DNA of 64,000 nt from Microcoleus sp. bin38.metabat.b11b12b14.051 (GTDB taxonomy: Bacteria; Cyanobacteriota; Cyanobacteriia; Cyanobacteriales; Microcoleaceae): contig NZ_JAAFKD010000015.1 of the NCBI RefSeq assembly GCF_013299165.1, positions 62,001 to 126,000 of the forward strand, in the 5' to 3' direction. The position numbers and the translations under genes are program-made. The notes beneath the pieces are model-generated. The model made no database searches, was not told where the DNA came from, and saw only the letters and a program-made list of their open reading frames with translations. Shown one piece after another: positions 1-64,000 of this stretch. Numbering within the stretch: position 1 is the first letter of the stretch; the number at the start of each line of letters is the position of its first letter.

Positions 1-602
1 GAATCTCCCACCATCAAAGTCGCCGCCGGGTTTACTCCCAGTTTTTCGCAAGCTTGCAAAAACAATCTCGGATCGGGTTTATTAAGTTCCGTTGAATCCA
101 CACCCATTTCTAACTGAATCCATTCGCTTAATGCGTGATGTTTCACAAAATTTTGCACAGCAGCAGTCGTAGCAGCAGAAAGAATTCCCAGTTTTAAACC
201 CGCTTCCGAAAACTCTTTGATAACTTCCAAGCAGCCGACAAACATCGGAGAAGAAGCACTACTTTTAAACATTTGGTCAGCTTCATCAAAAGCCCGACGC
301 GCAATAGTTAAAGATTCCAACCATCCCCTGCCAGTTTCAGCGATATATCCCGCCGCCACAATCTCATTTTCTCTGCGACTACCGACGGCCATCAAGCCTG
401 TGGGGTCAATGTTAGCACCTTCGATACCGAAAGCCATTTGTAAAGGCTCTCCAACGCCAGGAATTTGAGCATCTGCGAGGCGCGATCGCTTAATTCCCAA
501 TAATCGCAATAACTCCTGAGAATCCTCTAGAGTGCCGTCTTTGTCGAAGATTACGGCTTCGATATTTGAGAAGGTAATGCCCCGACATTTAATAGTTACC
601 AA
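1..602 (-). CDS. HAD-superfamily hydrolase, 3' end outside window
   Basis: The reading frame is open from a TTG codon at 602 to the window edge, so about 200 N-terminal residues are present and the C-terminus is missing. The start region reads VTIKCRGITFSNIEAVIFDKDGTLE. This contains HAD motif I (DKDGT: nucleophile Asp and acid/base Asp two residues later). Motif II lies near LGILSAATT and the start of motif IV near MVGDS at the window edge. The family is haloacid dehalogenase-like phosphatases of the phosphoglycolate phosphatase/beta-phosphoglucomutase type; the substrate cannot be told from sequence. TTG is chosen because the conserved strand before DKDGT needs the residues it adds and no ATG lies upstream in frame before the repeats. 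The intergenic space upstream holds the 91-bp array. Confidence 0.85.
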   Translation of the reverse strand, partial: MVTIKCRGITFSNIEAVIFDKDGTLEDSQELLRLLGIKRSRLADAQIPGVGEPLQMAFGIEGANIDPTGLMAVGSRRENEIVAAGYIAETGRGWLESLTIARRAFDEADQMFKSSASSPMFVGCLEVIKEFSEAGLKLGILSAATTAAVQNFVKHHALSEWIQLEMGVDSTELNKPDPRLFLQACEKLGVNPAATLMVGD

Positions 603-1362
603 GAATTTGAACTCCAGAGTTTATATATTTTTTGTATTGTCTCATGTTGTGTTCTTTTTGGCAATTATTTTTAGATAACACGGCGGTTGAAACCGCGTCT
701 ACACAAACAATGTCCGCATAAGACGGCGGTTGAAACCGCGTCTACACAAACGATGTCCGCCTCCGCGGACTGAAGAAAAAAAAGGTAATTTTAAACGTCA
801 TTCTTGAACCCGCGGAGGCGGGTTTCGTTTGTGTCGCCGCGGTTTCAACCGCCGGGTTTCCTATGTATCGCCGCAGTTTCAACCGCCGATTTTCTTCAAC
901 CCGCGGAGGCGGGTTTTGTTTGTGTCGCCGCGGTTTCAACCGCCGGGTTTTGTTTGTATCGCCGCAGTTTCAACCACCGATTTTCTTCAACCCGCGGAGG
1001 CGGGTTTTGTTTGTGTCGCCGCGGTTTCAACCGCCGGGTTTTGTTTGTATCGCCGCAGTTTCAACCACCGATTTTCTTCAACCCGCGGAGGCGGGTTTCG
1101 TTTGTGTCGCCGCGGTTTCAACCGCCGGGTTTCCTATGTATCACCGCGGTTTCAACCGCCGATTTTCTTCAACCCGCGGAGGCGGGTTTTGTTTGTGTCG
1201 CCGCGGTTTCAACCGCCGGGTTTCCTATGTATCGCCGCAGTTTCAACCGCCGATTCTCTTCAACCCGCGGAGGCGGGTTTTGTTTATGTCGCCGCGGTTT
1301 CAACCGCCGAGTTTCCTATGTATCGCCGCGGTTTCAACCGCCGAGTCTTATCTCAAAATAAT
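603..1362. repeat. 91-bp tandem hairpin array
   Basis: No gene. Two short palindromic copies (GGCGGTTGAAACCGCGTC) lie at 682-745. They are followed by units in which the core CCCGCGGAGGCGGG recurs at 809, 900, 991, 1082, 1173 and 1264, exactly 91 bp apart. Each unit also holds GCCGCGGTTTCAACCGCCG, itself a near-palindrome, so every unit can fold into two hairpins. Copies differ by a few substitutions (tatcgccgcag/tatcaccgcgg, cgtttg/tgtttg). Long open frames cross the array in three frames, but they are translations of the repeat and are not considered genes. The array ends at the stop codon of the kinase gene, which is transcribed toward it. Confidence 0.9.
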
Positions 1363-4158
1363 TCAAAATCGTCCTGCTAAATTGGCGACAATTAATGCTA
1401 ATTGAATAGGCTTCATAGGCTTAGCAATATGTGCTTGAAAACCCGCTGCGATCGCCCTTTCGCGTTCTTTATCCCCAGCATACGCAGTCAGCGCCACCGC
1501 TGGGATTTCTCCTCCGGCTGACGCAGCAAGGGTTCGCACCTCTCGAATCAAAGAATACCCATCTTCTTCTGGCATCCCGATATCCGAGATTAGCACGTCA
1601 TATCTGCCCGGATTCTCAATCAAAGCCGCGATCGCACTTCTAGCAGATGCAACTGCCAAAACCTCCGCCCCGTAGCCTTCGAGCACAAATTCTAAGAGCT
1701 CGCAGGTATCAACCAGATCGTCCACAACTAAAATGTGCAAACCCTCCAAAGAAGGGACATCATTACTCGGTATATTTACAGACGCAAATATAGTTGGCTG
1801 TAAATCGATCGCCTCTGTCAACACTTGAGTCAACTCTCCCAACGGCAATCTCATCGTAATTGTAGTTCCTTGTCCCTCACCCGGACTTTCTGCTTGCACC
1901 GTTCCCCCGTGCAATTCTACCAGATGACGCACGATCGACAAACCCAATCCCAGCCCTTGATTAGTCTTCGTACTGCTAGAATCGCCTTGATGGAAACGAT
2001 TGAAAATATACGGTAAAAATTCGGCACTAATCCCTTTTCCTGTGTCCTTGACTTGGAGTTGAGCGCGATCGTCGATCGACTCCAATGCAATTTCCACTCG
2101 TCCCCCCGCAGGAGTAAACTTAATCGCATTAGATAGCAGATTCCACACAACTTGTTGCAAGCGAGCAGCATCACCTAGAACAGCCGTAGAACTCAACTGC
2201 GAAACAATTTTAATGTTTTTAGCATCCGCTGATAATTGCACCCCATCAATCGCAGCTTGCACCACTAACTGGAGATCGATCGGACTGCTATCGAGATCCA
2301 GTTTGCCGCTCGTAATCCTGGCAATATCCAGCATATCTTCGATTAACCGAGATTGCGCCCTCGCGCTGCGATCGATCACCTCTAAACCGCGAGTAACTGC
2401 TGCTTCCTTAAGCTTGCCGGATTGCAGCAGTTGCGCCCACCCCAGGATCGGAGTCAGGGGATTGCGGAGCTCGTGGGAGAGATTCGCCAGAAATTCATCC
2501 TTAGCACGGTTGGCGCTTTCTGCTTGTTGGCGAGCTAACTTTTCTTGCTGCAATAACTGCGATCGCTCTATTTCAAACTGCTTGCGATCGCTGATATCCT
2601 CGATCGACAACAGAATCATTAAAGCTTGGTCTTCTCCTTCAAGTTTACAAGCATTCAGCAGCATAGTTTTCTGCCCAATCTGCTCAAATACGTGATCCAA
2701 CTCAAAGTTGTGTAGCTCAACATCACTCACCAGAATATCTTCCAAGATCGATCGCAATTTCGGAATATTCCACTGCCCGTTTCCTAGCTCAAACAGCGAA
2801 CATTTCGCCGTTTCTGACTGTGAAACCTCAAACGTTGTATAGAACGATCGATTTGCTGTGTTCACTCGGAAATCAGCATCTAGCGCGACTAAAGGCGTTT
2901 GCACCGTTTCTACGATAATTTCAGCGTAATTTCGCGCCTGCTCTAAAATTATGGCACTGCGTTTAAGAGCATCAATATCAATTAGAACCATAACCACACC
3001 GTCAATCTGGTTTTCCGTAGTGCGGTAAGGACAAATACGCAGATTATACCAATATCCCGCTTGAGTTTGAACTTCTTGTTCTTGCGTATTCAGAGTCTGA
3101 ATTACCTGCAAAATCATCTGTTCCAAGTCAGGAATATTCAGAGTCGTGCGGATGTCGCTAAAGGGTCGTCCCACATCTGTGGGAATCAGATTAAATAGTC
3201 GCTGCGCGGTTGGTGTAAAGCGTCGAATCTGTAAATCGTTTGCCAGCATTAAGACTGGAATATTGATACTAGACAGCAAATTTGTGAGATCGTTATTGAC
3301 CAGGTTTTGTTCGGCATTTCGGTTGCAAAGTTCATCGTTAGTAGTGATCAGTTCCTCATTAGTCGCTTGAATCTCTTCTTTCGCCGTTTCTAGTTCCTCG
3401 TTGGTGCTTTGCAATTCCTCGTTGCTCGAAAGGATTTCTTCGTTCGCAACTTTGAGGTCTTGGTTGAGATTTTCGTGTTCCTCAATCACCGCTTCCAGGT
3501 GCGCTTGAGCCGCAGTTTTTTCTTGATTAGCGGTGGCAAGTGCCTCTCTCAGTCGCTCATTTTCACGAGCTAAATCATCTTGCTCGCAGCTTTCTGAAAT
3601 GACGGTGCCAAAGTCGCTCGCCCTCGGTAAAGCCTCTTCAAACACCACCAAAAAGTAGCGTATTGCGACGGTTTTCGACTGGAACGGCATCACCTCAAAA
3701 TTGACCATAGTCGATCGCCCGCCCGCCTCAACAGAAACCCCTTCTTTCCTCGTGTTCGCGTTCTGTGTTTGTGCCTGATAAATCGCGGTGCGAAGCTCAA
3801 CCAGCAACCCTTTCCTTGCCACGATCAGCAAGTTTAAGTCCGGCGTTCCGGCTGCCACTTTAAAGTAAGGATCGATGTCTCCCCGCACTTGCAGGATTTG
3901 CATCTGCTCGTTGACAACCACACTAGCTGGGGCATAGCGATGCAAAATGAGTTGCTCAGTTTCTTGCTGTAAGTCGAAGCTATTCGTAAAATTTTCATTC
4001 ATTCGCTGCCTTTCAGCTACTTTAACAACGGGATAGGAACTGGGCGTAAAAGAAAAAGTGGGACGAGTCACACTCAACTTTTTGGTATAAATTTTAGACT
4101 TTTTATGAACAGAAGTAAACAAGTACGAACATTTTCCGGTACTATCAGAAGTACCCAA
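1363..4158 (-). CDS. 3' fragment of CheB/CheR fusion: PAS - histidine kinase - receiver
   Basis: This 931-codon frame has no proper start. Its first residues (LLLGTSDSTG ... HKKSKIYTKK) are the C-terminal end of a CheR methyltransferase domain, and the frame begins at an internal TTG. Then follow a linker, a long coiled coil (about 195-285, with repeated NEEL/TNEEL), two PAS-like domains (about 295-400 and 410-525), HisKA with SHELRNP (His about 562), a HATPase (about 655-780, GLGLGLSIV) and a receiver domain (about 805-925, ILVVDD and ISDIGMPEEDGY). Such proteins normally continue directly from CheB-CheR; here the upstream half is a separate frame at 4492-5856. Inferred role: multidomain sensor kinase with a chemotaxis-type methyl-esterase/transferase front end. 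Whether it is translated alone is unknown; treat as half of a broken or split gene. Confidence 0.8.
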   Translation of the reverse strand: MGTSDSTGKCSYLFTSVHKKSKIYTKKLSVTRPTFSFTPSSYPVVKVAERQRMNENFTNSFDLQQETEQLILHRYAPASVVVNEQMQILQVRGDIDPYFKVAAGTPDLNLLIVARKGLLVELRTAIYQAQTQNANTRKEGVSVEAGGRSTMVNFEVMPFQSKTVAIRYFLVVFEEALPRASDFGTVISESCEQDDLARENERLREALATANQEKTAAQAHLEAVIEEHENLNQDLKVANEEILSSNEELQSTNEELETAKEEIQATNEELITTNDELCNRNAEQNLVNNDLTNLLSSINIPVLMLANDLQIRRFTPTAQRLFNLIPTDVGRPFSDIRTTLNIPDLEQMILQVIQTLNTQEQEVQTQAGYWYNLRICPYRTTENQIDGVVMVLIDIDALKRSAIILEQARNYAEIIVETVQTPLVALDADFRVNTANRSFYTTFEVSQSETAKCSLFELGNGQWNIPKLRSILEDILVSDVELHNFELDHVFEQIGQKTMLLNACKLEGEDQALMILLSIEDISDRKQFEIERSQLLQQEKLARQQAESANRAKDEFLANLSHELRNPLTPILGWAQLLQSGKLKEAAVTRGLEVIDRSARAQSRLIEDMLDIARITSGKLDLDSSPIDLQLVVQAAIDGVQLSADAKNIKIVSQLSSTAVLGDAARLQQVVWNLLSNAIKFTPAGGRVEIALESIDDRAQLQVKDTGKGISAEFLPYIFNRFHQGDSSSTKTNQGLGLGLSIVRHLVELHGGTVQAESPGEGQGTTITMRLPLGELTQVLTEAIDLQPTIFASVNIPSNDVPSLEGLHILVVDDLVDTCELLEFVLEGYGAEVLAVASARSAIAALIENPGRYDVLISDIGMPEEDGYSLIREVRTLAASAGGEIPAVALTAYAGDKERERAIAAGFQAHIAKPMKPIQLALIVANLAGRF

Positions 4159-4491
4159 CAGCAGAAATCCTGTTGAGTTAAGACTGTAGTCAGGAACTCA
4201 GGTCTAAAGACACTGAGCTTGCAAGAGAAATCGAGTAAGCTATTCTGACCAGCCTAAGACTTTCGAGGTCTACGTTATTTGGGTCACGATACCGGAGAAT
4301 GCGACGCTAGTTTTCCGCTCTATCGTTAGTAGTTAAACAGTCTTAAAGTCACTGAGACAGTGCTGCTAGCCGAAAAAGCCCTTATAACATTGGCGAAGCG
4401 AACATTACCCCGCAAGGGAGTCCAACAAAGGCAACCATTATGCGTACAGGATTGTGAAGCTTGAAATGGTAATTGTCCCATTGAAAGTACA
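4159..4491 (-). other. Insertion splitting the CheR domain, possible degenerate group II intron
   Basis: About 330 bp with stops in all useful frames separates the two halves of one CheB/CheR/kinase gene. On the minus strand the CheR frame is intact until ...PPFSKID, then reads ESFHYRLGIAWLG and stops. The CheR frame resumes at about 4190 with DYSLNSTGFLLLGTSDSTG. Roughly 22 conserved CheR residues (the LISCRN block) are missing before FHY. The inserted sequence begins near GTGTAC (about 4504) and contains several short stems, e.g. GTCTCAGTGAC at about 4350. The look is that of structured RNA, and GTGTA is close to the GTGYG start of group II introns. No domain V, reverse transcriptase or terminal inverted repeats were seen, so the intron idea is only a hypothesis. 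Confidence 0.5.
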
Positions 4492-5856
4492 TTACAAAAG
4501 TACACCTAGCCAAGCAATCCCAAGGCGGTAATGGAAAGATTCATCTATCTTGGAAAAAGGCGGATCGCTACCTAAGTCTTGTCGCGCAAATACACACAAT
4601 TCGCGGACTGCCTTACTGATTCTATAGCTACCTCCTTCTTGGGGAATAAAGAAGCGAGTACGTCTCTCTGGTGAAACATCTACCATCTGGTTTTCTAAGT
4701 AAACGCCAGACCTCGCTTTACAGATCGCCCCTTCACTAATATCCGTAGCAAAAATCTGGATCGGCGGCGGAATAACTCGATCGCTCAAAAACTCTAACAA
4801 ACAAATGGCGATCGAATAAACTTCTTCACCAGTCGAACATCCCGCCACCCAAATCCGAATTGGCACCTTTGCCGATTTATTTTCGGTAATCGTGGGAAAA
4901 ACCAGCTTTTTCAACTTATTAAAGACTTCGGAATCGCGAAAGAAACTGGTAACATGAATCAGAATTTCTTCATATAGGGCTTTGACTTCAGCCGAATTCT
5001 CTCGCAGATATTGAGCGTAAGCATCCAAACTCTCTAGCTTGTACAACACCATCCGGCGCTGGATGCGTCGAGCGATAGTAGTGCGTTTGTAGTGAGTAAA
5101 ATCAACGCCTGTCGTCGATTTCAGCACCCCAAAAATAGTAGCCAGGACATCTTCGTGTGCGGGGGATTCCTCAACTATTGTCAGGGGAACCGAGCAAATG
5201 ATCGGGGGATTGCGACTATAGTTTGTCAATTCCTCGGCAATTTTTTCCGGTGTCAGAACAAAATCGACATTCCCTGTAGCCACAGCGGTATTCGGCATAC
5301 TATCGAATTTTGCCGTGTCTTGACATTGAGCAAAAGTCATGCCTCCGGCTGCTTTGATTGCCTTGATCCCCAGTGAACCATCTCCGTCTCCCCCGGATAA
5401 TACTACGGCGATCGCCTGATGTCCGCGATCGATCGCCAATGAGGTAAAAAACGCATCTCCCGGCATATATTTGCCATAAATCTTCTCGCGGGGAGATAGT
5501 CGCAGCACGCCTTTAGATAGCACCATCTTGGTGTTGGGGGGAATGACGTAGACTTGATTGGGCTCTACAGCCATGCCGTCTTGTGCCTCACAGACACGCA
5601 TTTGCGTCTGTCTGGCGAGAATCTGGGTGAGCAAACTCTTGTGATTGGGGTCTAAATGCTGAATCAGCACAAACGCCATACCCGTATCTATTGGTAAATG
5701 GCTGAGTAACTCGGTGAATGCTTCCAACCCTCCTGCTGAGGCGGCAATCCCCACAATCGGAAACGGGGCATCGGTTGTAACTAATTGTTCGATGTCTAGG
5801 GTGGCTGGGGCGATCGATTCAGGTGTATTTTCAGGAGACGATTGATTAGAAGTCAT
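4492..5856 (-). CDS. 5' fragment of CheB/CheR fusion: methylesterase plus truncated methyltransferase
   Basis: The CheB-like methylesterase domain (about 35-215) has its catalytic triad signatures: Ser in IAASAGGLEAF, His in IQHLDPNHKS, Asp in SGGDGDGSLG. A CheR methyltransferase follows, with its N-terminal helix bundle (FTHYKRTTIARRIQRRM) and SAM-binding motif WVAGCSTGEEVYS. The frame runs out after PPFSKID, before the conserved LISCRN segment, and ends 16 codons later. The ATG at 5856 (MTSNQSSPEN) is preferred to the one 36 bp upstream. CheB and CheR normally act on Gln/Glu residues of chemoreceptors; in this fusion family they are thought to regulate the attached kinase. The CheR domain is probably non-functional as it stands, while CheB looks intact. 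Confidence 0.8.
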   Translation of the reverse strand: MTSNQSSPENTPESIAPATLDIEQLVTTDAPFPIVGIAASAGGLEAFTELLSHLPIDTGMAFVLIQHLDPNHKSLLTQILARQTQMRVCEAQDGMAVEPNQVYVIPPNTKMVLSKGVLRLSPREKIYGKYMPGDAFFTSLAIDRGHQAIAVVLSGGDGDGSLGIKAIKAAGGMTFAQCQDTAKFDSMPNTAVATGNVDFVLTPEKIAEELTNYSRNPPIICSVPLTIVEESPAHEDVLATIFGVLKSTTGVDFTHYKRTTIARRIQRRMVLYKLESLDAYAQYLRENSAEVKALYEEILIHVTSFFRDSEVFNKLKKLVFPTITENKSAKVPIRIWVAGCSTGEEVYSIAICLLEFLSDRVIPPPIQIFATDISEGAICKARSGVYLENQMVDVSPERRTRFFIPQEGGSYRISKAVRELCVFARQDLGSDPPFSKIDESFHYRLGIAWLGVLL

Positions 5857-6184
5857 GGTTTTAAATCCTATACCCCAGCTATTTCGCAGCAAATGTATCT
5901 GTTGACTGCGCGGCTGAGTAATTCGGACGATTTTTAGTAGAGCTTAAGTTAGTACAATTACGCAAGTAGCTTAAGGATGAGGTGTAGCTTTGGAGCGATC
6001 GGATTAGGGCGATCGAACAACTCTATCTGCTGTTGCCCAGATTACAACGAGAGGCTGGCAACAATCAGGTATATTTGCTTACCTAATTAGCTTTTTTTCA
6101 GCGGCGCGATCGGTAGACAGCGCTATTACAGATTCCGTGTTAATTCTAGCAGTAAAAACGACTTGTGGCTTTTATATTCCCTTT
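5857..6184. other. Gene-free stretch upstream of the CheB fragment
   Basis: This is the presumed promoter region of the CheB/CheR gene. I see no open frame with coding character and no clear promoter consensus. Confidence 0.4.
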
Positions 6185-6261
6185 GAAATTGTAAATTGTA
6201 AATTGTAAATTGTAAATTGTAAATTGTAAATTGTAAATTGTAAATTGTAAATTGTAAATTG
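6185..6261. repeat. Heptanucleotide STRR (ATTGTAA)n
   Basis: About ten perfect head-to-tail copies of the 7-bp unit ATTGTAA. Short tandemly repeated repetitive sequences with 7-bp units are known from filamentous cyanobacteria. Confidence 0.95.
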
Positions 6262-6295
6262 TTCCCAATTTTAAGTCTATTAACGAGTAGAAAAA

Positions 6296-6722
6296 TGGCA
6301 TTACCGTGTCCATAATTCCCTTAGGGAAAAGGCATTCTCGTGTCCACAATTACTATAGAAAAACATCATTGCCATGTCTATCATCCCCGTAGGGACACGG
6401 CATTGCCGTGTCCTCTCCTACCGTGTCGTTGCCAATCAGGAGACGGCAATGCCGTGTCCCTACAGATATCCTACAGGTAGGGAAACGGCACTGCCGTCTC
6501 CTCTTCCCGTGTCGTTGCCAATCAGCAATGCCGTGTCCCTACAGATATCCTACGGGTAGGGACACGGCACTGCCGTGTCCTCTCCTACCCTGTCCCTACA
6601 GATATCCTACGGGTAGGGAAACGGCATTGCCGTGTCCTCTCCTACCCTGTCGTTGCCAATGATGAGACGGCAATGCCGTGTCCCTACAGATATCCTACGG
6701 GTAGAAGAACGGCAGTGCCGTC
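6296..6722. repeat. Irregular array of GACACGGCA-TGCCGTGTC palindromes
   Basis: At least seven copies of a palindrome of type GGACACGGCATTGCCGTGTC, several joined by TCCCTACAGATATCCTAC and its near-complement GTAGGGA. Spacing is irregular (roughly 60-85 bp), unlike the fixed-period arrays elsewhere in the window. Copies vary (GAAACGGCA, AGACGGCA). No gene is supported here. Confidence 0.85.
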
Positions 6723-6826
6723 GATTGAATTTAGGGATTTTGTTTCTTAGACGAATCCTACGAATACTGTTGTATAAGCTTGGAAAAAGAGTATAACTAA
6801 TTATTAATAATTGACACATTAAAGAC

Positions 6827-6854
6827 AAAAAAAGAGGGACAATTCCCTCTTTTA
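6827..6854 (-). terminator. Intrinsic terminator of rps1
   Basis: On the minus strand, AAAAGAGGGAATTGTCCCTC forms a stem of about 11 bp followed by a T-run. It lies about 20 bp after the rps1 stop codon, the expected place and shape for a Rho-independent terminator. Confidence 0.8.
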
Positions 6855-6872
6855 ATCACAGTGACTGCAATG

Positions 6873-8015
6873 TTATTCGACCGTCGCAGCAGGGATTTCT
6901 TCCTCTACTACTTCCGGTGCGGCTTCTGCTGCTACTTCCGGTGTGGCTTCTGCTGTTACTTCCGGTGTGGCTTCTGCTGCTACTTCTGGTGCGGCTTCTG
7001 CTGCTACTTCTGGTTCGTCCTCTTCCATTGCTGAGGGCACATCTTCGAGTATTTCGTCGGATGTGTCATCAACATCAGTTGATTCTACAGGAATGTCCAT
7101 ACCAGCTTTAGCTTGCTTTTGAGCGAGCATTTTCTCGCGGAACTTAGCTGCCATTTCCTCAGCTTTTTCGTACACCAATTCGCGATTTTTGACCATCGCG
7201 CCCGGTTCCGGTTCCAACTGCTTGGTGGAGAGAGAAATCCGGCCTCTCTCAGCATCCAAGTCAATGATCATCACTTTCACTTCGTCGTTGACATTGAAGA
7301 CGCTATGAGGCGTATCGATGTGATCGTGCGAAATTTCTGAGATGTGCAGCAAGCCGCTGACGCCGCCGATGTCGATAAAGGCACCGTAGGGCTTGATGCC
7401 ACGCACTGTACCGATGACCACTTCCCCGACTTCGAGGCGGTTCATCTTGCGTTCGACTAAGGCGCGACGGTGACTCAAGACTAGGCGGTTGCGGTCTTCG
7501 TCTACCTCTAAGAATTTTAATGGCAATTCTTCGGCGACTAATTCTTCCTTCGGTTTGCGGGTACTGATGTGAGAACCGGGAATAAAGCCTCGCAATCCTT
7601 CAATTCTGACGAGTGCGCCGCCTCGGTTGGTGGCAAATACTTGCGATCGCACCGTAGCATCTTCTGCTTGCAGTTGTCGCACTCTTTCCCAGGCCCGCAT
7701 ATACTCGATGCGCCGGATGGACAGGGTTAATTGTCCGTCTTCGTTTTCATCGGTGAGGATGAAAAATTCTCTAGTTTCGTTTGATTGCAATACCTCTTCT
7801 GGGCTTTCCACTCGATTGATCGACATTTCCTGAATGGGAATGTACGCTGCTGTTTTAGCACCGATATCAATCAGAGCGCCCCTCGGTTCTATACTAAAAA
7901 CTGTACCCGCTACTACATCGCCCGGGCTAAAGTGATAGTCATATTTATCAAGTAGGGCTGCAAAATCCTCGTGAGTAAAGCCGATGTCTTTGACTGTGGT
8001 TTTGAGATTGACCAT
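6873..8015 (-). CDS. rps1: 30S ribosomal protein S1 with acidic repeat tail
   Basis: Ribosomal protein S1 binds mRNA on the 30S subunit and helps initiation. The 380 residues hold three S1 RNA-binding domains: about 31-100 (GDVVAGTVFSIEPRGALIDIG), about 118-185 (VRIEGLRGFIPGSHIS), and about 198-268 (GEVVIGTVRGIKPYGAFIDIG). Three domains is the short cyanobacterial/plastid form, not the six-domain E. coli form. The C-terminus is extended by an acidic low-complexity tail with four 8-residue repeats (PEVAAEAA, PEVAAEAT, PEVTAEAT, PEVAAEAA). Such tails vary in length between strains. It is the last gene of the group psbB-psbT-nrdR-rps1 on this strand and ends at a clear terminator. The start is the ATG giving MVNLKTTVKDIGFTHEDF, which matches the usual family N-terminus. 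Confidence 0.95.
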   Translation of the reverse strand: MVNLKTTVKDIGFTHEDFAALLDKYDYHFSPGDVVAGTVFSIEPRGALIDIGAKTAAYIPIQEMSINRVESPEEVLQSNETREFFILTDENEDGQLTLSIRRIEYMRAWERVRQLQAEDATVRSQVFATNRGGALVRIEGLRGFIPGSHISTRKPKEELVAEELPLKFLEVDEDRNRLVLSHRRALVERKMNRLEVGEVVIGTVRGIKPYGAFIDIGGVSGLLHISEISHDHIDTPHSVFNVNDEVKVMIIDLDAERGRISLSTKQLEPEPGAMVKNRELVYEKAEEMAAKFREKMLAQKQAKAGMDIPVESTDVDDTSDEILEDVPSAMEEDEPEVAAEAAPEVAAEATPEVTAEATPEVAAEAAPEVVEEEIPAATVE

Positions 8016-8282
8016 GCGAATAGTTTCCTAGGATTTCTCTCCTTCATGTTTTTCGTTTGTGCCGGCAGATATTAGAGATTTTGGTGAAAAAGCGGTTAAC
8101 TTCTTGCAAAATCTGTTACTAAAGTCAGTTTTTGCTAACTTTTGCCCGCTGCAACTGTGCATCCGGGCTCGCCACTGCTATTGCTGCAAACTCTGCGTTA
8201 AAACGTTTGATCTTAACATTCAGAGTCAAGTAAATTATTATAACTTACCCGCATACTGCTTTATAAATTAATTTCTCTGAGT

Positions 8283-8840
8283 TTAGCTGCCAGTAGCACA
8301 AGATGCGGGGCTTTCTCGATCGCACGCATCGGCAGCAGGCGTACCAGCCTCCAAATCAGAGGGAGTATCTTGATTCTGGATACAGTTGAGGGGATTTTGA
8401 AGGTGATTTAAGGTATCTACAAAATCTCGGATGCCTCGAAATTGTCGGTATACCGAGGCAAAACGGACGTAAGCGACTTCGCTGAGCGGGCGCAGGTGCA
8501 ACAGCACCAGTTCCCCAATTTCTGAGCTGGCAATTTCCCGGAGCGATCGACCCTGGAGTTGCGCTTCGATTTCTTCTGCGAGAGTTTCGAGGGCGCTGTT
8601 GGACAAACCTGTTTTTTCACAGGCCCGAACCAGTCCTCTGACTAATTTTGACCGATCGAATGATTCGCGCTTGGAGTCCCGCTTGATCACCGTTATCGGC
8701 ACAAATTCTATGCGTTCGTAGGTTGTGAAGCGGTGCTGACAGCTCAAACATTCGCGCCGCCGACGGATGCTTTGACCTGATTCGGCTGAACGCGATTCGA
8801 GAACGCGACTATTTGTGTGTTGGCAGGAGGAACAGCGCAT
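8283..8840 (-). CDS. nrdR: Transcriptional repressor NrdR
   Basis: NrdR is a zinc-ribbon/ATP-cone repressor of ribonucleotide reductase genes that senses dATP/ATP. The N-terminal zinc ribbon shows CSSC (Cys3, Cys6) and CLSC (about Cys31, Cys34). Between them lies [16 protein letters not shown], the typical basic linker. The ATP-cone spans about 49-139 ([20 protein letters not shown]). The family is about 150-170 residues; here an extra C-terminal tail of about 30 residues follows the conserved FVDTLNHL. It lies upstream of rps1 on the same strand with a 267-bp gap, and downstream of psbT. Confidence 0.95.
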
Positions 8841-9204
8841 GATTGCTGATTTTAACTGGCGTTGCTAGCAAATTGCCATTCATCTAACCGCGCGGGGTCT
8901 GATCAATGGCTGGACTCTAAAAAATGACTGGGCATACACCGCCCAGGATGTGTGTCAAATTAAGCTAAAACCTACTTCTAGACTGCTGTTTGATGACTGG
9001 GATCGATCCCCCCTAACCCCCCTTAAGAAGGGGGGGACAAGAGCACCAAAGTCCCCCGACTATCAGGGGGGGGGACAGGAGTCTTCTCTCAAAGTCCCCC
9101 TTGCTTTCGGGGGATGCGAGGGGGATCGGGCCTCAGCTACAAACAAGAGATACAAAGGTTTTTAGACCTTTGTTGACACCCCTTGACCGCGGGCGTGTAG
9201 CTAA
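8841..9204. other. Intergenic region with C/G-run dispersed repeats
   Basis: No gene. From about 8998 to 9135 there are inverted C- and G-runs (CCCCCCTAACCCCCCTTAAG, then AAGGGGGGG, and a second CCCCCGACTATCAGGGGGGG). These form very GC-rich hairpins of a kind dispersed in many cyanobacterial genomes. Promoter signals for nrdR should lie at the 8841-8950 end but none is clear. Confidence 0.6.
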
Positions 9205-9300
9205 TTATTTGCCAATCCGGGGCGGTTCGCGAAAGGCGATCGCAAAAAATATCACGCCCAAGGCTAAAGCCAGCATCAAAATGTAAGCAACACTTTCCAT
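9205..9300 (-). CDS. psbT: Photosystem II reaction center protein T
   Basis: A 31-residue frame from ATG at 9300: MESVAYILMLALALGVIFF, then AIAFREPPRIGK, then TAA. This is the well-conserved PsbT sequence, a single transmembrane helix (about 3-23) with a short charged stromal tail. PsbT sits at the dimer interface of photosystem II and helps repair the acceptor side. It lies 145 bp after psbB on the same strand, the usual cyanobacterial and plastid order. The gap contains a strong hairpin, so psbT may depend on read-through or have its own promoter. Confidence 0.97.
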   Translation of the reverse strand: MESVAYILMLALALGVIFFAIAFREPPRIGK

Positions 9301-9368
9301 GTTAAATTTTCCCTATCTTCCCTTGCCGTATTATTTTATCTTATAAATTAGTGGTTTGATTATTAACT

Positions 9369-9403
9369 AAAAAAACCCGGTTTCTTGAAGAAACCGGGTT
9401 TTT
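9369..9403 (-). terminator. psbB-psbT intercistronic hairpin
   Basis: AAACCCGGTTTCTT and AAGAAACCGGGTTT form a 14-bp stem with a 1-base loop, followed on the minus strand by a T-run. It lies about 45 bp after the psbB stop and could attenuate transcription or stabilise the psbB mRNA 3' end. The arm sequence AAACCCGGTTTCT is itself a dispersed repeat that recurs near 14760-14860, 18315-18380 and 24915-24975. Confidence 0.65.
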
Positions 9404-9445
9404 GTGCACCGGACAAGTTTCCCGGTGCCGTGAGGCGGCAAAAAA

Positions 9446-10975
9446 CTAGAGAGATTCTTCTCTTCTTGTGCTCATGTCGCCCAGTTTTTGGAACAAGCCC
9501 CACTCGACTTGCTCTTCCAAGTCAGCCTCAACTCCAGCAAACACGTCGCGGAAAATAGTCCGAGAACCGTGCCAGATATGGCCGAAGAAGAATAGCAAAG
9601 CAAAGCAAACGTGTCCGAAAGTGAACCAACCGCGAGTTGAAGTGCGGAAAACCCCGTCAGAATTCAAGGTTTCGCGATCGAATTCAAATACTTCACCCTT
9701 TTGGGCGGCGCGAGCAAACTTCTTGACATCTAGAGGATTCTTAAAGGTTTGACCGTTAAGTTCGCCACCGTAGAAGCTGACATTAACTCCGCTTTGTTCA
9801 AAGCTGTATTTTGATTCAGCACGACGGAAGGGGATGTCAGCGCGAACGACTCCATCTTTGTCCGTCAAAATTACTGGGAAAGTTTCAAAGAAGTTCGGGA
9901 GGCGGCGTACCGACAACACCCGACCATCGTTGTCTGTGAATACTGGGTGGCCCAGCCATGTTTTAGCGATACCGTCGCCGTTGACCATGGCGCCAGCGCG
10001 GAACAAACCGCCTTTAGCTGGAGAGTTGCCCACGTAGTCGTAGAAAGCCAATTTTTCGGGAATTTGTTCGTAGGCTTCTTGGAAGCTTTGGCCGGCGGCT
10101 AAGCTAGCTTGAGCCCGACGATCGATCTCTTGTTGAAAATATCCACCGTCCCACTGATAGCGAGTCGGGCCAAAAAGCTCGATCGGAGTTGCAGCAGAAC
10201 CGTACCACATCGTACCCGCAACCACGAAAGCTGCAAAGAACACAGCAGCGATACTGCTAGAAAGTACAGTTTCGATGTTACCCATCCGCAGGGCTTTGTA
10301 AAGACGTTCCGGCGGCCGCACTGTCAAGTGGAACAAACCGGCAATTACGCCGACTACGCCCGCTGCAATGTGGTGAGCCACGATGCCACCCGGATTGAAC
10401 GGATCGAAGCCCTCAGGGCCCCAAGCAGGTGCCACTGGTTGGACGTGACCGGTCAAGCCGTAGGGGTCGGAAACCCACATTCCCGGGCCGAAGAGTCCCG
10501 AAAGGTGGAATGCGCCGAAGCCAAAGCAGAGCAAGCCGGAAAGGAATAAGTGAATGCCAAACATTTTTGGCAAGTCGAGGGCTGGTTCGCCAGTGCGAGG
10601 ATCTCTGAAGAGTTCCAAATCCCAGAATACCCAGTGCCAGACTGCTGCTAAGAACAGCAAACCGGAGAGGATGATGTGAGCGACGGCGACGCCTTCAAAA
10701 GACCAGAAGCCAGGATCGACGTTACCTTCGCCGGTGATGCTCCAACCGCCCCAAGAGCCGGTGACTCCCAAGCGAGTCATGAACGGTAGGACGAACATCC
10801 CTTGACGCCACATCGGGTTCAGAACTGGATCTGCGTGGTCAAAAACTGCTAGTTCGTAAAGGGCCATCGAGCCGGCCCAACCTGCCACGAGGGCAGTGTG
10901 CATTAAATGTACAGAAATTAATCTGCCTGGGTCATTTAAGACGACTGTGTGTACGCGATACCAGGGTAGTCCCAT
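9446..10975 (-). CDS. psbB: Photosystem II CP47 chlorophyll apoprotein
   Basis: CP47 is the core antenna protein of photosystem II that passes excitation to the D1/D2 reaction center. The 509 residues match the family length and begin with the invariant [20 protein letters not shown]. Six transmembrane helices are evident with paired chlorophyll-ligand histidines (e.g. [65 protein letters not shown]). The large lumenal loop between helices 5 and 6 (about 255-450) is present, including [13 protein letters not shown]. The C-terminus is [15 protein letters not shown]. First gene of psbB-psbT. Its upstream region to 11176 should carry the promoter, but I could not pick a confident -10/-35. Confidence 0.99.
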
Positions 10976-11176
10976 TGACTGCGGTTCTCCAAGGTGTAAG
11001 TGATGATGTCTATTTTGACGGAAAAATTCAGATTCTGATTGCCGTGCAGTTACCTGCGGGCTTTAAATTCTGTCTTTTGCCGAATCCTTTCTACCCTCAC
11101 AGGGGTGGAGGCATAAAAATGAAAGTTATTTAAAGAAGTGTATCGAGTGTTAGAACCGATTGCAATATGTTGGGCA

Positions 11177-11506
11177 TTACATTAATTGCGGGTGTTCGAT
11201 TTCGCAGCGGGTGGCGATCGTCCCGAGGCGTTCGAGGACTTGCTCGGCATCGATCAGTCTGGTGAGGGTGACGCTGCCGATATTTTTTGCTGGATCTGCC
11301 GGATCGGGAGGGGCTTCGGGTTTGACTTCTACCATGAGTACGGCGTCTTCTACGCGGTAGAGCCACATTTTTTCGTGGCGATCGCAAAGAGACACGTTGA
11401 GCTGTTTGATGTCCGGCTGGCGCCTCCAGCCGGATAATGTCCACTCGCCGCCAACTCCCCAGACGCGCCCCACTTTCCAGCCGTCGGATAAGAAGAAATA
11501 TTTCAT
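11177..11506 (-). CDS. Small conserved hypothetical protein
   Basis: 109 residues, MKYFFLSDGWKVGRVWGVGG at the start, rich in Trp at the N-terminus and with an acidic/proline stretch (EVKPEAPPDPADPAK) in the middle. No transmembrane segment, signal peptide or known catalytic motif is visible. It looks like a soluble protein of a family I believe to be restricted to cyanobacteria, but I cannot name it. Coding character is supported by the ATG start and a composition unlike the shadow frames on the other strand. It lies upstream of psbB on the same strand, separated by about 200 bp, so co-transcription is possible but unproven. Confidence 0.65.
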   Translation of the reverse strand: MKYFFLSDGWKVGRVWGVGGEWTLSGWRRQPDIKQLNVSLCDRHEKMWLYRVEDAVLMVEVKPEAPPDPADPAKNIGSVTLTRLIDAEQVLERLGTIATRCEIEHPQLM

Positions 11507-11661
11507 TTGCTGTGTGCGCTTGTTAATTATTTTTTGTTATAGCATCCGTAAGGAGGAAGAAGCATTGTAGGTGTGCGCTCGGCACCTGTTGACTTGGCGA
11601 TCGCACCCACACTACAAACTCAACTGGTGTGCGGTACGCGCCATGCCAGCTCAACTACAAA

Positions 11662-13902
11662 CTACAAACATACTTGGTGTCGAGTCTCCTGCACGGAAGT
11701 CACAAAAAGTATCGGAATCTTGACAACAAACTCTGTCCCTTTCCCGGGAGCAGAAATACAACTAATTTCACCGCCGTGTTGTTCCACAACAATTTGGTGA
11801 CTGATGGATAAACCCAATCCCGTGCCGCTTCCCACAGGTTTTGTGCTAAAAAACGGGTCAAACATTTTTTTCTGCACTTCTTCGCTCATCCCCATACCGT
11901 TGTCAGCAATCCGAATCACTGCGAATCGATCGCCCACAGCCTGGGGAGCAATTGCCGTTGAATGCTGAGTATCAGCTTTTGCTTCTATGTCTTTGGCTGG
12001 CCTGCTGCATTCTGCTATTATTTCCAGCTCAGTCTGAATCACAATTTTTGGGTAAAGTTGAGTTTCTAGGGCGTCAATGGCATTGTTGAGCAAACTGGCA
12101 AATACCTGATTCAACTGACTGCTGTAACACTCAACTGGTGGCAGGTTGCCGTAGTTTTTGATGAGCTGAATCTCTTTACTAGCGATGCTGCCGTTGCGGT
12201 TCTTCCTCATACCTTTGCCGCGGGTAACGTCCATCACAAATTGCAGGGTTTGATCGACAATTTGATTTAAATTCACTTCTTTGATTCCGAACTCGTCGAG
12301 TTTAGAAAACAACTTGAGTGACTCAACAATTTGTTGGATGCGCGTTGAGCCAGATTCGATTGATTGCATCAGTCGCGACCAATCTTTTTGCATAAATTCT
12401 AAATCTATATCTTCAGCTATTTGTTGTATTTCTGATCCGGGTTCCGGATATTTGGCTTGGTAAAGCGTCAGGAGATTGTTGAGGTCTTGGAAATAGTGGC
12501 GGGCGGGATTGATATTGCCCAAAATAAAACTATTGGGATTGTTGATTTCGTGGGCAACTCCTGCGACCATTCGCCCGAGACTAAACATTTTTTCGGTTTG
12601 GATAAGTTGGGCTTGGGTGTGTTTTAAGTTGTTTAATGTTAGTTCTAATTGAGCAGCTTTTTCTCGTTCCCGCAGTTCGCTGTTTCGCAGTTCGATTTCG
12701 GCTTGTTTGACAGCGGTGGTATCGCGGCCCACAGCCAAGACAGATGCAATTGTCCGATCGCGCTTAAATTCAGGAACTACGCAAACTTGATAGAATTTTC
12801 TGCCACACTTGGTGAAAAAGTTAAACTCAAAGCACTGTTCGGTGCCGCTAGCGAACACGGCGGACACATTTGCTTCAAACAGCGCCGCCACTTCTGCGGG
12901 CATTTCTAATTCTCGGTAGGTTTTACCTTGGAAGGTTTCGGCGGGGATTTCTGTGACTGATTCCAATGCTGGATTGACGTAAAGGTGGCGCAGTTGGCTG
13001 TCAAATCTGGCAATGATATCTGGGGAATTTTCCGCTAAAGCCCTGAATTCTTGTTCTTGGCGGTATAAGGTGTCTTGGGCCCGCTTTTGTTCGGTAATGT
13101 CGTAAGTCGTCATCAAAATGCAGTTGGTGTCGCCAATGCTAATCATTTCTGCTGATATGAGGACACATTTGATTTGGTCGAACTTGGTACGAAACAGGAA
13201 TTCTTGTTTGTAAATAGCGCCGGATATGTGCAAGATTTGCAAGAAACGATCGCGATCGCCCATATTTTCCCATAAATTGATTTGGCGATCGGTTTTTCCC
13301 AAAATTTCCTCGGGAAAATAGCCGGTGAGGTTGCAAAAGCTTTGGTTGACTTCCATCAAGTACCCCTCTTCAAAGGTGGCGATTGTCATGGCGGCGGGGC
13401 TGCTGCGAAAAGCTTTGGCAAATTTTTCTTCGGAAAAGCGCAGGCCTAACTCGGCTAGCTGGCGCGATCGTACTTCCGCACGCAGCAGCGTATTTTGTTG
13501 TTCTAATTGTTTGGCGAGGTTCCGCAGTTGCAGATGCACGTTGATCCGGGCGATCGCCTCTTCGTATTGCAGCGGTTTGGTGATGTAGTCTACTGCGCCC
13601 AACGTCAAGCCTTTAACTTTATCTCCCATCTCCGTAAGAGCGCTCATAAAAATAATCGGAGTCTCCTTAACTTGTTCTATTGCTTTCAGGCGGCGGCAGG
13701 TTTCAAATCCGTCTATTCCCGGCATCATAATATCTAGCAAAATCAAGTCTGGCAAAATTTTCTCGACTCTGTGCAGCGCTTTTTCTCCTGTCGTCGCTAC
13801 AAAAATCTCAAATCCGTATTCCACCAAAAAATAAGAAAGAATATTAATATTATCCGGTTGGTCGTCTACGATTAATACTTTGCTTTTTGTTTGAGAGTTC
13901 AT
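11662..13902 (-). CDS. Receiver - PAS - PAS - histidine kinase
   Basis: Two-component sensor kinase with a receiver domain in front. The receiver spans about 7-125 (LIVDDQPDN; phospho-acceptor Asp57 in LILLDIMMPGIDGF; Lys in ITKPL). A short coiled coil follows, then PAS1 (about 160-270, ending DITEQKRAQ) and PAS2 (about 285-400, ending DTTAVKQAE). The kinase core has LGRMVAGVAHEINNP (phospho-His) and a HATPase with NAIDALE, DNGMGMSEE and GTGLGLSISHQIV. No membrane segment is visible, so it is probably cytoplasmic and takes its input by phosphotransfer to the receiver or through PAS ligands. The HEINNP type of His box is that of the HPK4-like kinases. No response-regulator gene is adjacent; the partner is unknown. 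The 746-residue length fits the architecture. Confidence 0.9.
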   Translation of the reverse strand: MNSQTKSKVLIVDDQPDNINILSYFLVEYGFEIFVATTGEKALHRVEKILPDLILLDIMMPGIDGFETCRRLKAIEQVKETPIIFMSALTEMGDKVKGLTLGAVDYITKPLQYEEAIARINVHLQLRNLAKQLEQQNTLLRAEVRSRQLAELGLRFSEEKFAKAFRSSPAAMTIATFEEGYLMEVNQSFCNLTGYFPEEILGKTDRQINLWENMGDRDRFLQILHISGAIYKQEFLFRTKFDQIKCVLISAEMISIGDTNCILMTTYDITEQKRAQDTLYRQEQEFRALAENSPDIIARFDSQLRHLYVNPALESVTEIPAETFQGKTYRELEMPAEVAALFEANVSAVFASGTEQCFEFNFFTKCGRKFYQVCVVPEFKRDRTIASVLAVGRDTTAVKQAEIELRNSELREREKAAQLELTLNNLKHTQAQLIQTEKMFSLGRMVAGVAHEINNPNSFILGNINPARHYFQDLNNLLTLYQAKYPEPGSEIQQIAEDIDLEFMQKDWSRLMQSIESGSTRIQQIVESLKLFSKLDEFGIKEVNLNQIVDQTLQFVMDVTRGKGMRKNRNGSIASKEIQLIKNYGNLPPVECYSSQLNQVFASLLNNAIDALETQLYPKIVIQTELEIIAECSRPAKDIEAKADTQHSTAIAPQAVGDRFAVIRIADNGMGMSEEVQKKMFDPFFSTKPVGSGTGLGLSISHQIVVEQHGGEISCISAPGKGTEFVVKIPILFVTSVQETRHQVCL

Positions 13903-14695
13903 ACTTTTATACTCGACTTAAAAACTTGTAATTAACCGCCACTAACTTAACCTGAGGTACTCGCTCCCAAGCTGAAAGCCAAAATATTGCCTCCCTCTTA
14001 CCCGGTAGCTCGTCATGTGTATTAATTGTTACTATTAAACTGTGTAGGGCAGAAAGAAGCAATATCTCGATTACATGATACTATTTATATTTAGAATTTG
14101 CTTGACGATCATATTAAATTTAGAATCAGGACAGATAACAAGCAACAATAAATCTATACACTCAAGTCAATAGCGTTCCTGATTAGACGTTAAATTACGT
14201 GAATTTACTGAGAAAAAACCGAGTTGCTGGCTGGGTTGAGGAAAAAAATATTTTCTTTGGCTGCGAAGTAAGGGTGCGAGTGCAACGGCACAAATGCCGA
14301 TCGCCGCCCATCGCACTGCTGGCGTTGCACTCGCGATCGCTTACTTACATATTCTTCCGTCATTTCCGCAAAGTTTATACTTTAATCTGGCTCGCTATCG
14401 GCGACTGTGATGATTCTTGAATTATAGCATTGGGAAAGTCATTCTCTGGCATAAAAATTGTCATATTAGGTCACGATTACCAAGGATTAGTGTTAGCAAA
14501 ACTATAGCCTTTCTCAGAAAAATGAGATATTATTGGTAATGGGTAATCTCGCCCGAAGAGCGCAGTCGAAGGGTGGTAATTAGTCATTGGTACCACACCA
14601 AATGCGGAACTAGCCAAGCTTTTTGGTGATGACGTTTTGCTTTCATCAGCGATTACAAATTACCCAAATGTCCGCGAATATGGGAGATCGAACTG
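13903..14695. other. Gene-free region between two sensor kinases
   Basis: No coding frame is supported. It contains an inverted repeat at about 14274-14340 (GCGAGTGCAACG ... CGTTGCACTCGC) and AT-rich sequence around 14030-14170 that probably holds the promoter of the receiver-PAS-kinase gene. Confidence 0.4.
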
Positions 14696-14889
14696 CTATA
14701 GAACCCATTTGACATCTTTGAGTTTTTGGGTTGGGTGACGAGAAATACCGAGATTAACTCGGTTTCTGAGATTTACGCCCAGGGCAAGAAACCGGGTTTC
14801 TACGAGTTTTTGGGTTGGATGACGAGAAATACCGATAGAAACCCGGTTTCTGAGATTTACGCAGAATAGATATCAAATGGGTTCTATAG
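14696..14889. mobile_element. MITE-like element with 22-bp terminal inverted repeats
   Basis: Termini CTATAGAACCCATTTGA and TCAAATGGGTTCTATAG pair almost perfectly over about 22 bp (one mismatch inside). The 194-bp interior has two direct copies of a block starting GAGTTTTTGGGTTGG and including TGACGAGAAATACCGA. Each copy ends in a GAAACCGGGTTTCT-like or GAGATTAACTCGG palindrome. There is no open frame. Size, terminal repeats and lack of genes fit a non-autonomous element; target-site duplication was not clear. Confidence 0.65.
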
Positions 14890-14961
14890 AAGTTCTATTA
14901 TTTAGATTGCTCGTTGCTAAATCGGATTGCGATCGCTCGGAGTTGCAACATCGAACCAATT

Positions 14962-17900
14962 TTATCGGCCCGGATTTAAGCAAGACTCAATTAGTTGAAT
15001 TATCCCGTCATCGTCGTAGCGATCGACTAAATGCAAAATTTTCCGAGCAAATACGGCACAAGTCGGATTTAGCTCTTGCAGGCGGTGGGCTTCGCGCTTA
15101 ACCTGCTCGAAATTACCGATTTGAGCGGCTTGGTACAAATCCAGCAACTCTTCGCTAGGAGGCATTTCTAGGTGTTCTGAGGATCTCGCCCTTTCCGACA
15201 CTGGAGGCGCGGCGCAGCGATCGGGCACGGAATCGCCCCCACGCTCACAAATCCAAGTCAGTCGCAAATATTGCTGTATTTTTGCCAAGAAATCATCGAT
15301 TAGGAAAAATTTACTGATAAAATCGTTATAACCTATTTCCGCTTGGTTTTCCAACCTCAAGTCAAGCCGCCCGCTAGTAGTAATCAAGATTGGCGTTTCC
15401 TGAAACATTGGCAAACAACGCAGTTGAGAGCAGAGTTCAAAACCGTTGATTCCGCGCATCAACAAGTCAGCAATAATTAAATCTGGCTGCTGGGAAATCG
15501 CAGTTTCTAAACCTGTTTCACCAGAGTCAGCCTCAATTAACACAAAACCCAGCGATGCTAAAATATCCACCATCAAAGAGCGGCTTTCCGGGCTGTCGTC
15601 AACAATTAAAATTTTGCGTCGTTTGCCTTCATAACCTGCGATTGCAGGCTGTTGCTGTGGAGGGGAAACTGGTAGGATAAAATCGACTGAGGACAATTCA
15701 ATTTCAAACCAAAACGTACTACCAACACCCCAATTACTTTCGACTTTGAGTTCTCCTCCCATCAGCGAAACTAAGGTTTGGGCGATGTTTAATCCCAAAC
15801 CAGTACCTTCTATCTGATGTCCGGGTTCGCCCGCTTGTTCAAAAGGCAGAAATATGCGTTCCATGGCATCGCTACTAATTCCGATTCCTGTATCTTGCAC
15901 TTGAAAGCGAATTTTTGTACTTGAAAAAGCCTGCCTTGAATCCAATGCAAAAGCGGAGTCTTGTCCTGCACCAATTATTTCAGTAGCAGGTTGAGTTTTC
16001 TCGATTACCTCTACTTTGAAATTCACGCTGCCTTGCTCGGTAAATTTAATCGCGTTACTTAACAAATTTAGGAGAATTTGACGCAGACGCTTTTCATCAA
16101 CAGAGACAAACTCAGGAACGTTCGCTGCTATTGTGGAGACAAATATCAGGCTTTTTTGTTGATATCTTAGCGTAAAGATTTCTGCTATATCGTTTAAAAA
16201 ATCTGTGAAACAAATATCATTAGGAGTTAATTCTATCTTTTTTGCTTCGATTTTCGCCCAATCTAAAATATCATTAATTAAAGTCAGCAAATGAGTACCG
16301 CACTGCTGCACCATGCGAATTCGCTCTTTGTCTGCGGGACAAAAATCTGGCTGTCGGGAAAGTATCTGAGTGTAGCCGAGAATCGCATTGAGGGGGGTAC
16401 GCAATTCGTGGCTCATATTGGCAAGAAACGCACTTTTAGCAAGGGATGCGACTTCCGCGGCTAATGCGGCTGCTTGGATCTCGGCGGTGCGATCGCTCAC
16501 CTGTTGTTCTAAAGTGCGATTGTGGTCATTTAGCCACTTTTCGGCGTTTTTGCGATCGGTGATGTCTTGAGAAGCTGCGATCGCACCGATAATAGTCTTA
16601 GTTTCGTCAAACAAAGGCGTACTCAAAACTTCTAACAGCACAGTGCGATCGCTCAAACGAATTTCTATATCTTCCACCCTCGCGGTTTCTCCTTTGAGCG
16701 ATCGGGCGACAGGCAGTTTTTTGACTGGATACAATTCATCGGTTCGGGCCTGGTAAACTCCCAATATTTGTGGAACTTGGTCGATGATAGCTTTTGCCAA
16801 AGTGTTCATATCTACTAACTGCCTTCCTATCTGATTCATGTAAATTATTTGACCAGTAATATCGTAAACTGATACTCCCACTGGCATAGCTTCAAGGATT
16901 TGTATGACGCGGCTTTCACTCTCGGTCAATGCAGCATTTAAAGATTGCATCGAGTTGAAAGCAGATTGCAGTTTGGCTGCCATATTATTGAACGAGTTTG
17001 CTAATTGCCCGACTTCATCATTGCGGTCAATTTCGACGGTTATATCCGATTCATGGTTGGCTAGAGCTTTAGCAGCAATATTTAAACGTAAAATTGGCTT
17101 GGTTATCCATTTTGCCGTGAGAATGCCGACAACAATTGCTCCGAGCGAGGCGGCAGTACAGAGCATAATTGTAGTGCGGTTGTTAGCGTCTATTTCCGCC
17201 ATAAAGTCAGATTCGGGAATGACGATCGCAATCAACCAATCTAAACCAAAATCATCCCGGTATGCTACTACTTTGATTAATTGCCGTTTGCCGTCAATTT
17301 CAAATTTCAGGCGTTCAACATCTTTAATTTGAGCAAAGTCGCCAAAGCGCTCCGTTAAATATCGGCCCGTGGCGCTAATCGCAGGATCTCGGCTATATAT
17401 TGGTTTTAATCGATTAAATTGCTGGTCGATCGAGATATAGGGATGCTCGGGGCCAGAATTGGCTACTAACAACCCGCTGCGTTCGACAATAAAAATTTTT
17501 GCCGATTTGCTGATTTTTATGGTGTTGAGAAAGTCGCCGATTTTTTTAATGTTGAGATTGACGGCAAAGACTCCCAGCAGTTCCTTTGTACTCGGATCGT
17601 AAATCGGTCGATTGCCATTAATTACTAAATCAGTCTTGCCACCAACTATAAAAATCTCGCTCCAAGTTGATTTACCCGCAGATGCGGCAGCTTTGTACCA
17701 AGGCCTTTTTGTGGCCTCAGGTTGTCGAATTTTTTTGTATAGTTTGGTTCTCTTACCTAGGGAGTCGGGAACATACATATTGATCAGCCGATTATCCAAC
17801 TCATCGGATCGCATAATCAGATACTGTCGAATAGTGCGATCGCTGCCAACGAAATCTCCCTGTTTGCTACCAAAGATAATTGATGTCACGGAATCGAACT

Positions 17901-18249
17901 GTTTGATTTGAAACAAAAAGTAGCGTTCGAGTTGGGACAAATTTTTCAAATTTACGGTTTTTTGGTGCACCGCATCGGCGTTAATGCGGTTGATTAAATG
18001 CGGCGCGGACAAATATGTATCCAGGTAATGCGTGACGCGATCGCCAATTTGTAGTGCTAGCTGGTCTGCCAGGTTGTTAACCGCCTTTTCCCCGTTTTTG
18101 TAAGAAAGATACCCCACAAGCCCCACAGTCCCCACAATTTGCAGCACAAAGGGCACAATCAACACCGCACGCAGCGGTGCGTTTTTGAGGGTGGCGGTTA
18201 GGTGATTCCCTACGGGATAGCTACACTTGAAGAGTGTTTTAATTGACAT
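14962..18249 (-). CDS. Membrane sensor: dCache - HAMP - PAS - histidine kinase - receiver
   Basis: Hybrid sensor kinase of about 1095 residues from ATG 18249 (MSIKTLFKC); a TTG 24 bp upstream is an alternative. Transmembrane helix 1 is AVLIVPFVLQIVGTVGLVGYL. A large periplasmic region of about 300 residues with KRPWYKAA and IYDPSTKELLGVFAVNLNI is typical of double-Cache ligand sensors. Transmembrane helix 2 is near MLCTAASLGAIVVGILTAKW. HAMP (about 385-440), PAS (about 455-565), HisKA ([19 protein letters not shown]), HATPase (QILLNLLSNAIKFTE, GTGLGLNIAQTLV) and a receiver (ILIVDDSPESR, LIIADLLMRGINGFE) follow. A C-terminal tail of about 90 residues is unassigned and could be an Hpt-like helix bundle, but no Hpt His motif was seen. 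It probably senses a small extracellular molecule. No cognate regulator is adjacent. Confidence 0.92.
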   Translation of the reverse strand: MSIKTLFKCSYPVGNHLTATLKNAPLRAVLIVPFVLQIVGTVGLVGYLSYKNGEKAVNNLADQLALQIGDRVTHYLDTYLSAPHLINRINADAVHQKTVNLKNLSQLERYFLFQIKQFDSVTSIIFGSKQGDFVGSDRTIRQYLIMRSDELDNRLINMYVPDSLGKRTKLYKKIRQPEATKRPWYKAAASAGKSTWSEIFIVGGKTDLVINGNRPIYDPSTKELLGVFAVNLNIKKIGDFLNTIKISKSAKIFIVERSGLLVANSGPEHPYISIDQQFNRLKPIYSRDPAISATGRYLTERFGDFAQIKDVERLKFEIDGKRQLIKVVAYRDDFGLDWLIAIVIPESDFMAEIDANNRTTIMLCTAASLGAIVVGILTAKWITKPILRLNIAAKALANHESDITVEIDRNDEVGQLANSFNNMAAKLQSAFNSMQSLNAALTESESRVIQILEAMPVGVSVYDITGQIIYMNQIGRQLVDMNTLAKAIIDQVPQILGVYQARTDELYPVKKLPVARSLKGETARVEDIEIRLSDRTVLLEVLSTPLFDETKTIIGAIAASQDITDRKNAEKWLNDHNRTLEQQVSDRTAEIQAAALAAEVASLAKSAFLANMSHELRTPLNAILGYTQILSRQPDFCPADKERIRMVQQCGTHLLTLINDILDWAKIEAKKIELTPNDICFTDFLNDIAEIFTLRYQQKSLIFVSTIAANVPEFVSVDEKRLRQILLNLLSNAIKFTEQGSVNFKVEVIEKTQPATEIIGAGQDSAFALDSRQAFSSTKIRFQVQDTGIGISSDAMERIFLPFEQAGEPGHQIEGTGLGLNIAQTLVSLMGGELKVESNWGVGSTFWFEIELSSVDFILPVSPPQQQPAIAGYEGKRRKILIVDDSPESRSLMVDILASLGFVLIEADSGETGLETAISQQPDLIIADLLMRGINGFELCSQLRCLPMFQETPILITTSGRLDLRLENQAEIGYNDFISKFFLIDDFLAKIQQYLRLTWICERGGDSVPDRCAAPPVSERARSSEHLEMPPSEELLDLYQAAQIGNFEQVKREAHRLQELNPTCAVFARKILHLVDRYDDDGIIQLIESCLNPGR

Positions 18250-18438
18250 TAGGATAAAACGGTAGTTAGGCAAGTGGGGAAATGGGGATGAATCTACATA
18301 ATTTTAACGTCATAAACCCGGTTTGTTCGTATATTTATGGTGACTAAATGCAATAATAAATCATAGAAACCGGGTTCTGGGTTTCTAGACCCTATGAATC
18401 CGCAATCAAACTATCGCTACCTGTTGTTACCCTCAACT

Positions 18439-18858
18439 CTACATAATTGTCAAATAAGTTTGTGTCGGACTAATCGGCAAAACTTTTAATTGTTGATTTT
18501 GTAAATCGAGTTCAATTCCCAATGCTTCCAGGGGGATAACTCCCAGTAAAGGGGAACCGCCGCCGGGAAGTTCCAAACATTCAAAAGTTCCCTCGCGTCC
18601 CAGCAAAGAAATTTTAGCATCTTGAAAAATTCTCGCTTTGCCAATGCCGTTAGCCGTCTCAACGTCTACTTCTTTGAGGATTTCTAATCCCAATTGGGCG
18701 ATCGCGCTTTTTGGCAAACACAGAGTTGTTGCGCCTGTATCTACGAGGACATTATCAAGAGTTAGCGATCGCACTTCGTCAGCAGTAATGATACCCCGCG
18801 CCGCCAAACCTTGGTCGATGCGATTGGTGATGGTTAAGGTTGTGATAATTCTGCCCAT
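18439..18858 (-). CDS. Retropepsin-like aspartic protease family protein
   Basis: About 139 residues from ATG 18858 (MGRIITTLTITN); an upstream TTG/ATG would add 8 residues. The hallmark is VLVDTGATTLCLPKSAI, the D-T-G-A motif of clan AA aspartic proteases. The second characteristic turn is LLGVIPLEALGIELDLQNQQL (hydrophobic-hydrophobic-G). A single-domain protein with one DTG motif would act as a homodimer, as retroviral proteases do. Substrate unknown; in bacteria such small proteins are often annotated only as aspartyl protease family. It lies between the Cache kinase and mnmG, divergent from mnmG. Confidence 0.8.
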   Translation of the reverse strand: MGRIITTLTITNRIDQGLAARGIITADEVRSLTLDNVLVDTGATTLCLPKSAIAQLGLEILKEVDVETANGIGKARIFQDAKISLLGREGTFECLELPGGGSPLLGVIPLEALGIELDLQNQQLKVLPISPTQTYLTIM

Positions 18859-19135
18859 TTTGGTCTTTGCAGTTGACAGCATAATCTTAATCTCGGTTAG
18901 TATACCTCAATTATGGCACTGATTTTTAGCTGCGCTCCGCGTCAGGAACGGGCTCTGGGGCCAGTTCCACAAGAAAGGATTTTTGAGATGAATTTATTGT
19001 ATTTATTTCTTGTGGGGTGGGCTTCTAGCCCGCCCCTACAATTTTTTACCAAAAATATTGTTTTTTATTCGCTTACCTACTGAGCAAAATTACTGCTAAA
19101 ATAAAGTACGAGTTCTTGCCGCTCAAACGCAGACC
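18859..19135. promoter_or_regulatory. Divergent promoter region with two hairpins
   Basis: This 277-bp gap separates the protease-like gene (-) and mnmG (+). It contains an inverted pair CCACAAGAAA (18967-18976) / TTTCTTGTGG (19006-19015) and a second GGGTGGGCTTCTAGCCCGCCC palindrome (about 19016-19036), both resembling dispersed intergenic hairpins. No clear -10/-35 was identified. Confidence 0.4.
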
Positions 19136-21052
19136 ATGACCGCACAAACCCCCGTACAATTCCAAGACAGTTTCGACATCATCGTAGTAGGTGGCGGACA
19201 CTCCGGCTGCGAAGCCGCCCTCGCCACATCTCGCCTCGGATGCCGCACGCTTTTACTCACCCTCAACCTCGACAAAATCGCGTGGCAACCCTGCAACCCA
19301 GCCGTAGGCGGCCCCGCTAAAACTCAACTTACCAACGAAGTCGATGCCCTAGGCGGAGAAATGGGCAAAATGGCCGATCGCACTTACCTACAAAAGCGCG
19401 TCCTCAACGCTTCGAGAGGCCCCGCAGTTTGGGCGCTCAGAGCCCAGACAGACAAGCGGGAATACGCCGCTGTGATGAACAATATTGTCGAAAATCAACT
19501 TAATTTGACCGTCCGCGAAGCGATGGTTACAGACTTAGTTTTGGGCAAAAACGAAGAAGTTATCGGCGTAGAAACATACTTCGGCGTCGGCTTTGGATGC
19601 AAAGCCGTAATTCTGACAACTGGGACTTTTTTAGGCGGCACAATTTGGGTAGGAAACAAGTCGATGCCCGCCGGACGCGCCGGAGAATTTGCCGCCGTCG
19701 GTTTGACAGAAACTCTCAACCGCTTGGGCTTTGAAACCGGACGGTTGAAAACAGGAACTCCCGCCAGAGTTGACAAGCGCACCCTCGATTACTCGAACTT
19801 GGAACCGCAGCCTGGAGATACAGATGTTCGCTGGTTTAGTTTCGATCCCGAAGTTTGGGTGGAACGCGAACAAATGCCCTGCTATTTAACTCGAACTACC
19901 CCCGCAACTCACCAGTTAATTAAAGACAACTTGCACCTTTCTCCGGTTTACGGTGGCTGGGTTGATGCGAAGGGGCCGCGCTACTGTCCGAGTATTGAAG
20001 ATAAAATCGTGCGCTTTGCAGATAAGGAAAGCCACCAGATTTTTATTGAACCAGAAGGTAGGGATATTCCTGAACTGTATATCCAAGGCTTTTCGACTGG
20101 TTTACCCGAAAGTTTGCAATTGCAAATGCTGCGGACTCTTCCGGGTTTGGAAAAGTGCGAGATGATGCGCCCTGCTTATGCTGTGGAGTACGATTATTTG
20201 CCGGCAACTCAGTGCTATCCGACGCTGATGACTAAGAAGATTGAAGGGCTGTTTTGCGCGGGTCAGGTGAACGGTACAACGGGATATGAGGAGGCGGCTG
20301 CACAGGGGATTGTGGCGGGGATTAACGCGGCTCGGTTTGCGAAAAATCAGGAGATGATTGTGTTTGCCCGCGAGCAAAGTTATATCGGCACTCTGATCGA
20401 CGATTTGTGCACGAAGGATTTGCGGGAACCTTACCGGATGTTGACTTCGCGATCGGAATACCGGCTGTTGTTGCGATCGGACAATGCCGACCAACGCTTG
20501 ACCCCGCTGGGACGGGAAATTGGTTTGATAGATAACCGCCGCTGGAATTTATTCGAGCGCAAACAAGCTAATATTGTGGCGGAGAAGAAACGCTTGTATG
20601 GGACGCGGGTGAAGGAGCACGAGGATCTTGGTCAGCAGATTTTGGCTGAGACTCAACAATCGATTAAAGGTTCAATTACTCTGGCTGATTTGCTGCGCCG
20701 TCCAGGTTTTCACTATGTGGATTTGGAACGCTACAATTTAGGCGATTCCAGTCTACAATTAGCTGAAAAAGATGGTGCAGAAATTGACATAAAATATTCT
20801 GGCTATCTGCAAAAACAGCAAAATCAAATTGATGAAATTGTCAGACACGAACGCCGCCAATTGCCTGCGGATTTGGATTATATGGCAATTACAACTCTCT
20901 CGAAGGAGTCGCGGGAAAAGTTGAGTAAAATTAGGCCTTTGACAATTGGTCAAGCTGCAAGAATTGGCGGGGTAAATCCGGCTGATGTTAATGCTTTGTT
21001 GATTTATTTGGAAGTCCGCAACCGTCAGCAACCAGTGGCTGTGGGAAAGTAG
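19136..21052 (+). CDS. mnmG: tRNA uridine-5-carboxymethylaminomethyl(34) synthesis enzyme MnmG
   Basis: MnmG (GidA) uses FAD and methylene-tetrahydrofolate, with MnmE, to modify wobble uridine 34 of several tRNAs. The N-terminus has the FAD dinucleotide-binding motif [16 protein letters not shown]. Signature blocks [36 protein letters not shown] and [21 protein letters not shown] are all intact. The C-terminal helical domain has [11 protein letters not shown] and [24 protein letters not shown]. The 638 residues match the family. It starts at ATG 19136 with no close upstream gene. The 72-bp hairpin array starts about 57 bp after its stop codon. Confidence 0.98.
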
Positions 21053-21108
21053 GCTCGTAGCTGAAAATAGCTGAAAAATATCTGAAAGGGATCTTGAATT
21101 TTCTCAGG

Positions 21109-21857
21109 CTGCGGACTAAAGTCCACACTACGAACTGCAATAAATAAGGTTTGTAGTACGGACTTGAGTCCGCTCTGTGGCTGCGGACTAAAGTCCACAC
21201 TACGAACTGCAATAAATCAGGTTCGTAGTGCGGACTTGAGTCCGCTCTGTGGCTGCGGACTAAAGTCCACACTACGAACTGCAATAAATCAGGTTCGTAG
21301 TGCGGACTTGAGTCCGCTCTGTTGCTGCGGACTAAAGTCCACACTACGAACTGCAATAAATAAGGTTTGTAGTACGGACTTGAGTCCGCTCTGTTGCTGC
21401 GGACTAAAGTTCGCACTACGAACTGCAATAAATAAGGTTTGTAGTACGGACTTGAGTCCGCTCTGTGGCTGCGGACTAAAGTTCGCACTACGAACTGCAA
21501 TAAATAAGGTTTGTAGTACGGACTTGAGTCCGCTCTGTGGCTGCGGACTAAAGTCCACACTACGAACTGCAATAAATAAGGTTTGTAGTACGGACTTGAG
21601 TCCGCTCTGTGGCTGCGGACTAAAGTTCGCACTACGAACTGCAATAAATAAGGTTTGTAGTACGGACTTGAGTCCGCTCTGTGGCTGCGGAGTAAAGTTC
21701 GCACTACGAACTGCAATAAATAAGGTTTGTAGTACGGACTTGAGTCCGCTCCGTGGCTGCGGAGTAAAGTTCGCACTACGAACTGCAATAAATAAGGTTT
21801 GTAGTACGGACTTGAGTCCGCTCCGTGGCTGCGGAGTAAAGTTCGCACTACGAACTG
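21109..21857. repeat. 72-bp tandem hairpin array
   Basis: About 10.4 head-to-tail copies of a 72-bp unit; GCTGCGGACTAAAGT recurs every 72 bp. Each unit has arms GCGGACTAAAGTCCACACTAC and GTAGTACGGACTTGAGTCCGC around a central AACTGCAATAAATAAGGTT, so each can form a long imperfect hairpin. Copies differ by single substitutions (CACACT/CGCACT, AATAAG/AATCAG, GGACTAAAG/GGAGTAAAG), with the last copies most alike. Because 72 is a multiple of 3, several frames on both strands stay open across the array; these 24-residue-repeat translations are not accepted as genes. The same hairpin family occurs singly at 33211 and 40144. Confidence 0.95.
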
Positions 21858-21913
21858 TCATTGTGATGATAATCGATCGCACATGATATAAACCAACATC
21901 GCGCCATTTGAGA

Positions 21914-24001
21914 TTAACTATTTCCTGCTGGTATGCGGACAGTGAAAACAGACCCTTTTCCCTCCTGGCTTTCTACCAAAATCTCGCCGCCCATCATCTG
22001 ACAGTAATGGCGGCTGATTGTCAGCCCCAATCCAGTGCCGCCGTACTGGCGCGTCGCCGAACAATCAGCCTGGGCGAAGGCTTCAAACAATTTGTGCTGC
22101 TGTTCCTCAGACATTCCAATACCGCTATCTTGAACTCGAAAGCAAATCCAATCCGATGCTGTCACATTAGCAATCGGACAAGCAATCGAACTCGATTTTG
22201 TGCAACCTCCAGCCCGGGAATTTTCAACTAAACCAGATAGCTTAGCCTCAGCATAGAATTCTCCGGTTCCCGGAATGCGGCTGACGCTGATTTTGACGCT
22301 ACCTTTTTTGGTAAACTTCGCAGCATTGTTCAGCAGGTGTTGCAACACTTTCCGCATTTTCCGGAAATCTGCGTGCATTGTCCCGACATTGCGATCGCAC
22401 TCTATTTCTAAAACATTGCCATTTTTTTCTATACATACTTTCTCCGCCATCCCTACACTATCGACTAGGGATGCGATCTCAAACTCTTCGATGTTGAGTT
22501 TCATTCCCCCGGTTTGAATTTTCGACAAATCGAGGATATCGTTAACCAAAGATAGCAGGTGCGTGCCTGCATTCTGAATCTTGTCTAAGTCGGGAACAAA
22601 ATCCTTGCAGCCGGAATCCCTAGCATCTTCTAAAAGTAGTTGACTGTAGCCGATAATTGCGTTTAAAGGCGTCCGCAACTCGTGGCTCATATTTGCTAGA
22701 AACTGGCTTTTAGCAGTGCTGGCTGCTAAAGCTTCTTCTTTTGCTTGTTCTAATTCTTTGGTATGTTCGGAAACTCGCTCGATCAGGTGATTGAGAGACA
22801 CTGCTAGCGAGCCGATTTCATCTTGTGCGGTGACTGGTGCTCGCAAGTCAAAATTTGACTCGGCGGCTACTTGTTCGGCTACCTGAGTGACGCTGACGAC
22901 TGGTTTGGCGATCGCCCGACTGGTGCGGTAAGCCACCATTCCCGCCACGGCTACCGACAGCAGCATACTGATCGTAATTATCGCCTTTTCGATGCCTTGG
23001 GCATCCTCCATCACTACGCCACCTTGTCGCTCTTGATGCTGGGCAATATCGAGGATTTTGCTCAATTCCTCAAGATGGCGATCGAGCACTTTTGCACCTT
23101 CTCCGCTTTCTATCGCCAACAATTTTCGGGCTGACTCTATCTCCCGAGGCGACATTTGTGACGGCTCGATTTGCTGTAAAGTTAAAGAGAGATTACCCGC
23201 ATAGGATTCTAACTCTTCGGTGCAATTTTGGAGTAAAGCTTTGAAAACTTTCGGCTTAGCTGCCAGCCAAGCGGGTTGGCTGTCGGCAAACTCTTCTAGG
23301 CGTGAATGCAGGCTTTTTGCCTTGACAATACTATTGAAAAACTGCGCTTTTTGCTGATTCAATAAAGCATAATTGTCTACAAAAGAATCTAGCTGCGAAC
23401 CCTGCAACTGTGCAGCTAGGGCAGCATCTTTAAAATTGCCGAGCAATTGCGCTTGTATGTGAGCGTCATTGAGTTGTTTTAATCCTTCTCCTTGGTGGCA
23501 GTCAGCAATCACCAGTCCGCTGAAGGAGCCAATAAAACCGATTCCTATTGCCAGAAAATACCCCCCACCAATTTTTTGATGGAGCGGCAAACCGCCAATT
23601 TTTTTTGGCAGTATTTTGCCGAGCTTGAAGGATGTTTTTTCGGCAATATTTTGGAAAAATGATGGCTTTGATTTTGTTGCTAAAGAAGCCAACTGTTCGG
23701 AAATAAAGAGCTGCATCAGTTTACCTAAACTGCTATTTTTGGGGTTAACTTTTCGACTTTCCACAGGTTTGTCTTGGTGGTTAAATTGTTCTGGCTCGTG
23801 ATTTGCTTCGCCCTTTATTTCCCAAGATGCAACCGATACACTTGCTTGGTTTCCTGTTGTTTTTAGCAAGTTAATTTTTGACATATGCAACCGCTGTATT
23901 TTGTTAAAATTTACCACGCTCTTAAGTTCTCCAAACGGAAAATCTTGTCTGGTTTGCAGCAGACACCTGCGAAAAACCATCTTTGACTCTTGTGGAGCCA
24001 T
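21914..24001 (-). CDS. Membrane sensor histidine kinase with HAMP
   Basis: 695 residues. A cytoplasmic N-terminal region of about 145 residues comes before helix 1 ([20 protein letters not shown]). Then a periplasmic all-helical region of about 170 residues and helix 2 ([18 protein letters not shown]). HAMP follows (about 365-420, [16 protein letters not shown]). The kinase core is [19 protein letters not shown] (phospho-His) with [31 protein letters not shown] and [18 protein letters not shown]. There is no receiver domain, unlike its neighbours. The sensor part looks like a four-helix-bundle type and gives no ligand clue. The first 39 residues are basic and weakly supported; an ATG at 23884 is an alternative start. 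The partner regulator is not in the window. Confidence 0.9.
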
Positions 24002-24606
24002 AGGATAAATTTAAATTCGCTTGATGTCTAATAGATAATTAGGCTGTTGATGGCTGTTGCCAAATTATTTTTTCGATTCGCAAAAGTCTGGAGCAGGCAA
24101 AAAAAATAAAAATTCATCCCCGCAGTGAATTGTTCCCGCATGGAATATTACAGGCAGAAAATTCTGTCTGATAGGTTTTGCCTGTGAGTGGGCCAAAGCT
24201 GATATTGTCTCTTGACAATGCACCCGATTCCTCAGCTTTGGGGTTTGGCAGCCAGCAATGCGACGATTGCTTGGCGGTTGTTGTTGAGCATCCGACTTGT
24301 AGCACAGAATGTCACAAAGGCGACTGCCGATCGATTTTTAGCAGCGCTGCCTCCGCAAGACCAGTCTGAGGTCAAGTCGTGTAAGTAGAGTATAACTTTA
24401 TGACTTACCAAAAGAAACTGGGTTCCTGGAAGTCAGTAGATTTTCGGATTGCAGATTTTCGATTTGAGACTGACCCTCAAGATGAATCTGGGAACTCGAA
24501 CAAGATTCTAAAATTTGGATTTTTCCACGACTCCTGTCGGGGGCTGCTATTGCTTTTAAGCCGCCTCAACTTTTGGCAGTTGCGAGATATATCCGTAGCA
24601 GTAGTT
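24002..24606. other. Gene-free region upstream of the HAMP kinase
   Basis: No supported gene. It is presumably the promoter region of the kinase on the minus strand; open frames here lack coding character. Confidence 0.35.
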
Positions 24607-24795
24607 AGGGCTTGCTGAATAAGCGATCTGCTTGGGCTAGGGCATAGGGCATAGGGCATTGGGCATTGGCCCGCGCAGGGCAAGAGTGAAGTGCATAGAT
24701 TTTTGGGTGATTGACTCCAAAGAGAGCATTCTCTCCACTTATTGAACCTGAGAATTCTCATCAGAAACAGGTTTTGGAGTTATTCAGCAAGCCCT
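24607..24795. mobile_element. 189-bp MITE with AGGGCTTGCTGAATAA termini
   Basis: Left end AGGGCTTGCTGAATAAGC and right end TTATTCAGCAAGCCCT are perfect inverted repeats over 16 bp. The element is flanked by AGTT on both sides (tAGTT|AGGG...CCCT|AGTTa), a 4-bp target-site duplication. The first 13 bases of the terminus are identical to those of the insertion sequence at 49877-51532, which also sits between AGTT copies. There is no open frame inside. It is most simply a non-autonomous derivative mobilised by that IS or a relative. Confidence 0.85.
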
Positions 24796-24977
24796 AGTTA
24801 ATCCAAAAAATCACCTAACTTGCCAATTTGCTTCCCGAACGCCAGACAATCAGTAATTCCCCAATCTCAAATCGAAAATTGAGAATTGCAGGAGTTACAC
24901 ATCGAGCCAAAGAAACCGGGTTTTTGCCGAATCTGCGGGCTCAAACGAAAGATTTTCGTCAAAAACCCGGTTTCTGA
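24796..24977. other. Spacer with AAACCGGGTTT inverted repeat
   Basis: Holds AAGAAACCGGGTTTTTGCCG (24911-24930) and CAAAAACCCGGTTTCTGA (24962-24979), arms of a hairpin of the dispersed AAACCCGGTTTC family. It sits directly after the stop of the HEAT-phosphatase gene and may act as its terminator. Confidence 0.5.
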
Positions 24978-26861
24978 CTACCCGTGCGTAACTCCTAAAT
25001 TCGATAACTTACCGCCCCTACCCAAAGCTTCATCAGCCAATTCGACCATCCAGCGGTTCGGCCTGGCTTGTGGTCTGGCGGCGAGTACCAAGGCCCAAGC
25101 TTCGCTCTCAAGGCCACGGCCAGTCAGTACAGCACATACAGTCAAAGCCGCAGCCGCAGAACGGCTGATGCCGCTTTGGCAGCAGACGAGCAAATTGCCA
25201 GGGCGCGCTGAGATTTTGAGGGCGAAGTCAATAATTTCAAGTACGTCATCAAGTGCAGGCAAGACGCGATCCGGGTCGTCTACGGGGGTTTCTAGGTCGT
25301 TAAACGATTGTCGCAGTCGGTTGGGGACTTTGTGAAAAATTTTGGGTTCGGGCGCGCCGGGAGTGCCGATCGAGATCAAGTATTGGAGATTGGGCCCCGC
25401 AGCGCGATCGATAATATATTCGCTGGCTTCGGCTTCCGAAGCAATCAGGATGTGCGGCAGTTTTGCCTCCGATAAATCCGCAGCAGCTTCACCATCAAAA
25501 TAAACTGTTTTTACCTCACCGCTGCGATCGGGCAAGTATTGGGCGGCCAGGGCGCGAACGTCAGCAACTTCGCGGTTTAAAGCTGCTTCCAGAGCCAAAA
25601 CAGCAGCGGGAGACCCAATTTGACCGAGGGATTTAACAGCCTTCTGGCGCACTCCAGGGGTATCGTCTCCCAGCAGTCGCACCAAACCTGCTACGGCCTC
25701 CTCTGTGCCAATTTGCCCCAAAGCAGCAGCCACTCTCCACCGCACGTAGGATTCGCTGTCGCCGCGCGCGATCGCCAGTCCGGCCGCCACCATTTGTTGC
25801 AAGTTATCATCTCCGGCTGTATTGATGTTCCCCAAAGCCACCGCCGCCCGGCCGCGCACGAAAATATCTCGATCCGAGAGCGATCGCATTACCGCCACTG
25901 CGGCCACCTCGCTGCTGATTTCCCCCAAGGCAGAAACTGCACTGCCGCGCACATCTGAGTCGTCATGGTTGAGGGCTTGCAGCAGCCCGGAGACAGCGGT
26001 TTCCGTGCCGATTTGTCCCAATGCTTCCGCCGCCCTCAAAGAAACGGCATAGGAGTCGCGATCCTGGAGCAATTCTATTAGTCGCGGTACTGCTTCGATC
26101 GCGCCAATTTTGCCCAAAGCCGCCGCCGCCCTAGCGCGGACGAGCTGATTTTCATCTCTGAGGGCGTCGATCAGCCTGGAAACAACTGCATCGGAGCCAA
26201 TTTTTCCGCAGTTGACCGCCGCCCGCCAGCGCACCTCCGAGTCTTGATGTTTGAGGGCTTTGAGCAGTGCGGCGACAGATGTTTTCGGGTTAATTTTGCC
26301 CAAAGCCCAAACGGCCCAAGCGCGTACCGCGCCGGACTTGTGGTTCAGGGCTTTCACCAGCGCCCAAGCTGCTGGTTTGGTGTCAATTTCTCCCAGAGCC
26401 CAAGCAGCCCAAGCTTGCACTTGGGAATCTTCCGATTCGAGCGATCGAGCTAAGGCAATTACTGCTGTTGGAGAGCCAATTTTACCGATCGCCCGAATGC
26501 AATGAACGCGCACCGCACTGTTTTTGTGGCTCAATGCTTTAACCAGCATCGGAATTGCCATATCCGAACAAGTTAGCGCCAGCAGTTGAATTTTGAGCAG
26601 GGGAGAAATTGTGATTTTTGCGATTAATTTTAGTGCTGCTTTTTGAAATTCTGGCTTGAGCTTTCCTGCTAGTTTCGAGCCGAGTTTTAAATTTACTTTG
26701 AGCGACAGTTTTATTGCCCGCAAAGCCAGACTTTGCTCTTCAACTTGTGGCAATATTGTCGCCAAGGCGTGCATCCCTTGTTTTTGTTTCAGATACTTTT
26801 GGTGAAATTGATCGTCGCTGAGCTCTGATAGCTCTTGGATGAGGGTTGCTGCTGAGTTCAT
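24978..26861 (-). CDS. HEAT-repeat protein fused to a tyrosine phosphatase-like domain
   Basis: 627 residues. Residues about 100-450 are some eleven HEAT/PBS-lyase-type repeats of about 31 residues (e.g. VRVHCIRAIGKIGSPTAVIA, VRARAAAALGKIGAIEAVPR), a binding scaffold. Residues about 465-627 form a dual-specificity phosphatase-like domain. A conserved Asp region (FNDLETPVDD) precedes the P-loop LLVCCQSGISRSAAAALTV, in which Cys561 and Arg567 fit the C-x5-R signature. Normally His precedes the nucleophile (HC-x5-R); here it is Cys560. The fusion suggests a phosphatase targeted to a partner by the HEAT solenoid. Activity is plausible but not certain because of the His-to-Cys change. Substrate unknown. 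The gene stands alone on the minus strand. Confidence 0.85.
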   Translation of the reverse strand: MNSAATLIQELSELSDDQFHQKYLKQKQGMHALATILPQVEEQSLALRAIKLSLKVNLKLGSKLAGKLKPEFQKAALKLIAKITISPLLKIQLLALTCSDMAIPMLVKALSHKNSAVRVHCIRAIGKIGSPTAVIALARSLESEDSQVQAWAAWALGEIDTKPAAWALVKALNHKSGAVRAWAVWALGKINPKTSVAALLKALKHQDSEVRWRAAVNCGKIGSDAVVSRLIDALRDENQLVRARAAAALGKIGAIEAVPRLIELLQDRDSYAVSLRAAEALGQIGTETAVSGLLQALNHDDSDVRGSAVSALGEISSEVAAVAVMRSLSDRDIFVRGRAAVALGNINTAGDDNLQQMVAAGLAIARGDSESYVRWRVAAALGQIGTEEAVAGLVRLLGDDTPGVRQKAVKSLGQIGSPAAVLALEAALNREVADVRALAAQYLPDRSGEVKTVYFDGEAAADLSEAKLPHILIASEAEASEYIIDRAAGPNLQYLISIGTPGAPEPKIFHKVPNRLRQSFNDLETPVDDPDRVLPALDDVLEIIDFALKISARPGNLLVCCQSGISRSAAAALTVCAVLTGRGLESEAWALVLAARPQARPNRWMVELADEALGRGGKLSNLGVTHG

Positions 26862-27501
26862 TAATTTATCCTCATATTTTGGCGATCGCGTCTGATTGCT
26901 CTTTTAAACTCACTGTCATAAACAAATACGGCTGCACTACAAAAATTAACTTATTAACCAAGTTCCACCACTTATAAAATATAGCTTTTATCACAAAGAT
27001 GAGGTACAGGTTGAGATTTTAGATTTTAGATTTTAGATTTTAGATTTTAGATTTTAGATTGAGCCGGTCAATACCTGATATTTTTCAGAACTGCTATAAC
27101 TTTTATCGCCAAGATGAGGTACAATTTGAGATTTGAGATTAAGCCCTTCGGCTTGCTTCGGCTGCGCTCGGCTCCGCTGTACAAGTCAGCACAAGTTGGT
27201 GGCTGACAAGTGGCGGGCGAGGGTAAGGATTGGGGGATAGAAGGATTAATTGGTCAATACTCGATATGAGATCTCGCAGCGCTGTATGTCCGATACCACT
27301 ATTGTTGCAACTCCCCAATCATTGATTATCTGTTTTTTTGGGCGATCGGCTTGACAATTAGTAGCGCTTGCTGCGCCAGCATCTGTACGCTCTGGTGTTT
27401 GGCAAGCTGTGCTTTATTATTTTAGATCGAGTTGGCTGCAAATATCGATCGACTCGGTTGAACGCAGCAAACCGCAAACAGCCAGATTTCAAGACAGCGT
27501 G
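26862..27501. other. Intergenic region with STRR and dispersed palindromic element
   Basis: Holds a 7-bp STRR (GATTTTA)n at about 27013-27060 inside a dispersed element reading TATAGC...GATGAGGTACAGGTTGAGATTTTAG. A second partial copy (CTATAACTTTTATCGCCAAG, then GATGAGGTACAATTTGAGA) is at about 27096-27140. No gene was found. Confidence 0.6.
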
Positions 27502-28698
27502 TCAGCGGTAGGGCCCGCGTTTCAAAGCCTCAGCCAAAGCATTACCGTTATCTCGCAAACCTTCGTAAAAAAACAACACTTCTCCTGGAATGCCGCTCTG
27601 GCGGTTGCAAGCAATTACTTGCAACAACAGTTCCGGATTCATGCTATAATTGCTGCCTCGATTCGCCAACAAAATACCGGGCGACACGCAGCGCAGTTGC
27701 TCGCCGCTGAGTTGTTCTCCAACCAGTCGATCGACCAATTGTTTGTAACCGTTAAAATCGCGGCGGTAAAACTGCGGGTGAAGCATATCGACCAACTTTT
27801 TGTCAACCCAAGCTGGAGAATCTTGCAAATATTCCAGCAGTCCCCATTCATAAGGACTCGGCGACAGCGACAGCAACAAATCAGGATTAATCGCCTTCAA
27901 TTCTCGGTACAAGCGAGCCACAAACTCAGTAATTATATCAGCGCGCCAGTGCAGCCAATGTCGCTCCTTCGGATGCTGCGGCGGTTCTCTCCCGCACTCT
28001 TGGCGGTAGCGTGCAACCGTTTTTTCGTCATAACCGCCTTCACTGGGAAGCGCAATGCGATCGTCTCCTTGAACGCCGCTTACCGGATAATTCCTCGCAA
28101 CTTCCAGCATCAACCCCAGCAAAAAATCTTGCACTTCCACGTCGAGAGAATTCATCCATTCAAACTTATTTTTTGTAAGTAAATTGCCGTTAAAATCCCG
28201 CGCCGCCCATTCCGGCTTCTTCGCCAGCAAATGACCGCCCTTGAGATTGTAAGAACTCACAAATCCGTATTCAAACCAAGGAATAACTTTTAAACCAACT
28301 CTATTAGCTTCTACAGTTAACTCACCCAAAGGGTCGCGCCCTTGATAGCGCGCGTCAATTTCACACCCAAATTGTTCGCGCATAATTTGAGAAGGATAAG
28401 CAGTAAAACCCCGGTTCCACACAACAGGAAATACAGTATTAAATCCCGTATCTGCCAGAAAGTCCATTGCCTCAGCAATCCGCTGTTTTGAGGTGAGAAC
28501 TTGGCAGTCGGTGCTGGGTATCCAAACACCGCGAATTCCACATTCTGGCGCCAACGAACTCGGCTGCAAACTGGGATTTAGCGCAGTTTTTGTTTCTGCA
28601 AATCGCTGTTTGAATTGCCAACCAAATCTGCTAATTGCTGACTTAACATCTAGAAAAAAAGGCATTTGTTTGATTTCAATTGTAAGCTGTACCAGCAT
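27502..28698 (-). CDS. Glycosyl hydrolase-like 10 (GHL10) family protein
   Basis: 398 residues with a TIM-barrel fold of the GHL10 (formerly DUF187) family. Conserved parts are IRGVWIPSTDCQVL, GFNTVFPVVWNRGFTAYPS, GLKVIPWFEYGF, KKPEWAARDFNG, WMNSLDVEVQDF, and VSGVQGDDRIALPSEGGYD. The family is assumed to hydrolyse glycosidic bonds of cell-wall or capsular polymers; activity for this branch is not established, so substrate is left open. No signal peptide is evident, although cyanobacterial homologues are variably secreted. ATG at 28665 (MPFFLDVKSAIS) is an alternative start. A palindrome at 28701-28767 lies immediately upstream. Confidence 0.85.
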   Translation of the reverse strand: MLVQLTIEIKQMPFFLDVKSAISRFGWQFKQRFAETKTALNPSLQPSSLAPECGIRGVWIPSTDCQVLTSKQRIAEAMDFLADTGFNTVFPVVWNRGFTAYPSQIMREQFGCEIDARYQGRDPLGELTVEANRVGLKVIPWFEYGFVSSYNLKGGHLLAKKPEWAARDFNGNLLTKNKFEWMNSLDVEVQDFLLGLMLEVARNYPVSGVQGDDRIALPSEGGYDEKTVARYRQECGREPPQHPKERHWLHWRADIITEFVARLYRELKAINPDLLLSLSPSPYEWGLLEYLQDSPAWVDKKLVDMLHPQFYRRDFNGYKQLVDRLVGEQLSGEQLRCVSPGILLANRGSNYSMNPELLLQVIACNRQSGIPGEVLFFYEGLRDNGNALAEALKRGPYR

Positions 28699-28700
28699 TC

Positions 28701-28767
28701 ATATCGTGTCCGGTCGATTACCATAAAAATGACAGTTTGTAGTGCGGTAAATTGACCGGACATGATA
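28701..28767. repeat. Palindrome upstream of the GHL10 gene
   Basis: ATATCGTGTCCGGTCGATT (28701-28719) and AATTGACCGGACATGATAT (28749-28767) form a 19-bp stem with two mismatches around a 29-base loop. It abuts the start codon region and could be a regulatory or dispersed element. Confidence 0.65.
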
Positions 28768-29707
28768 TCATTGGTCTGCCCGAGTGATTTTAAAGCCGAT
28801 CCAACGCTTAAAATTAGGTAGTTTTTAGGGTCTGCACTGCCTGGAATCTTGATTTTGCCGTCTATCGCCCTGGCGCCGTTTAACTAACTTTCAGCTTTTT
28901 GATGGTGAACCCAAGCTCTCAGAACAATTTTCCTTGATTGGAGAAGCAATTGCCTAAATCAGGGTGCGATCGCTAAACTGTAGATGCAACCGACGATCCA
29001 ACGCAAATAATTTCAAAACAACAAAGCTAATCAATGCGATGCAGGTTTATTTTAGTGTAAAAAATTGGCAATTGCAACAGCCGTTTTCTCTTCGTTATCT
29101 CGTTTCATTCGCGCCCGCTAAACTTGCATTCCGCATCCTAAGTTATTTGGTAGTACCCGATATTATTCAGAAATAATATGTGCGAATAACGCTCGATATT
29201 ATGTATGGATATTTTGCGAAGTCTGCATCATACATTGATTGGTAAGTAAGTCCACGTCATTAAACCTAAAATACGGAGCGCGATCGAGCTTGCTGCCCAT
29301 ATTTTATACCATTTCTAATAATTATTGCAACAGTATATTGTTGAATTTGTCGATCGTACAACGGGTGCAGCGGCTTGTGCAAGCAAATATATCTGTAGGG
29401 GCGAAGCATGACCGCAGTAAATAGGAGATTATAACTAATAAGTTATGTGCGGTCATGCTTCGCCCTCTTCAAAAACCATATGCACCCCGTACAACTTGGC
29501 GCGAATGGTGCGTCGCGAGCAGTATTATAGATTTTTGTGCAGAGATTTTTAGTAGCGACACACCCTACGGAATACGGCTTTGCATAATTTTTCAAAATTG
29601 GTATTATTCCCTTCTTCCTTCTTCCTTCTTCCTTCTTCCTTCTTCCTTCTTCCGAGGCACCCGAGATTATGTATGGCTAAGGTGCGCCGAGGCGCACCAA
29701 ATTTATA
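28768..29707. other. Gene-free kilobase with hairpin and STRR
   Basis: A hairpin is formed by GGGGCGAAGCATGACCGCA (29398-29416) and TGCGGTCATGCTTCGCCCT (29448-29466). A 7-bp STRR (CTTCTTC)n lies at 29610-29652, followed by GCGCCGAGGCGC at about 29684. No coding frame is supported. Confidence 0.6.
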
Positions 29708-30970
29708 CTATTTAGCTACTCCAGACAACTGCTGGCTCAAAGCTTCTTTCAAACGTTCTGCCTTATCAGTTTGCTCCCAAGGCAATTCTAAATCAGTCCG
29801 TCCAAAATGACCGTAAGCTGCCACATCTTGATAGAAGCGACCGCCTCTTTCCGCAGGCAAATTTTGCAAATTAAATGCCTGAATGATGCCAGCAGGACGC
29901 AGTTCAAAAAGCTGCTTGACAACTTCCAAAAGGCGATCGTCATCAACTTGGCCAGTGCCAAAAGTTTCGATCATCATGCTCACAGGCCGCGCTACGCCGA
30001 TCGCATAACTCAACTGCACTTCACACTTTTGGGCCAAACCAGCAGCCACGATATTCTTAGCAACGTAACGACAAGCATAAGCCGCACTGCGGTCTACCTT
30101 CGTGGGGTCTTTGCCAGAAAAAGCGCCGCCGCCGTGGCGGGAATAGCCGCCGTAGGTATCCACAATAATTTTGCGGCCCGTCAAACCCGAATCTCCTTGA
30201 GGCCCGCCGACGACAAATTTGCCCGTGGGATTGACAAGGAAGCGAGTTTCTGCATCCGGCTTGACGTTAATATCGGCAAACACGGGTTGAACTACTGTCG
30301 CCCACAAGTCTTCTTTAATCTTGGCTTGAACAGCACTCGTTTCTGTGATGTCGCCGATCGTTTCGGTATGCTGTGTAGATATCAAAATCGTATCAATGCC
30401 AACAGGTTTGCCGTCTTCGTAAGTTACGGTAACTTGGCTTTTGCCGTCAGGGCGCAGGTAAGGCAATTGACCAGTTTTGCGGACTGCTGCCAGTTGACGG
30501 CAAATGCGGTGCGCTAAACTGATCGGCAGAGGCATCAATTCCGGCGTTTCGTTGCAAGCAAAGCCGAACATCAAACCTTGATCCCCAGCCCCGATGGCAT
30601 CCAACTCCTCTTCACTGGATTGTTCCCGACTTTCGTGAGCCGTATTCACCCCTTGAGCAATATCGGGAGATTGAGAGTCCAGAGCCACCAACACCGAGCA
30701 GCTATTGGCAGAAAAGCCGTTGTCAGCATGGATGTAGCCAATATCGGCTATTTTTTTCCGCGCTAATTCGATGTAATTTACCTGAGCTTTCGTGGTAATT
30801 TCGCCCGTCAGCAGCATCAAGCCGGTGTTGACGACAACTTCGGCGGCGACGCGACTTTTAGGGTCTTCAGTCAGTAAGGCATCTAAAATCGTATCTGAAA
30901 TTTGATCGCAGATTTTATCGGGATGGCCTTCAGTGACGGATTCAGAAGTAAACAGGTAGCGGCGTGACAA
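29708..30970 (-). CDS. metK: S-adenosylmethionine synthase
   Basis: MetK makes S-adenosylmethionine from methionine and ATP. The 420 residues show the signatures [36 protein letters not shown] and [20 protein letters not shown], and the Asp/Lys ligands for Mg and K are in place. The start is TTG at 30970 ([11 protein letters not shown]): a TAA lies two codons upstream in the same frame, so TTG is forced. A good ribosome site (AAGGAG) lies about 9 bases before it. The family normally has ATG, so the TTG start may limit translation. I saw no SAM riboswitch in the 480 bp upstream. Confidence 0.98.
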
Positions 30971-31450
30971 TGATTATTTCTCCTTTGATTCGTGCGAATC
31001 CTGCTTGACATTGGCGACAGACGACTGACTTTTCAGGTAGAGGCGCAGAATCATCGCGTCTCCATCGGTGTGAAAATTTGTGCCGGTCTGGTGCGAGTTG
31101 AAGCAGGGTTTGAGATTAGCTAAAGTGACACCACTATAGCAAACTCAGTTCCGGGAAGTTCTGAAAAACTTAGATTTTGTAGGATTGTCAATAACAATAG
31201 TTCGGACAGTTTTTTAACGGCCCTGTAAGCCTAGGGCGAGGAAGCCCTGCCATTTTTAACGCATTTTAGGCAACAAGGGCGCTCGACTTAAACCTTGAAA
31301 AAATAGTCCACTATATAGCCAGTAAGGGTTTCGGACACTCGATCGGATCTAAAACTGTCCTTCGTATTGAATAAGTCTTTGACAGCAATCCTCTACCCTC
31401 CTAACCTTGAGATGTAAGATACAGTCAGGGTATCGCCTCGCGGATGCACT
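30971..31450. promoter_or_regulatory. Divergent intergenic region between metK and the AAA-GGDEF gene
   Basis: 480 bp without a gene. It carries the AAGGAG ribosome site of metK at its left end. A pair GCCCTG/AGGGC around 31230 is weak. No clear promoter consensus, riboswitch or terminator was recognised. Confidence 0.4.
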
Positions 31451-33175
31451 ATGGCAGGAATCCCAAAATCACCAAACTCGATCAAAACGGTTGCAGACCT
31501 TGAATTTCCAGGTGGGCCCATACCGCTTGACTCTCCATTTTATATCGATCGATCGCCCGCCGAAGCCCGAGCTTGTGCAGAAATTAGCAAGCCCGGGAGC
31601 CTGATTCGGATTAAAGCTCCTCGAAAAATGGGCAAAAGTTCGCTGATGCTGCGGATAATTAAGGCTGCGGTCGATCGCGGATACCGCACAGTTACTGTAG
31701 ACTTTCAGCAAGCCGACGCAGCGGTTTTTGCGAGTTTAGATAAATTTTTGCGCTGGCTTTGTGTCAATGTCGCCCGCCAGCTCAAACTCGAACCAAATCT
31801 CGATGAATTCTGGGATGAAGATATGGGTAGCAAAGTAAGCTGCTCTCTTTACTTTGAAAACTATTTGCTCGAACAAATTGACAGTCCGCTTGTCTTGGTA
31901 CTCAACGAAGTCAACCGAGTATTTGAACGCGCCAATATTGCTCAAGAATTCCTGCCGCTGCTGCGTTTTTGGTACGAACAAGCGCGACAGAGCGAAACCT
32001 GGCAAAAACTCCGCATCACCGTCATTCACTCAACCGAAATTTATATTGCTTTGAGTCTCAATCAATCTCCTTTTAATGTAGGGCTGCCGATTAAACTCTC
32101 AGAATTTACTGCCGCACAAGTCCAAGATTTGGCACACCGCCACGGACTCAACTGGAGCGACAGCTATCCGGTTGAGCAATTAATGAAAATGGTAGGCGGT
32201 CATCCTTATTTAGTACATTTAGCACTCTACCACCTAGCAGTTTTACAGCAAAACCGCCTGTCTGCTGGGGAGAACGTGCCAGAGGATGAGCTGGCGGCAA
32301 CTGCGTTAGAACAACTGTTAAAATCAGCTCCTACCCAAAGCGGAATTTATAGCGACTACCTGCGTAATCAGTCGATCGCCATTCAGCAACAGCCAGAGCT
32401 CGCCTCCGCATTCCAAGAGGTTGTAGCTGCTAAAAATAGCATTCACCTCGAACCTTTGACTGCCTATCAGTTAGACAGTATGGGACTTGTTAAATTAAAC
32501 GGAAATAACTGTAGTTTGTCTTGCGAATTGTACCGCCTCTATTTTCAAGAACAAAATTTGTGCGACGACAGTTTCTCCAGTGTTGGCTGGGAGGAGTTGC
32601 AGCAAGAAAACGAACGGTTGCTAGCTTTGGTGAATGTGGACGAACTTACTCAAATCGGCAACAGACGGCATTTTGACAGTTGCTTGCGAGCGGAGTGGAA
32701 ACACATGACTCGCGACGGGTTGCCGATATCTTTAATTTTGTGCGACATCGATTATTTCAAAATATATAATGATACCTACGGACATCAAGCTGGAGATAGT
32801 TGTTTGCGATCGGTAGCTCGGACAATTCGCCGATCGCTCCAGCGTCCTGCTGATGTAGCCGCTCGCTACGGGGGCGAAGAATTTGCTATTATTTTACCTC
32901 AAACTGATGCCGCGGGCGCTCTGCTGGTGGCCGAAAACATTAGATCAAAAGTTAAAGCTTTGAATATTGTTTTTCAACCGGAGACAGTTGACTGTCTGCC
33001 TAATGATGTGGTAACGATTAGTTTGGGAATTGCCAGCGTTGTTCCCGGCCCGGAAAATGATGCAGCAACGCTGGTACTGGCGGCTGATGAGGCTCTCTAC
33101 GACTCGAAAAGGCACGGGCGCGATCGGCTGACGATGAGCACGCTGTTAAATTTTCGATTTGCGGCGGTTAATTAG
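31451..33175 (+). CDS. AAA-like ATPase domain fused to diguanylate cyclase (GGDEF)
   Basis: 574 residues. The N-terminal AAA-like (AAA_35 type) domain begins FPGGPIPLDSPFYIDR and has Walker A APRKMGKSSLM (about 57-67). Its Walker B reads LVLVLNEVNRVF, where the family usually has LDEVDR, so both acidic positions are Asn. A winged-helix-like region follows (HPYLVHLALYHLA). The C-terminal GGDEF domain (about 395-560) has DELTQIGNRRHFD, CDIDYFKIYNDTYGHQAGD and the active-site loop RYGGEEF. RPAD five residues before GGEEF is the c-di-GMP inhibitory I-site. It should make cyclic di-GMP, a regulator of motility and surface attachment. The N-terminal part probably binds but may not hydrolyse nucleotide. 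Unusual fusion; ATG 31451 precedes the conserved domain start. Confidence 0.9.
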   Translation: MAGIPKSPNSIKTVADLEFPGGPIPLDSPFYIDRSPAEARACAEISKPGSLIRIKAPRKMGKSSLMLRIIKAAVDRGYRTVTVDFQQADAAVFASLDKFLRWLCVNVARQLKLEPNLDEFWDEDMGSKVSCSLYFENYLLEQIDSPLVLVLNEVNRVFERANIAQEFLPLLRFWYEQARQSETWQKLRITVIHSTEIYIALSLNQSPFNVGLPIKLSEFTAAQVQDLAHRHGLNWSDSYPVEQLMKMVGGHPYLVHLALYHLAVLQQNRLSAGENVPEDELAATALEQLLKSAPTQSGIYSDYLRNQSIAIQQQPELASAFQEVVAAKNSIHLEPLTAYQLDSMGLVKLNGNNCSLSCELYRLYFQEQNLCDDSFSSVGWEELQQENERLLALVNVDELTQIGNRRHFDSCLRAEWKHMTRDGLPISLILCDIDYFKIYNDTYGHQAGDSCLRSVARTIRRSLQRPADVAARYGGEEFAIILPQTDAAGALLVAENIRSKVKALNIVFQPETVDCLPNDVVTISLGIASVVPGPENDAATLVLAADEALYDSKRHGRDRLTMSTLLNFRFAAVN

Positions 33176-33210
33176 GATTCATATCATCTCCCCCCAACGC
33201 AATCATCACA

Positions 33211-33274
33211 AAGGTTCGTAGTGAGGACTTTAGTCCGCATTGCTCAGAGGACTAAAGTCCTCACTACCAACCTT
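33211..33274. terminator. Bidirectional hairpin between convergent genes
   Basis: AAGGTTCGTAGTGAGGACTT ... AGTCC (33211-33236) pairs with GGACT ... AAGTCCTCACTACCAACCTT (33249-33274), a stem of about 26 bp with one mismatch. It lies between the convergent AAA-GGDEF and rhodanese genes. Same sequence family as the 72-bp array and the hairpin at 40144. Confidence 0.7.
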
Positions 33275-33305
33275 TATTGCTGCGGTAGTTGGAGCGGATA
33301 TTAGA

Positions 33306-33644
33306 TTAATAGCGCGGGATGGTGCGATCGACCACCATCGAGTAAGCATCGATACCACCAATGATATTTTTAACGTTGCTAAATCCCCGATCGCTCAACC
33401 ACTCGCACATTTGAGCCGATCGCACTCCGTGGTGGCACAGCACTAGGGTTTCTGTGTCACGATTTAGTCGATCGTCAATTGCATCAGACCATTCGGCAAA
33501 CTCGCTCAGCGGAAAAACGGCAAATCCCGGCAGAGCCGCCAGTTCAATTTCGTAACGTTCCCGCACGTCTACAAGCTGCAATTTATCCGCACTCGTTTCT
33601 GCTAAGTAGCGACCTAATTCTTCGACTGTAATTTGAGCAAACAT
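33306..33644 (-). CDS. Single-domain rhodanese-like protein
   Basis: About 112 residues from ATG 33644 (MFAQITVEELGRYLAET); an upstream ATG adds 12 residues without conservation. Rhodanese motifs are LVDVRERYEIELAALPG near the start and the active-site loop LVLCHHGVRSAQMCEWL, with Cys in the catalytic position. C-terminal FSNVKNIIGGIDAYS is the typical final helix turn. It is likely a sulfurtransferase or sulfide carrier of the GlpE/thiosulfate type. It converges on the AAA-GGDEF gene. Confidence 0.9.
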   Translation of the reverse strand: MFAQITVEELGRYLAETSADKLQLVDVRERYEIELAALPGFAVFPLSEFAEWSDAIDDRLNRDTETLVLCHHGVRSAQMCEWLSDRGFSNVKNIIGGIDAYSMVVDRTIPRY

Positions 33645-33880
33645 TTCCGATCTTTGATTGTAGGACTTACCTATTGACAATACAACAAAATAGTGTATTG
33701 ATAACTATGAGTAGTATCGGAACAGGTATCAGACGCGAATTTATTAATTGTGCAAATAATTATTCCAACAGAGATTGCAGGCCGATTTAATATTTTTTGC
33801 TCGATTATCAATTTTCAGCCAAGGTACTCGATCGTAAAGCAATTTTTTTTCGAGCAGTTACCGCGCCAGTCACGCCGCAG
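33645..33880. other. Promoter side of the rhodanese gene
   Basis: AT-rich gap upstream of the rhodanese start. No gene and no clear promoter motif identified. Confidence 0.35.
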
Positions 33881-34017
33881 TATAGCAGTTCTCACTCATG
33901 TGAGGTATTAGCCTGCTCGCTCTCTCAATCCCTCAATCCCCCAATCTAAAATCTAAAATCTAAAATCTAAAATCTAAAATCTCAACCTGTACCTCACATG
34001 AGTGAGACTCGGCTATA
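33881..34017. mobile_element. Palindromic element carrying a 7-bp STRR
   Basis: Ends TATAGCAGTTCTCACTCATG...GTGAGGTA and TACCTCACATGAGTGAGACT...GGCTATA are inverted copies over about 27 bp. The interior holds a 7-bp STRR (TAAAATC)n and CTCAACCTGTACCTCA. A diverged relative is at 38227-38325 and partial ones near 26984, 27096 and 37700. Size and termini suggest a MITE-like dispersed element. Confidence 0.6.
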
Positions 34018-34081
34018 TATGAGATATCTTACCAAAGTCCTTTTAATTAAATTTTGGAACAGGCTCTCGGGCGCGCTCCAC

Positions 34082-34127
34082 AAAAATAGCTAGGAACAGG
34101 CCCGAGAGCCTGTTCCTAGCTATTTTT
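34082..34127 (-). terminator. Strong hairpin after the Calx-beta gene
   Basis: Perfect 20-bp arms AAAAATAGCTAGGAACAGGC and GCCTGTTCCTAGCTATTTTT with a 6-base loop. On the minus strand the stem ends in a T5 tract. It may terminate the Calx-beta transcript. Confidence 0.6.
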
Positions 34128-34140
34128 GCAATCTGGTCTG

Positions 34141-34168
34141 TTGGTGACAACTTCCTAGTTGTCACCAA
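34141..34168 (-). terminator. Second hairpin after the Calx-beta gene
   Basis: TTGGTGACAA and TTGTCACCAA form a 10-bp stem with an 8-base loop, about 30 bp after the stop codon at 34199. It lacks a T-run and may act with the stronger hairpin beyond it. Confidence 0.5.
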
Positions 34169-34198
34169 TGGTTAACACCTACTAACGCAACTTGCTAT

Positions 34199-37096
34199 TT
34201 ATAAGACCGAAGTAGCAAATCGGTTCAAGGCGATCGAACCACCACCAGCAATAGAATTGGGGTCAGTGCCGGTACCGGGCAGCACTTTGGATGAATCCCA
34301 CAAATTATCAGTCACAATTGAGTTGCTGAACAAACCAATACCGGAGTTGCCGCCTGACTTATTGTCATTAATCATGGAGTTATAGGCACCTGTCGGGCTA
34401 GCCGTCATCATCTGGTTGACAGAGTTAGTGATAAAATCGCTTACCAGATTAAGTGTTGACTGCGCCACACCATTAGACGGGCTAGAAGCCTGCTGTGACT
34501 TACCACCGTTGGTGAGAATATCGTTTGCTGGTGAGGGTGCAGCATCGCTCAAACTGAGACTGCTTTGCATTCTGAGCGCAGTAGTGCCTGTAGGGCTAGT
34601 GAAGCTTGCTGGGCTGGCGGTCAACGGAGCAACGGGCACCAGAATGGTGTCATTGTCCACGATCGTCAAAGTAGCTGTACTCGGAGTCCCGATCGAGGCA
34701 TTGCCTGTCGCGCTACCCAAACTTAAATTGACAGTTTCGTTAGGCTCCACCAAATTATCGTCGAAAATGGGAACGAAGATCGTCTTGGGTGTAGTGTCGC
34801 CGGAGGCAAAACTCACAGGGATGGGAGTATTGACGAAATCAAGACCCCCTGTAGCAGTACCATCTGCCAAATTCACGATCGCTGAGACTGCGCCAGTGCT
34901 GGCACCCGTGCGAGTGACTGTCACGGCTGTAACAGGCGTCCCATTTTCGTTGACGCTGAAGGCAGCAGCACTAAATTGCAGGCTGCTGTCATTGTCTATG
35001 ATGGTCAAAGTCGCTGTACTCTGAGTCCCAATCGAGGCATTGCCTGTCGCGCTACCCAAGCTCAAATTGATAGTTTCGCTAGGCTCTACCAAAGTGTCGT
35101 TGACGATCGGAACGGTGATAACTTTGGGTGTAGTGTCGCCGGAGGCAAAACTCACAGGAATGGGAGTATTGGTGTAATCTGCCGGGGCTGTAGCAGTACC
35201 ATCTGCCAAATTGACGATCGCTGAGACTGGGCCAGTGCTGGCGCCCGTGCGAGTGACTGTCACGGCTGCAACAGGCGTCCCATCTTCGTTGACGCTGAAG
35301 GTAGGAGAACTAAATTGCAAGCTGCTGTCATTGTCCAGGATGCTCAAAGTGGCTGTACTCGGAGTCCCAATCGTGGCACCACCTGTCGGGCTAGCTAAAG
35401 TTAAGTTGACAGTTTCAGTAGGCTCCACCAAAGTATCGTTGATAATCGGAACGACGATCGTCTTGGGTGTAGTGTCGCCGGAGGCAAAACTCACAGGGAT
35501 CGGAGTATTGGTGTAATCAAGACCCCCTGTAGCAGTACCATCTGTCAAGTTCACGGTGGCTGAGACTGCGCCAGTGCTGACACCGGCGCGAGTGACTGTC
35601 ACGGCTGCAACAGGCGTCCCATCTTCGTTGACGCTGAAGGTAGGAGCACTAAATTGCAGGCTGGTGTCATTGTCCAGGATGGTCAAAGTGGCTGTACTCT
35701 GAGTCCCGATCGCGGCATTGCCTATCGGGCTACCTAAAGTTAACTTAACAGTTTCGGGAGACTCTACCAAAGTATCGTTGACGATCGGAACTGTGATGAC
35801 TTTGGGTGTAGTGTCGCCGGAGGCAAAACTCACAGGGATGGGAGTATTGCTGTAGTCTGCCGGGGCTGTAGCAGTTCCATCTGCCAAGCTGACGGTGGCT
35901 GAGACTGCGCCAGTGCTGGCGCCCGTGCGAGTGACTGTCACCGCTGCCACAGGCGTCCCATCTTCGTTGACGCTGAAGGTAGGAGCACTAAATTGCAGGC
36001 TGCTGTCATTGTCCAGGATGTTCAAAGTCGCCGTTTTTTGGGTTCCCAGGGTGACACGGCTGCTGCCGGTGGGGTTGGTCAAGCTTAAGTTAACCGTTTC
36101 GGTAGGCTCGACCAAAGTATCGTTGACAATGGGAATGACGATCGTCTTGGGTGCGGTGTCTCCTGAGGCAAAATTCACAGGGATAGGAGTATTGCTGTAA
36201 TCTCCGGGGGCTGTCGCAGTTCCATTAGTCAGGTTTACGGTAGCTGAGGCGGTGCCGGCGCTGCTGCCGGTGCGAGTGACTGTCACGGCTGCCACAGGCG
36301 TCCCATCTTCGTTGACGCTGAAGGTAGGAGCACTAAATTGCAGGCTAACCGGATCTTCTGTCCCTTGATATTCAATGTTCCGCACCAGATAGTCGGAACT
36401 ATCGTCTTTAAAGGGGGTGGCGGTGTAGGCAGCGGTGGGGCTGTCGTAGGGTTTGCCTGAGAACCGCAGTTCGTCAAAAGTAGCGCCGCTTAGAGGTTTT
36501 GCTTCTACTTTGAATTTGAAACTGCCATCGGTGCGATCGCCAATGAAAGTCACTCCATTAGAAGACGCGGTAATCGGTTTTGCAGCGACGGGAGCGTTGA
36601 GCCGAGTGATCGTAAAATTGCTGCTGGATACCGCAGCTCCATTATTAAAGATTTGCAGCAAGCCAACTTCATTGCCTTGATCGCCCACTCCTAGGCTGGT
36701 TTTGGGACTCAATGCGCTGAGGTCGATCGTGGCGCTAGTGATGTCTTGGTTATCTGCCCATTTCACCTTCAGTGCCTGAGATTGATTGGTGTTGGGGTTA
36801 TAGTTAATTTCCGCTCTAATTTTATTGGGGTCAGTAAACCAACCATCATAAGATGATGCGACGCCAATACCAGGGCTACTACCGTAGCTCAACCAGCTTT
36901 TAGGGTTTTCATTGGTTGGTAAGGTAAGGTTGGCGATCGCAGTAGGGTTAAGATAGTCAGTTTCCACGCCGTCAAAAGCTATCCCAGACAGCTTTATGCC
37001 TTGATTCTGGGCAGCAGTAGGCCATTTTGTTATTAGTTCGTTGACGCTGGTAAAATTATTGGGTTGACCCAAAGAACCATTGAGGGAAGTAGGCAT
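34199..37096 (-). CDS. Large Calx-beta repeat protein, probably secreted or surface
   Basis: 965 residues. Residues about 1-245 are a unique N-terminal domain (start MPTSLNGSLGQPNNFTSV). Five Calx-beta repeats of about 113 residues follow (about 250-360, 364-472, 476-586, 590-700, 704-815). Each starts SLQFSAPTFSVNEDGTPVAA or a close variant and ends near TLTILDNDS. Calx-beta domains bind calcium and are common in adhesins and matrix proteins. The C-terminal 150 residues are low-complexity, rich in Ser/Asn/Gly. No N-terminal signal peptide was seen, which is also seen in type I-secreted proteins, but no RTX nonamers are present. The repeats are about 340 bp each and very alike in DNA, hence likely to recombine. 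Function beyond adhesion/matrix is inference. Confidence 0.85.
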   Translation of the reverse strand: MPTSLNGSLGQPNNFTSVNELITKWPTAAQNQGIKLSGIAFDGVETDYLNPTAIANLTLPTNENPKSWLSYGSSPGIGVASSYDGWFTDPNKIRAEINYNPNTNQSQALKVKWADNQDITSATIDLSALSPKTSLGVGDQGNEVGLLQIFNNGAAVSSSNFTITRLNAPVAAKPITASSNGVTFIGDRTDGSFKFKVEAKPLSGATFDELRFSGKPYDSPTAAYTATPFKDDSSDYLVRNIEYQGTEDPVSLQFSAPTFSVNEDGTPVAAVTVTRTGSSAGTASATVNLTNGTATAPGDYSNTPIPVNFASGDTAPKTIVIPIVNDTLVEPTETVNLSLTNPTGSSRVTLGTQKTATLNILDNDSSLQFSAPTFSVNEDGTPVAAVTVTRTGASTGAVSATVSLADGTATAPADYSNTPIPVSFASGDTTPKVITVPIVNDTLVESPETVKLTLGSPIGNAAIGTQSTATLTILDNDTSLQFSAPTFSVNEDGTPVAAVTVTRAGVSTGAVSATVNLTDGTATGGLDYTNTPIPVSFASGDTTPKTIVVPIINDTLVEPTETVNLTLASPTGGATIGTPSTATLSILDNDSSLQFSSPTFSVNEDGTPVAAVTVTRTGASTGPVSAIVNLADGTATAPADYTNTPIPVSFASGDTTPKVITVPIVNDTLVEPSETINLSLGSATGNASIGTQSTATLTIIDNDSSLQFSAAAFSVNENGTPVTAVTVTRTGASTGAVSAIVNLADGTATGGLDFVNTPIPVSFASGDTTPKTIFVPIFDDNLVEPNETVNLSLGSATGNASIGTPSTATLTIVDNDTILVPVAPLTASPASFTSPTGTTALRMQSSLSLSDAAPSPANDILTNGGKSQQASSPSNGVAQSTLNLVSDFITNSVNQMMTASPTGAYNSMINDNKSGGNSGIGLFSNSIVTDNLWDSSKVLPGTGTDPNSIAGGGSIALNRFATSVL

Positions 37097-38226
37097 AGTT
37101 TCTCGTTTGATGATGAGTAATTAATGATGAGAATTCAGGGCAATTGCAGTACATAAAAAACTATGGTTTTTCATGTACTATCAAGAGTGCCGACCTCACT
37201 GAATATTTGTCTGTCCTTCCAGGGATCGGGGATATTCACTCTGAGATTGTCCCTACCAAGAATCAAATAGCCTTTGATTAGGAGTAACAGAAACTCAAAA
37301 GTTTGGATTTCTTTCTAGCTGTATGTCACTTATAGGAGTAGTTTCATCACCAACAACTGTTATCCGGAAAATTCTCAGATATTTTTTAAGCTCTATTAAA
37401 ACTAATTTTCCACATACGTAGAGGAGAGATTAAAAAACTAGCACGCTATGTAAATTTACTTAAATAACGATCGCGATAGTTGCACCATAGCCGCGTCTTC
37501 TCCCTGCTGGCTAAAACTTTGAACAAAAGTCGCCTCAAACAAAAGTTAAAATGGTTAAAAAATCGCTGTCAGTTGCTCGGTAACTATCGAGATTTGACGG
37601 CAGAGGAACCACAAGAATTACCCTCGCGGCTTCAATCTTCACCTAGCGTCACAATTGCTGATGAATTTAAGAGCTATTGACCAATCAATCTCAAATCTCA
37701 AATCTAAAAATGGAAAATCTCAACCTGTACCTCACCTTTTTGAGAAAGACTATAAGTGTAGGAGACTGCGGGCTACCAACTAAAACTCAGCCCGCCCCAC
37801 AGAGCTCGGCTCCTGAATAATTGCCAAAGCCACCCTTGACAAATCAAACATCATATGAAGCCAGAGGGCGACAGTCAATTCACTGGGGCGATCGCCCCAC
37901 GACGCGATGTTCCGTCGGGCGATCGGCAGCTTAAATGCTTTACTTATAAAGGTTTGAGAGTGGTTGCTACCCGTAGGCTGACGGGCTTGAAATAACTTTC
38001 CCCAAAGCAACTGGTACAAAAACCACCATTTTTGCAACACCCGTTTTATCTAACAACAAACCGGGTTTCGGAAGGAAGTTTTGCCAACAATAAGGTACGG
38101 AATTTAACGAATGAAGAGAAAATATAAAATGCCAAATTAAATATAAAATATAGTATTGCGAGGGAAAGATGACGCACCCGAAGGTAATGGTTATTGCTAA
38201 TTGCGAAAAAGGTAATTTCTCCTGTA
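37097..38226. other. Gene-poor region upstream of the Calx-beta gene
   Basis: No gene is confidently supported. It should contain the Calx-beta promoter near 37100-37300. A fragment of the AATCTCAACCTGTACCTCAC element is at about 37690-37735. An open frame at 37480-37680 (+) and one at 37780-38040 (-) have weak coding character and are treated as doubtful. Confidence 0.4.
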
Positions 38227-38325
38227 GATAGCAGTTCTCAAGCTCTATCGGGCGTGCCAAATTCTGGGAATACCTGGATTTTAGAGATTAATCTCTGTGC
38301 CTGACGTACCTGAGACTCGGCTATA
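38227..38325. mobile_element. Diverged palindromic element, relative of 33881-34017
   Basis: Ends ATAGCAGTTCTCA and TGAGACTCGGCTATA match the termini of the element at 33881-34017, but the interior differs and lacks the STRR. No open frame. Confidence 0.5.
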
Positions 38326-38330
38326 ATTTA

Positions 38331-38430
38331 ATACGGTTCACTTAAAAGATAACAACAGGGAAAACCAATTAAAAATCAAGACTCTTGTTTGCTTCGTACC
38401 TCTCGAATGACCATCTTAAGTGAACCGTAT
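38331..38430. mobile_element. 100-bp MITE-like element
   Basis: Ends ATACGGTTCACTTAAAAGAT and ATCTTAAGTGAACCGTAT pair over about 19 bp with one extra A. The element sits immediately beside the preceding palindromic element, and GGCTATAA occurs on both sides (38319, 38433), suggesting insertion into it. No gene inside. Confidence 0.65.
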
Positions 38431-38490
38431 TGGGCTATAACTAGCAGCTACTTTTTTCCCGATTAGCAATTACCAATTACCCATAACTAA

Positions 38491-39138
38491 TTAATTAAGT
38501 CGGGAAGGCGGCGGCATGAGTTCCATCGGAGGCGTCGGTGCAGGACGCCCGTCCAACTGGCTCACTCTGTCTCTAGGATCGAGACAAGTCGCAATTAACC
38601 TGTCCGTGGGAAAGTCGAGCCTGCCGCTCAAGCCGACGACGCATTCAGCAAACCTTTCCGGCAATAAACTGCGGCGGCACCCGTCGAGCACCAACAGGGC
38701 AGCAGCAGGTTGAGTTTTAGTTTTACTGTTAATATTCACCACGCAAGTGGTCAATTCGTCGGGCCGCCTCACCTGTCGGCAGCTAGCAAGGGCTTCGACA
38801 CCAGAAATATTGGTTTTGCGGTTGATTTGGAGGGCGCATCGGGATATGTCGCGGGGATGGAGCGCGTCTGCACAAGCTGCTGCTGCGGCGTCGGCTCCTA
38901 TTCCGGCTTCGATTAGTTCCTTAGCGCAGACGCGATAGGGATTTTGAGTTCGCGGGAATCTCAGGGTGATGGCTGATGCTGGCGAGATTGGCAGTGCTGC
39001 GGCCAACAAACTCAGCGCGAGTAGGGGAGTGCCGAGAGCCAACATCCAAGGCGGTGTTGGTTTTGGGGAAACTGTGCGGGAAATATTGCGGTTGTGCATG
39101 GCAGCTCGATTTGTGAGTTTTTGGGCTGGTTGGGACAT
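38491..39138 (-). CDS. Secreted Cys-repeat protein of unknown function
   Basis: 215 residues. A signal peptide is likely: basic start, hydrophobic stretch LALGTPLLALSLLAAALPI and Ala-X-Ala site PASA. The mature part has repeated blocks of about 35-40 residues with paired Cys: CAKELIEAGIGADAAAAAC, CALQINRKTNISGVEALASC, CVVNINSKTKTQPAAALLVL-DGC, and CVVGLSGRLDFPTDRLIATC. Each block begins and ends with Cys, suggesting disulfide-stapled helical hairpins in the periplasm. The C-terminus is proline-rich. I recognise it as a type seen in cyanobacteria but know no function. An alternative ATG at 39099 would shorten the N-region. Divergent from rpsD. Confidence 0.75.
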   Translation of the reverse strand: MSQPAQKLTNRAAMHNRNISRTVSPKPTPPWMLALGTPLLALSLLAAALPISPASAITLRFPRTQNPYRVCAKELIEAGIGADAAAAACADALHPRDISRCALQINRKTNISGVEALASCRQVRRPDELTTCVVNINSKTKTQPAAALLVLDGCRRSLLPERFAECVVGLSGRLDFPTDRLIATCLDPRDRVSQLDGRPAPTPPMELMPPPSRLN

Positions 39139-39295
39139 TGACAGACTGGCTGTTTCTGGAGAAATTAGCGCACGCGATCGATCGCGTTCCGGTCGATCGG
39201 TTTTTTTTATCGATTTTTGTGGGAATTTTGACGGTTACAAACATATAATATAGAGTCTGCATAAAATTGCATACAGAGATTAGAGAGGAAAATAA
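39139..39295 (+). promoter_or_regulatory. rpsD upstream region
   Basis: A TATAAT hexamer at 39244-39249 and a ribosome site AGAGAGGAAA about 8 bases before the ATG at 39296. The -35 box is unclear. A CGATCGATCG block lies at 39175-39200. Confidence 0.5.
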
Positions 39296-39904
39296 ATGTC
39301 TCGATATCGAGGCCCCCGATTAAGAATCGTCCGTCGCCTGAAAGAGTTGCCCGGTCTCACCCGCAAAACTCCCAGACGGGATTATCCGCCTGGGCAGCAC
39401 GGACAAAACCGCAAAAAGCTCTCTGAGTACGCGGTTCGATTGCAAGAAAAGCAAAAACTACGTTTCAATTATGGTGTGACGGAACGCCAATTGCTCCGTT
39501 ACGTCCGCAAAGCCCGCCGTGTCACCGGCTCCACAGGTCAAGTGTTACTGCAATTTTTGGAAATGCGCTTGGACAATACTGTGTTTCGGATGGGAATGGC
39601 TCCAACCATTCCGTCTGCTAGACAATTGGTAAATCACGGTCATATTACTGTTAACGATCGTGAAGTCAATATCGCCAGCTATCAGTGCAAGCCCGGTGAC
39701 GTGGTTGCTGTGAAAAACAGAGAACGCTCGCGCACTATGGTTGAAGCTAATCTCAAAGATCCAGGCTTGGCTAACTTGCCAAGTCACTTGGAATTTGACA
39801 AGCAAAAACTGGTTGGCAAAGTTAACGGCGTTATCGAACGTGAGTGGATTGCTCTTCAGATTAACGAACTGCTAGTGGTGGAATACTACTCGCGTCAAGC
39901 TTAA
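39296..39904 (+). CDS. rpsD: 30S ribosomal protein S4
   Basis: Primary 16S rRNA-binding protein that nucleates assembly of the 30S body. The 202 residues begin [20 protein letters not shown], the cyanobacterial/plastid form. The S4 RNA-binding domain lies at about 89-150 ([39 protein letters not shown]). The C-terminus is [16 protein letters not shown]. It is monocistronic, with a good ribosome site, and is followed by a perfect hairpin at 40144. Confidence 0.98.
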
Positions 39905-40143
39905 TTTATTAGTCATCAGTCGTTGGTCATTAGTCATCAGTTAGTTGCTAGCAAAAAATTAATAATTGGCTTAGTCTCTAGTTATTGGTTGATTGCTACT
40001 GAATAATGAGGGCTAAGGACTGAGGACTAATTTTTTAGGAATACACAGCTATGCTGAAGGCTGAAAAAAAGCTTTGTGACGGTCAATGATTAACTTTTAA
40101 CAGTTAATTGTTGGCCGTTATATTATGTGTTGCTTTACCCGGA
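39905..40143. other. Spacer after rpsD with short repeats
   Basis: Contains direct/inverted copies of TCATTAGTC/AGTCATCAGT (39910-39945) and ACTGAGGACTAA. No gene. Confidence 0.5.
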
Positions 40144-40219
40144 ATCCCAAAGGTTTGTAGTGAGGACTTTAGTCCTTCTATAGATGCGGACTAAAGTCCT
40201 CACTACAAACCTTTGGGAT
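40144..40219. terminator. Perfect 32-bp hairpin between rpsD and MFS gene
   Basis: Arm 40144-40175 (starts ATCCCAAAGGTTTGTAGTGA) is the exact reverse complement of arm 40188-40219 (ends CTTTGGGAT), with a 12-base loop. It lies between the convergent rpsD and transporter genes and could end both transcripts. Its exactness suggests recent arrival or strong constraint. Confidence 0.75.
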
Positions 40220-40233
40220 CGCTTGAGATCGTA

Positions 40234-41673
40234 TTAATCGTTGAAGTTGAATAGTCGAAAAGTTGGGACGATCGCCCTCAATGACAAGCTGCGGGGCTCT
40301 CGCACGAAAATTAAAGGCAGCAAGCCCAGCAGCCGCACGGCAGCGGAGAGGGCAAACAATGCCCCCAAACTCATGCCGGGAAGTTCGGCAACAAAGCCGC
40401 CGACGGTAGTTCCCAAAGCCCCAGCTACTCCCGAAACTGCTGCGGCGATCGCAAAATAAGTCGATGGTTGTTCGATCAGCGCGATCTCCATTTGAATGTT
40501 GTTAGTGCACAGCCCGATCGCCCCTAAAGTCGTTCCCCCTAGCAAGTGCAGCAGCGGCAGCCACACCCAAACGGCAAACGGGTAATTGCCCGTACCCAGC
40601 CACAGCAAAGGCGTCACGGCCACCACCAGCCCCACCGCAATCAGCAAAGGGCGATTTCCCCAGCGATCGGCTAACTTGCCCCAAAACAGCAGCAGCAGCA
40701 GATTTGCCCCGGAACTCAAGCTGTTGTAAATCGTGACCAAACTCACATCCAAGCTTAAATCTTTCAGCAGGTAGATATTAAAAAAAGGCGCGCTCAGATT
40801 AACTGCAAACGTCCACAGGCTGAAGTAAAACAGAAACATTAAGAAATTAGAATCTTTCAGAACTGAAGGTACAAAATCTGTTATCTGTTTGCTTGCTTTT
40901 TTTTCGGAAAGTCGATCGCTCTCTGCGTCTTTGCGGTATGCCTGTGGGTTGACATCCACCATGAAAAATTGACATCCCAAACTAATCATTCCCGCCAAAA
41001 CACCCAAAAATACCACAACACCGTAGCCGAAAATTGGATCTGCACCCCAAGTTGACACGAACAGTCCCATCAGCGGCACTCCCAGCAAAGTAACTAAGCT
41101 GGTAGCACTGTTCCGAAAGCCAAAATAGCGTCCTCGCAAACGGTGAGGAACCACAGCAGCCATCCAACTAAACCAGTTAGAAGTAGCAAAAGCTGCCAGC
41201 ACGTTAGCGGCGATGACAGTTGCGAGCGTCCACTCGAGCAGTTGGTGCTCCTCGGCGTGCCCTGGGCCCCAAATAATTGCCACTACGAGTACCAGCCACA
41301 GTAGCCGCGACACGCCGAAAATCCCTAGGTTGTACCAGTGGCGGCTGGTTGTGCGATCGGCAATGTATGCTCCGAGTGGTTGCAAGAAATTTACCACCAT
41401 CGGAATAGCAGATAATATGCCTATTTCCACGCTGGTAGCGCCGAGTTGCAGCAAGAAACTGCTGAGGATCACGCCGGTGGTGGCAGACTCGAATATAGTG
41501 GCAAAGACGCCATCTAAAGTTGAGGATCTCAGGGTAGAGCGAATGTCTTGTTTAGAAATTTGGAGAGCTGTTTTTGCAGGTAGAACGAGCTGAGAGCTTG
41601 TCTTTTCTAGTATTTCTGGAGTCTGAAGAGATAGAGGCTGATTTAACTCTGCAACTGGTTCAACCATAGTCAT
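40234..41673 (-). CDS. MFS transporter
   Basis: 479 residues with about twelve hydrophobic helices (e.g. VILSSFLLQLGATSVEIGIL, LLWLVLVVAIIWG, LGALFALSAAVRLLGLLPL) and a hydrophilic central loop (about 250-275). Between helices 2 and 3 lies the motif-A-like ADRTTSRHWYN, with a second copy GKLADRWGNRP between helices 8 and 9, as in the major facilitator superfamily. A hydrophilic N-terminus of about 50 residues precedes helix 1. Substrate cannot be predicted. The gene stands alone; an STRR precedes its start. Confidence 0.9.
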   Translation of the reverse strand: MTMVEPVAELNQPLSLQTPEILEKTSSQLVLPAKTALQISKQDIRSTLRSSTLDGVFATIFESATTGVILSSFLLQLGATSVEIGILSAIPMVVNFLQPLGAYIADRTTSRHWYNLGIFGVSRLLWLVLVVAIIWGPGHAEEHQLLEWTLATVIAANVLAAFATSNWFSWMAAVVPHRLRGRYFGFRNSATSLVTLLGVPLMGLFVSTWGADPIFGYGVVVFLGVLAGMISLGCQFFMVDVNPQAYRKDAESDRLSEKKASKQITDFVPSVLKDSNFLMFLFYFSLWTFAVNLSAPFFNIYLLKDLSLDVSLVTIYNSLSSGANLLLLLFWGKLADRWGNRPLLIAVGLVVAVTPLLWLGTGNYPFAVWVWLPLLHLLGGTTLGAIGLCTNNIQMEIALIEQPSTYFAIAAAVSGVAGALGTTVGGFVAELPGMSLGALFALSAAVRLLGLLPLIFVREPRSLSLRAIVPTFRLFNFND

Positions 41674-42296
41674 CTGATTTTAGATTTTAGATTTTAGATT
41701 TTAGATTTGGTAATTGCCAAATCGTTGCTTGGTATAAGTTTTGGGCTTGCTAGTGGTTGATGTTATGGCAGTGGACAGTTGACAGTGGACAGTGGACAGA
41801 AGAGCGCGAAAAGCGACTTGTCCCGAGCGAAGTCGAGGGAAGTCGAAGAGTGGACAGAAGAGCGCGAAAAGCGAAGTCGAAGAGTTGCTTCGTCAAGGAA
41901 ATCAAACCGTTTCTGCTATGGGATATAGGCTCTATTCATGAGGTTATTTATGTCCTCACCGCTGTGGCGATTGCTATAGATGTTTTATTTTAGATTTTGT
42001 CATTACCAAATCGTTGTTTTTTCTAGGTTTTAGGCTTGCTGGAGATTAAATTATTGTTCGGGCACTGGCGTCTGTACAACTTAATCTTTCTGCTAGGAAT
42101 AGCTGAGCTAACCAGGCTAAGATAAAGCCAGCCGCGCTTTCAAGATGTTAGCTTGAAAGCTAGACTGGCACTTCCGGGTAATTATTATGAATATAAATGG
42201 CAAGTGCTGCCTGGGGCATCGACCGCTTGGGGGATATAAATTTACCGATCGTAAAAACCCAGGTTTTAGGGCTTAACCAAGAAGCGATCGCAGCAT
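41674..42296. other. Repeat-rich intergenic region
   Basis: 7-bp STRRs: (GATTTTA)n at 41676-41708 and (GACAGTG)n at about 41768-41799. An imperfect direct repeat (TTTAGATTTGGTAATTGCC ~41699 and TTTAGATTTTGTCATTACC ~41990, each continuing AAATCGTTG) flanks about 240 bp. It also has GAGCGCGAAAAGCGA duplicated at about 41801 and 41860. A hairpin lies around 42125-42175. No gene. Confidence 0.6.
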
Positions 42297-42704
42297 TTAC
42301 CCTACCAAAAATTGCTCGAATTCCCTGTCAAATAAGTCGCCCCAAGGGCCAAAACATATTTCCTCCGAGATCGTCCACTCGGCTTTCAAATTTTTAGAGC
42401 TAGCTAAATCTATAGCATGAAAGACGATCGACTTGCCGAGTATAGCTGCTAACTCCAAGCCTCGGGCGAGCGCGGCTATTCCCTCTGGCGCAACAGCATC
42501 AACTTGCTCCATATCCACGACAACTCTCAGGGCAGCATTTTCTAAAGCCTGTTCCAAATTAATTTGGAAATCTAGCAGTGCTGAGCCGCCGAGACAGCCC
42601 TTGGGTTGCAAAACAATGGTGTTGGATGGGTTGGTTTCTTTGGCGAGTTGAGGGATTGAATCGGAAACAACAAATGCAGGCGTCAGGGTAGTGGGGTTAT
42701 TCAT
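42297..42704 (-). CDS. STAS-domain anti-sigma-antagonist-like protein
   Basis: About 135 residues from ATG 42704 (MNNPTTLTPAFVVSD), preceded by GGGAG at a suitable distance; a further upstream frame has no support. The core is IVLQPKGCLGGSALLDFQINLEQAL ... LRVVVDMEQVDAVAPEGIAALARGLELA, the STAS fold of SpoIIAA-like proteins. The usual phospho-Ser/Thr position appears as AVAPEG, with Ala/Pro, so regulation by phosphorylation is doubtful. A role in partner-switching signalling is inferred. No kinase or phosphatase partner is adjacent. Confidence 0.8.
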   Translation of the reverse strand: MNNPTTLTPAFVVSDSIPQLAKETNPSNTIVLQPKGCLGGSALLDFQINLEQALENAALRVVVDMEQVDAVAPEGIAALARGLELAAILGKSIVFHAIDLASSKNLKAEWTISEEICFGPWGDLFDREFEQFLVG

Positions 42705-43154
42705 CTTTTTTTCTCCCTCGGAAACCGCTGCCATCGCTGTACTCAGTACGGGGGAGATGGGGGGAAAAAGGATACAAGGTGTTTGGAAGATTGCTATCAC
42801 CATCTGGTTTTTTGAATTTGTTTACAGTATTTGTACTTAATTTCTGGAATCTGCTGGTTACTCCAACACGCCCTGGCCAATTCGGTGGGGATACCTTCAC
42901 TTCACTAGATTTCCGGTGTTTTACGACAATCTGCCGCACGTGCGAGTCAGGGTTTGCTGTGAATTGTTGCCGATCGCGCTTCCAAAAGAGTGTTGCTGCG
43001 ATCGGCAACTGGTAGGACAAAATTATCGCTTGACAAAAATCATGCTAACTGCTGATAATATCAAACCCTAGAATTATGCTTAAGTGTTTGAGGGGCATCA
43101 CTACTACAGTGTGATGTCGATCGCCGGCAAATTTACTGATTTTCAAATCCGATC
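42705..43154. other. Gene-free region between the STAS gene and cbiD
   Basis: The two genes diverge, so both promoters should lie here. I looked for a cobalamin riboswitch before cbiD and saw no convincing B12-box. No gene. Confidence 0.4.
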
Positions 43155-44276
43155 GTGACAAACACTCAACCTTTATCGGGGTATACACTGCCAGTATTTG
43201 CCTGTGCGGCCGCGCTTGCAGCACTACGCTGCTTGCGTGAGGGTACTGAGTCTGTAGATAGTGTCTCAGTAGATTTACTGGAACCGCCAATCACGGCAGA
43301 AATTGCGATCGAACAAGCGTCTGTACTCAAAACTGGTACCGCTTTGGCCGTGACTCGCTCCGCTCCGGGGGATAACCTCGATCTAACTCGCAATACCCCC
43401 GTTTGGGCGATGGTGGAATTGTGCAGAGGGGGAGAGGGGGAGCAGATTGTGATTGTTGGGGGCGAGGGAATTGGACATCACAAGGCAGGTGGTGGAGCGG
43501 CAATCTATGATTATGCGATGCGGCTGCTGCGATCGAATCTGAGCCGAGAACTCGCAGGGGGAGATAAAATTACTGTCACCCTAATTCTGCCGTCAGGGCG
43601 CCAACTGGCGGCCCGCACTTCTAACGAAGCTTTCGGCGTCGTAGAAGGACTTTCGCTGCTGGGTACAACTGGCATTTCTCAACCGCTGAGCGCCCCGGGA
43701 CAGTTGGAAATTTACCGCCAACAACTGCAAGAAAAAGCCAAACTGTTTGACACTTTAGTTTTCTGCATCGGCGAAAACGGCTTGGATTTGGCCCGACAAC
43801 TGGGCATCGATCCCCAGCGGCTGGTGAAAACTGCTAACTGGCTCGGCCCGCTGCTGGCAGAGGCTGGATGTCAGGGCGTGCGATCGATCTTGCTGTTTGG
43901 CTATCACGGTAAATTGATGAAATTGGCGGCGGGGATTTTTCACACTCACCACCACCTCGCTGACGGGCGCCGGGAAATTCTGACAGCCTTCTGTGCTCAA
44001 GCTGGAATGCCCGCCGATGCGTGTTCCGCGATTTTTGCTGCCGCGACAGCCGAGGATGCTCTCGGACAACTGCGGGCTTTGGATGCAGCAACTGGGAGCA
44101 ATTGGGTCGATCGCATTTACGGCGACATTGCCCGAGAAATCGACTTGCGATCGTCTGATTGCATTTTTACTCACACTAACCAGCGTATCCCCGTGGGTTC
44201 GGTGATGTTTGGGCGCGATCGCAAAATTATTGTTAAAAGTGACACAGGAGATACATTTTTGACGCAAATTTGTTAA
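43155..44276 (+). CDS. cbiD: Cobalt-precorrin-5B (C1)-methyltransferase
   Basis: CbiD methylates C1 of cobalt-precorrin in the anaerobic corrin pathway to vitamin B12. The 373 residues start at GTG 43155 and read GYTLPVFACAAALAALRCL, the family N-terminus. Further signatures are VWAMVELCRGGEGEQIVIVGGEGIGHHKAG, NEAFGVVEGLSLLGTTGISQPLS and ILLFGYHGKLMKLAAGIFHTHHHLADGR. It lies upstream of guaA, an arrangement common in cyanobacteria; the 332-bp gap argues against strict co-transcription. Confidence 0.96.
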   Translation: MTNTQPLSGYTLPVFACAAALAALRCLREGTESVDSVSVDLLEPPITAEIAIEQASVLKTGTALAVTRSAPGDNLDLTRNTPVWAMVELCRGGEGEQIVIVGGEGIGHHKAGGGAAIYDYAMRLLRSNLSRELAGGDKITVTLILPSGRQLAARTSNEAFGVVEGLSLLGTTGISQPLSAPGQLEIYRQQLQEKAKLFDTLVFCIGENGLDLARQLGIDPQRLVKTANWLGPLLAEAGCQGVRSILLFGYHGKLMKLAAGIFHTHHHLADGRREILTAFCAQAGMPADACSAIFAAATAEDALGQLRALDAATGSNWVDRIYGDIAREIDLRSSDCIFTHTNQRIPVGSVMFGRDRKIIVKSDTGDTFLTQIC

Positions 44277-44608
44277 TGTAGTGTGAATATCTCTGATTTC
44301 TGTCTAAAACATCAGTCGGGGATAATATTTAACAAGTAATAACTCTCAGTCCCTAGACCTTAATTATACTAGGTTGCTGGACGCAATTTTTGATGTAATA
44401 GTTCAATTGATTAGGGTAAAGCTCGAAGTAAATCTATGCTGGTCGCAGGCCCGATGAATTGACTAAAATCGCTAACAGCGATCTAGTACAAATAAGATTT
44501 ATTCCTAGCGACTAACGGTCGCTCGCCGACTTCAGTCTTGCACTATGTCTGCGACAAATACCTCCGCTACGCTCTGCCCAATTAGCAATTAGTAACTACG
44601 CAATAACC
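44277..44608. other. cbiD-guaA spacer
   Basis: 332 bp without a gene. The guaA promoter should lie here; no clear consensus, riboswitch or terminator was seen. Confidence 0.4.
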
Positions 44609-46222
44609 GTGACTACTCAAATAGAAACTGAATCAGACCTCACAAACTCTTCTCTGGGGCAAATAGATCGCCAGATGATCGTGATTCTCGACTTCGGTTC
44701 GCAATATTCCGAACTGATTGCTCGACGCATTCGCGAAACTCAAGTATATTCAGAAGTTATTTCTTACCGCACTACGGCAGAACAGTTAAAAGCGATCGCT
44801 CCTAAAGGAATTATTCTTTCAGGAGGGCCGAGTTCTGTATACGATGAAAGAGCTCCTCAATGCGACCCGGAAATCTGGAATTTGGGCATACCAGTGTTGG
44901 GCGTCTGCTACGGGATGCAGTTGATGGTAAAGCAACTCGGCGGGACAGTTGAGCGGGCTAAGTTGGCCGAATACGGCAAAGCATCGCTATTTATTGACAA
45001 TCCAACGGATTTGCTGACAAATGTCGAAGAAGGCGCGACGATGTGGATGAGTCACGGAGACTCCTGTAACGAGTTGCCGCCTGGTTTTGAGGTTCTCGCT
45101 CACACAGATAATACTCCGTCTGCTGCTGTTGCTCACCACGAGAAAAGTTTGTACGGCGTGCAGTTTCACCCAGAAGTGGTGCACTCGATCGGCGGACAAG
45201 CTTTGATTCGCAATTTTGTTTACCATATTTGCGAGTGCGAACCGACTTGGACGACAGCTACTTTTGTCGAGGAAACTATTCGCGAAATTCGCGCTAGAGT
45301 AGGAGATCAACGAGTTTTGTTGGCTCTATCTGGCGGGGTGGATTCTTCAACTTTGGCTTTCTTGTTGCACCAGGCGATCGGCGACAAACTTACTTGTATG
45401 TTTATCGACCAAGGGTTTATGCGTAAGTATGAACCGGAACGGTTGGTGAAATTATTTCAAGAGGAATTCCACATTCCGGTGCAGTATGTTCTAGCTCGCG
45501 ATCGCTTTTTGGCTCAACTTGAAGGTGTTACCGATCCTGAAGTAAAACGCAAGCGGATCGGCCACGAATTTATCAGTGTATTTGAAGAAGAATCGAAGCG
45601 CCTCGGCCCCTTCGATTATCTCGCCCAAGGTACTCTTTACCCGGATGTGATTGAGTCGGCTGATACAAATGTAGACCCGAAAAGCGGCGAACGAGTTGCT
45701 GTTAAAATCAAAAGCCACCACAATGTGGGCGGATTACCTAAGGATTTGTGTTTTAAGCTGATCGAACCGCTGCGAAAGTTGTTCAAGGATGAGGTGCGAA
45801 AAGTCGGTAGATCGATCGGGCTTCCCGAAGAAATCGTCAACCGACAACCTTTCCCCGGCCCGGGATTGGCGATTCGGATTACGGGAGAAGTTACCGCCGA
45901 GAGACTGAATATTTTGCGGGATGCTGACTTCATCGTGCGCCAAGAAATCAACCGACACGGATTGTACCATGAACTTTGGCAAGCTTTTGCAGTTTTGCTT
46001 CCCATTCGCAGTGTAGGCGTTATGGGCGATCAGCGCACCTATGCTTACCCGATCGTTCTGCGATTTATTAAGAGCGAAGATGGGATGACGGCTGACTGGG
46101 CGCGGGTTCCCTACGATTTGCTGGAATTGATCTCGAACCGGATTGTGAATGAGGTTAAGGGCGTGAACCGGGTGGTTTACGATATTACTTCTAAGCCGCC
46201 TGGTACGATCGAGTGGGAATGA
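44609..46222 (+). CDS. guaA: GMP synthase (glutamine-hydrolysing)
   Basis: Converts XMP to GMP with ATP and glutamine. The N-terminal class I amidotransferase has the nucleophile elbow [11 protein letters not shown] and [10 protein letters not shown] (His/Glu). The ATP-pyrophosphatase domain has [18 protein letters not shown]. The C-terminal dimerisation domain ends [18 protein letters not shown]. The 537 residues match the family. Start is GTG 44609 ([10 protein letters not shown]), giving the slightly long N-terminus usual in cyanobacteria. Confidence 0.98.
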
Positions 46223-46288
46223 TTGCTAGTTAGCTATTGAGTGGACGGACAATACATTTGTCCGTCTCGCCCAAAATAATGAAATAAA

Positions 46289-46648
46289 TTAGGGTATTGT
46301 GTTGTCAAAATTGACAATAATGTCGCGAATCTTGTCTGCGGCAATGCTGTCTTGATCGGACTTCGAGTAGATGGTAACTAGAAGAATAATAGTTGCTTCT
46401 TTTAGTTGGTAGATCACACGATAGCCTGCGCTTTTACCTTTTTGAATATCGCTATTTTTGAGTCTAACCTAGAAAGTGGTGTATCCAGTTCCCACAATTT
46501 TATCGCCGATTAAGTTCCCAGCTTGGAGTTCATGAATCAGTGGCTGTAGATCGCTTTGAATGCTGCGATACCGTTTTGCTAGGGTTCGCAGCCGAGCTTT
46601 AAATTCATCAGAAAATAGGATATCGAAGTTGGTAAACTCATTAGACAT
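46289..46648 (-). pseudogene. RelE/ParE-type toxin gene with in-frame amber codon
   Basis: The minus strand reads MSNEFTNFDILFSDEFKARL from ATG 46648, then RTLAKRYRSIQSDLQPLIHE..., to TTF at residue 59. A TAG follows at 46469-46471, and the same frame continues VRLKNSDIQKGKSAGYRVIY...LVTIYSKSDQDSI to TAA at 46289. The full 119-residue product would match the RelE/ParE superfamily (central RLKNSD, then K/R-rich GYRVIY and IYSKSD). AAG or AAA (Lys) to TAG by one base explains the stop. The ATG overlaps the end of the antitoxin gene by 8 bp, the usual toxin-antitoxin arrangement. The toxin is thus probably inactive, unless amber suppression occurs. Confidence 0.85.
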
Positions 46649-46967
46649 CTATGCCATCCCAGAGTTCAGAAATCGGATGAACTTTGCCATCGCGAACTTG
46701 TTGGAGGGAGCGATGGAGGCTTTCTAAAATGAGTTCCTCTGGTTCGTTGTCGGGATCGATCGCGTCAGATTCCGTCGTTGCAGAAATGGCGCGGTTAGTT
46801 AGCAGTTGTTGCAATTCTGATGGGGAAATTTGGGCTAGTTGGGCGGCTTGGGCGAGGGTGAGGTTGGTTTGTTGGCAAAGGGCGATCGCGATTTCCCGCA
46901 GCCAGTCACTCTGGTTGAAGGTATCGGTTTGGGTGAGACTTTCGGGTAGAGTCAGGGTGATTTGCAT
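46641..46967 (-). CDS. Antitoxin of type II toxin-antitoxin pair (UPF0175-like)
   Basis: 108 residues. The N-terminal part (LPESLTQ...WLREIAIALCQQTNLTLAQAAQLAQISPSELQQLL) resembles a UPF0175 helix-turn-helix domain. The C-terminal part (EELILESLHRSLQQVRDGKVHPISELWDGIDV) is the toxin-binding tail typical of RelB/ParD-like antitoxins in cyanobacteria. It would bind DNA of its own promoter and neutralise the following toxin. It overlaps the toxin start by 8 bp. Since the toxin is interrupted, the antitoxin may now be free of its partner or protect against similar toxins elsewhere. Confidence 0.8.
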   Translation of the reverse strand: MQITLTLPESLTQTDTFNQSDWLREIAIALCQQTNLTLAQAAQLAQISPSELQQLLTNRAISATTESDAIDPDNEPEELILESLHRSLQQVRDGKVHPISELWDGIDV

Positions 46968-47002
46968 AGTGGGCGCTGATGGCGGCTGTTTTTATTTTAG
47001 AA

Positions 47003-47302
47003 CATGGTTGAAGAGGAAAAGCGATCGGGTGCGAGCGGTGGGTATAGAAAATTTGAGAGCGATCGCGCCGCCACATTAATCATAGAATACACGCTCGACC
47101 CAGAATGCCGATCGACTTTTTTAGAAATCATCGACTCTCCCGGAAGCGACGGTGCTGATTCCCCGTCACTTACCGAGTGACAAACTGCTACCCGCGCTCG
47201 GTGGTTGGAAGCTTTCGGTGCACAAGTCTAAATTCTGCTAGCTTGGGACTTGTGGCAAGAAATCGCTGCCCAAATCCCAAAAAATGCCAGCTTGTACCAA
47301 TA
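47003..47302 (+). pseudogene. Candidate decayed hypothetical gene
   Basis: A frame from ATG 47003 reads MVEEEKRSGASGG...TLIIEYTLDPECRSTFLEII and later RWLEAFGAQV and LLAWDLWQEIAAQIPKNASL. It has two internal stops (TGA about 47177, TAA about 47231) before TAA at about 47300. The peptides look protein-like, so it may be a gene remnant. I do not recognise the family, and chance cannot be excluded. Confidence 0.25.
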
Positions 47303-47330
47303 ATTTATTACCGACAATTATCCAAGTTAT

Positions 47331-47382
47331 TGTGGAAAACTTGCTGTTTTCTGTGGAAAACCCGCATTTTGCTGTGGAAAAC
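47331..47382 (+). promoter_or_regulatory. Three phased TGTGGAAAAC boxes (DnaA-box-like)
   Basis: TGTGGAAAAC occurs at 47331, 47352 and 47373, exactly 21 bp apart, i.e. two helical turns. The reverse complement TTTTCCACA is the form of DnaA box favoured in cyanobacteria. AT-rich sequence (TAATTTATTACCGACAATTA) lies just to the left. Could be a DnaA-binding cluster; the role is inference. Confidence 0.45.
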
Positions 47383-47506
47383 TGCAACTAAATTAAGTGC
47401 GCTCGCCTTAAATCCATTGATAGCATTTAAAAAAATTGAGGAATTGCGATCGCCAAAATCGCCTTCCTCCTCCATCCCTCAACTTGCTGTTTGCTGAAAA
47501 TACAGC
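47383..47506. other. Spacer downstream of the CDF transporter
   Basis: No gene; no terminator clearly recognised. Confidence 0.35.
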
Positions 47507-48469
47507 CTAAATATTTCCTCGTTCTTGCTGGTGCCCTCGCACTTGTTCGTGCTCTTTAGCATCGTAGGTAATTTGGTCGGAATTGTAAGCGGGCGGCTCA
47601 ACGTGAATTAAGATGCGTACAGGGCTAAAACGTTCTTCCAAACGGTCTTCTACTTCTTCTGTAATCTGGTGAGCAGTTTCTACATCCACAGCATTGACGA
47701 TCATGTGCATATCAATAAACACTTGACGCCCGATCAGCCCGCGGGAGGCGATCGAGTGACAGTTGATAACTCCGGGTACATCCATGGCGATCGCCTGAAT
47801 AACTTCCGGTGCGATCGCCATTTCATCCACCAACCAAGGCAGATTTTCCCTTAAAACTTTCCAACCGCTGCTAAATACCAAAAGAGCCACAGGAAAAGAC
47901 AAAAACACGTCTAGGGATTGGAGTTGAGGTATCTTTAAAATCTGGCCTTGCCAAACACCGATCAACCCGCCAATTACCATAATTGTCACCCAAACATCGC
48001 TCATCGTGTGTTGGGCGTCAGCCACCAAAATCGCGCTACCCAGACGTTGGCCAACTCTGCGCTCGTAAAAAGTGACAAAAATATTAATCCCCAGTACCAG
48101 CAGCAAAATCCACAGTTCATTTGGGGATATCTTGACAGCTTTACCGCCGTGTAGCAACCTTTCGACAGCACCGCTGAGAATTTCAAAACAGGCAATTCCC
48201 AGAAAAACAGCAATTCCCAGAGCTCCGAGAGCGTCATATTTCTGATGTCCGTAGGGATGATCGCGATCGGGCTGCGGATTGGCATAATGATTAGTTACCA
48301 ATCCTAAAATATTATTAGCGCTGTCCGTGACGCTGTGCAAGGCATCTGCGAGCAAACTGAGGGAACCAGTCAGCCATCCCACGACTGCTTTAATTGCCAT
48401 CACCAGCAAGTTTAGCAATAAAGTAATGATTAAAACCTTGCGGACTTCGGAACGGTTATCGGCAACCAT
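47507..48469 (-). CDS. Cation diffusion facilitator (CDF) metal transporter
   Basis: About 320 residues from ATG 48469 (MVADNRSEVRKVL), chosen for the GAGGAG ribosome site 5 bases upstream; an upstream ATG adds 8 residues. Six transmembrane helices are seen (VLIITLLLNLLVMAIKAVVGWL, LSLLADALHSVTDSANNILG, ALGIAVFLGIACFEILSGAV, LWILLLVLGINIFV, SDVWVTIMVIGGLIGVW, VALLVFSSGW). Metal-site residues are SLLADALHSVTD (helix 2) and DAQHTMSDVW (helix 5), a D/H-x3-D pattern of Zn/Fe/Mn exporters. The C-terminal cytoplasmic domain has HSIASRGLIGRQVFIDMHM and ILIHVEP. The exact metal is undetermined. Confidence 0.93.
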   Translation of the reverse strand: MVADNRSEVRKVLIITLLLNLLVMAIKAVVGWLTGSLSLLADALHSVTDSANNILGLVTNHYANPQPDRDHPYGHQKYDALGALGIAVFLGIACFEILSGAVERLLHGGKAVKISPNELWILLLVLGINIFVTFYERRVGQRLGSAILVADAQHTMSDVWVTIMVIGGLIGVWQGQILKIPQLQSLDVFLSFPVALLVFSSGWKVLRENLPWLVDEMAIAPEVIQAIAMDVPGVINCHSIASRGLIGRQVFIDMHMIVNAVDVETAHQITEEVEDRLEERFSPVRILIHVEPPAYNSDQITYDAKEHEQVRGHQQERGNI

Positions 48470-48709
48470 AGAATCTCCTCTATCAGCCATCAAGTTTTCT
48501 GGCTTCTAGTTTAAAGCCGATCCTGTCATAAAGGTTAAAACTATTACAAAATTGGGCTGACGACTAGATTTATCTTCATTAATTTAGGCGCGCTTCTTGA
48601 GATAATTTTTAATTAATCGCATTCTCGCCGCCCAATTTAGCTGGCAGGTACTTCTTTTAGGTTAGTGTATATTTTATCATTAACAATCGTATGTTAAATT
48701 TCATTGCCC

Positions 48710-49057
48710 ATGTCTCTTTCCCCTCTCACACTGAATTTAGTTGAAGGTTCTGTCTCCTTTAGCTTTTCCCCGCAAGCCGCGCGGGATTTGCAAGGTGCGA
48801 TCGCCACTTTGATGGACAGCTTGAAAGCCGTAGCAGCCAAAACCGCTGGTGGTAAAGCCTCTCCCCAAAAACCGATGGAATATCGGTATGCAGGGGATGT
48901 ATTTTTGGAGGTTTTCTGCAACCCGAATATCTGGGCGACGCCTTTTGCGGCGAAAGTGCTGATTACGGTTAGGGACGATCGCCTGCGCCTCACCACCGAA
49001 GCCGAACTCAGCCGCCTACGCGACGATCTCGCTCAGTATATCGAACAAGTCGGTTGA
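48710..49057 (+). CDS. Conserved cyanobacterial hypothetical protein
   Basis: 115 residues from ATG 48710 (MSLSPLTLNLVEGSVSFSFS). No membrane segment, signal or catalytic motif. It has a mixed alpha/beta look: helix DLQGAIATLMDSLKAVAAKTA, then strands YRYAGDVFLEVFCNP and AAKVLITVRDDRLRLTT, then a C-terminal helix LSRLRDDLAQYIEQVG. I cannot name a family. Divergent from the CDF gene, sharing a 240-bp region. Confidence 0.7.
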   Translation: MSLSPLTLNLVEGSVSFSFSPQAARDLQGAIATLMDSLKAVAAKTAGGKASPQKPMEYRYAGDVFLEVFCNPNIWATPFAAKVLITVRDDRLRLTTEAELSRLRDDLAQYIEQVG

Positions 49058-49130
49058 GACGATCGACCTGAAGCGCGATCGTTTGTCAAGGTTTAATTGC
49101 TAATTTATTAGCGGATTTTGCCAAAGCTTA

Positions 49131-49876
49131 GTAGGGTGCGTCAGCTACCTTTATTTTATCGTTAATTCACAGACTCCAAGCTGACGCACCCTACGACTAC
49201 GACGGCAAATCCAACTGTAGGGTGCGTCAGCTATAGTTATTTCATCTAGGATTTAAAAGCTCCAAGCTGAGGCACCTACGACGGCAAATCCAACTGTAGG
49301 GTGCGTCAGCTATAGTTATTTCATCTAGGATTTAAAAGCTCCAATCTGACGCACCCTACGACGGCAAATCCAACTGTAGGGTGCGTCAGCTATAGTTATT
49401 TCATCTAGGATTTAAAAGCTCCAATCTGACGCACCCTACGACGGCAAATCCAACTGTAGGGTGCGTCAGCTATAGTTATTTCATCTACAATTAAAAAGCT
49501 CCAATCTGACGCACCCTACGACGGCAAATCCAACTGTAGGGTGCGTCAGCTATAGTTATTTCATCTACAATTGAAAAGCTCCAAGCTGACGCACCCTACG
49601 ACGGCAAATCCAACTGTAGGGTGCGTCAGCTATAGTTATTTCATCTACAATTAAAAAGCTCCAATCTGACGCACCCTACGACGGCAAATCCAACTGTAGG
49701 GTGCGTCAGCTATAGTTATTTCATCTACAATTAAAAAGCTCCAATCTGACGCACCCTACGACGGCAAATCCAACTGTAGGGTGCGTCAGCTATAGTTATT
49801 TCATCTACGATTTAAAAGCTCCAAGCTGAGGCACCTACGACGGCAAATCCAACTGTAGGGTGCGTCAGCTATAGTT
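49131..49876. repeat. 80-bp tandem hairpin array, left part
   Basis: About nine units of about 80 bp; GTAGGGTGCGTCAGCTATAG recurs with a period of 78-80 bp. Each unit has arms GTAGGGTGCGTCAGCT and AGCTGACGCACCCTAC (or AATCTGACGCACCCTAC) around TATTTCATCTACGATTTAAA, and CGACGGCAAATCCAACT as linker. Some copies have lost bases (GAGGCACCTACGA). It is cut at 49876/49877 by the IS and continues after it at 51533. Confidence 0.95.
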
Positions 49877-51532
49877 AGGGCTTGCTGAAAAAGCCTAAAA
49901 CCCTTACAGCAAGAGACGTTGGCTCGTTTTAATCCTCAAAAAGTGCAAGCAATGCAGCTAAAATGGGTCAAAACCCCTGCACACCATCACTTTCGTAATG
50001 TACCGAAAAGTTGACCCAACACCACAGCCGCCATCCAACTTTGAATTTCCCTTCCAGGGGAAATTGTCATCAAATAATCGTTGGGTAATCATGGCAAAAT
50101 TAATTCCGTGGTCAGAATTTGAAACCGAATATGCTCAAAATTTTACAGTGTCAACCGGAGCTCCGGCGAAATCGTTTCGGATGGCGCTGGGAGCATTAAT
50201 TATTAAAGAACGGTTGGGAACTAGCGACGCAGAAACAGTAGAACAAATAAGAGAAAACCCATACCTGCAATACTTTATAGGTCTGACATCTTATAGTGAT
50301 GATTCACCATTTGACTCATCAATGTTTGTTCATTTTAGACAAAGAATAGGTGTGAACCTAGTTAATAAAATCAACGAAAAAATGGTCAAAGACCAGACCG
50401 AAATGCCAGCAGAGTCAACGGAAAACAAGTCATCAGAAACAAGTCAACCCAAAAACCAAGGCAAATTAATATTAGATGCAACAGTAGCACCAGCCGACAT
50501 CAAATATCCCACAGACTTAGGGCTATTAAATCAAGCAAGAGAACATACCGAAAAAATTATAGACGCTCTGCATAAGAAAAATCAGTCACCTGTAAAAAAA
50601 AACCAAGAACCTATCGTAACCGAGCCAGAAAAGAATACTTAACAATAGCCAAAAACCGGAAGCCATTACGGAAAGAACGAAAACAAGCAATTAAGAAACA
50701 ACTTCAATACATCTACAGAAATTTGGCTCATATTGAAAAAATGGGTCAGCTAGAGTTACTAAGTAAATCTCATTATAAAATGCTGTTAGTAGCCACAGAA
50801 GTTTACCGCCAACAGTTATGGATGTATGAAAATAAAAAACAGAGTATTCCCGATAGAATAGTAAGTTTAAAACAACCACATATTCGCCCCATCGTCAGAG
50901 GGAAAGCCGGGAAATCCGTTGAGTTGGGGGCGAAACTATCAGCAAGTTGTCGTAACGGCTATGTGTTTTTAGACCGAATTAGTTGGGATAATTTTAATGA
51001 ATCTTTAGACTTACAAGCACAAGTAGAAGAATTTAAAAGATTCACGGGATTCTACCCAGAATCAATTCATGTATATCGGATATATAGAACGCGAGAAAAT
51101 CGAGCATGGTGCAAAGAAAGAGGTATCAGAATGAGTGGTGTTCCCCTAGGAAGACGACCCAAGAATATTAATAAGTCAAAAAAAAAACAAGCTCAAGATG
51201 ACGAGAGAATTCGTAACTTAATAGAAGGAAAATTTGGAGAAGCCAAAAGAAGATTCAGCCTCGCTAGAGTCATGGCTAAACTTGATAATACATCTGAAAC
51301 AGGCATCGCCATAACTTTTTTGGTAATGAATCTTTCTGCCCTGCTGCGGCAGGCTTTTTGGCTTTTTTTCGGTTTATTTCATAACAACAACCTTTTCGCA
51401 TATTTTCGGCTTTTAACAATCAGGAAAAGCTATATTTCGCCCAAACAATATGAGCAAAATTTATCAGGTCAAGGTAATCGCAAATTCACTCATCTTTGTA
51501 AATGCCGTTTTCTGACTTTTTCAGCAAGCCCT
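49877..51532 (+). mobile_element. Insertion sequence (IS5/IS1182-like) inserted in the 80-bp array
   Basis: 1656 bp with inverted ends AGGGCTTGCTGAAAAAG and CTTTTTCAGCAAGCCCT. It is flanked by AGTT on each side (ctatAGTT|IS|AGTTatttc); uninterrupted units read TATAGTTATTTC, so AGTT is the duplicated target. It encodes a DDE transposase in two frames. The related MITE at 24607-24795 has the same outer 13 bp and target. Insertion within a tandem repeat unit gives a clear before/after comparison. Confidence 0.95.
49998..50642 (+). CDS. IS transposase, first frame (N-terminal part)
   Basis: 214 codons: MYRKVDPTPQPPSNFEFPFQ ... WVIMAKLIPWSEFETEYAQ ... FRMALGALIIKERLG ... FDSSMFVHFRQRIG, the N-terminal DNA-binding region of an IS5/IS1182-type transposase. 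The first catalytic Asp is in LILDATVAPADIKYPTD. Continuation in the family after KK is KPRTYR...; here nine A residues (50594-50602) precede the frame change and this frame ends 40 bp later with non-family residues (TEPEKNT). Translation of the full protein needs a -1 shift at A AAA AAA, a classic slippery site, or the copy has lost one A. Confidence 0.85.
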   Translation: MYRKVDPTPQPPSNFEFPFQGKLSSNNRWVIMAKLIPWSEFETEYAQNFTVSTGAPAKSFRMALGALIIKERLGTSDAETVEQIRENPYLQYFIGLTSYSDDSPFDSSMFVHFRQRIGVNLVNKINEKMVKDQTEMPAESTENKSSETSQPKNQGKLILDATVAPADIKYPTDLGLLNQAREHTEKIIDALHKKNQSPVKKNQEPIVTEPEKNT

Positions 51533-51568
51533 AGTTATTTCATCTACGATTTAAAAGCTCCAATCTGA
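50594..51568 (+). CDS. IS transposase, second frame (C-terminal part)
   Basis: This -1 frame continues KPRTYRNRARKEYLTIAKN... through YVFLDRISWDNFNESLDL and FTGFYPESIHVYRIYRTRENR to IRNLIEGKFGEAKRRFSLARV, where the catalytic Glu sits. The position expected to hold the second catalytic Asp (usually VDKIYRTRENR in relatives) reads VYRIYRTRENR, i.e. Asp to Tyr, so this copy may be inactive. The frame reads through the right IS end and stops 36 bp beyond it in the repeat array. From the slippery site it is 324 codons. Confidence 0.8.
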   Translation, partial: KKKPRTYRNRARKEYLTIAKNRKPLRKERKQAIKKQLQYIYRNLAHIEKMGQLELLSKSHYKMLLVATEVYRQQLWMYENKKQSIPDRIVSLKQPHIRPIVRGKAGKSVELGAKLSASCRNGYVFLDRISWDNFNESLDLQAQVEEFKRFTGFYPESIHVYRIYRTRENRAWCKERGIRMSGVPLGRRPKNINKSKKKQAQDDERIRNLIEGKFGEAKRRFSLARVMAKLDNTSETGIAITFLVMNLSALLRQAFWLFFGLFHNNNLFAYFRLLTIRKSYISPKQYEQNLSGQGNRKFTHLCKCRFLTFSASPSYFIYDLKAPI

Positions 51569-51905
51569 CGCACCCTACGACGGCAAATCCAACTGTAGGG
51601 TGCGTCAGCTATAGTTATTTCATCTACGATTTAAAAGCTCCAAGCTGAGGCACCTACGACGGCAAATCCAACTGTAGGGTGCGTCAGCTATAGTTATTTC
51701 ATCTACGATTTAAAAGCTCCAAGCTGAGGCACCTACGACGGCAAATCCAACTGTAGGGTGCGTCAGCTATAGTTATTTCATCTACGATTTAAAAGCTCCA
51801 AGCTGAGGCACCTACGACGGCAAATCCAACTGTAGGGTGCGTCAGCTATAGTTATTTCATCTACGATTTAAAAGCTCCAAGCTGACGCACCCTACGACTA
51901 CGACA
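51533..51905. repeat. 80-bp tandem hairpin array, right part
   Basis: About 4.6 further units of the same array, closing with a CTACGACTACGAC linker. Several units have the shortened GAGGCACCTACGA variant. A single TGCGGACTGAAGTCCTCACTACAAACC arm of the other hairpin family follows at about 51921-51947. Confidence 0.9.
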
Positions 51906-51941
51906 GAATCCCTCAGATTTTGATGCGGACTGAAGTCCTCA

Positions 51942-52811
51942 CTACAAACCTATAAATCTCAAATCGACGCTCCGCACCCTACGACTTTTTTCCAACGGAT
52001 ATCTATCAGCAGGCGCAGCCGACCATTCCCACATTGAACCTGGATAATTCTTAGCATTAAATCCAGCATTTGTCAAGACACAAGTCAACCATGCAGACCT
52101 AATTCCCCCACTACAATAACTCACAAGTTGAGTTGACAGCGAAACACCTTTATGCTGCAAAATAGCGACTATTTCGCCGCGAGTCAGCAGTTGTCCCTGC
52201 TTGTCCATCAACTGTTTGTAATAAAGGTTAACCGCGCCGGGAATGTGGCCGCCCCGCTGTTCTCCATAAGGCGTTTTTCCTGCATATTCTCGCGGCTCTC
52301 TTGCATCAATAACTACTAAATTAGCATTACTTAAAATAGCTTTTAACTCATCTTGCTGAATTTCCCAATTCGAGCGGCGAGATACGATAAAGTCTCCCGG
52401 CTGCGGTGGATGATTTGCACCTTTTATTTGAGCAATTCCAGCTTTGACTAAAGCTCGATATCCTCCATCTACAAAAACGGCTTTTTCGTGTCCCAAAGTT
52501 CGCAGCATCCAAACAATTCGCCCGTCTTCGCCCCACCCTTTCACTGAATCGGCGATGACGATGACAGGTAGGTCTTGACAAATTCCCAGCGCTTGCAGTT
52601 TTTCTGTTAAGATTGTGTCATCTTCGATAATTTGGCCTTGATGCGGAAAGTGCGATCGCGAAAATTGCTGCCAAGTTACGGGAATAGCTGATGGGAGAGG
52701 GCAAAACCACTTTAAAATAGGTTGACGAGCATCGAGCAGAGTAGCACCTCCTGACAGCAATTCCTTAGCTAAATCTGCGCTTAGTATCCAATTATCGGAC
52801 AAATTACACAT
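51942..52811 (-). CDS. Two-domain rhodanese sulfurtransferase
   Basis: 289 residues with two rhodanese domains. The N-terminal domain (about 10-125) carries VIVIADSVKGWGEDGRIVWML, without the catalytic Cys, as in thiosulfate sulfurtransferases where the first domain is structural. The second (about 150-270) has LVVIDAREPREYAG and active loop LVSYCSGGIRSAW with Cys. Final GSMWEWSAAPADRYPLEK is typical. It moves sulfane sulfur from thiosulfate or mercaptopyruvate. The last 10 or so residues (RSVDLRFIGL) are coded by repeat-flanking DNA, so the original C-terminus may have been altered. It follows the pilin-like gene by 14 bp, inside the mtnA operon. Confidence 0.92.
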   Translation of the reverse strand: MCNLSDNWILSADLAKELLSGGATLLDARQPILKWFCPLPSAIPVTWQQFSRSHFPHQGQIIEDDTILTEKLQALGICQDLPVIVIADSVKGWGEDGRIVWMLRTLGHEKAVFVDGGYRALVKAGIAQIKGANHPPQPGDFIVSRRSNWEIQQDELKAILSNANLVVIDAREPREYAGKTPYGEQRGGHIPGAVNLYYKQLMDKQGQLLTRGEIVAILQHKGVSLSTQLVSYCSGGIRSAWLTCVLTNAGFNAKNYPGSMWEWSAAPADRYPLEKSRRVRSVDLRFIGL

Positions 52812-52825
52812 AAATTCGAGATAAT

Positions 52826-53725
52826 TTATTGAGAAATTTTTGTCGTATTTGCACCGCAGGCTAAAACGCCATTTTTATTCGTAGGATTAGCTGGTATCGC
52901 TCTGCCCGCAACAGACGCTTCGCACAAGATTGTTTGGGTAGCGTTTCCTATCACAAATACGCCGCCCACCAAACTTTTAAGGTTAGGTTGCCGCGATATC
53001 CCATAATTAAATACAGCTTTGTTCCCCGTGCTAATTGAGTAGCTATAATTGTCAGTTTTAGGAGGTACACCAGTATTTAAATTGGTAATAGAACTTGTAA
53101 AACTATCCCTTTCTATATAGTAGGCTTGCTGAGCTCTGTTCAGTGCCCTAAGATATTGTTTTGCGTCTGCTGCGTTGGTCTGAATAGGTTGGTTGGCAAG
53201 TTGAGACATAGCGGTATTTGCACCGCAAGTTAAAACGCCATTTTTATTGATAGGATTAGCTGGTCTTGCTGTACCCGCAACAGAGGCTTCGCACAGAATT
53301 CTTTGGATGTTGTTTCCTATCAAAAATACTCCGCCTACAAAACTTGTGAGATTGGGTTGCCGCGATATCCCATAATTAAATACAGCTTTGTTACCCATGC
53401 TAATTGAATAGCTGTAATTATTAGTTTGAGCTGGGGTGCCAATAGCTAGATTGGCAACAGAACTTGTAAAACCAGCATTTTCTAGATAGTAGGCGTGCTG
53501 AGCTTTGTTCATGGCGTCAACAATATTTCTGGCTGGAGATTCCATAGATTTAATGATTTCTGCCGGAGATTTCGTCATGGCATTTGGAAGTTGAGCCTCG
53601 GCGGCTGCAATCAAAAAAACTGGCAGGATCAGAGTTGTCAACACAACTCTACTCTGCCAGTTGCGGTGGCTATCAATCCTGCTAAAATTCCGAACTCGCT
53701 GGTAAATTGAGCGGTTGAGAAACAT
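52826..53725 (-). CDS. Tandem type IV pilin-like G/H domain protein
   Basis: 299 residues. A signal-like N-terminus (SRVVLTTLILPVFLIAAAEA) but no prepilin Gly-Phe-Thr site, so it is unlikely to be processed as a pilin. Two homologous domains follow (about 65-165, 185-290), each with a motif AQxAYYxExxxFTSS..L..G and NYSYSIS.GNKAVFNYGISR, then LCEASVAG...NKNGVL.CGAN. The two are very alike, so recent duplication is likely. The family is known in cyanobacteria as type IV pilin-like G/H; role unproven (secretion or matrix). It follows mtnA by 4 bp. Confidence 0.85.
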   Translation of the reverse strand: MFLNRSIYQRVRNFSRIDSHRNWQSRVVLTTLILPVFLIAAAEAQLPNAMTKSPAEIIKSMESPARNIVDAMNKAQHAYYLENAGFTSSVANLAIGTPAQTNNYSYSISMGNKAVFNYGISRQPNLTSFVGGVFLIGNNIQRILCEASVAGTARPANPINKNGVLTCGANTAMSQLANQPIQTNAADAKQYLRALNRAQQAYYIERDSFTSSITNLNTGVPPKTDNYSYSISTGNKAVFNYGISRQPNLKSLVGGVFVIGNATQTILCEASVAGRAIPANPTNKNGVLACGANTTKISQ

Positions 53726-53729
53726 ACAA

Positions 53730-54791
53730 TTAAACTAATTGTTTGGCTTGAAACTTTTTCAAATTCCCAGGAGCAACCGTGCCGTGTTCGGTGATAATTC
53801 CCGAGATTAATGCTGCCGGAGTTACGTCAAAAGCTGGATTGTAAAATTCTACTTTTTCTGGACAAATTCGCGTAGTTCCAACTTGATACATTTCAATTGG
53901 ATCGCGTTCTTCGATGGGGATTTGGCTGCCATCGGAAAGTTCAAAATCAATTGTGGACAAAGGAGCGGCAACAAAGAAGGGGACGTTGTGAGCTTTGGCA
54001 ACAATTGCTAAACTGTAAGTGCCAATTTTATTGGCGGCGTCGCCGTTAGCAGCGATTCTGTCTGCACCGACAACTACTGCGTGAATCATGCCGAGTTTCA
54101 TGCAGTGTGCGGCCATATTGTCGGCTATTAATGTGACGGGAATTCCTTCTTGCACGCATTCCCAAGTGGTGAGTTTGGCACCTTGGAGACGGGGGCGAGT
54201 TTCGTCTGCAAAAACTCTGCCGAGTCTGCCTTCTCGCCAAGCGGAACGAAATACACCTAATGCTGTACCGTAGCCTGCTGTGGCTAATGCACCGGCATTG
54301 CAGTGAGTCAGCAAGTTCAATTTTTCGGGTGTTGCGGGCAGAACTTTTAAACCTTGGTCGCCGATATCTTTACAAGTTTGCAAGTCTTCTGCTTGAATGG
54401 TTATAGCCATTTCTAACAATGTTTTTTGGACTTGTTCGACAGAACCGCTAGTTTGATTTGCTGTTTTGAGCATTCGGGATATTGCCCAAAACAAATTAAC
54501 GGCTGTGGGACGAGTCGATCGCAATAATTCACCAACTTGTTCTAGTTTAGCGAGAAATTCCGTGCGATCGCCCGTTTCGATTTCTCGCGCCCCCAAATAC
54601 ATCCCGTAAGCTGCTGCTACCCCGATCGCCGGAGCACCTCGAACGATCATAGTTTTAATCGCCTCAGCCATATCTTGAGAGCTGGTAATTTCGACTGTAA
54701 CGTATTCTTTCGGCAGTCGGTTTTGCTCAATTAGCAGCACTCGGTCTTCTTTCCAGGTGACGGGGGAAACTGGGGAGTTTTGAGCTGTCAT
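53730..54791 (-). CDS. mtnA: S-methyl-5-thioribose-1-phosphate isomerase
   Basis: Isomerises methylthioribose-1-phosphate to methylthioribulose-1-phosphate in the methionine salvage pathway. From ATG 54791 ([20 protein letters not shown]) 353 residues; an upstream frame adds 8 residues. Signatures are [40 protein letters not shown] (catalytic Cys), [37 protein letters not shown] (catalytic Asp). The gene heads a tight cluster with the pilin-like protein (4 bp) and rhodanese (14 bp), so these are likely co-transcribed. Confidence 0.97.
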
Positions 54792-55252
54792 CGATTTCGG
54801 TGATGTGAGGGACAAGTTTCTATGATGCCATGAAGGCGCCTATTCCTCTATGTTATGAGGCAGACGCTGGATTTGCCAAAACCCTACTCCCGCGATTTGA
54901 GATTGAATAATTGCTGGATACTTACTACTCTCTGGGTTTGGAACTTGCGTAGATTTGCATTCTTTTTCGGAAATTTGTACTGAGTAAAAAAATTAACATT
55001 AAGTTGTATAAATAATACTTACGTTTTTTGAATAATTTCGGGAATCGGGAACAAGCTAGTTGTACGTGGGGTCAGCCTTTTTTAAGTTGAGAATGAAAAA
55101 GTGCGATCGACTAAGTTTTTATCTCAAAAAAAATCACAAAATCAGATAATTGTCAAGTTTTTACTTGGTTGAGTGTCGGAGGCAGGAAGTTCGGGCGATC
55201 GCACGGAGACAACATCTTGAAAACCTACTTAGGTGCATGGGGAAAGGTAATT
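54792..55252. other. Divergent region between mtnA and the giant RTX gene
   Basis: 461 bp without a gene. It is AT-rich between about 54940 and 55030 and probably holds both promoters, but no convincing -10/-35 pair was found. Confidence 0.4.
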
Positions 55253-58200
55253 ATGAAAAACTTACAAATAGTATTCGTAGATTCAGCGGTTGAAGATTGG
55301 CAAAGTCTGGCTGCCGGTGTGAAACCGGGGATAGAGGTGATTTTAGTCGATCGGGCGCGAGACGGCATCGAACAAATTGCCGAAGCGCTGCAAAGTCGCA
55401 AAGGTATAGAAAGCGTTCACATTATTTCTCACGGGGAACCGGGAAGTTTGCAGCTAGGGAAAACTAGCCTTAATTCCGACAATTTAGAAACCTATCGCGA
55501 CTGTTTGAAACGGTGGTTTTCGTCGTCTGTCAATTCAATTCAAAATCGATGGGAAATTCTGCTATACGGATGTAACGTAGCGGCGGGCGAAAAAGGAGAA
55601 GCTTTTGTACAAAAGCTGAGCAAGTTAACAAAAGCTAATATTGCTGCTTCTGCTGATATTACCGGGAGTGCCCAAAAAGGCGGAAATTGGTTACTTGAAT
55701 ACGCTACTGGAGTGATTGAGGCGGGATTGGCGATCGAGCCGGAGGTAATGGCAAGTTACTCGCACGCTTTGGCTACGTTTGTGGTTACTAATACCAATGA
55801 TGCTGGGGCGGGTTCGCTACGAGATGCGATTACTCAAGCAAATGCTGCGGCTGCACCACCGCATAATATTAACTTCAACATTCCCGGTGCAGGCGTACAG
55901 ACGATCGCGCCACTGTCGATCTTACCAAACATTAACGTTCGTACAATCATCAACGGCACTACCCAACCGGGATTCGCCGGCACCCCGCTGATCGAAATCA
56001 ATGGAGCGGGTGCAGGTGCTGTCAGCGGTTTTCGAGTCTTGGCCGGTGGCGGTGGCAGCACCTTGCGGGGATTGATAATTAACCGCTTCGGCAACACTGG
56101 CATCTCCCTCGAAAGCGACGGCAACACCGTAGCGGGTAACTACATCGGTACAAATGCCACAGGTACCGCAGCTTTGCCCAATGCCTTATTTGGCGTCGCC
56201 GTTCAGAATGGTGGCAGCATTAATACTATTGGGGGGATTGCACCGGGCGATCGCAACGTGATTTCCGGCAATGGTGCTGATGGCATCATCATCGTTGGCA
56301 GTCCTGCGGGAAGCAACCGAGTGCTGGGAAACTACGTCGGCACGAACGCCGCAGGCACCGCTGCCTTACCCAACGCCAGCGGAGTCACGATCAATAGCGT
56401 ACTGAACAACACTGTTACCGGAAATGTGATTTCCGGCAACAACAATATCGGTATTGCCATTCTCAATCAGGGTTCCACGAACAACCTTGTGACAGGCAAC
56501 TTCATCGGCACTAATTTTGATGGCACCACCGCTGTCCCTAATACTAATGTTGGCGTAGTCATTGGGGGAGGTGCAAGCAACAATACCATTGGTGGAACGC
56601 TCCCAGCGACTCGAAACATTATTTCCGGCAACAGCAACGGTAACGGTGTCGTTCTTACTGGCGCCGCCACTGTCGGCAACTCCTTGTTCGGCAACTTCAT
56701 CGGCGTTGCTGTCGATGGTACGACTGCGCTGCCCAATGTTACCGGGGTATTGATTCCTGATGGTGCAAGCAATAATGTGATCGGCGGTACATTAATAGGT
56801 CAAGGAAATACGATCGCGAGCAACCTCGGTTCGGGAGTAAATATTATCGCTGGCACCGGCAACCGCATCCAAAACAACTCGATCTTTGCCAACGCCGGCA
56901 TAGGCATCGATCTCGGCAACAACGGCATCACCGCCAACGATGCAGGCGATCCCGACATCGGAGCAAACCTCCTCCAAAACTTCCCCGTACTCACCACCGC
57001 CAACGTCGGCGCCAGCAACGTCACCGTCGCGGGAACATTCAACAGCATTCCCAGCGCCAATTACACCCTGCAATTTTTCGCGAACACCCCCCCCGGTACC
57101 CAAGGTCAAAACTTAATCGGCTCTGCCACAGTAACGACTGATGCCGCCGGCAACGCCACTTTCAATCAAATTTTCCCCGTAGCAGTGGCTCCCGGTCAAT
57201 TAATCACTGCCACAGCAATTGACGCAGCCGGCAACACCTCTGAATTTTCCGCACAGCCTGTTCCCGTTGTAGGGCTCAGAACAATCACCGGGATTAAATT
57301 CAACGACCTTGACGGCAACGGCACTCAAACAGCCGGAGAACTTGGTGTCCCGGGAGTAACCATTTTCCTCGACACCAACAACAACACCATCCTCGATGCT
57401 GGCGAAACTTCCGTCATCACGGGTACTTCTCCCGATGGCAGTTTCACTTTCCCCAACTTGTCCCCTGGCACTTACAATATTCGCGAAATTGTACCCCCAG
57501 GCAGTCGCCCAACAACTTCCAACCCAGTTACAGCCACGCTGGCAGCAGGTGTAACTGCTCCTGCTATAGTGAATTTCGGCAACCAAGCGATACCCGTTGT
57601 AGGGCTCAGAACAATCACCGGGATTAAATTCAACGACATCGACGGCAACGGCACTCAAACAGCCGGAGAACTTGGTGTCCCGGGAGTAACCATTTTCCTC
57701 GACACCAACAACAACACCATCCTCGATGCTGGCGAAACTTCCGTCATCACGGGTACTTCTCCCGATGGCAGTTTCACTTTCCCCAACTTGTCCCCTGGCA
57801 CTTACAATATTCGCGAAATTGTACCCCCAGGCAGTCGCCCAACAACTTCCAACCCAGTTACAGCCACGCTGGCAGCAGGTGTAACTGCTCCTGCTATAGT
57901 GAATTTCGGCAACCAAGCGATACCCGTTGTAGGGCTCAGAACAATCACCGGGATTAAATTCAACGACATCGACGGCAACGGCACTCAAACAGCCGGAGAA
58001 CTTGGTGTCCCGGGAGTAACCATTTTCCTCGACACCAACAACAACACCATCCTCGATGCTGGCGAAACTTCCGTCATCACGGGTACTTCTCCCGATGGCA
58101 GTTTCACTTTCCCCAACTTGTCCCCTGGCACTTACAATATTCGCGAAATTGTACCCCCAGGCAGTCGCCCAACAACTTCCAACCCAGTTACAGCCACGCT

Positions 58201-60466
58201 GGCAGCAGGTGTAACTGCTCCTGCTATAGTCAATTTCGGCAACCAAGCGATACCCCCCACTCTCAGCCTCATTACTGGTAACAAATTTAACGACATTGAC
58301 GGCAACGGCATTCCAGGAGCCGGAGAATTTGGTGTCCCTGGAGTAACGATTTTCCTCGATACCAACAACGACGGCATTCTCAACGCGGGTGAAACTTCTG
58401 TCACTACGGGTACTTCTCCCGATGGCGCTTTCGCTTTCCCGCTAGTGCCAGGTGGCACTTACAATGTTCGGGAAGTTGTGCCACCTGGCAGTCGCCCAAC
58501 CACTCCTAACCCAGCTATAGTAACGATCCCAGCAGGTCGAACTACTCTTGCTACAGTCAATTTTGGCAACCAAACGATACCTGTTCCGACTCCGACTCCA
58601 ACTCCGACTCCCGTTACTACTCCGACTCCCGCTCCGACTCCCGCTCCTGCTCCGACTCCTGTTACCACTCCTACTCCCGTCCAACAAAGCAGCATCAGCG
58701 GTATTAAATTCAACGATGACAACGGCAACGGTACTCAGGATGCGGGGGAAACTGGTGTTTCGGGAGTGCTAGTTTTCCTTGATGCTAACGGGAACAACTC
58801 TTTAGATTCGGGCGAAATTACTGTTACCACTGACTCTTCTGGTAATTACAGTTTCACCAACCTCAATGCAGGCACTTACAATGTGCGGGAAGTGCAGCGG
58901 ACTGGTTGGACGCAAACTACTACGAATCCGGCACCGATTAATCTCCGCAGTGGCGAAAGTCGTAGTGGAATTAACTTCGGCAATTTCCAAAATATTAGCA
59001 TTTCCGGCAGCAAGTTTAATGACCTCAATAACAATGGGGTTTTGGATGCTCAAGAACCGCTATTGCCGAACTGGCAAGTCTTTCTTGATGCTAACGGTGA
59101 CGACAGTTTAGGTGCTGGAGAAGTTAATACTTCAACTGATAGCTTGGGTGGCTATAGTTTCGCTAATTTAGGCCCAGGAACTTATCGAGTTCGGGAAGTT
59201 AATCAACCTGGTTGGACTCGAACTACTGCCAATCCCGCTGATATTGTTGCTGTCAGCAGTGGCACTAATACCAGCAATATTAACTTTGGGAATTTTTTAG
59301 GGCAAGCACCAACACCAACACCACCAACACCAACACCACCGCCAGCGGGAGAAGATGCTGACTGCATTTGTTCGCAAATTGTTTTACCCAGCCTTAGCAG
59401 TATTCGCGGCCCCGGTTCTGTGACGAATACCCGCAACGGTACTAACGGCAATGACATTATTCTCGGCACTAATAACAATGACGAAATCAACGGCTTTAAC
59501 GGCAATGATTTGTTGGTCGGGTTCCGGGGTAATGATAATATTTACGGGGGACTTAACAGCGATTTCCCCGTTGGCCCGAATGTAGATAAGGACACGCTAT
59601 TTGGCAATGAGGGCAATGATTACCTCAATGGGGTTGCTGGAAATGATTTAATCTTTGCCGGCAAGAATGACGATGTTGTTTACGGTGGCAAAGATGATGA
59701 CGTTATTTTTGGCGACCAGAATAGCGATACTTTAATTGGCGACCAGGGTAATGATACTATCTACGGGGGAACTCTTAACCCGTTCGACCCGGATTTCAAT
59801 GGCAACGATTTACTGTTCGGTTTGGCAGGAAATGATTTTCTCAGCGGTCAGGAAGGTCAAGATACGATCGCAGGCGGTGACGGTAATGATACTGTACGCG
59901 CTGGTAAGGGCAACGACGTAATTGTGGGCGAGTTGGGAAATGATTTGCTGTTTGGCGACCAGGGCAGCGATACTGTCTGCGGAGGCGACGGGGATGATAC
60001 TGTGTACGGGGATATTGGCAGCCGTCTTCCTGTCGGTTCTGCTGGCGGAAAAGACCAAATCTGCGGAGGTTCGGGCAATGATTTGCTGTTTGGCAATGAA
60101 GGTCAGGATACTGTTAACGGCGATGCTGGAAACGATACTATTTACGGCGGCAAGGATGAGGACAGTTTGCTGGGCGGTGCTGGCGATGATTGGTTGTTTG
60201 GAGATGAGGGGAATGATACTCTGATTGGAGGTACTGGGAACGATCGATTTATTTTAGGTCTTGACCTCGGCACCGAGACTATTTTAGACTTTCAAGATGG
60301 TCTGGATTCGATCAGCTTAATTGGCGGTCTGAATTTCTCACAACTGAGCATTGTGGCGGAAAATAGTTCTACTCTGATCCGAGTTACCAGTTCCGGTCAA
60401 CTTTTGGCAACTCTGGGCAATGTGCCGACGAGCCTGATTACGGCTACAGATTTTGCGGTTCTGTAG
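55253..60466 (+). CDS. Giant DUF4347 / beta-helix / SdrD-like / RTX protein
   Basis: 1737 residues from ATG 55253 (MKNLQIVFVDSAVEDW), with GGAAAGG just before; an upstream frame is not convincing. Order: DUF4347 (about 1-180, VHIISHGEPGSLQLG, EILLYGCNVAAGEKG); a right-handed beta-helix (about 190-560, repeated GTNATGTAALPN, NVISGNG); four SdrD/Cna-B-like domains, of which three of 110 residues are almost identical in DNA (57263, 57593, 57923); a Pro-Thr stalk (PTPTPTPVTTPTPAPTP); two more SdrD domains; a second Pro-rich linker; then RTX calcium nonamers (GGDGNDTV, GNDLLFGD, GGAGDDWLFG types) to about 1690. The C-terminal ILDFQDGLDSISL...TAT is the type I secretion tail. Likely a secreted calcium-binding surface or matrix protein; function inferred. 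Confidence 0.9.
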   Translation: MKNLQIVFVDSAVEDWQSLAAGVKPGIEVILVDRARDGIEQIAEALQSRKGIESVHIISHGEPGSLQLGKTSLNSDNLETYRDCLKRWFSSSVNSIQNRWEILLYGCNVAAGEKGEAFVQKLSKLTKANIAASADITGSAQKGGNWLLEYATGVIEAGLAIEPEVMASYSHALATFVVTNTNDAGAGSLRDAITQANAAAAPPHNINFNIPGAGVQTIAPLSILPNINVRTIINGTTQPGFAGTPLIEINGAGAGAVSGFRVLAGGGGSTLRGLIINRFGNTGISLESDGNTVAGNYIGTNATGTAALPNALFGVAVQNGGSINTIGGIAPGDRNVISGNGADGIIIVGSPAGSNRVLGNYVGTNAAGTAALPNASGVTINSVLNNTVTGNVISGNNNIGIAILNQGSTNNLVTGNFIGTNFDGTTAVPNTNVGVVIGGGASNNTIGGTLPATRNIISGNSNGNGVVLTGAATVGNSLFGNFIGVAVDGTTALPNVTGVLIPDGASNNVIGGTLIGQGNTIASNLGSGVNIIAGTGNRIQNNSIFANAGIGIDLGNNGITANDAGDPDIGANLLQNFPVLTTANVGASNVTVAGTFNSIPSANYTLQFFANTPPGTQGQNLIGSATVTTDAAGNATFNQIFPVAVAPGQLITATAIDAAGNTSEFSAQPVPVVGLRTITGIKFNDLDGNGTQTAGELGVPGVTIFLDTNNNTILDAGETSVITGTSPDGSFTFPNLSPGTYNIREIVPPGSRPTTSNPVTATLAAGVTAPAIVNFGNQAIPVVGLRTITGIKFNDIDGNGTQTAGELGVPGVTIFLDTNNNTILDAGETSVITGTSPDGSFTFPNLSPGTYNIREIVPPGSRPTTSNPVTATLAAGVTAPAIVNFGNQAIPVVGLRTITGIKFNDIDGNGTQTAGELGVPGVTIFLDTNNNTILDAGETSVITGTSPDGSFTFPNLSPGTYNIREIVPPGSRPTTSNPVTATLAAGVTAPAIVNFGNQAIPPTLSLITGNKFNDIDGNGIPGAGEFGVPGVTIFLDTNNDGILNAGETSVTTGTSPDGAFAFPLVPGGTYNVREVVPPGSRPTTPNPAIVTIPAGRTTLATVNFGNQTIPVPTPTPTPTPVTTPTPAPTPAPAPTPVTTPTPVQQSSISGIKFNDDNGNGTQDAGETGVSGVLVFLDANGNNSLDSGEITVTTDSSGNYSFTNLNAGTYNVREVQRTGWTQTTTNPAPINLRSGESRSGINFGNFQNISISGSKFNDLNNNGVLDAQEPLLPNWQVFLDANGDDSLGAGEVNTSTDSLGGYSFANLGPGTYRVREVNQPGWTRTTANPADIVAVSSGTNTSNINFGNFLGQAPTPTPPTPTPPPAGEDADCICSQIVLPSLSSIRGPGSVTNTRNGTNGNDIILGTNNNDEINGFNGNDLLVGFRGNDNIYGGLNSDFPVGPNVDKDTLFGNEGNDYLNGVAGNDLIFAGKNDDVVYGGKDDDVIFGDQNSDTLIGDQGNDTIYGGTLNPFDPDFNGNDLLFGLAGNDFLSGQEGQDTIAGGDGNDTVRAGKGNDVIVGELGNDLLFGDQGSDTVCGGDGDDTVYGDIGSRLPVGSAGGKDQICGGSGNDLLFGNEGQDTVNGDAGNDTIYGGKDEDSLLGGAGDDWLFGDEGNDTLIGGTGNDRFILGLDLGTETILDFQDGLDSISLIGGLNFSQLSIVAENSSTLIRVTSSGQLLATLGNVPTSLITATDFAVL

Positions 60467-60497
60467 TGCGATCGCGCTCCATCAACTAAGCTAGAAT

Positions 60498-60531
60498 ATT
60501 GTAGGGACGATCGATCAATCGTCCCTACAAT
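60498..60531 (+). terminator. Hairpin after the giant protein gene
   Basis: ATTGTAGGGACGAT and ATCGTCCCTACAAT form a perfect 14-bp stem with a 6-base loop, about 30 bp after the stop at 60466. No T-run follows, so terminator function is probable rather than certain. Confidence 0.6.
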
Positions 60532-60747
60532 CGGATAATTGTATTTAATATCAAGTCTGAGACATTGGCGGGTCGATCTCAAATCCGGTAGCATCGGAAT
60601 AATGAATTTCTCTCCTCTTCCTCTGCGCTCTCTGCGTTCTCTGTGGTTAAATAATTCCGTAGTTACCACAAGTAATATGAGAAATATTTCCACAGAACAT
60701 CCGAGTTGCGGGTGAGTCCCGCCTAGCGAATTGGCCGGCTTTCGTAA
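60532..60747. other. Spacer between convergent genes
   Basis: About 215 bp, with CTCTGCGCTCTCTGCGTTCTC at about 60620 resembling a common intergenic repeat. No gene. Confidence 0.4.
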
Positions 60748-61323
60748 CTATCGACCCATATTGCGCTTCATGCGATCGAGTTCTTCCTGAGCTTCCCAGT
60801 TTTGAAACTTTTCTTCGAGAGGGTCTGCGGCCTTAAAACTGGTATAATTAGAACTCTGATTCCAACCCTTGGTATCCCAATTCGGCTCTGTTTTAGTTGT
60901 AGTGCGAGTTGCAGCTTCGGCTGCTTTGGCTCGGACTTCTTTGCGCCGCGATTGAATTTGGCGGTACAATTCTTTAGCTTTTTCAATACGTTCTTTGCAG
61001 CCTTGCATTTGTCCCCAACGCTGATTTCCCTGACGCAGCAAAGCGGCTTGGCGCTCTTGGGCTGCTTGAGCTAAGTCGAGCCTTTGAGCTGAAGAGGCTT
61101 TTTTTGCTCGATCGTTCCAGCGCTGAATTTCTTGGGCGGCGGACAGAATTTCTGCTTGTAGTGTTTTCTCTTGTTTCTGAATTTCCAGAATCAGTCGCAG
61201 GGTGTCTTCTTCTTGTTCCTTGAGTTGTTCTTCTATTGCCTGCAATTCTAGATGGGGATTGCTCCGCAAAAATTCTTCTAATCTGGTTTCGAGAAAGCGG
61301 CTGAAATCGTCAAATAAGCCCAT
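60748..61323 (-). CDS. Cyanobacterial coiled-coil protein (probable TIGR04376 family)
   Basis: 191 residues, MGLFDDFSRFLETRLEEFLR at the start. Residues about 25-150 are predicted long helices with heptad character (QEEDTLRLILEIQKQEKTLQ, ERIEKAKELYRQIQSRRKEV). A short C-terminal tail has DPLEEKFQNWEAQEELDRMK. The overall look is PspA/IM30-like at the N-terminus, but shorter and without the full PspA length. I think it is the family named TIGR04376, from memory only. Role unknown; membrane association is possible through the amphipathic N-terminal helix. Confidence 0.75.
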   Translation of the reverse strand: MGLFDDFSRFLETRLEEFLRSNPHLELQAIEEQLKEQEEDTLRLILEIQKQEKTLQAEILSAAQEIQRWNDRAKKASSAQRLDLAQAAQERQAALLRQGNQRWGQMQGCKERIEKAKELYRQIQSRRKEVRAKAAEAATRTTTKTEPNWDTKGWNQSSNYTSFKAADPLEEKFQNWEAQEELDRMKRNMGR

Positions 61324-61337
61324 TTTTTATAATTCCT

Positions 61338-61500
61338 ATATTGGTTATTGGTTATTGGTTATTGGTTATTGGTTATTGGTTATTGGTTATTAGTTATTGG
61401 TTATTGGTTATTGGTTAACTGATCCTTCGACTACGCTCAGGGTAATGCAACTGTCAACTGTCAACTGTCAACCGTTAACAGTCAACAGTCAACTGTCAAC
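61338..61500. repeat. Two 7-bp STRRs upstream of the coiled-coil gene
   Basis: (ATTGGTT)n, about ten copies, at 61341-61414, then (AACTGTC)n-type repeats with inverted neighbours (TCAACTGTCAACTGTCAACC ... GTCAACAGTCAACTGTCAAC) at 61448-61500. Both have 7-bp periods like the other STRRs in the window. Confidence 0.95.
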
Positions 61501-61507
61501 TAACTAA

Positions 61508-62779
61508 TTAAAACTTCTGTCCGACAAAAACCGATCGCACGTCTCCACCCTTGCGGATAACTGCTTCTTGATTTTTGATTTCTGCCAGAGTCCAACCGCT
61601 AGCGCCGATGCTTTCGCCGACATAAATTCGGCGGGCTACACCGTCTACTTCAAACAAAGCAGCCGATCGATTGCCCAACTCCAAAATTCCCACCAGCGTG
61701 TGGGCGGAAATCGACGCGGTAGCAGCAGCCGGTGTTGATTGCTGCTGGGGCGCGGGCGCGGATTGCCCAGCGGCCGGCGCTGGTGCTGGTTCGGTTTCGC
61801 GAGCCAAAATCTTCGGCTGCACAGACTCCGAGGAGGACCCGGAAGTGGCGAGGGGAGTGCGACTGCCTGCCGCGGCGATCGCTCTACCGGAAGCTGGGGC
61901 CGCAGGCGATGGGGAAACCGAGGCCGTTTGAGGAGCAGCCTGAGTCACAGTCACCTGAGCCGGAGCAGCCGGAGCCTGAGTCACAGTCACCTGAGCCGGA
62001 GCAGCGGGAGCCTGAGCCACAGTCACCTGAGCCGGAGGCGGGATGACTACGACTTGCGGTGCTGGTGCTCCGGGGGCGGAGGCGGCTTGTTCTAGGGCAT
62101 TAGCAATTCGGTTGACTGCTGTCGAAAGACCTGCGGTTGCCGGTGGCGCGCCGGAAATTGCAATGCTCGGCAGTGTTCCGGGGGTGGCGGTTTCGGGAAC
62201 TCCGGCAAGTTGCGAGTTAGTCTGGGGCCCTTTCTTTTGTTCGATCGCCACTAGGGAGCGTTGCACGTATTCGACAAATTGGGTGTCTGGTGGGTTTTTG
62301 CTATTTGCAGCAGGCGCCTGCGGGATGCCGGCGGAGGGCAAGCGCACGAGTCCCGACCTACTTGCCAGCCACAATCCCAAGACGAGCAGCAGCGATCCAC
62401 AGGCTGCTCCGAGCAATATTTTGTCGAATGATTGTTTCGACTGTTGTTTTTTGGTTGTTTCTAGGGCGACTTGGCGGGCGATCGCTGCTACGTCTTTTGC
62501 GCCGCTTTGCTGAGGCTCTGGCGCCAACTGCGACAATACTATTTGAGGTACCGAGATTGACTTGAGCGCCACAAATTCTGGCGCCACGGGTTCCGGTGGC
62601 TGCGTGCCGTTGCCGTCGAATGCTCGATCGACTCCTTCAAACAATTCGTCCATCAACCGATCGGCGTAGGACTCTACTGCCACTGCTTCGGCTGGCACGG
62701 TTTCGACTGTCGCGCTCACGGCGATCGGCTCTGACGATGATTCCAAAGACATCTGTTTGGCGATTACTTTTTGAGGCAT
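61508..62779 (-). CDS. Membrane-anchored protein with C-terminal GspC/PilP-like domain
   Basis: 423 residues. A cytoplasmic, acidic N-terminal part of about 120 residues, one transmembrane helix (ILLGAACGSLLLVLGLWLA), then a long Pro/Ala-rich linker with three near-identical blocks (PAQVTVTQAPAAPAQVTVTQ). The C-terminal about 65 residues (SAHTLVGILELGNRSAALFE, then VDGVARRIYVGESIGASGWT and a closing strand) look like the beta-rich periplasmic domain of PilP/GspC, which links inner membrane and outer parts of pilus or secretion machines. Function in pilus assembly or secretion is inferred. No other pil genes are adjacent, apart from the pilin-like gene about 9 kb upstream. Confidence 0.7.
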   Translation of the reverse strand: MPQKVIAKQMSLESSSEPIAVSATVETVPAEAVAVESYADRLMDELFEGVDRAFDGNGTQPPEPVAPEFVALKSISVPQIVLSQLAPEPQQSGAKDVAAIARQVALETTKKQQSKQSFDKILLGAACGSLLLVLGLWLASRSGLVRLPSAGIPQAPAANSKNPPDTQFVEYVQRSLVAIEQKKGPQTNSQLAGVPETATPGTLPSIAISGAPPATAGLSTAVNRIANALEQAASAPGAPAPQVVVIPPPAQVTVAQAPAAPAQVTVTQAPAAPAQVTVTQAAPQTASVSPSPAAPASGRAIAAAGSRTPLATSGSSSESVQPKILARETEPAPAPAAGQSAPAPQQQSTPAAATASISAHTLVGILELGNRSAALFEVDGVARRIYVGESIGASGWTLAEIKNQEAVIRKGGDVRSVFVGQKF

Positions 62780-63547
62780 AGTTTTATGTTACTCCCGCTC
62801 CCCGACAACCCTGAGGTTCTCAACTTCAGACTTCTACAGGATACTTCTAATATTTACCAATTCTTTGGTCAGAACAGGTCAATTGTATCTCACCCGCCAT
62901 CATATTTTTAGTCCGGGGCGAACTTACAACATTTTCGATGGCACCCGTGAGATTTGAGATTGGGAAATGATATACTGCATCAGGGTTTGAAGCGCCAGCT
63001 TGCCGTTGCATTTTTTTCGCTGGGATTGCTTGTAGCCCGATCGACTTTTGTGTCACCGGTTGTAAGCTTTTTTCACTCCTCTGCTGTTAGTCTTGCTTCG
63101 TCTCACTTTTGCATCGCATTTTGCCGCTTTTGTCAACCCCCCACGCCCTATGGTGCGGCGGGTTTTGACACAAAACTTTACTTTTACTGTCTCGCAAAAA
63201 ACCTGGTTTCTCTCGCCGTTGGTCGTTGGTTTCCTGACTGGATAAGGGTTTCATACTTTTAGCTCTCTTAAATTTATATGCTTGTTTGCTTAATAGCAAT
63301 AACTAGCTCCAGATTCTATAACTTTAATAGTACCATAGCTTCATCACAATTCAGTAATAAAGTGTCAAAGCTCGCAAAAACGTCGGCTTAATCAGAATTA
63401 TTCTCATTAATTTTTGGAATTTTTTTTAAGACACGATTCGTAACATGACAATAAAAAAATTGTTTTTTCCATAATATAATTTTTATTTATACATATTGAG
63501 TGCGATCGAATTTTCCTAGAAAACAGCCAACTCTAGAATTGCTTGAT
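62780..63547. other. Gene-free region before the ion channel gene end
   Basis: No coding frame is supported on either strand. An AAAAACCTGGTTTCT copy of the dispersed repeat is at about 63198. AT-rich from about 63280. No terminator was recognised beside the channel gene. Confidence 0.4.
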
Positions 63548-64000
63548 TTACCTTACCAAGAAAATAGTCATTGCGGTAGCTTGAGCGAGGATAAAAGCTG
63601 AGGGGAATATCCAGCGCAATTTGCACAGCAGCTCAATAGAGAGTTCCGGATTTTTGTGATTTTTGAGCCAGAAATGTGAAACTACAGTAGCCATAATTGA
63701 CGAGAAGAAAAAGATATAACAGATAAATATGTATGCGTCCATCAAAGTCATGTAAGGCACTCTCGGCAAAGAGTTAGCCACCGTGAAATTAAAAGTAATT
63801 GCCGTAAGAATGCTGGTAATGCCGACATTCATCTGAGGGACAAAAGCCGTATTCGGATCGATCCAAAAAGTCGTCCAAGAAATCATCGTAATTAGCAGCA
63901 GCGGCACAAATACCTTAAATATATAAAATTGATAATTACGCTTCAGTTTGATTGCAAAAGTATATCGCGGATAAGTTTTATCTTCGTTTTCCGCTTTCTG
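63548..64000 (-). CDS. Pentameric ligand-gated ion channel, C-terminal part
   Basis: The minus-strand frame is open from the window edge to TAA at 63548, giving about 150 residues with no start; the extracellular ligand-binding domain lies beyond the window. Four transmembrane helices are seen: M1 FYIFKVFVPLLLITMISWTTFW, the pore-lining M2 about MNVGITSILTAITFNFTVAN, M3 LMDAYIFICYIFFFSSIMATV, and M4 FPSAFILAQATAMTIFLVR. The M1 start TFAIKLKRNYQFYIFK resembles GLIC-type prokaryotic channels. The channel is likely cation- or proton-gated by analogy only; selectivity cannot be judged from M2 alone. Confidence 0.85.
   Translation of the reverse strand, partial: QKAENEDKTYPRYTFAIKLKRNYQFYIFKVFVPLLLITMISWTTFWIDPNTAFVPQMNVGITSILTAITFNFTVANSLPRVPYMTLMDAYIFICYIFFFSSIMATVVSHFWLKNHKNPELSIELLCKLRWIFPSAFILAQATAMTIFLVR

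Follow-up and report, generated by a model that had tools for sequence, protein, structure and literature searches.

A HEAT-repeat phosphatase-like fusion protein of Microcoleus and its probable drift toward a pseudophosphatase

The window, a stretch of 64,000 nucleotides of Microcoleus DNA, encodes a 627-amino-acid protein in which a HEAT-repeat solenoid is joined to a phosphatase-like (DSP) domain with the P-loop C560-C561-QSGIS-R567. The question raised by this locus is what such a domain does when a second cysteine takes the place of the conserved histidine ahead of the nucleophile: whether it acts as a phosphatase, whether its activity is controlled by a disulfide between the two cysteines, as the initial annotation suggested, or whether the fold has been kept for something other than turnover. 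The features of the locus, in window coordinates, are as follows.

24978..26861, minus strand: HEAT-DSP fusion protein, 627 aa, with an ATG start and full-length homologous ORFs in relatives
26571..26861, minus strand: N-terminal helical region, residues 1-97, from the model helices and a match to a NACHT-HEAT ORF of the same genome
25536..26564, minus strand: eleven HEAT/PBS-type repeats, residues 100-442 (Pfam HEAT_2 7e-69; model pLDDT mostly 80-95)
25464..25535, minus strand: linker, residues 443-466, of low confidence and differing among homologues
24978..25463, minus strand: DSP domain, residues 467-627, with the stop codon (Pfam DSPc, model, DUSP structures)
25296..25298, minus strand: Asp522, candidate general acid by its position directly after the strand preceding the D-loop; invariant
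25182..25184, minus strand: Cys560, at the conserved-His position by alignment
25179..25181, minus strand: Cys561, at the catalytic nucleophile position by alignment
25161..25163, minus strand: Arg567, P-loop arginine by alignment; Leu in one Microcoleus/Tychonema clade

The two-part architecture had been proposed from the letters of the sequence, and both Pfam matches and AlphaFold models agree with it. A Pfam scan of the full protein matched HEAT_2 (7e-69) and HEAT_PBS (6e-45) in the HEAT part, and the full-length model contains eleven helix pairs at residues 100-442, the "about eleven" repeats of the initial annotation, preceded by a helical region at residues 4-97. The DSPc match (residues 517-607, 2.5e-6) scores 27.8 bits where the cut-off is 33.5, whereas a homologous domain with an HC motif from another family of the order scores 44.5 bits, above this cut-off. 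When the DSP domain was modelled alone with 61 aligned sequences, phage relatives included, the anticipated phosphatase fold was predicted with a pLDDT of 94.3; in the full-length model, for which 12 close sequences were available, the same domain lies mostly below pLDDT 50. The model of the domain aligns with solved DUSPs at Z scores of 12-14.2 over about 135 residues, and the top matches (DUSP28, DUSP14, DUSP8 and STYX) are tied at 13.6-14.2. By these models the DSP fold of the C-terminal domain is confirmed.

The alignment places C560, C561 and R567 as they had first been read, with nucleophile and P-loop arginine present and Cys560 at the position of the histidine. The codons of both cysteines are TGC (25184..25179), and C576 is the only further cysteine of the domain. 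The likeness to DSPs (PF00782) covers the fold, the CxxxxxR P-loop with its nucleophile and arginine, and an invariant Asp in the region of the D-loop, whereas the window protein differs by having Cys for His, an eleven-repeat HEAT solenoid and about 20% identity; unlike DSPs, some Microcoleus members of the fusion family lack the arginine. Asp522 is invariant in the 61 aligned sequences and in 49 cyanobacterial rows, and as the invariant Asp was preferred as candidate acid over Asp529 of the DDPD motif, which an alignment had suggested. The solenoid repeats are of the same type as those of the PBS-lyase HEAT proteins NblB and CpcE/F; a phycobilisome role was considered and rejected, the scores being far short of the NCBIfam cut-offs (108.9 of 300 bits for NblB, 102.1 of 330 for CpcE).

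The fusion with its DSP domain is present in 24 of the 30 Microcoleus genomes and in 8 of the 10 from a second genus in the same family; in the other six and two genomes no gene was found, an absence rechecked with a profile. A profile search also recovered fusions of 458-630 aa in at least nine genomes from other families of the order, where single-domain relatives occur beside the fusions. Because the fusion and the CC pair recur across many genomes, a chance origin is excluded. Literature searches on HEAT-DSP fusions, vicinal disulfides in PTPs and cyanobacterial DSPs returned nothing on this protein.

The state of the motif was compared in 49 rows, 25 of them distinct Microcoleus sequences and 24 from outside. 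All 24 outside rows have His-Cys-Arg. Among the Microcoleus rows the His position is occupied by Cys (22), Ser (two) or Leu (one) and never by His, the nucleophile position by Cys in 24 and Ser in one, and the arginine position by Arg in 22 and Leu in three. Both cysteines are present in 22 of the 25, all three Arg-less rows among these. Of the Arg-to-Leu rows, one is from Microcoleus sp. LEGE 07076 and one from Tychonema sp. LEGE 07203; the third is a protein that has an identical copy in Tychonema sp. LEGE 06208. The Ser-Ser row, in which the nucleophile is lost, stems from one MAG of 74% completeness and should be read with caution. The two Ser-type MAGs (L043 and L044) also carry a ten-residue in-frame insertion, HFGYAQCDAT, directly before the P-loop; its core sequence is present in one copy per genome in both.

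When the motif columns were left out of tree building, the Microcoleus rows formed one clade (100/100). The His position changed three times on this tree, from His to Cys at the base of Microcoleus and then from Cys to Ser and from Cys to Leu, and the arginine changed to Leu once, the three Arg-to-Leu sequences forming one clade. Judged from this history, CC is ancestral to Microcoleus and derived from HC; having arisen once at the base and being clade-wide, it is not a one-off. The initial annotation had allowed that homologues with ordinary HC might reduce CC to an isolated case, and had asked whether the pair is conserved. Such homologues do exist, every outside row being HC, but CC is fixed across the Microcoleus clade; its conservation holds within that clade (22 of 25 rows) and not beyond it. 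Four motif changes fall in the Microcoleus tree versus none in an HC tree roughly four times as long, an excess for which equal rates give a crude p of about 0.001, or of 0.007 when the MAG is left out, both values being post hoc since the test was devised after the data had been seen. As far as sequence comparison can tell, what appeared to be the oddity of one protein is a clade-level loss of catalytic residues.

For the DSP domain, dN/dS was estimated at 0.16 in the HC genus, at 0.29 in Microcoleus with CC and at 0.21 (95% 0.12-0.34) in the Arg-less clade. The HEAT part shows an equal rise, from 0.16 to 0.29, and the relaxation is therefore not specific to the DSP domain. The value of 0.21 indicates that no pseudogene decay was set off by the loss of the arginine, and by this estimate the domain of the Arg-less clade is under purifying selection. 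Motif loss in a maintained gene, one of the marks of a pseudophosphatase, is found in the Microcoleus/Tychonema Arg-to-Leu clade; the window protein lacks the His only.

We consider it moderately probable that the Microcoleus DSP domain is a phosphatase fold with weak activity or none, which binds a phospho-ligand and is held near a partner by the HEAT solenoid. Outside Microcoleus the HEAT-DSP fusion has an intact phosphatase signature; the catalytic His gave way to Cys in the ancestor of Microcoleus, after which the domain would have drifted toward a pseudophosphatase. The fold, whether weak or inactive, has probably kept its ability to bind phosphorylated or anionic ligands. The solenoid would attach to a partner and keep the DSP domain beside it, and the protein would act through the binding or shielding of a phospho-site, not through turnover. 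The activity of the Microcoleus domain is probably reduced. The P-loop arginine is required for phosphate binding and catalysis, and a maintained sister clade that lacks it indicates a function without need for turnover. In DUSP3/VHR the change of the His before the nucleophile to Phe cuts kcat/KM 19-fold (PMC5679558), and the pseudophosphatase PTPRU, in which the Cys is kept, still binds the substrates of related phosphatases (PMC7320164). In DUSP28, which has Tyr at the His position, restoring the His did not raise activity (PMC5679558); as the VHR and DUSP28 results differ, the activity of the window protein is not predictable from CC alone. Several points weigh against the pseudophosphatase reading. 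The window protein retains the nucleophile, the arginine and a candidate acid, and activity may survive when only the His is lost; the forms without arginine or nucleophile come from species other than that of the window; the nucleophile loss depends on a single 74%-complete MAG; and the raised dN/dS of Microcoleus (0.29 versus 0.16) is estimated to be equal in the HEAT part.

The main rival is an active phosphatase, in which C561, R567 and D522 suffice for catalysis, Cys560 is tolerated as a small core residue and the HEAT solenoid recruits the substrate. With the nucleophile in 24 and the arginine in 22 of the 25 Microcoleus rows, an invariant D522, a domain under purifying selection and the precedent of DUSP28, where a non-His residue is tolerated at the same position (PMC5679558), this deserves attention, but the maintained clade without arginine and the confinement of further motif losses to Microcoleus make it doubtful. 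That the gene is simply decaying in Microcoleus, with a DSP domain that has no selected function, is the least likely of the explanations weighed. Its absence from six of 30 genomes, the motif losses and the insertion of ten residues ahead of the P-loop in two MAGs could be read in this way; however, full-length frames are open in nearly all other members, the DSP dN/dS of 0.2-0.3 is well below 1 with the Arg-less clade included, and the neighbours are alike across most Microcoleus.

A redox switch, in which a reversible disulfide between Cys560 and Cys561, or between Cys561 and another thiol, controls activity or binding, seems unlikely. It would accord with the 22 of 25 Microcoleus rows that have CC, all three Arg-less rows included, and with the disulfides of the catalytic Cys known in PTPs, among them the pseudophosphatase PTPRU (PMC7320164). 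These literature cases, however, pair the catalytic Cys with a sequence-distant backdoor Cys and not with the adjacent residue, as in the redox-sensitive PTPRU, where the Cys is kept (PMC7320164). Two lineages have Ser or Leu in place of Cys560, and because of these losses the switch is not favoured. Disulfides between adjacent cysteines are, moreover, strained, and the side chain of the His is normally directed away from the nucleophile, both of which count against it. The losses of Cys560, arginine and nucleophile are more in keeping with a relaxed constraint on catalysis than with a disulfide that has to form, and the redox control first proposed for the window protein, though possible, is now less likely. 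Slightly less likely again is a bacterial redox-sensing pseudophosphatase, in which a Cys-Cys thiol switch has replaced catalysis and alters partner binding by the DSP domain; if true, it would explain why CC is retained even in the Arg-less forms.

Among known proteins, DUSP28 has low activity and, like the window protein, a non-His residue (Tyr102) before the catalytic Cys; it differs in having Tyr where the window protein has Cys and in lacking a HEAT domain, and its low activity is put down mainly to other P-loop residues (PMC5679558). STYX, MK-STYX and PTPRU likewise maintain the phosphatase fold with altered catalytic residues, but these are animal proteins and other residues are changed. 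To our knowledge pseudophosphatases are known mainly from animals, and a literature search of limited coverage found no bacterial one. Here close bacterial relatives present HC, CC and forms without Cys560, arginine or (in one MAG) nucleophile on one HEAT scaffold, and natural orthologues thus offer a way to test how an enzyme becomes a binding protein.

Single-domain bacterial PTPs from rhizobial plasmids, cyanobacteria and phage contigs have no HEAT solenoid, and those examined have HC; most phage relatives were retrieved by an HC pattern, so their HC carries no evidential weight. The rhizobial plasmid proteins share 34-38% identity, and several are annotated as protein-tyrosine-phosphatase; the cyanobacterial ones have a C-terminal RPQAxPN motif in common with the fusion protein. 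The window's own genome encodes a separate single-domain DSP (L052, contig C9) with an ordinary HC motif (VVHCGGGIGRTG) that scores above the DSPc cut-off.

The solenoid of the mapped fusion family resembles one found in a NACHT-HEAT protein. In the same genome as the window protein, a 950-aa ORF is matched by residues 18-126 (E 1.6e-11) and has a NACHT domain (Pfam 2e-9) followed by HEAT repeats; similar matches to longer ORFs occur across the family, the 950-aa ORF being the one domain-checked case. The C-terminal half of this ORF, a cyanobacterial NACHT-HEAT (STAND-type) protein, resembles the N-terminal helices and HEAT repeats of the window protein, which by contrast ends in a DSP domain and gave no NACHT match in a full-length Pfam scan. 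On account of this match the solenoid may have a common origin with a STAND-type sensor, a relation of sequence that says nothing for a role in defence.

Two neighbours flank the gene.

27502..28698, minus strand: upstream neighbour, a GHL10 glycosyl-hydrolase-like protein (Pfam GHL10 8e-58; synteny in Microcoleus)
21914..24001, minus strand: downstream neighbour in most Microcoleus, a HAMP-HisKA-HATPase sensor histidine kinase (Pfam; synteny)

The gene order metK, GHL10, HEAT-DSP, histidine kinase is found in most Microcoleus; in one early-branching Microcoleus the kinase does not adjoin the HEAT-DSP gene. A conserved operon was rejected, the order being absent in the second genus and the intergenic gaps measuring several hundred bases or more. 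As the gene order varies and the gaps are long, the histidine kinase is not put forward as a partner. Between mnmG (gidA) and the kinase lies a 72-bp tandem repeat (21107-21857; 10.4 copies, 97% matches) that creates long spurious ORFs, and repeat peptides like those of this array adjoin L052. Elsewhere in the window there are two arrays of 80-bp repeats with nearly identical units (49197-49877 and 51532-51898) and two long-period arrays, probably repeat domains of large proteins (34648-36346, 339 bp x 5; 57263-58585, 330 bp x 4). Microsatellites of 7 bp, a period recurrent in the window, lie at 6186, 27014, 29610, 33943, 41676 and 61339.
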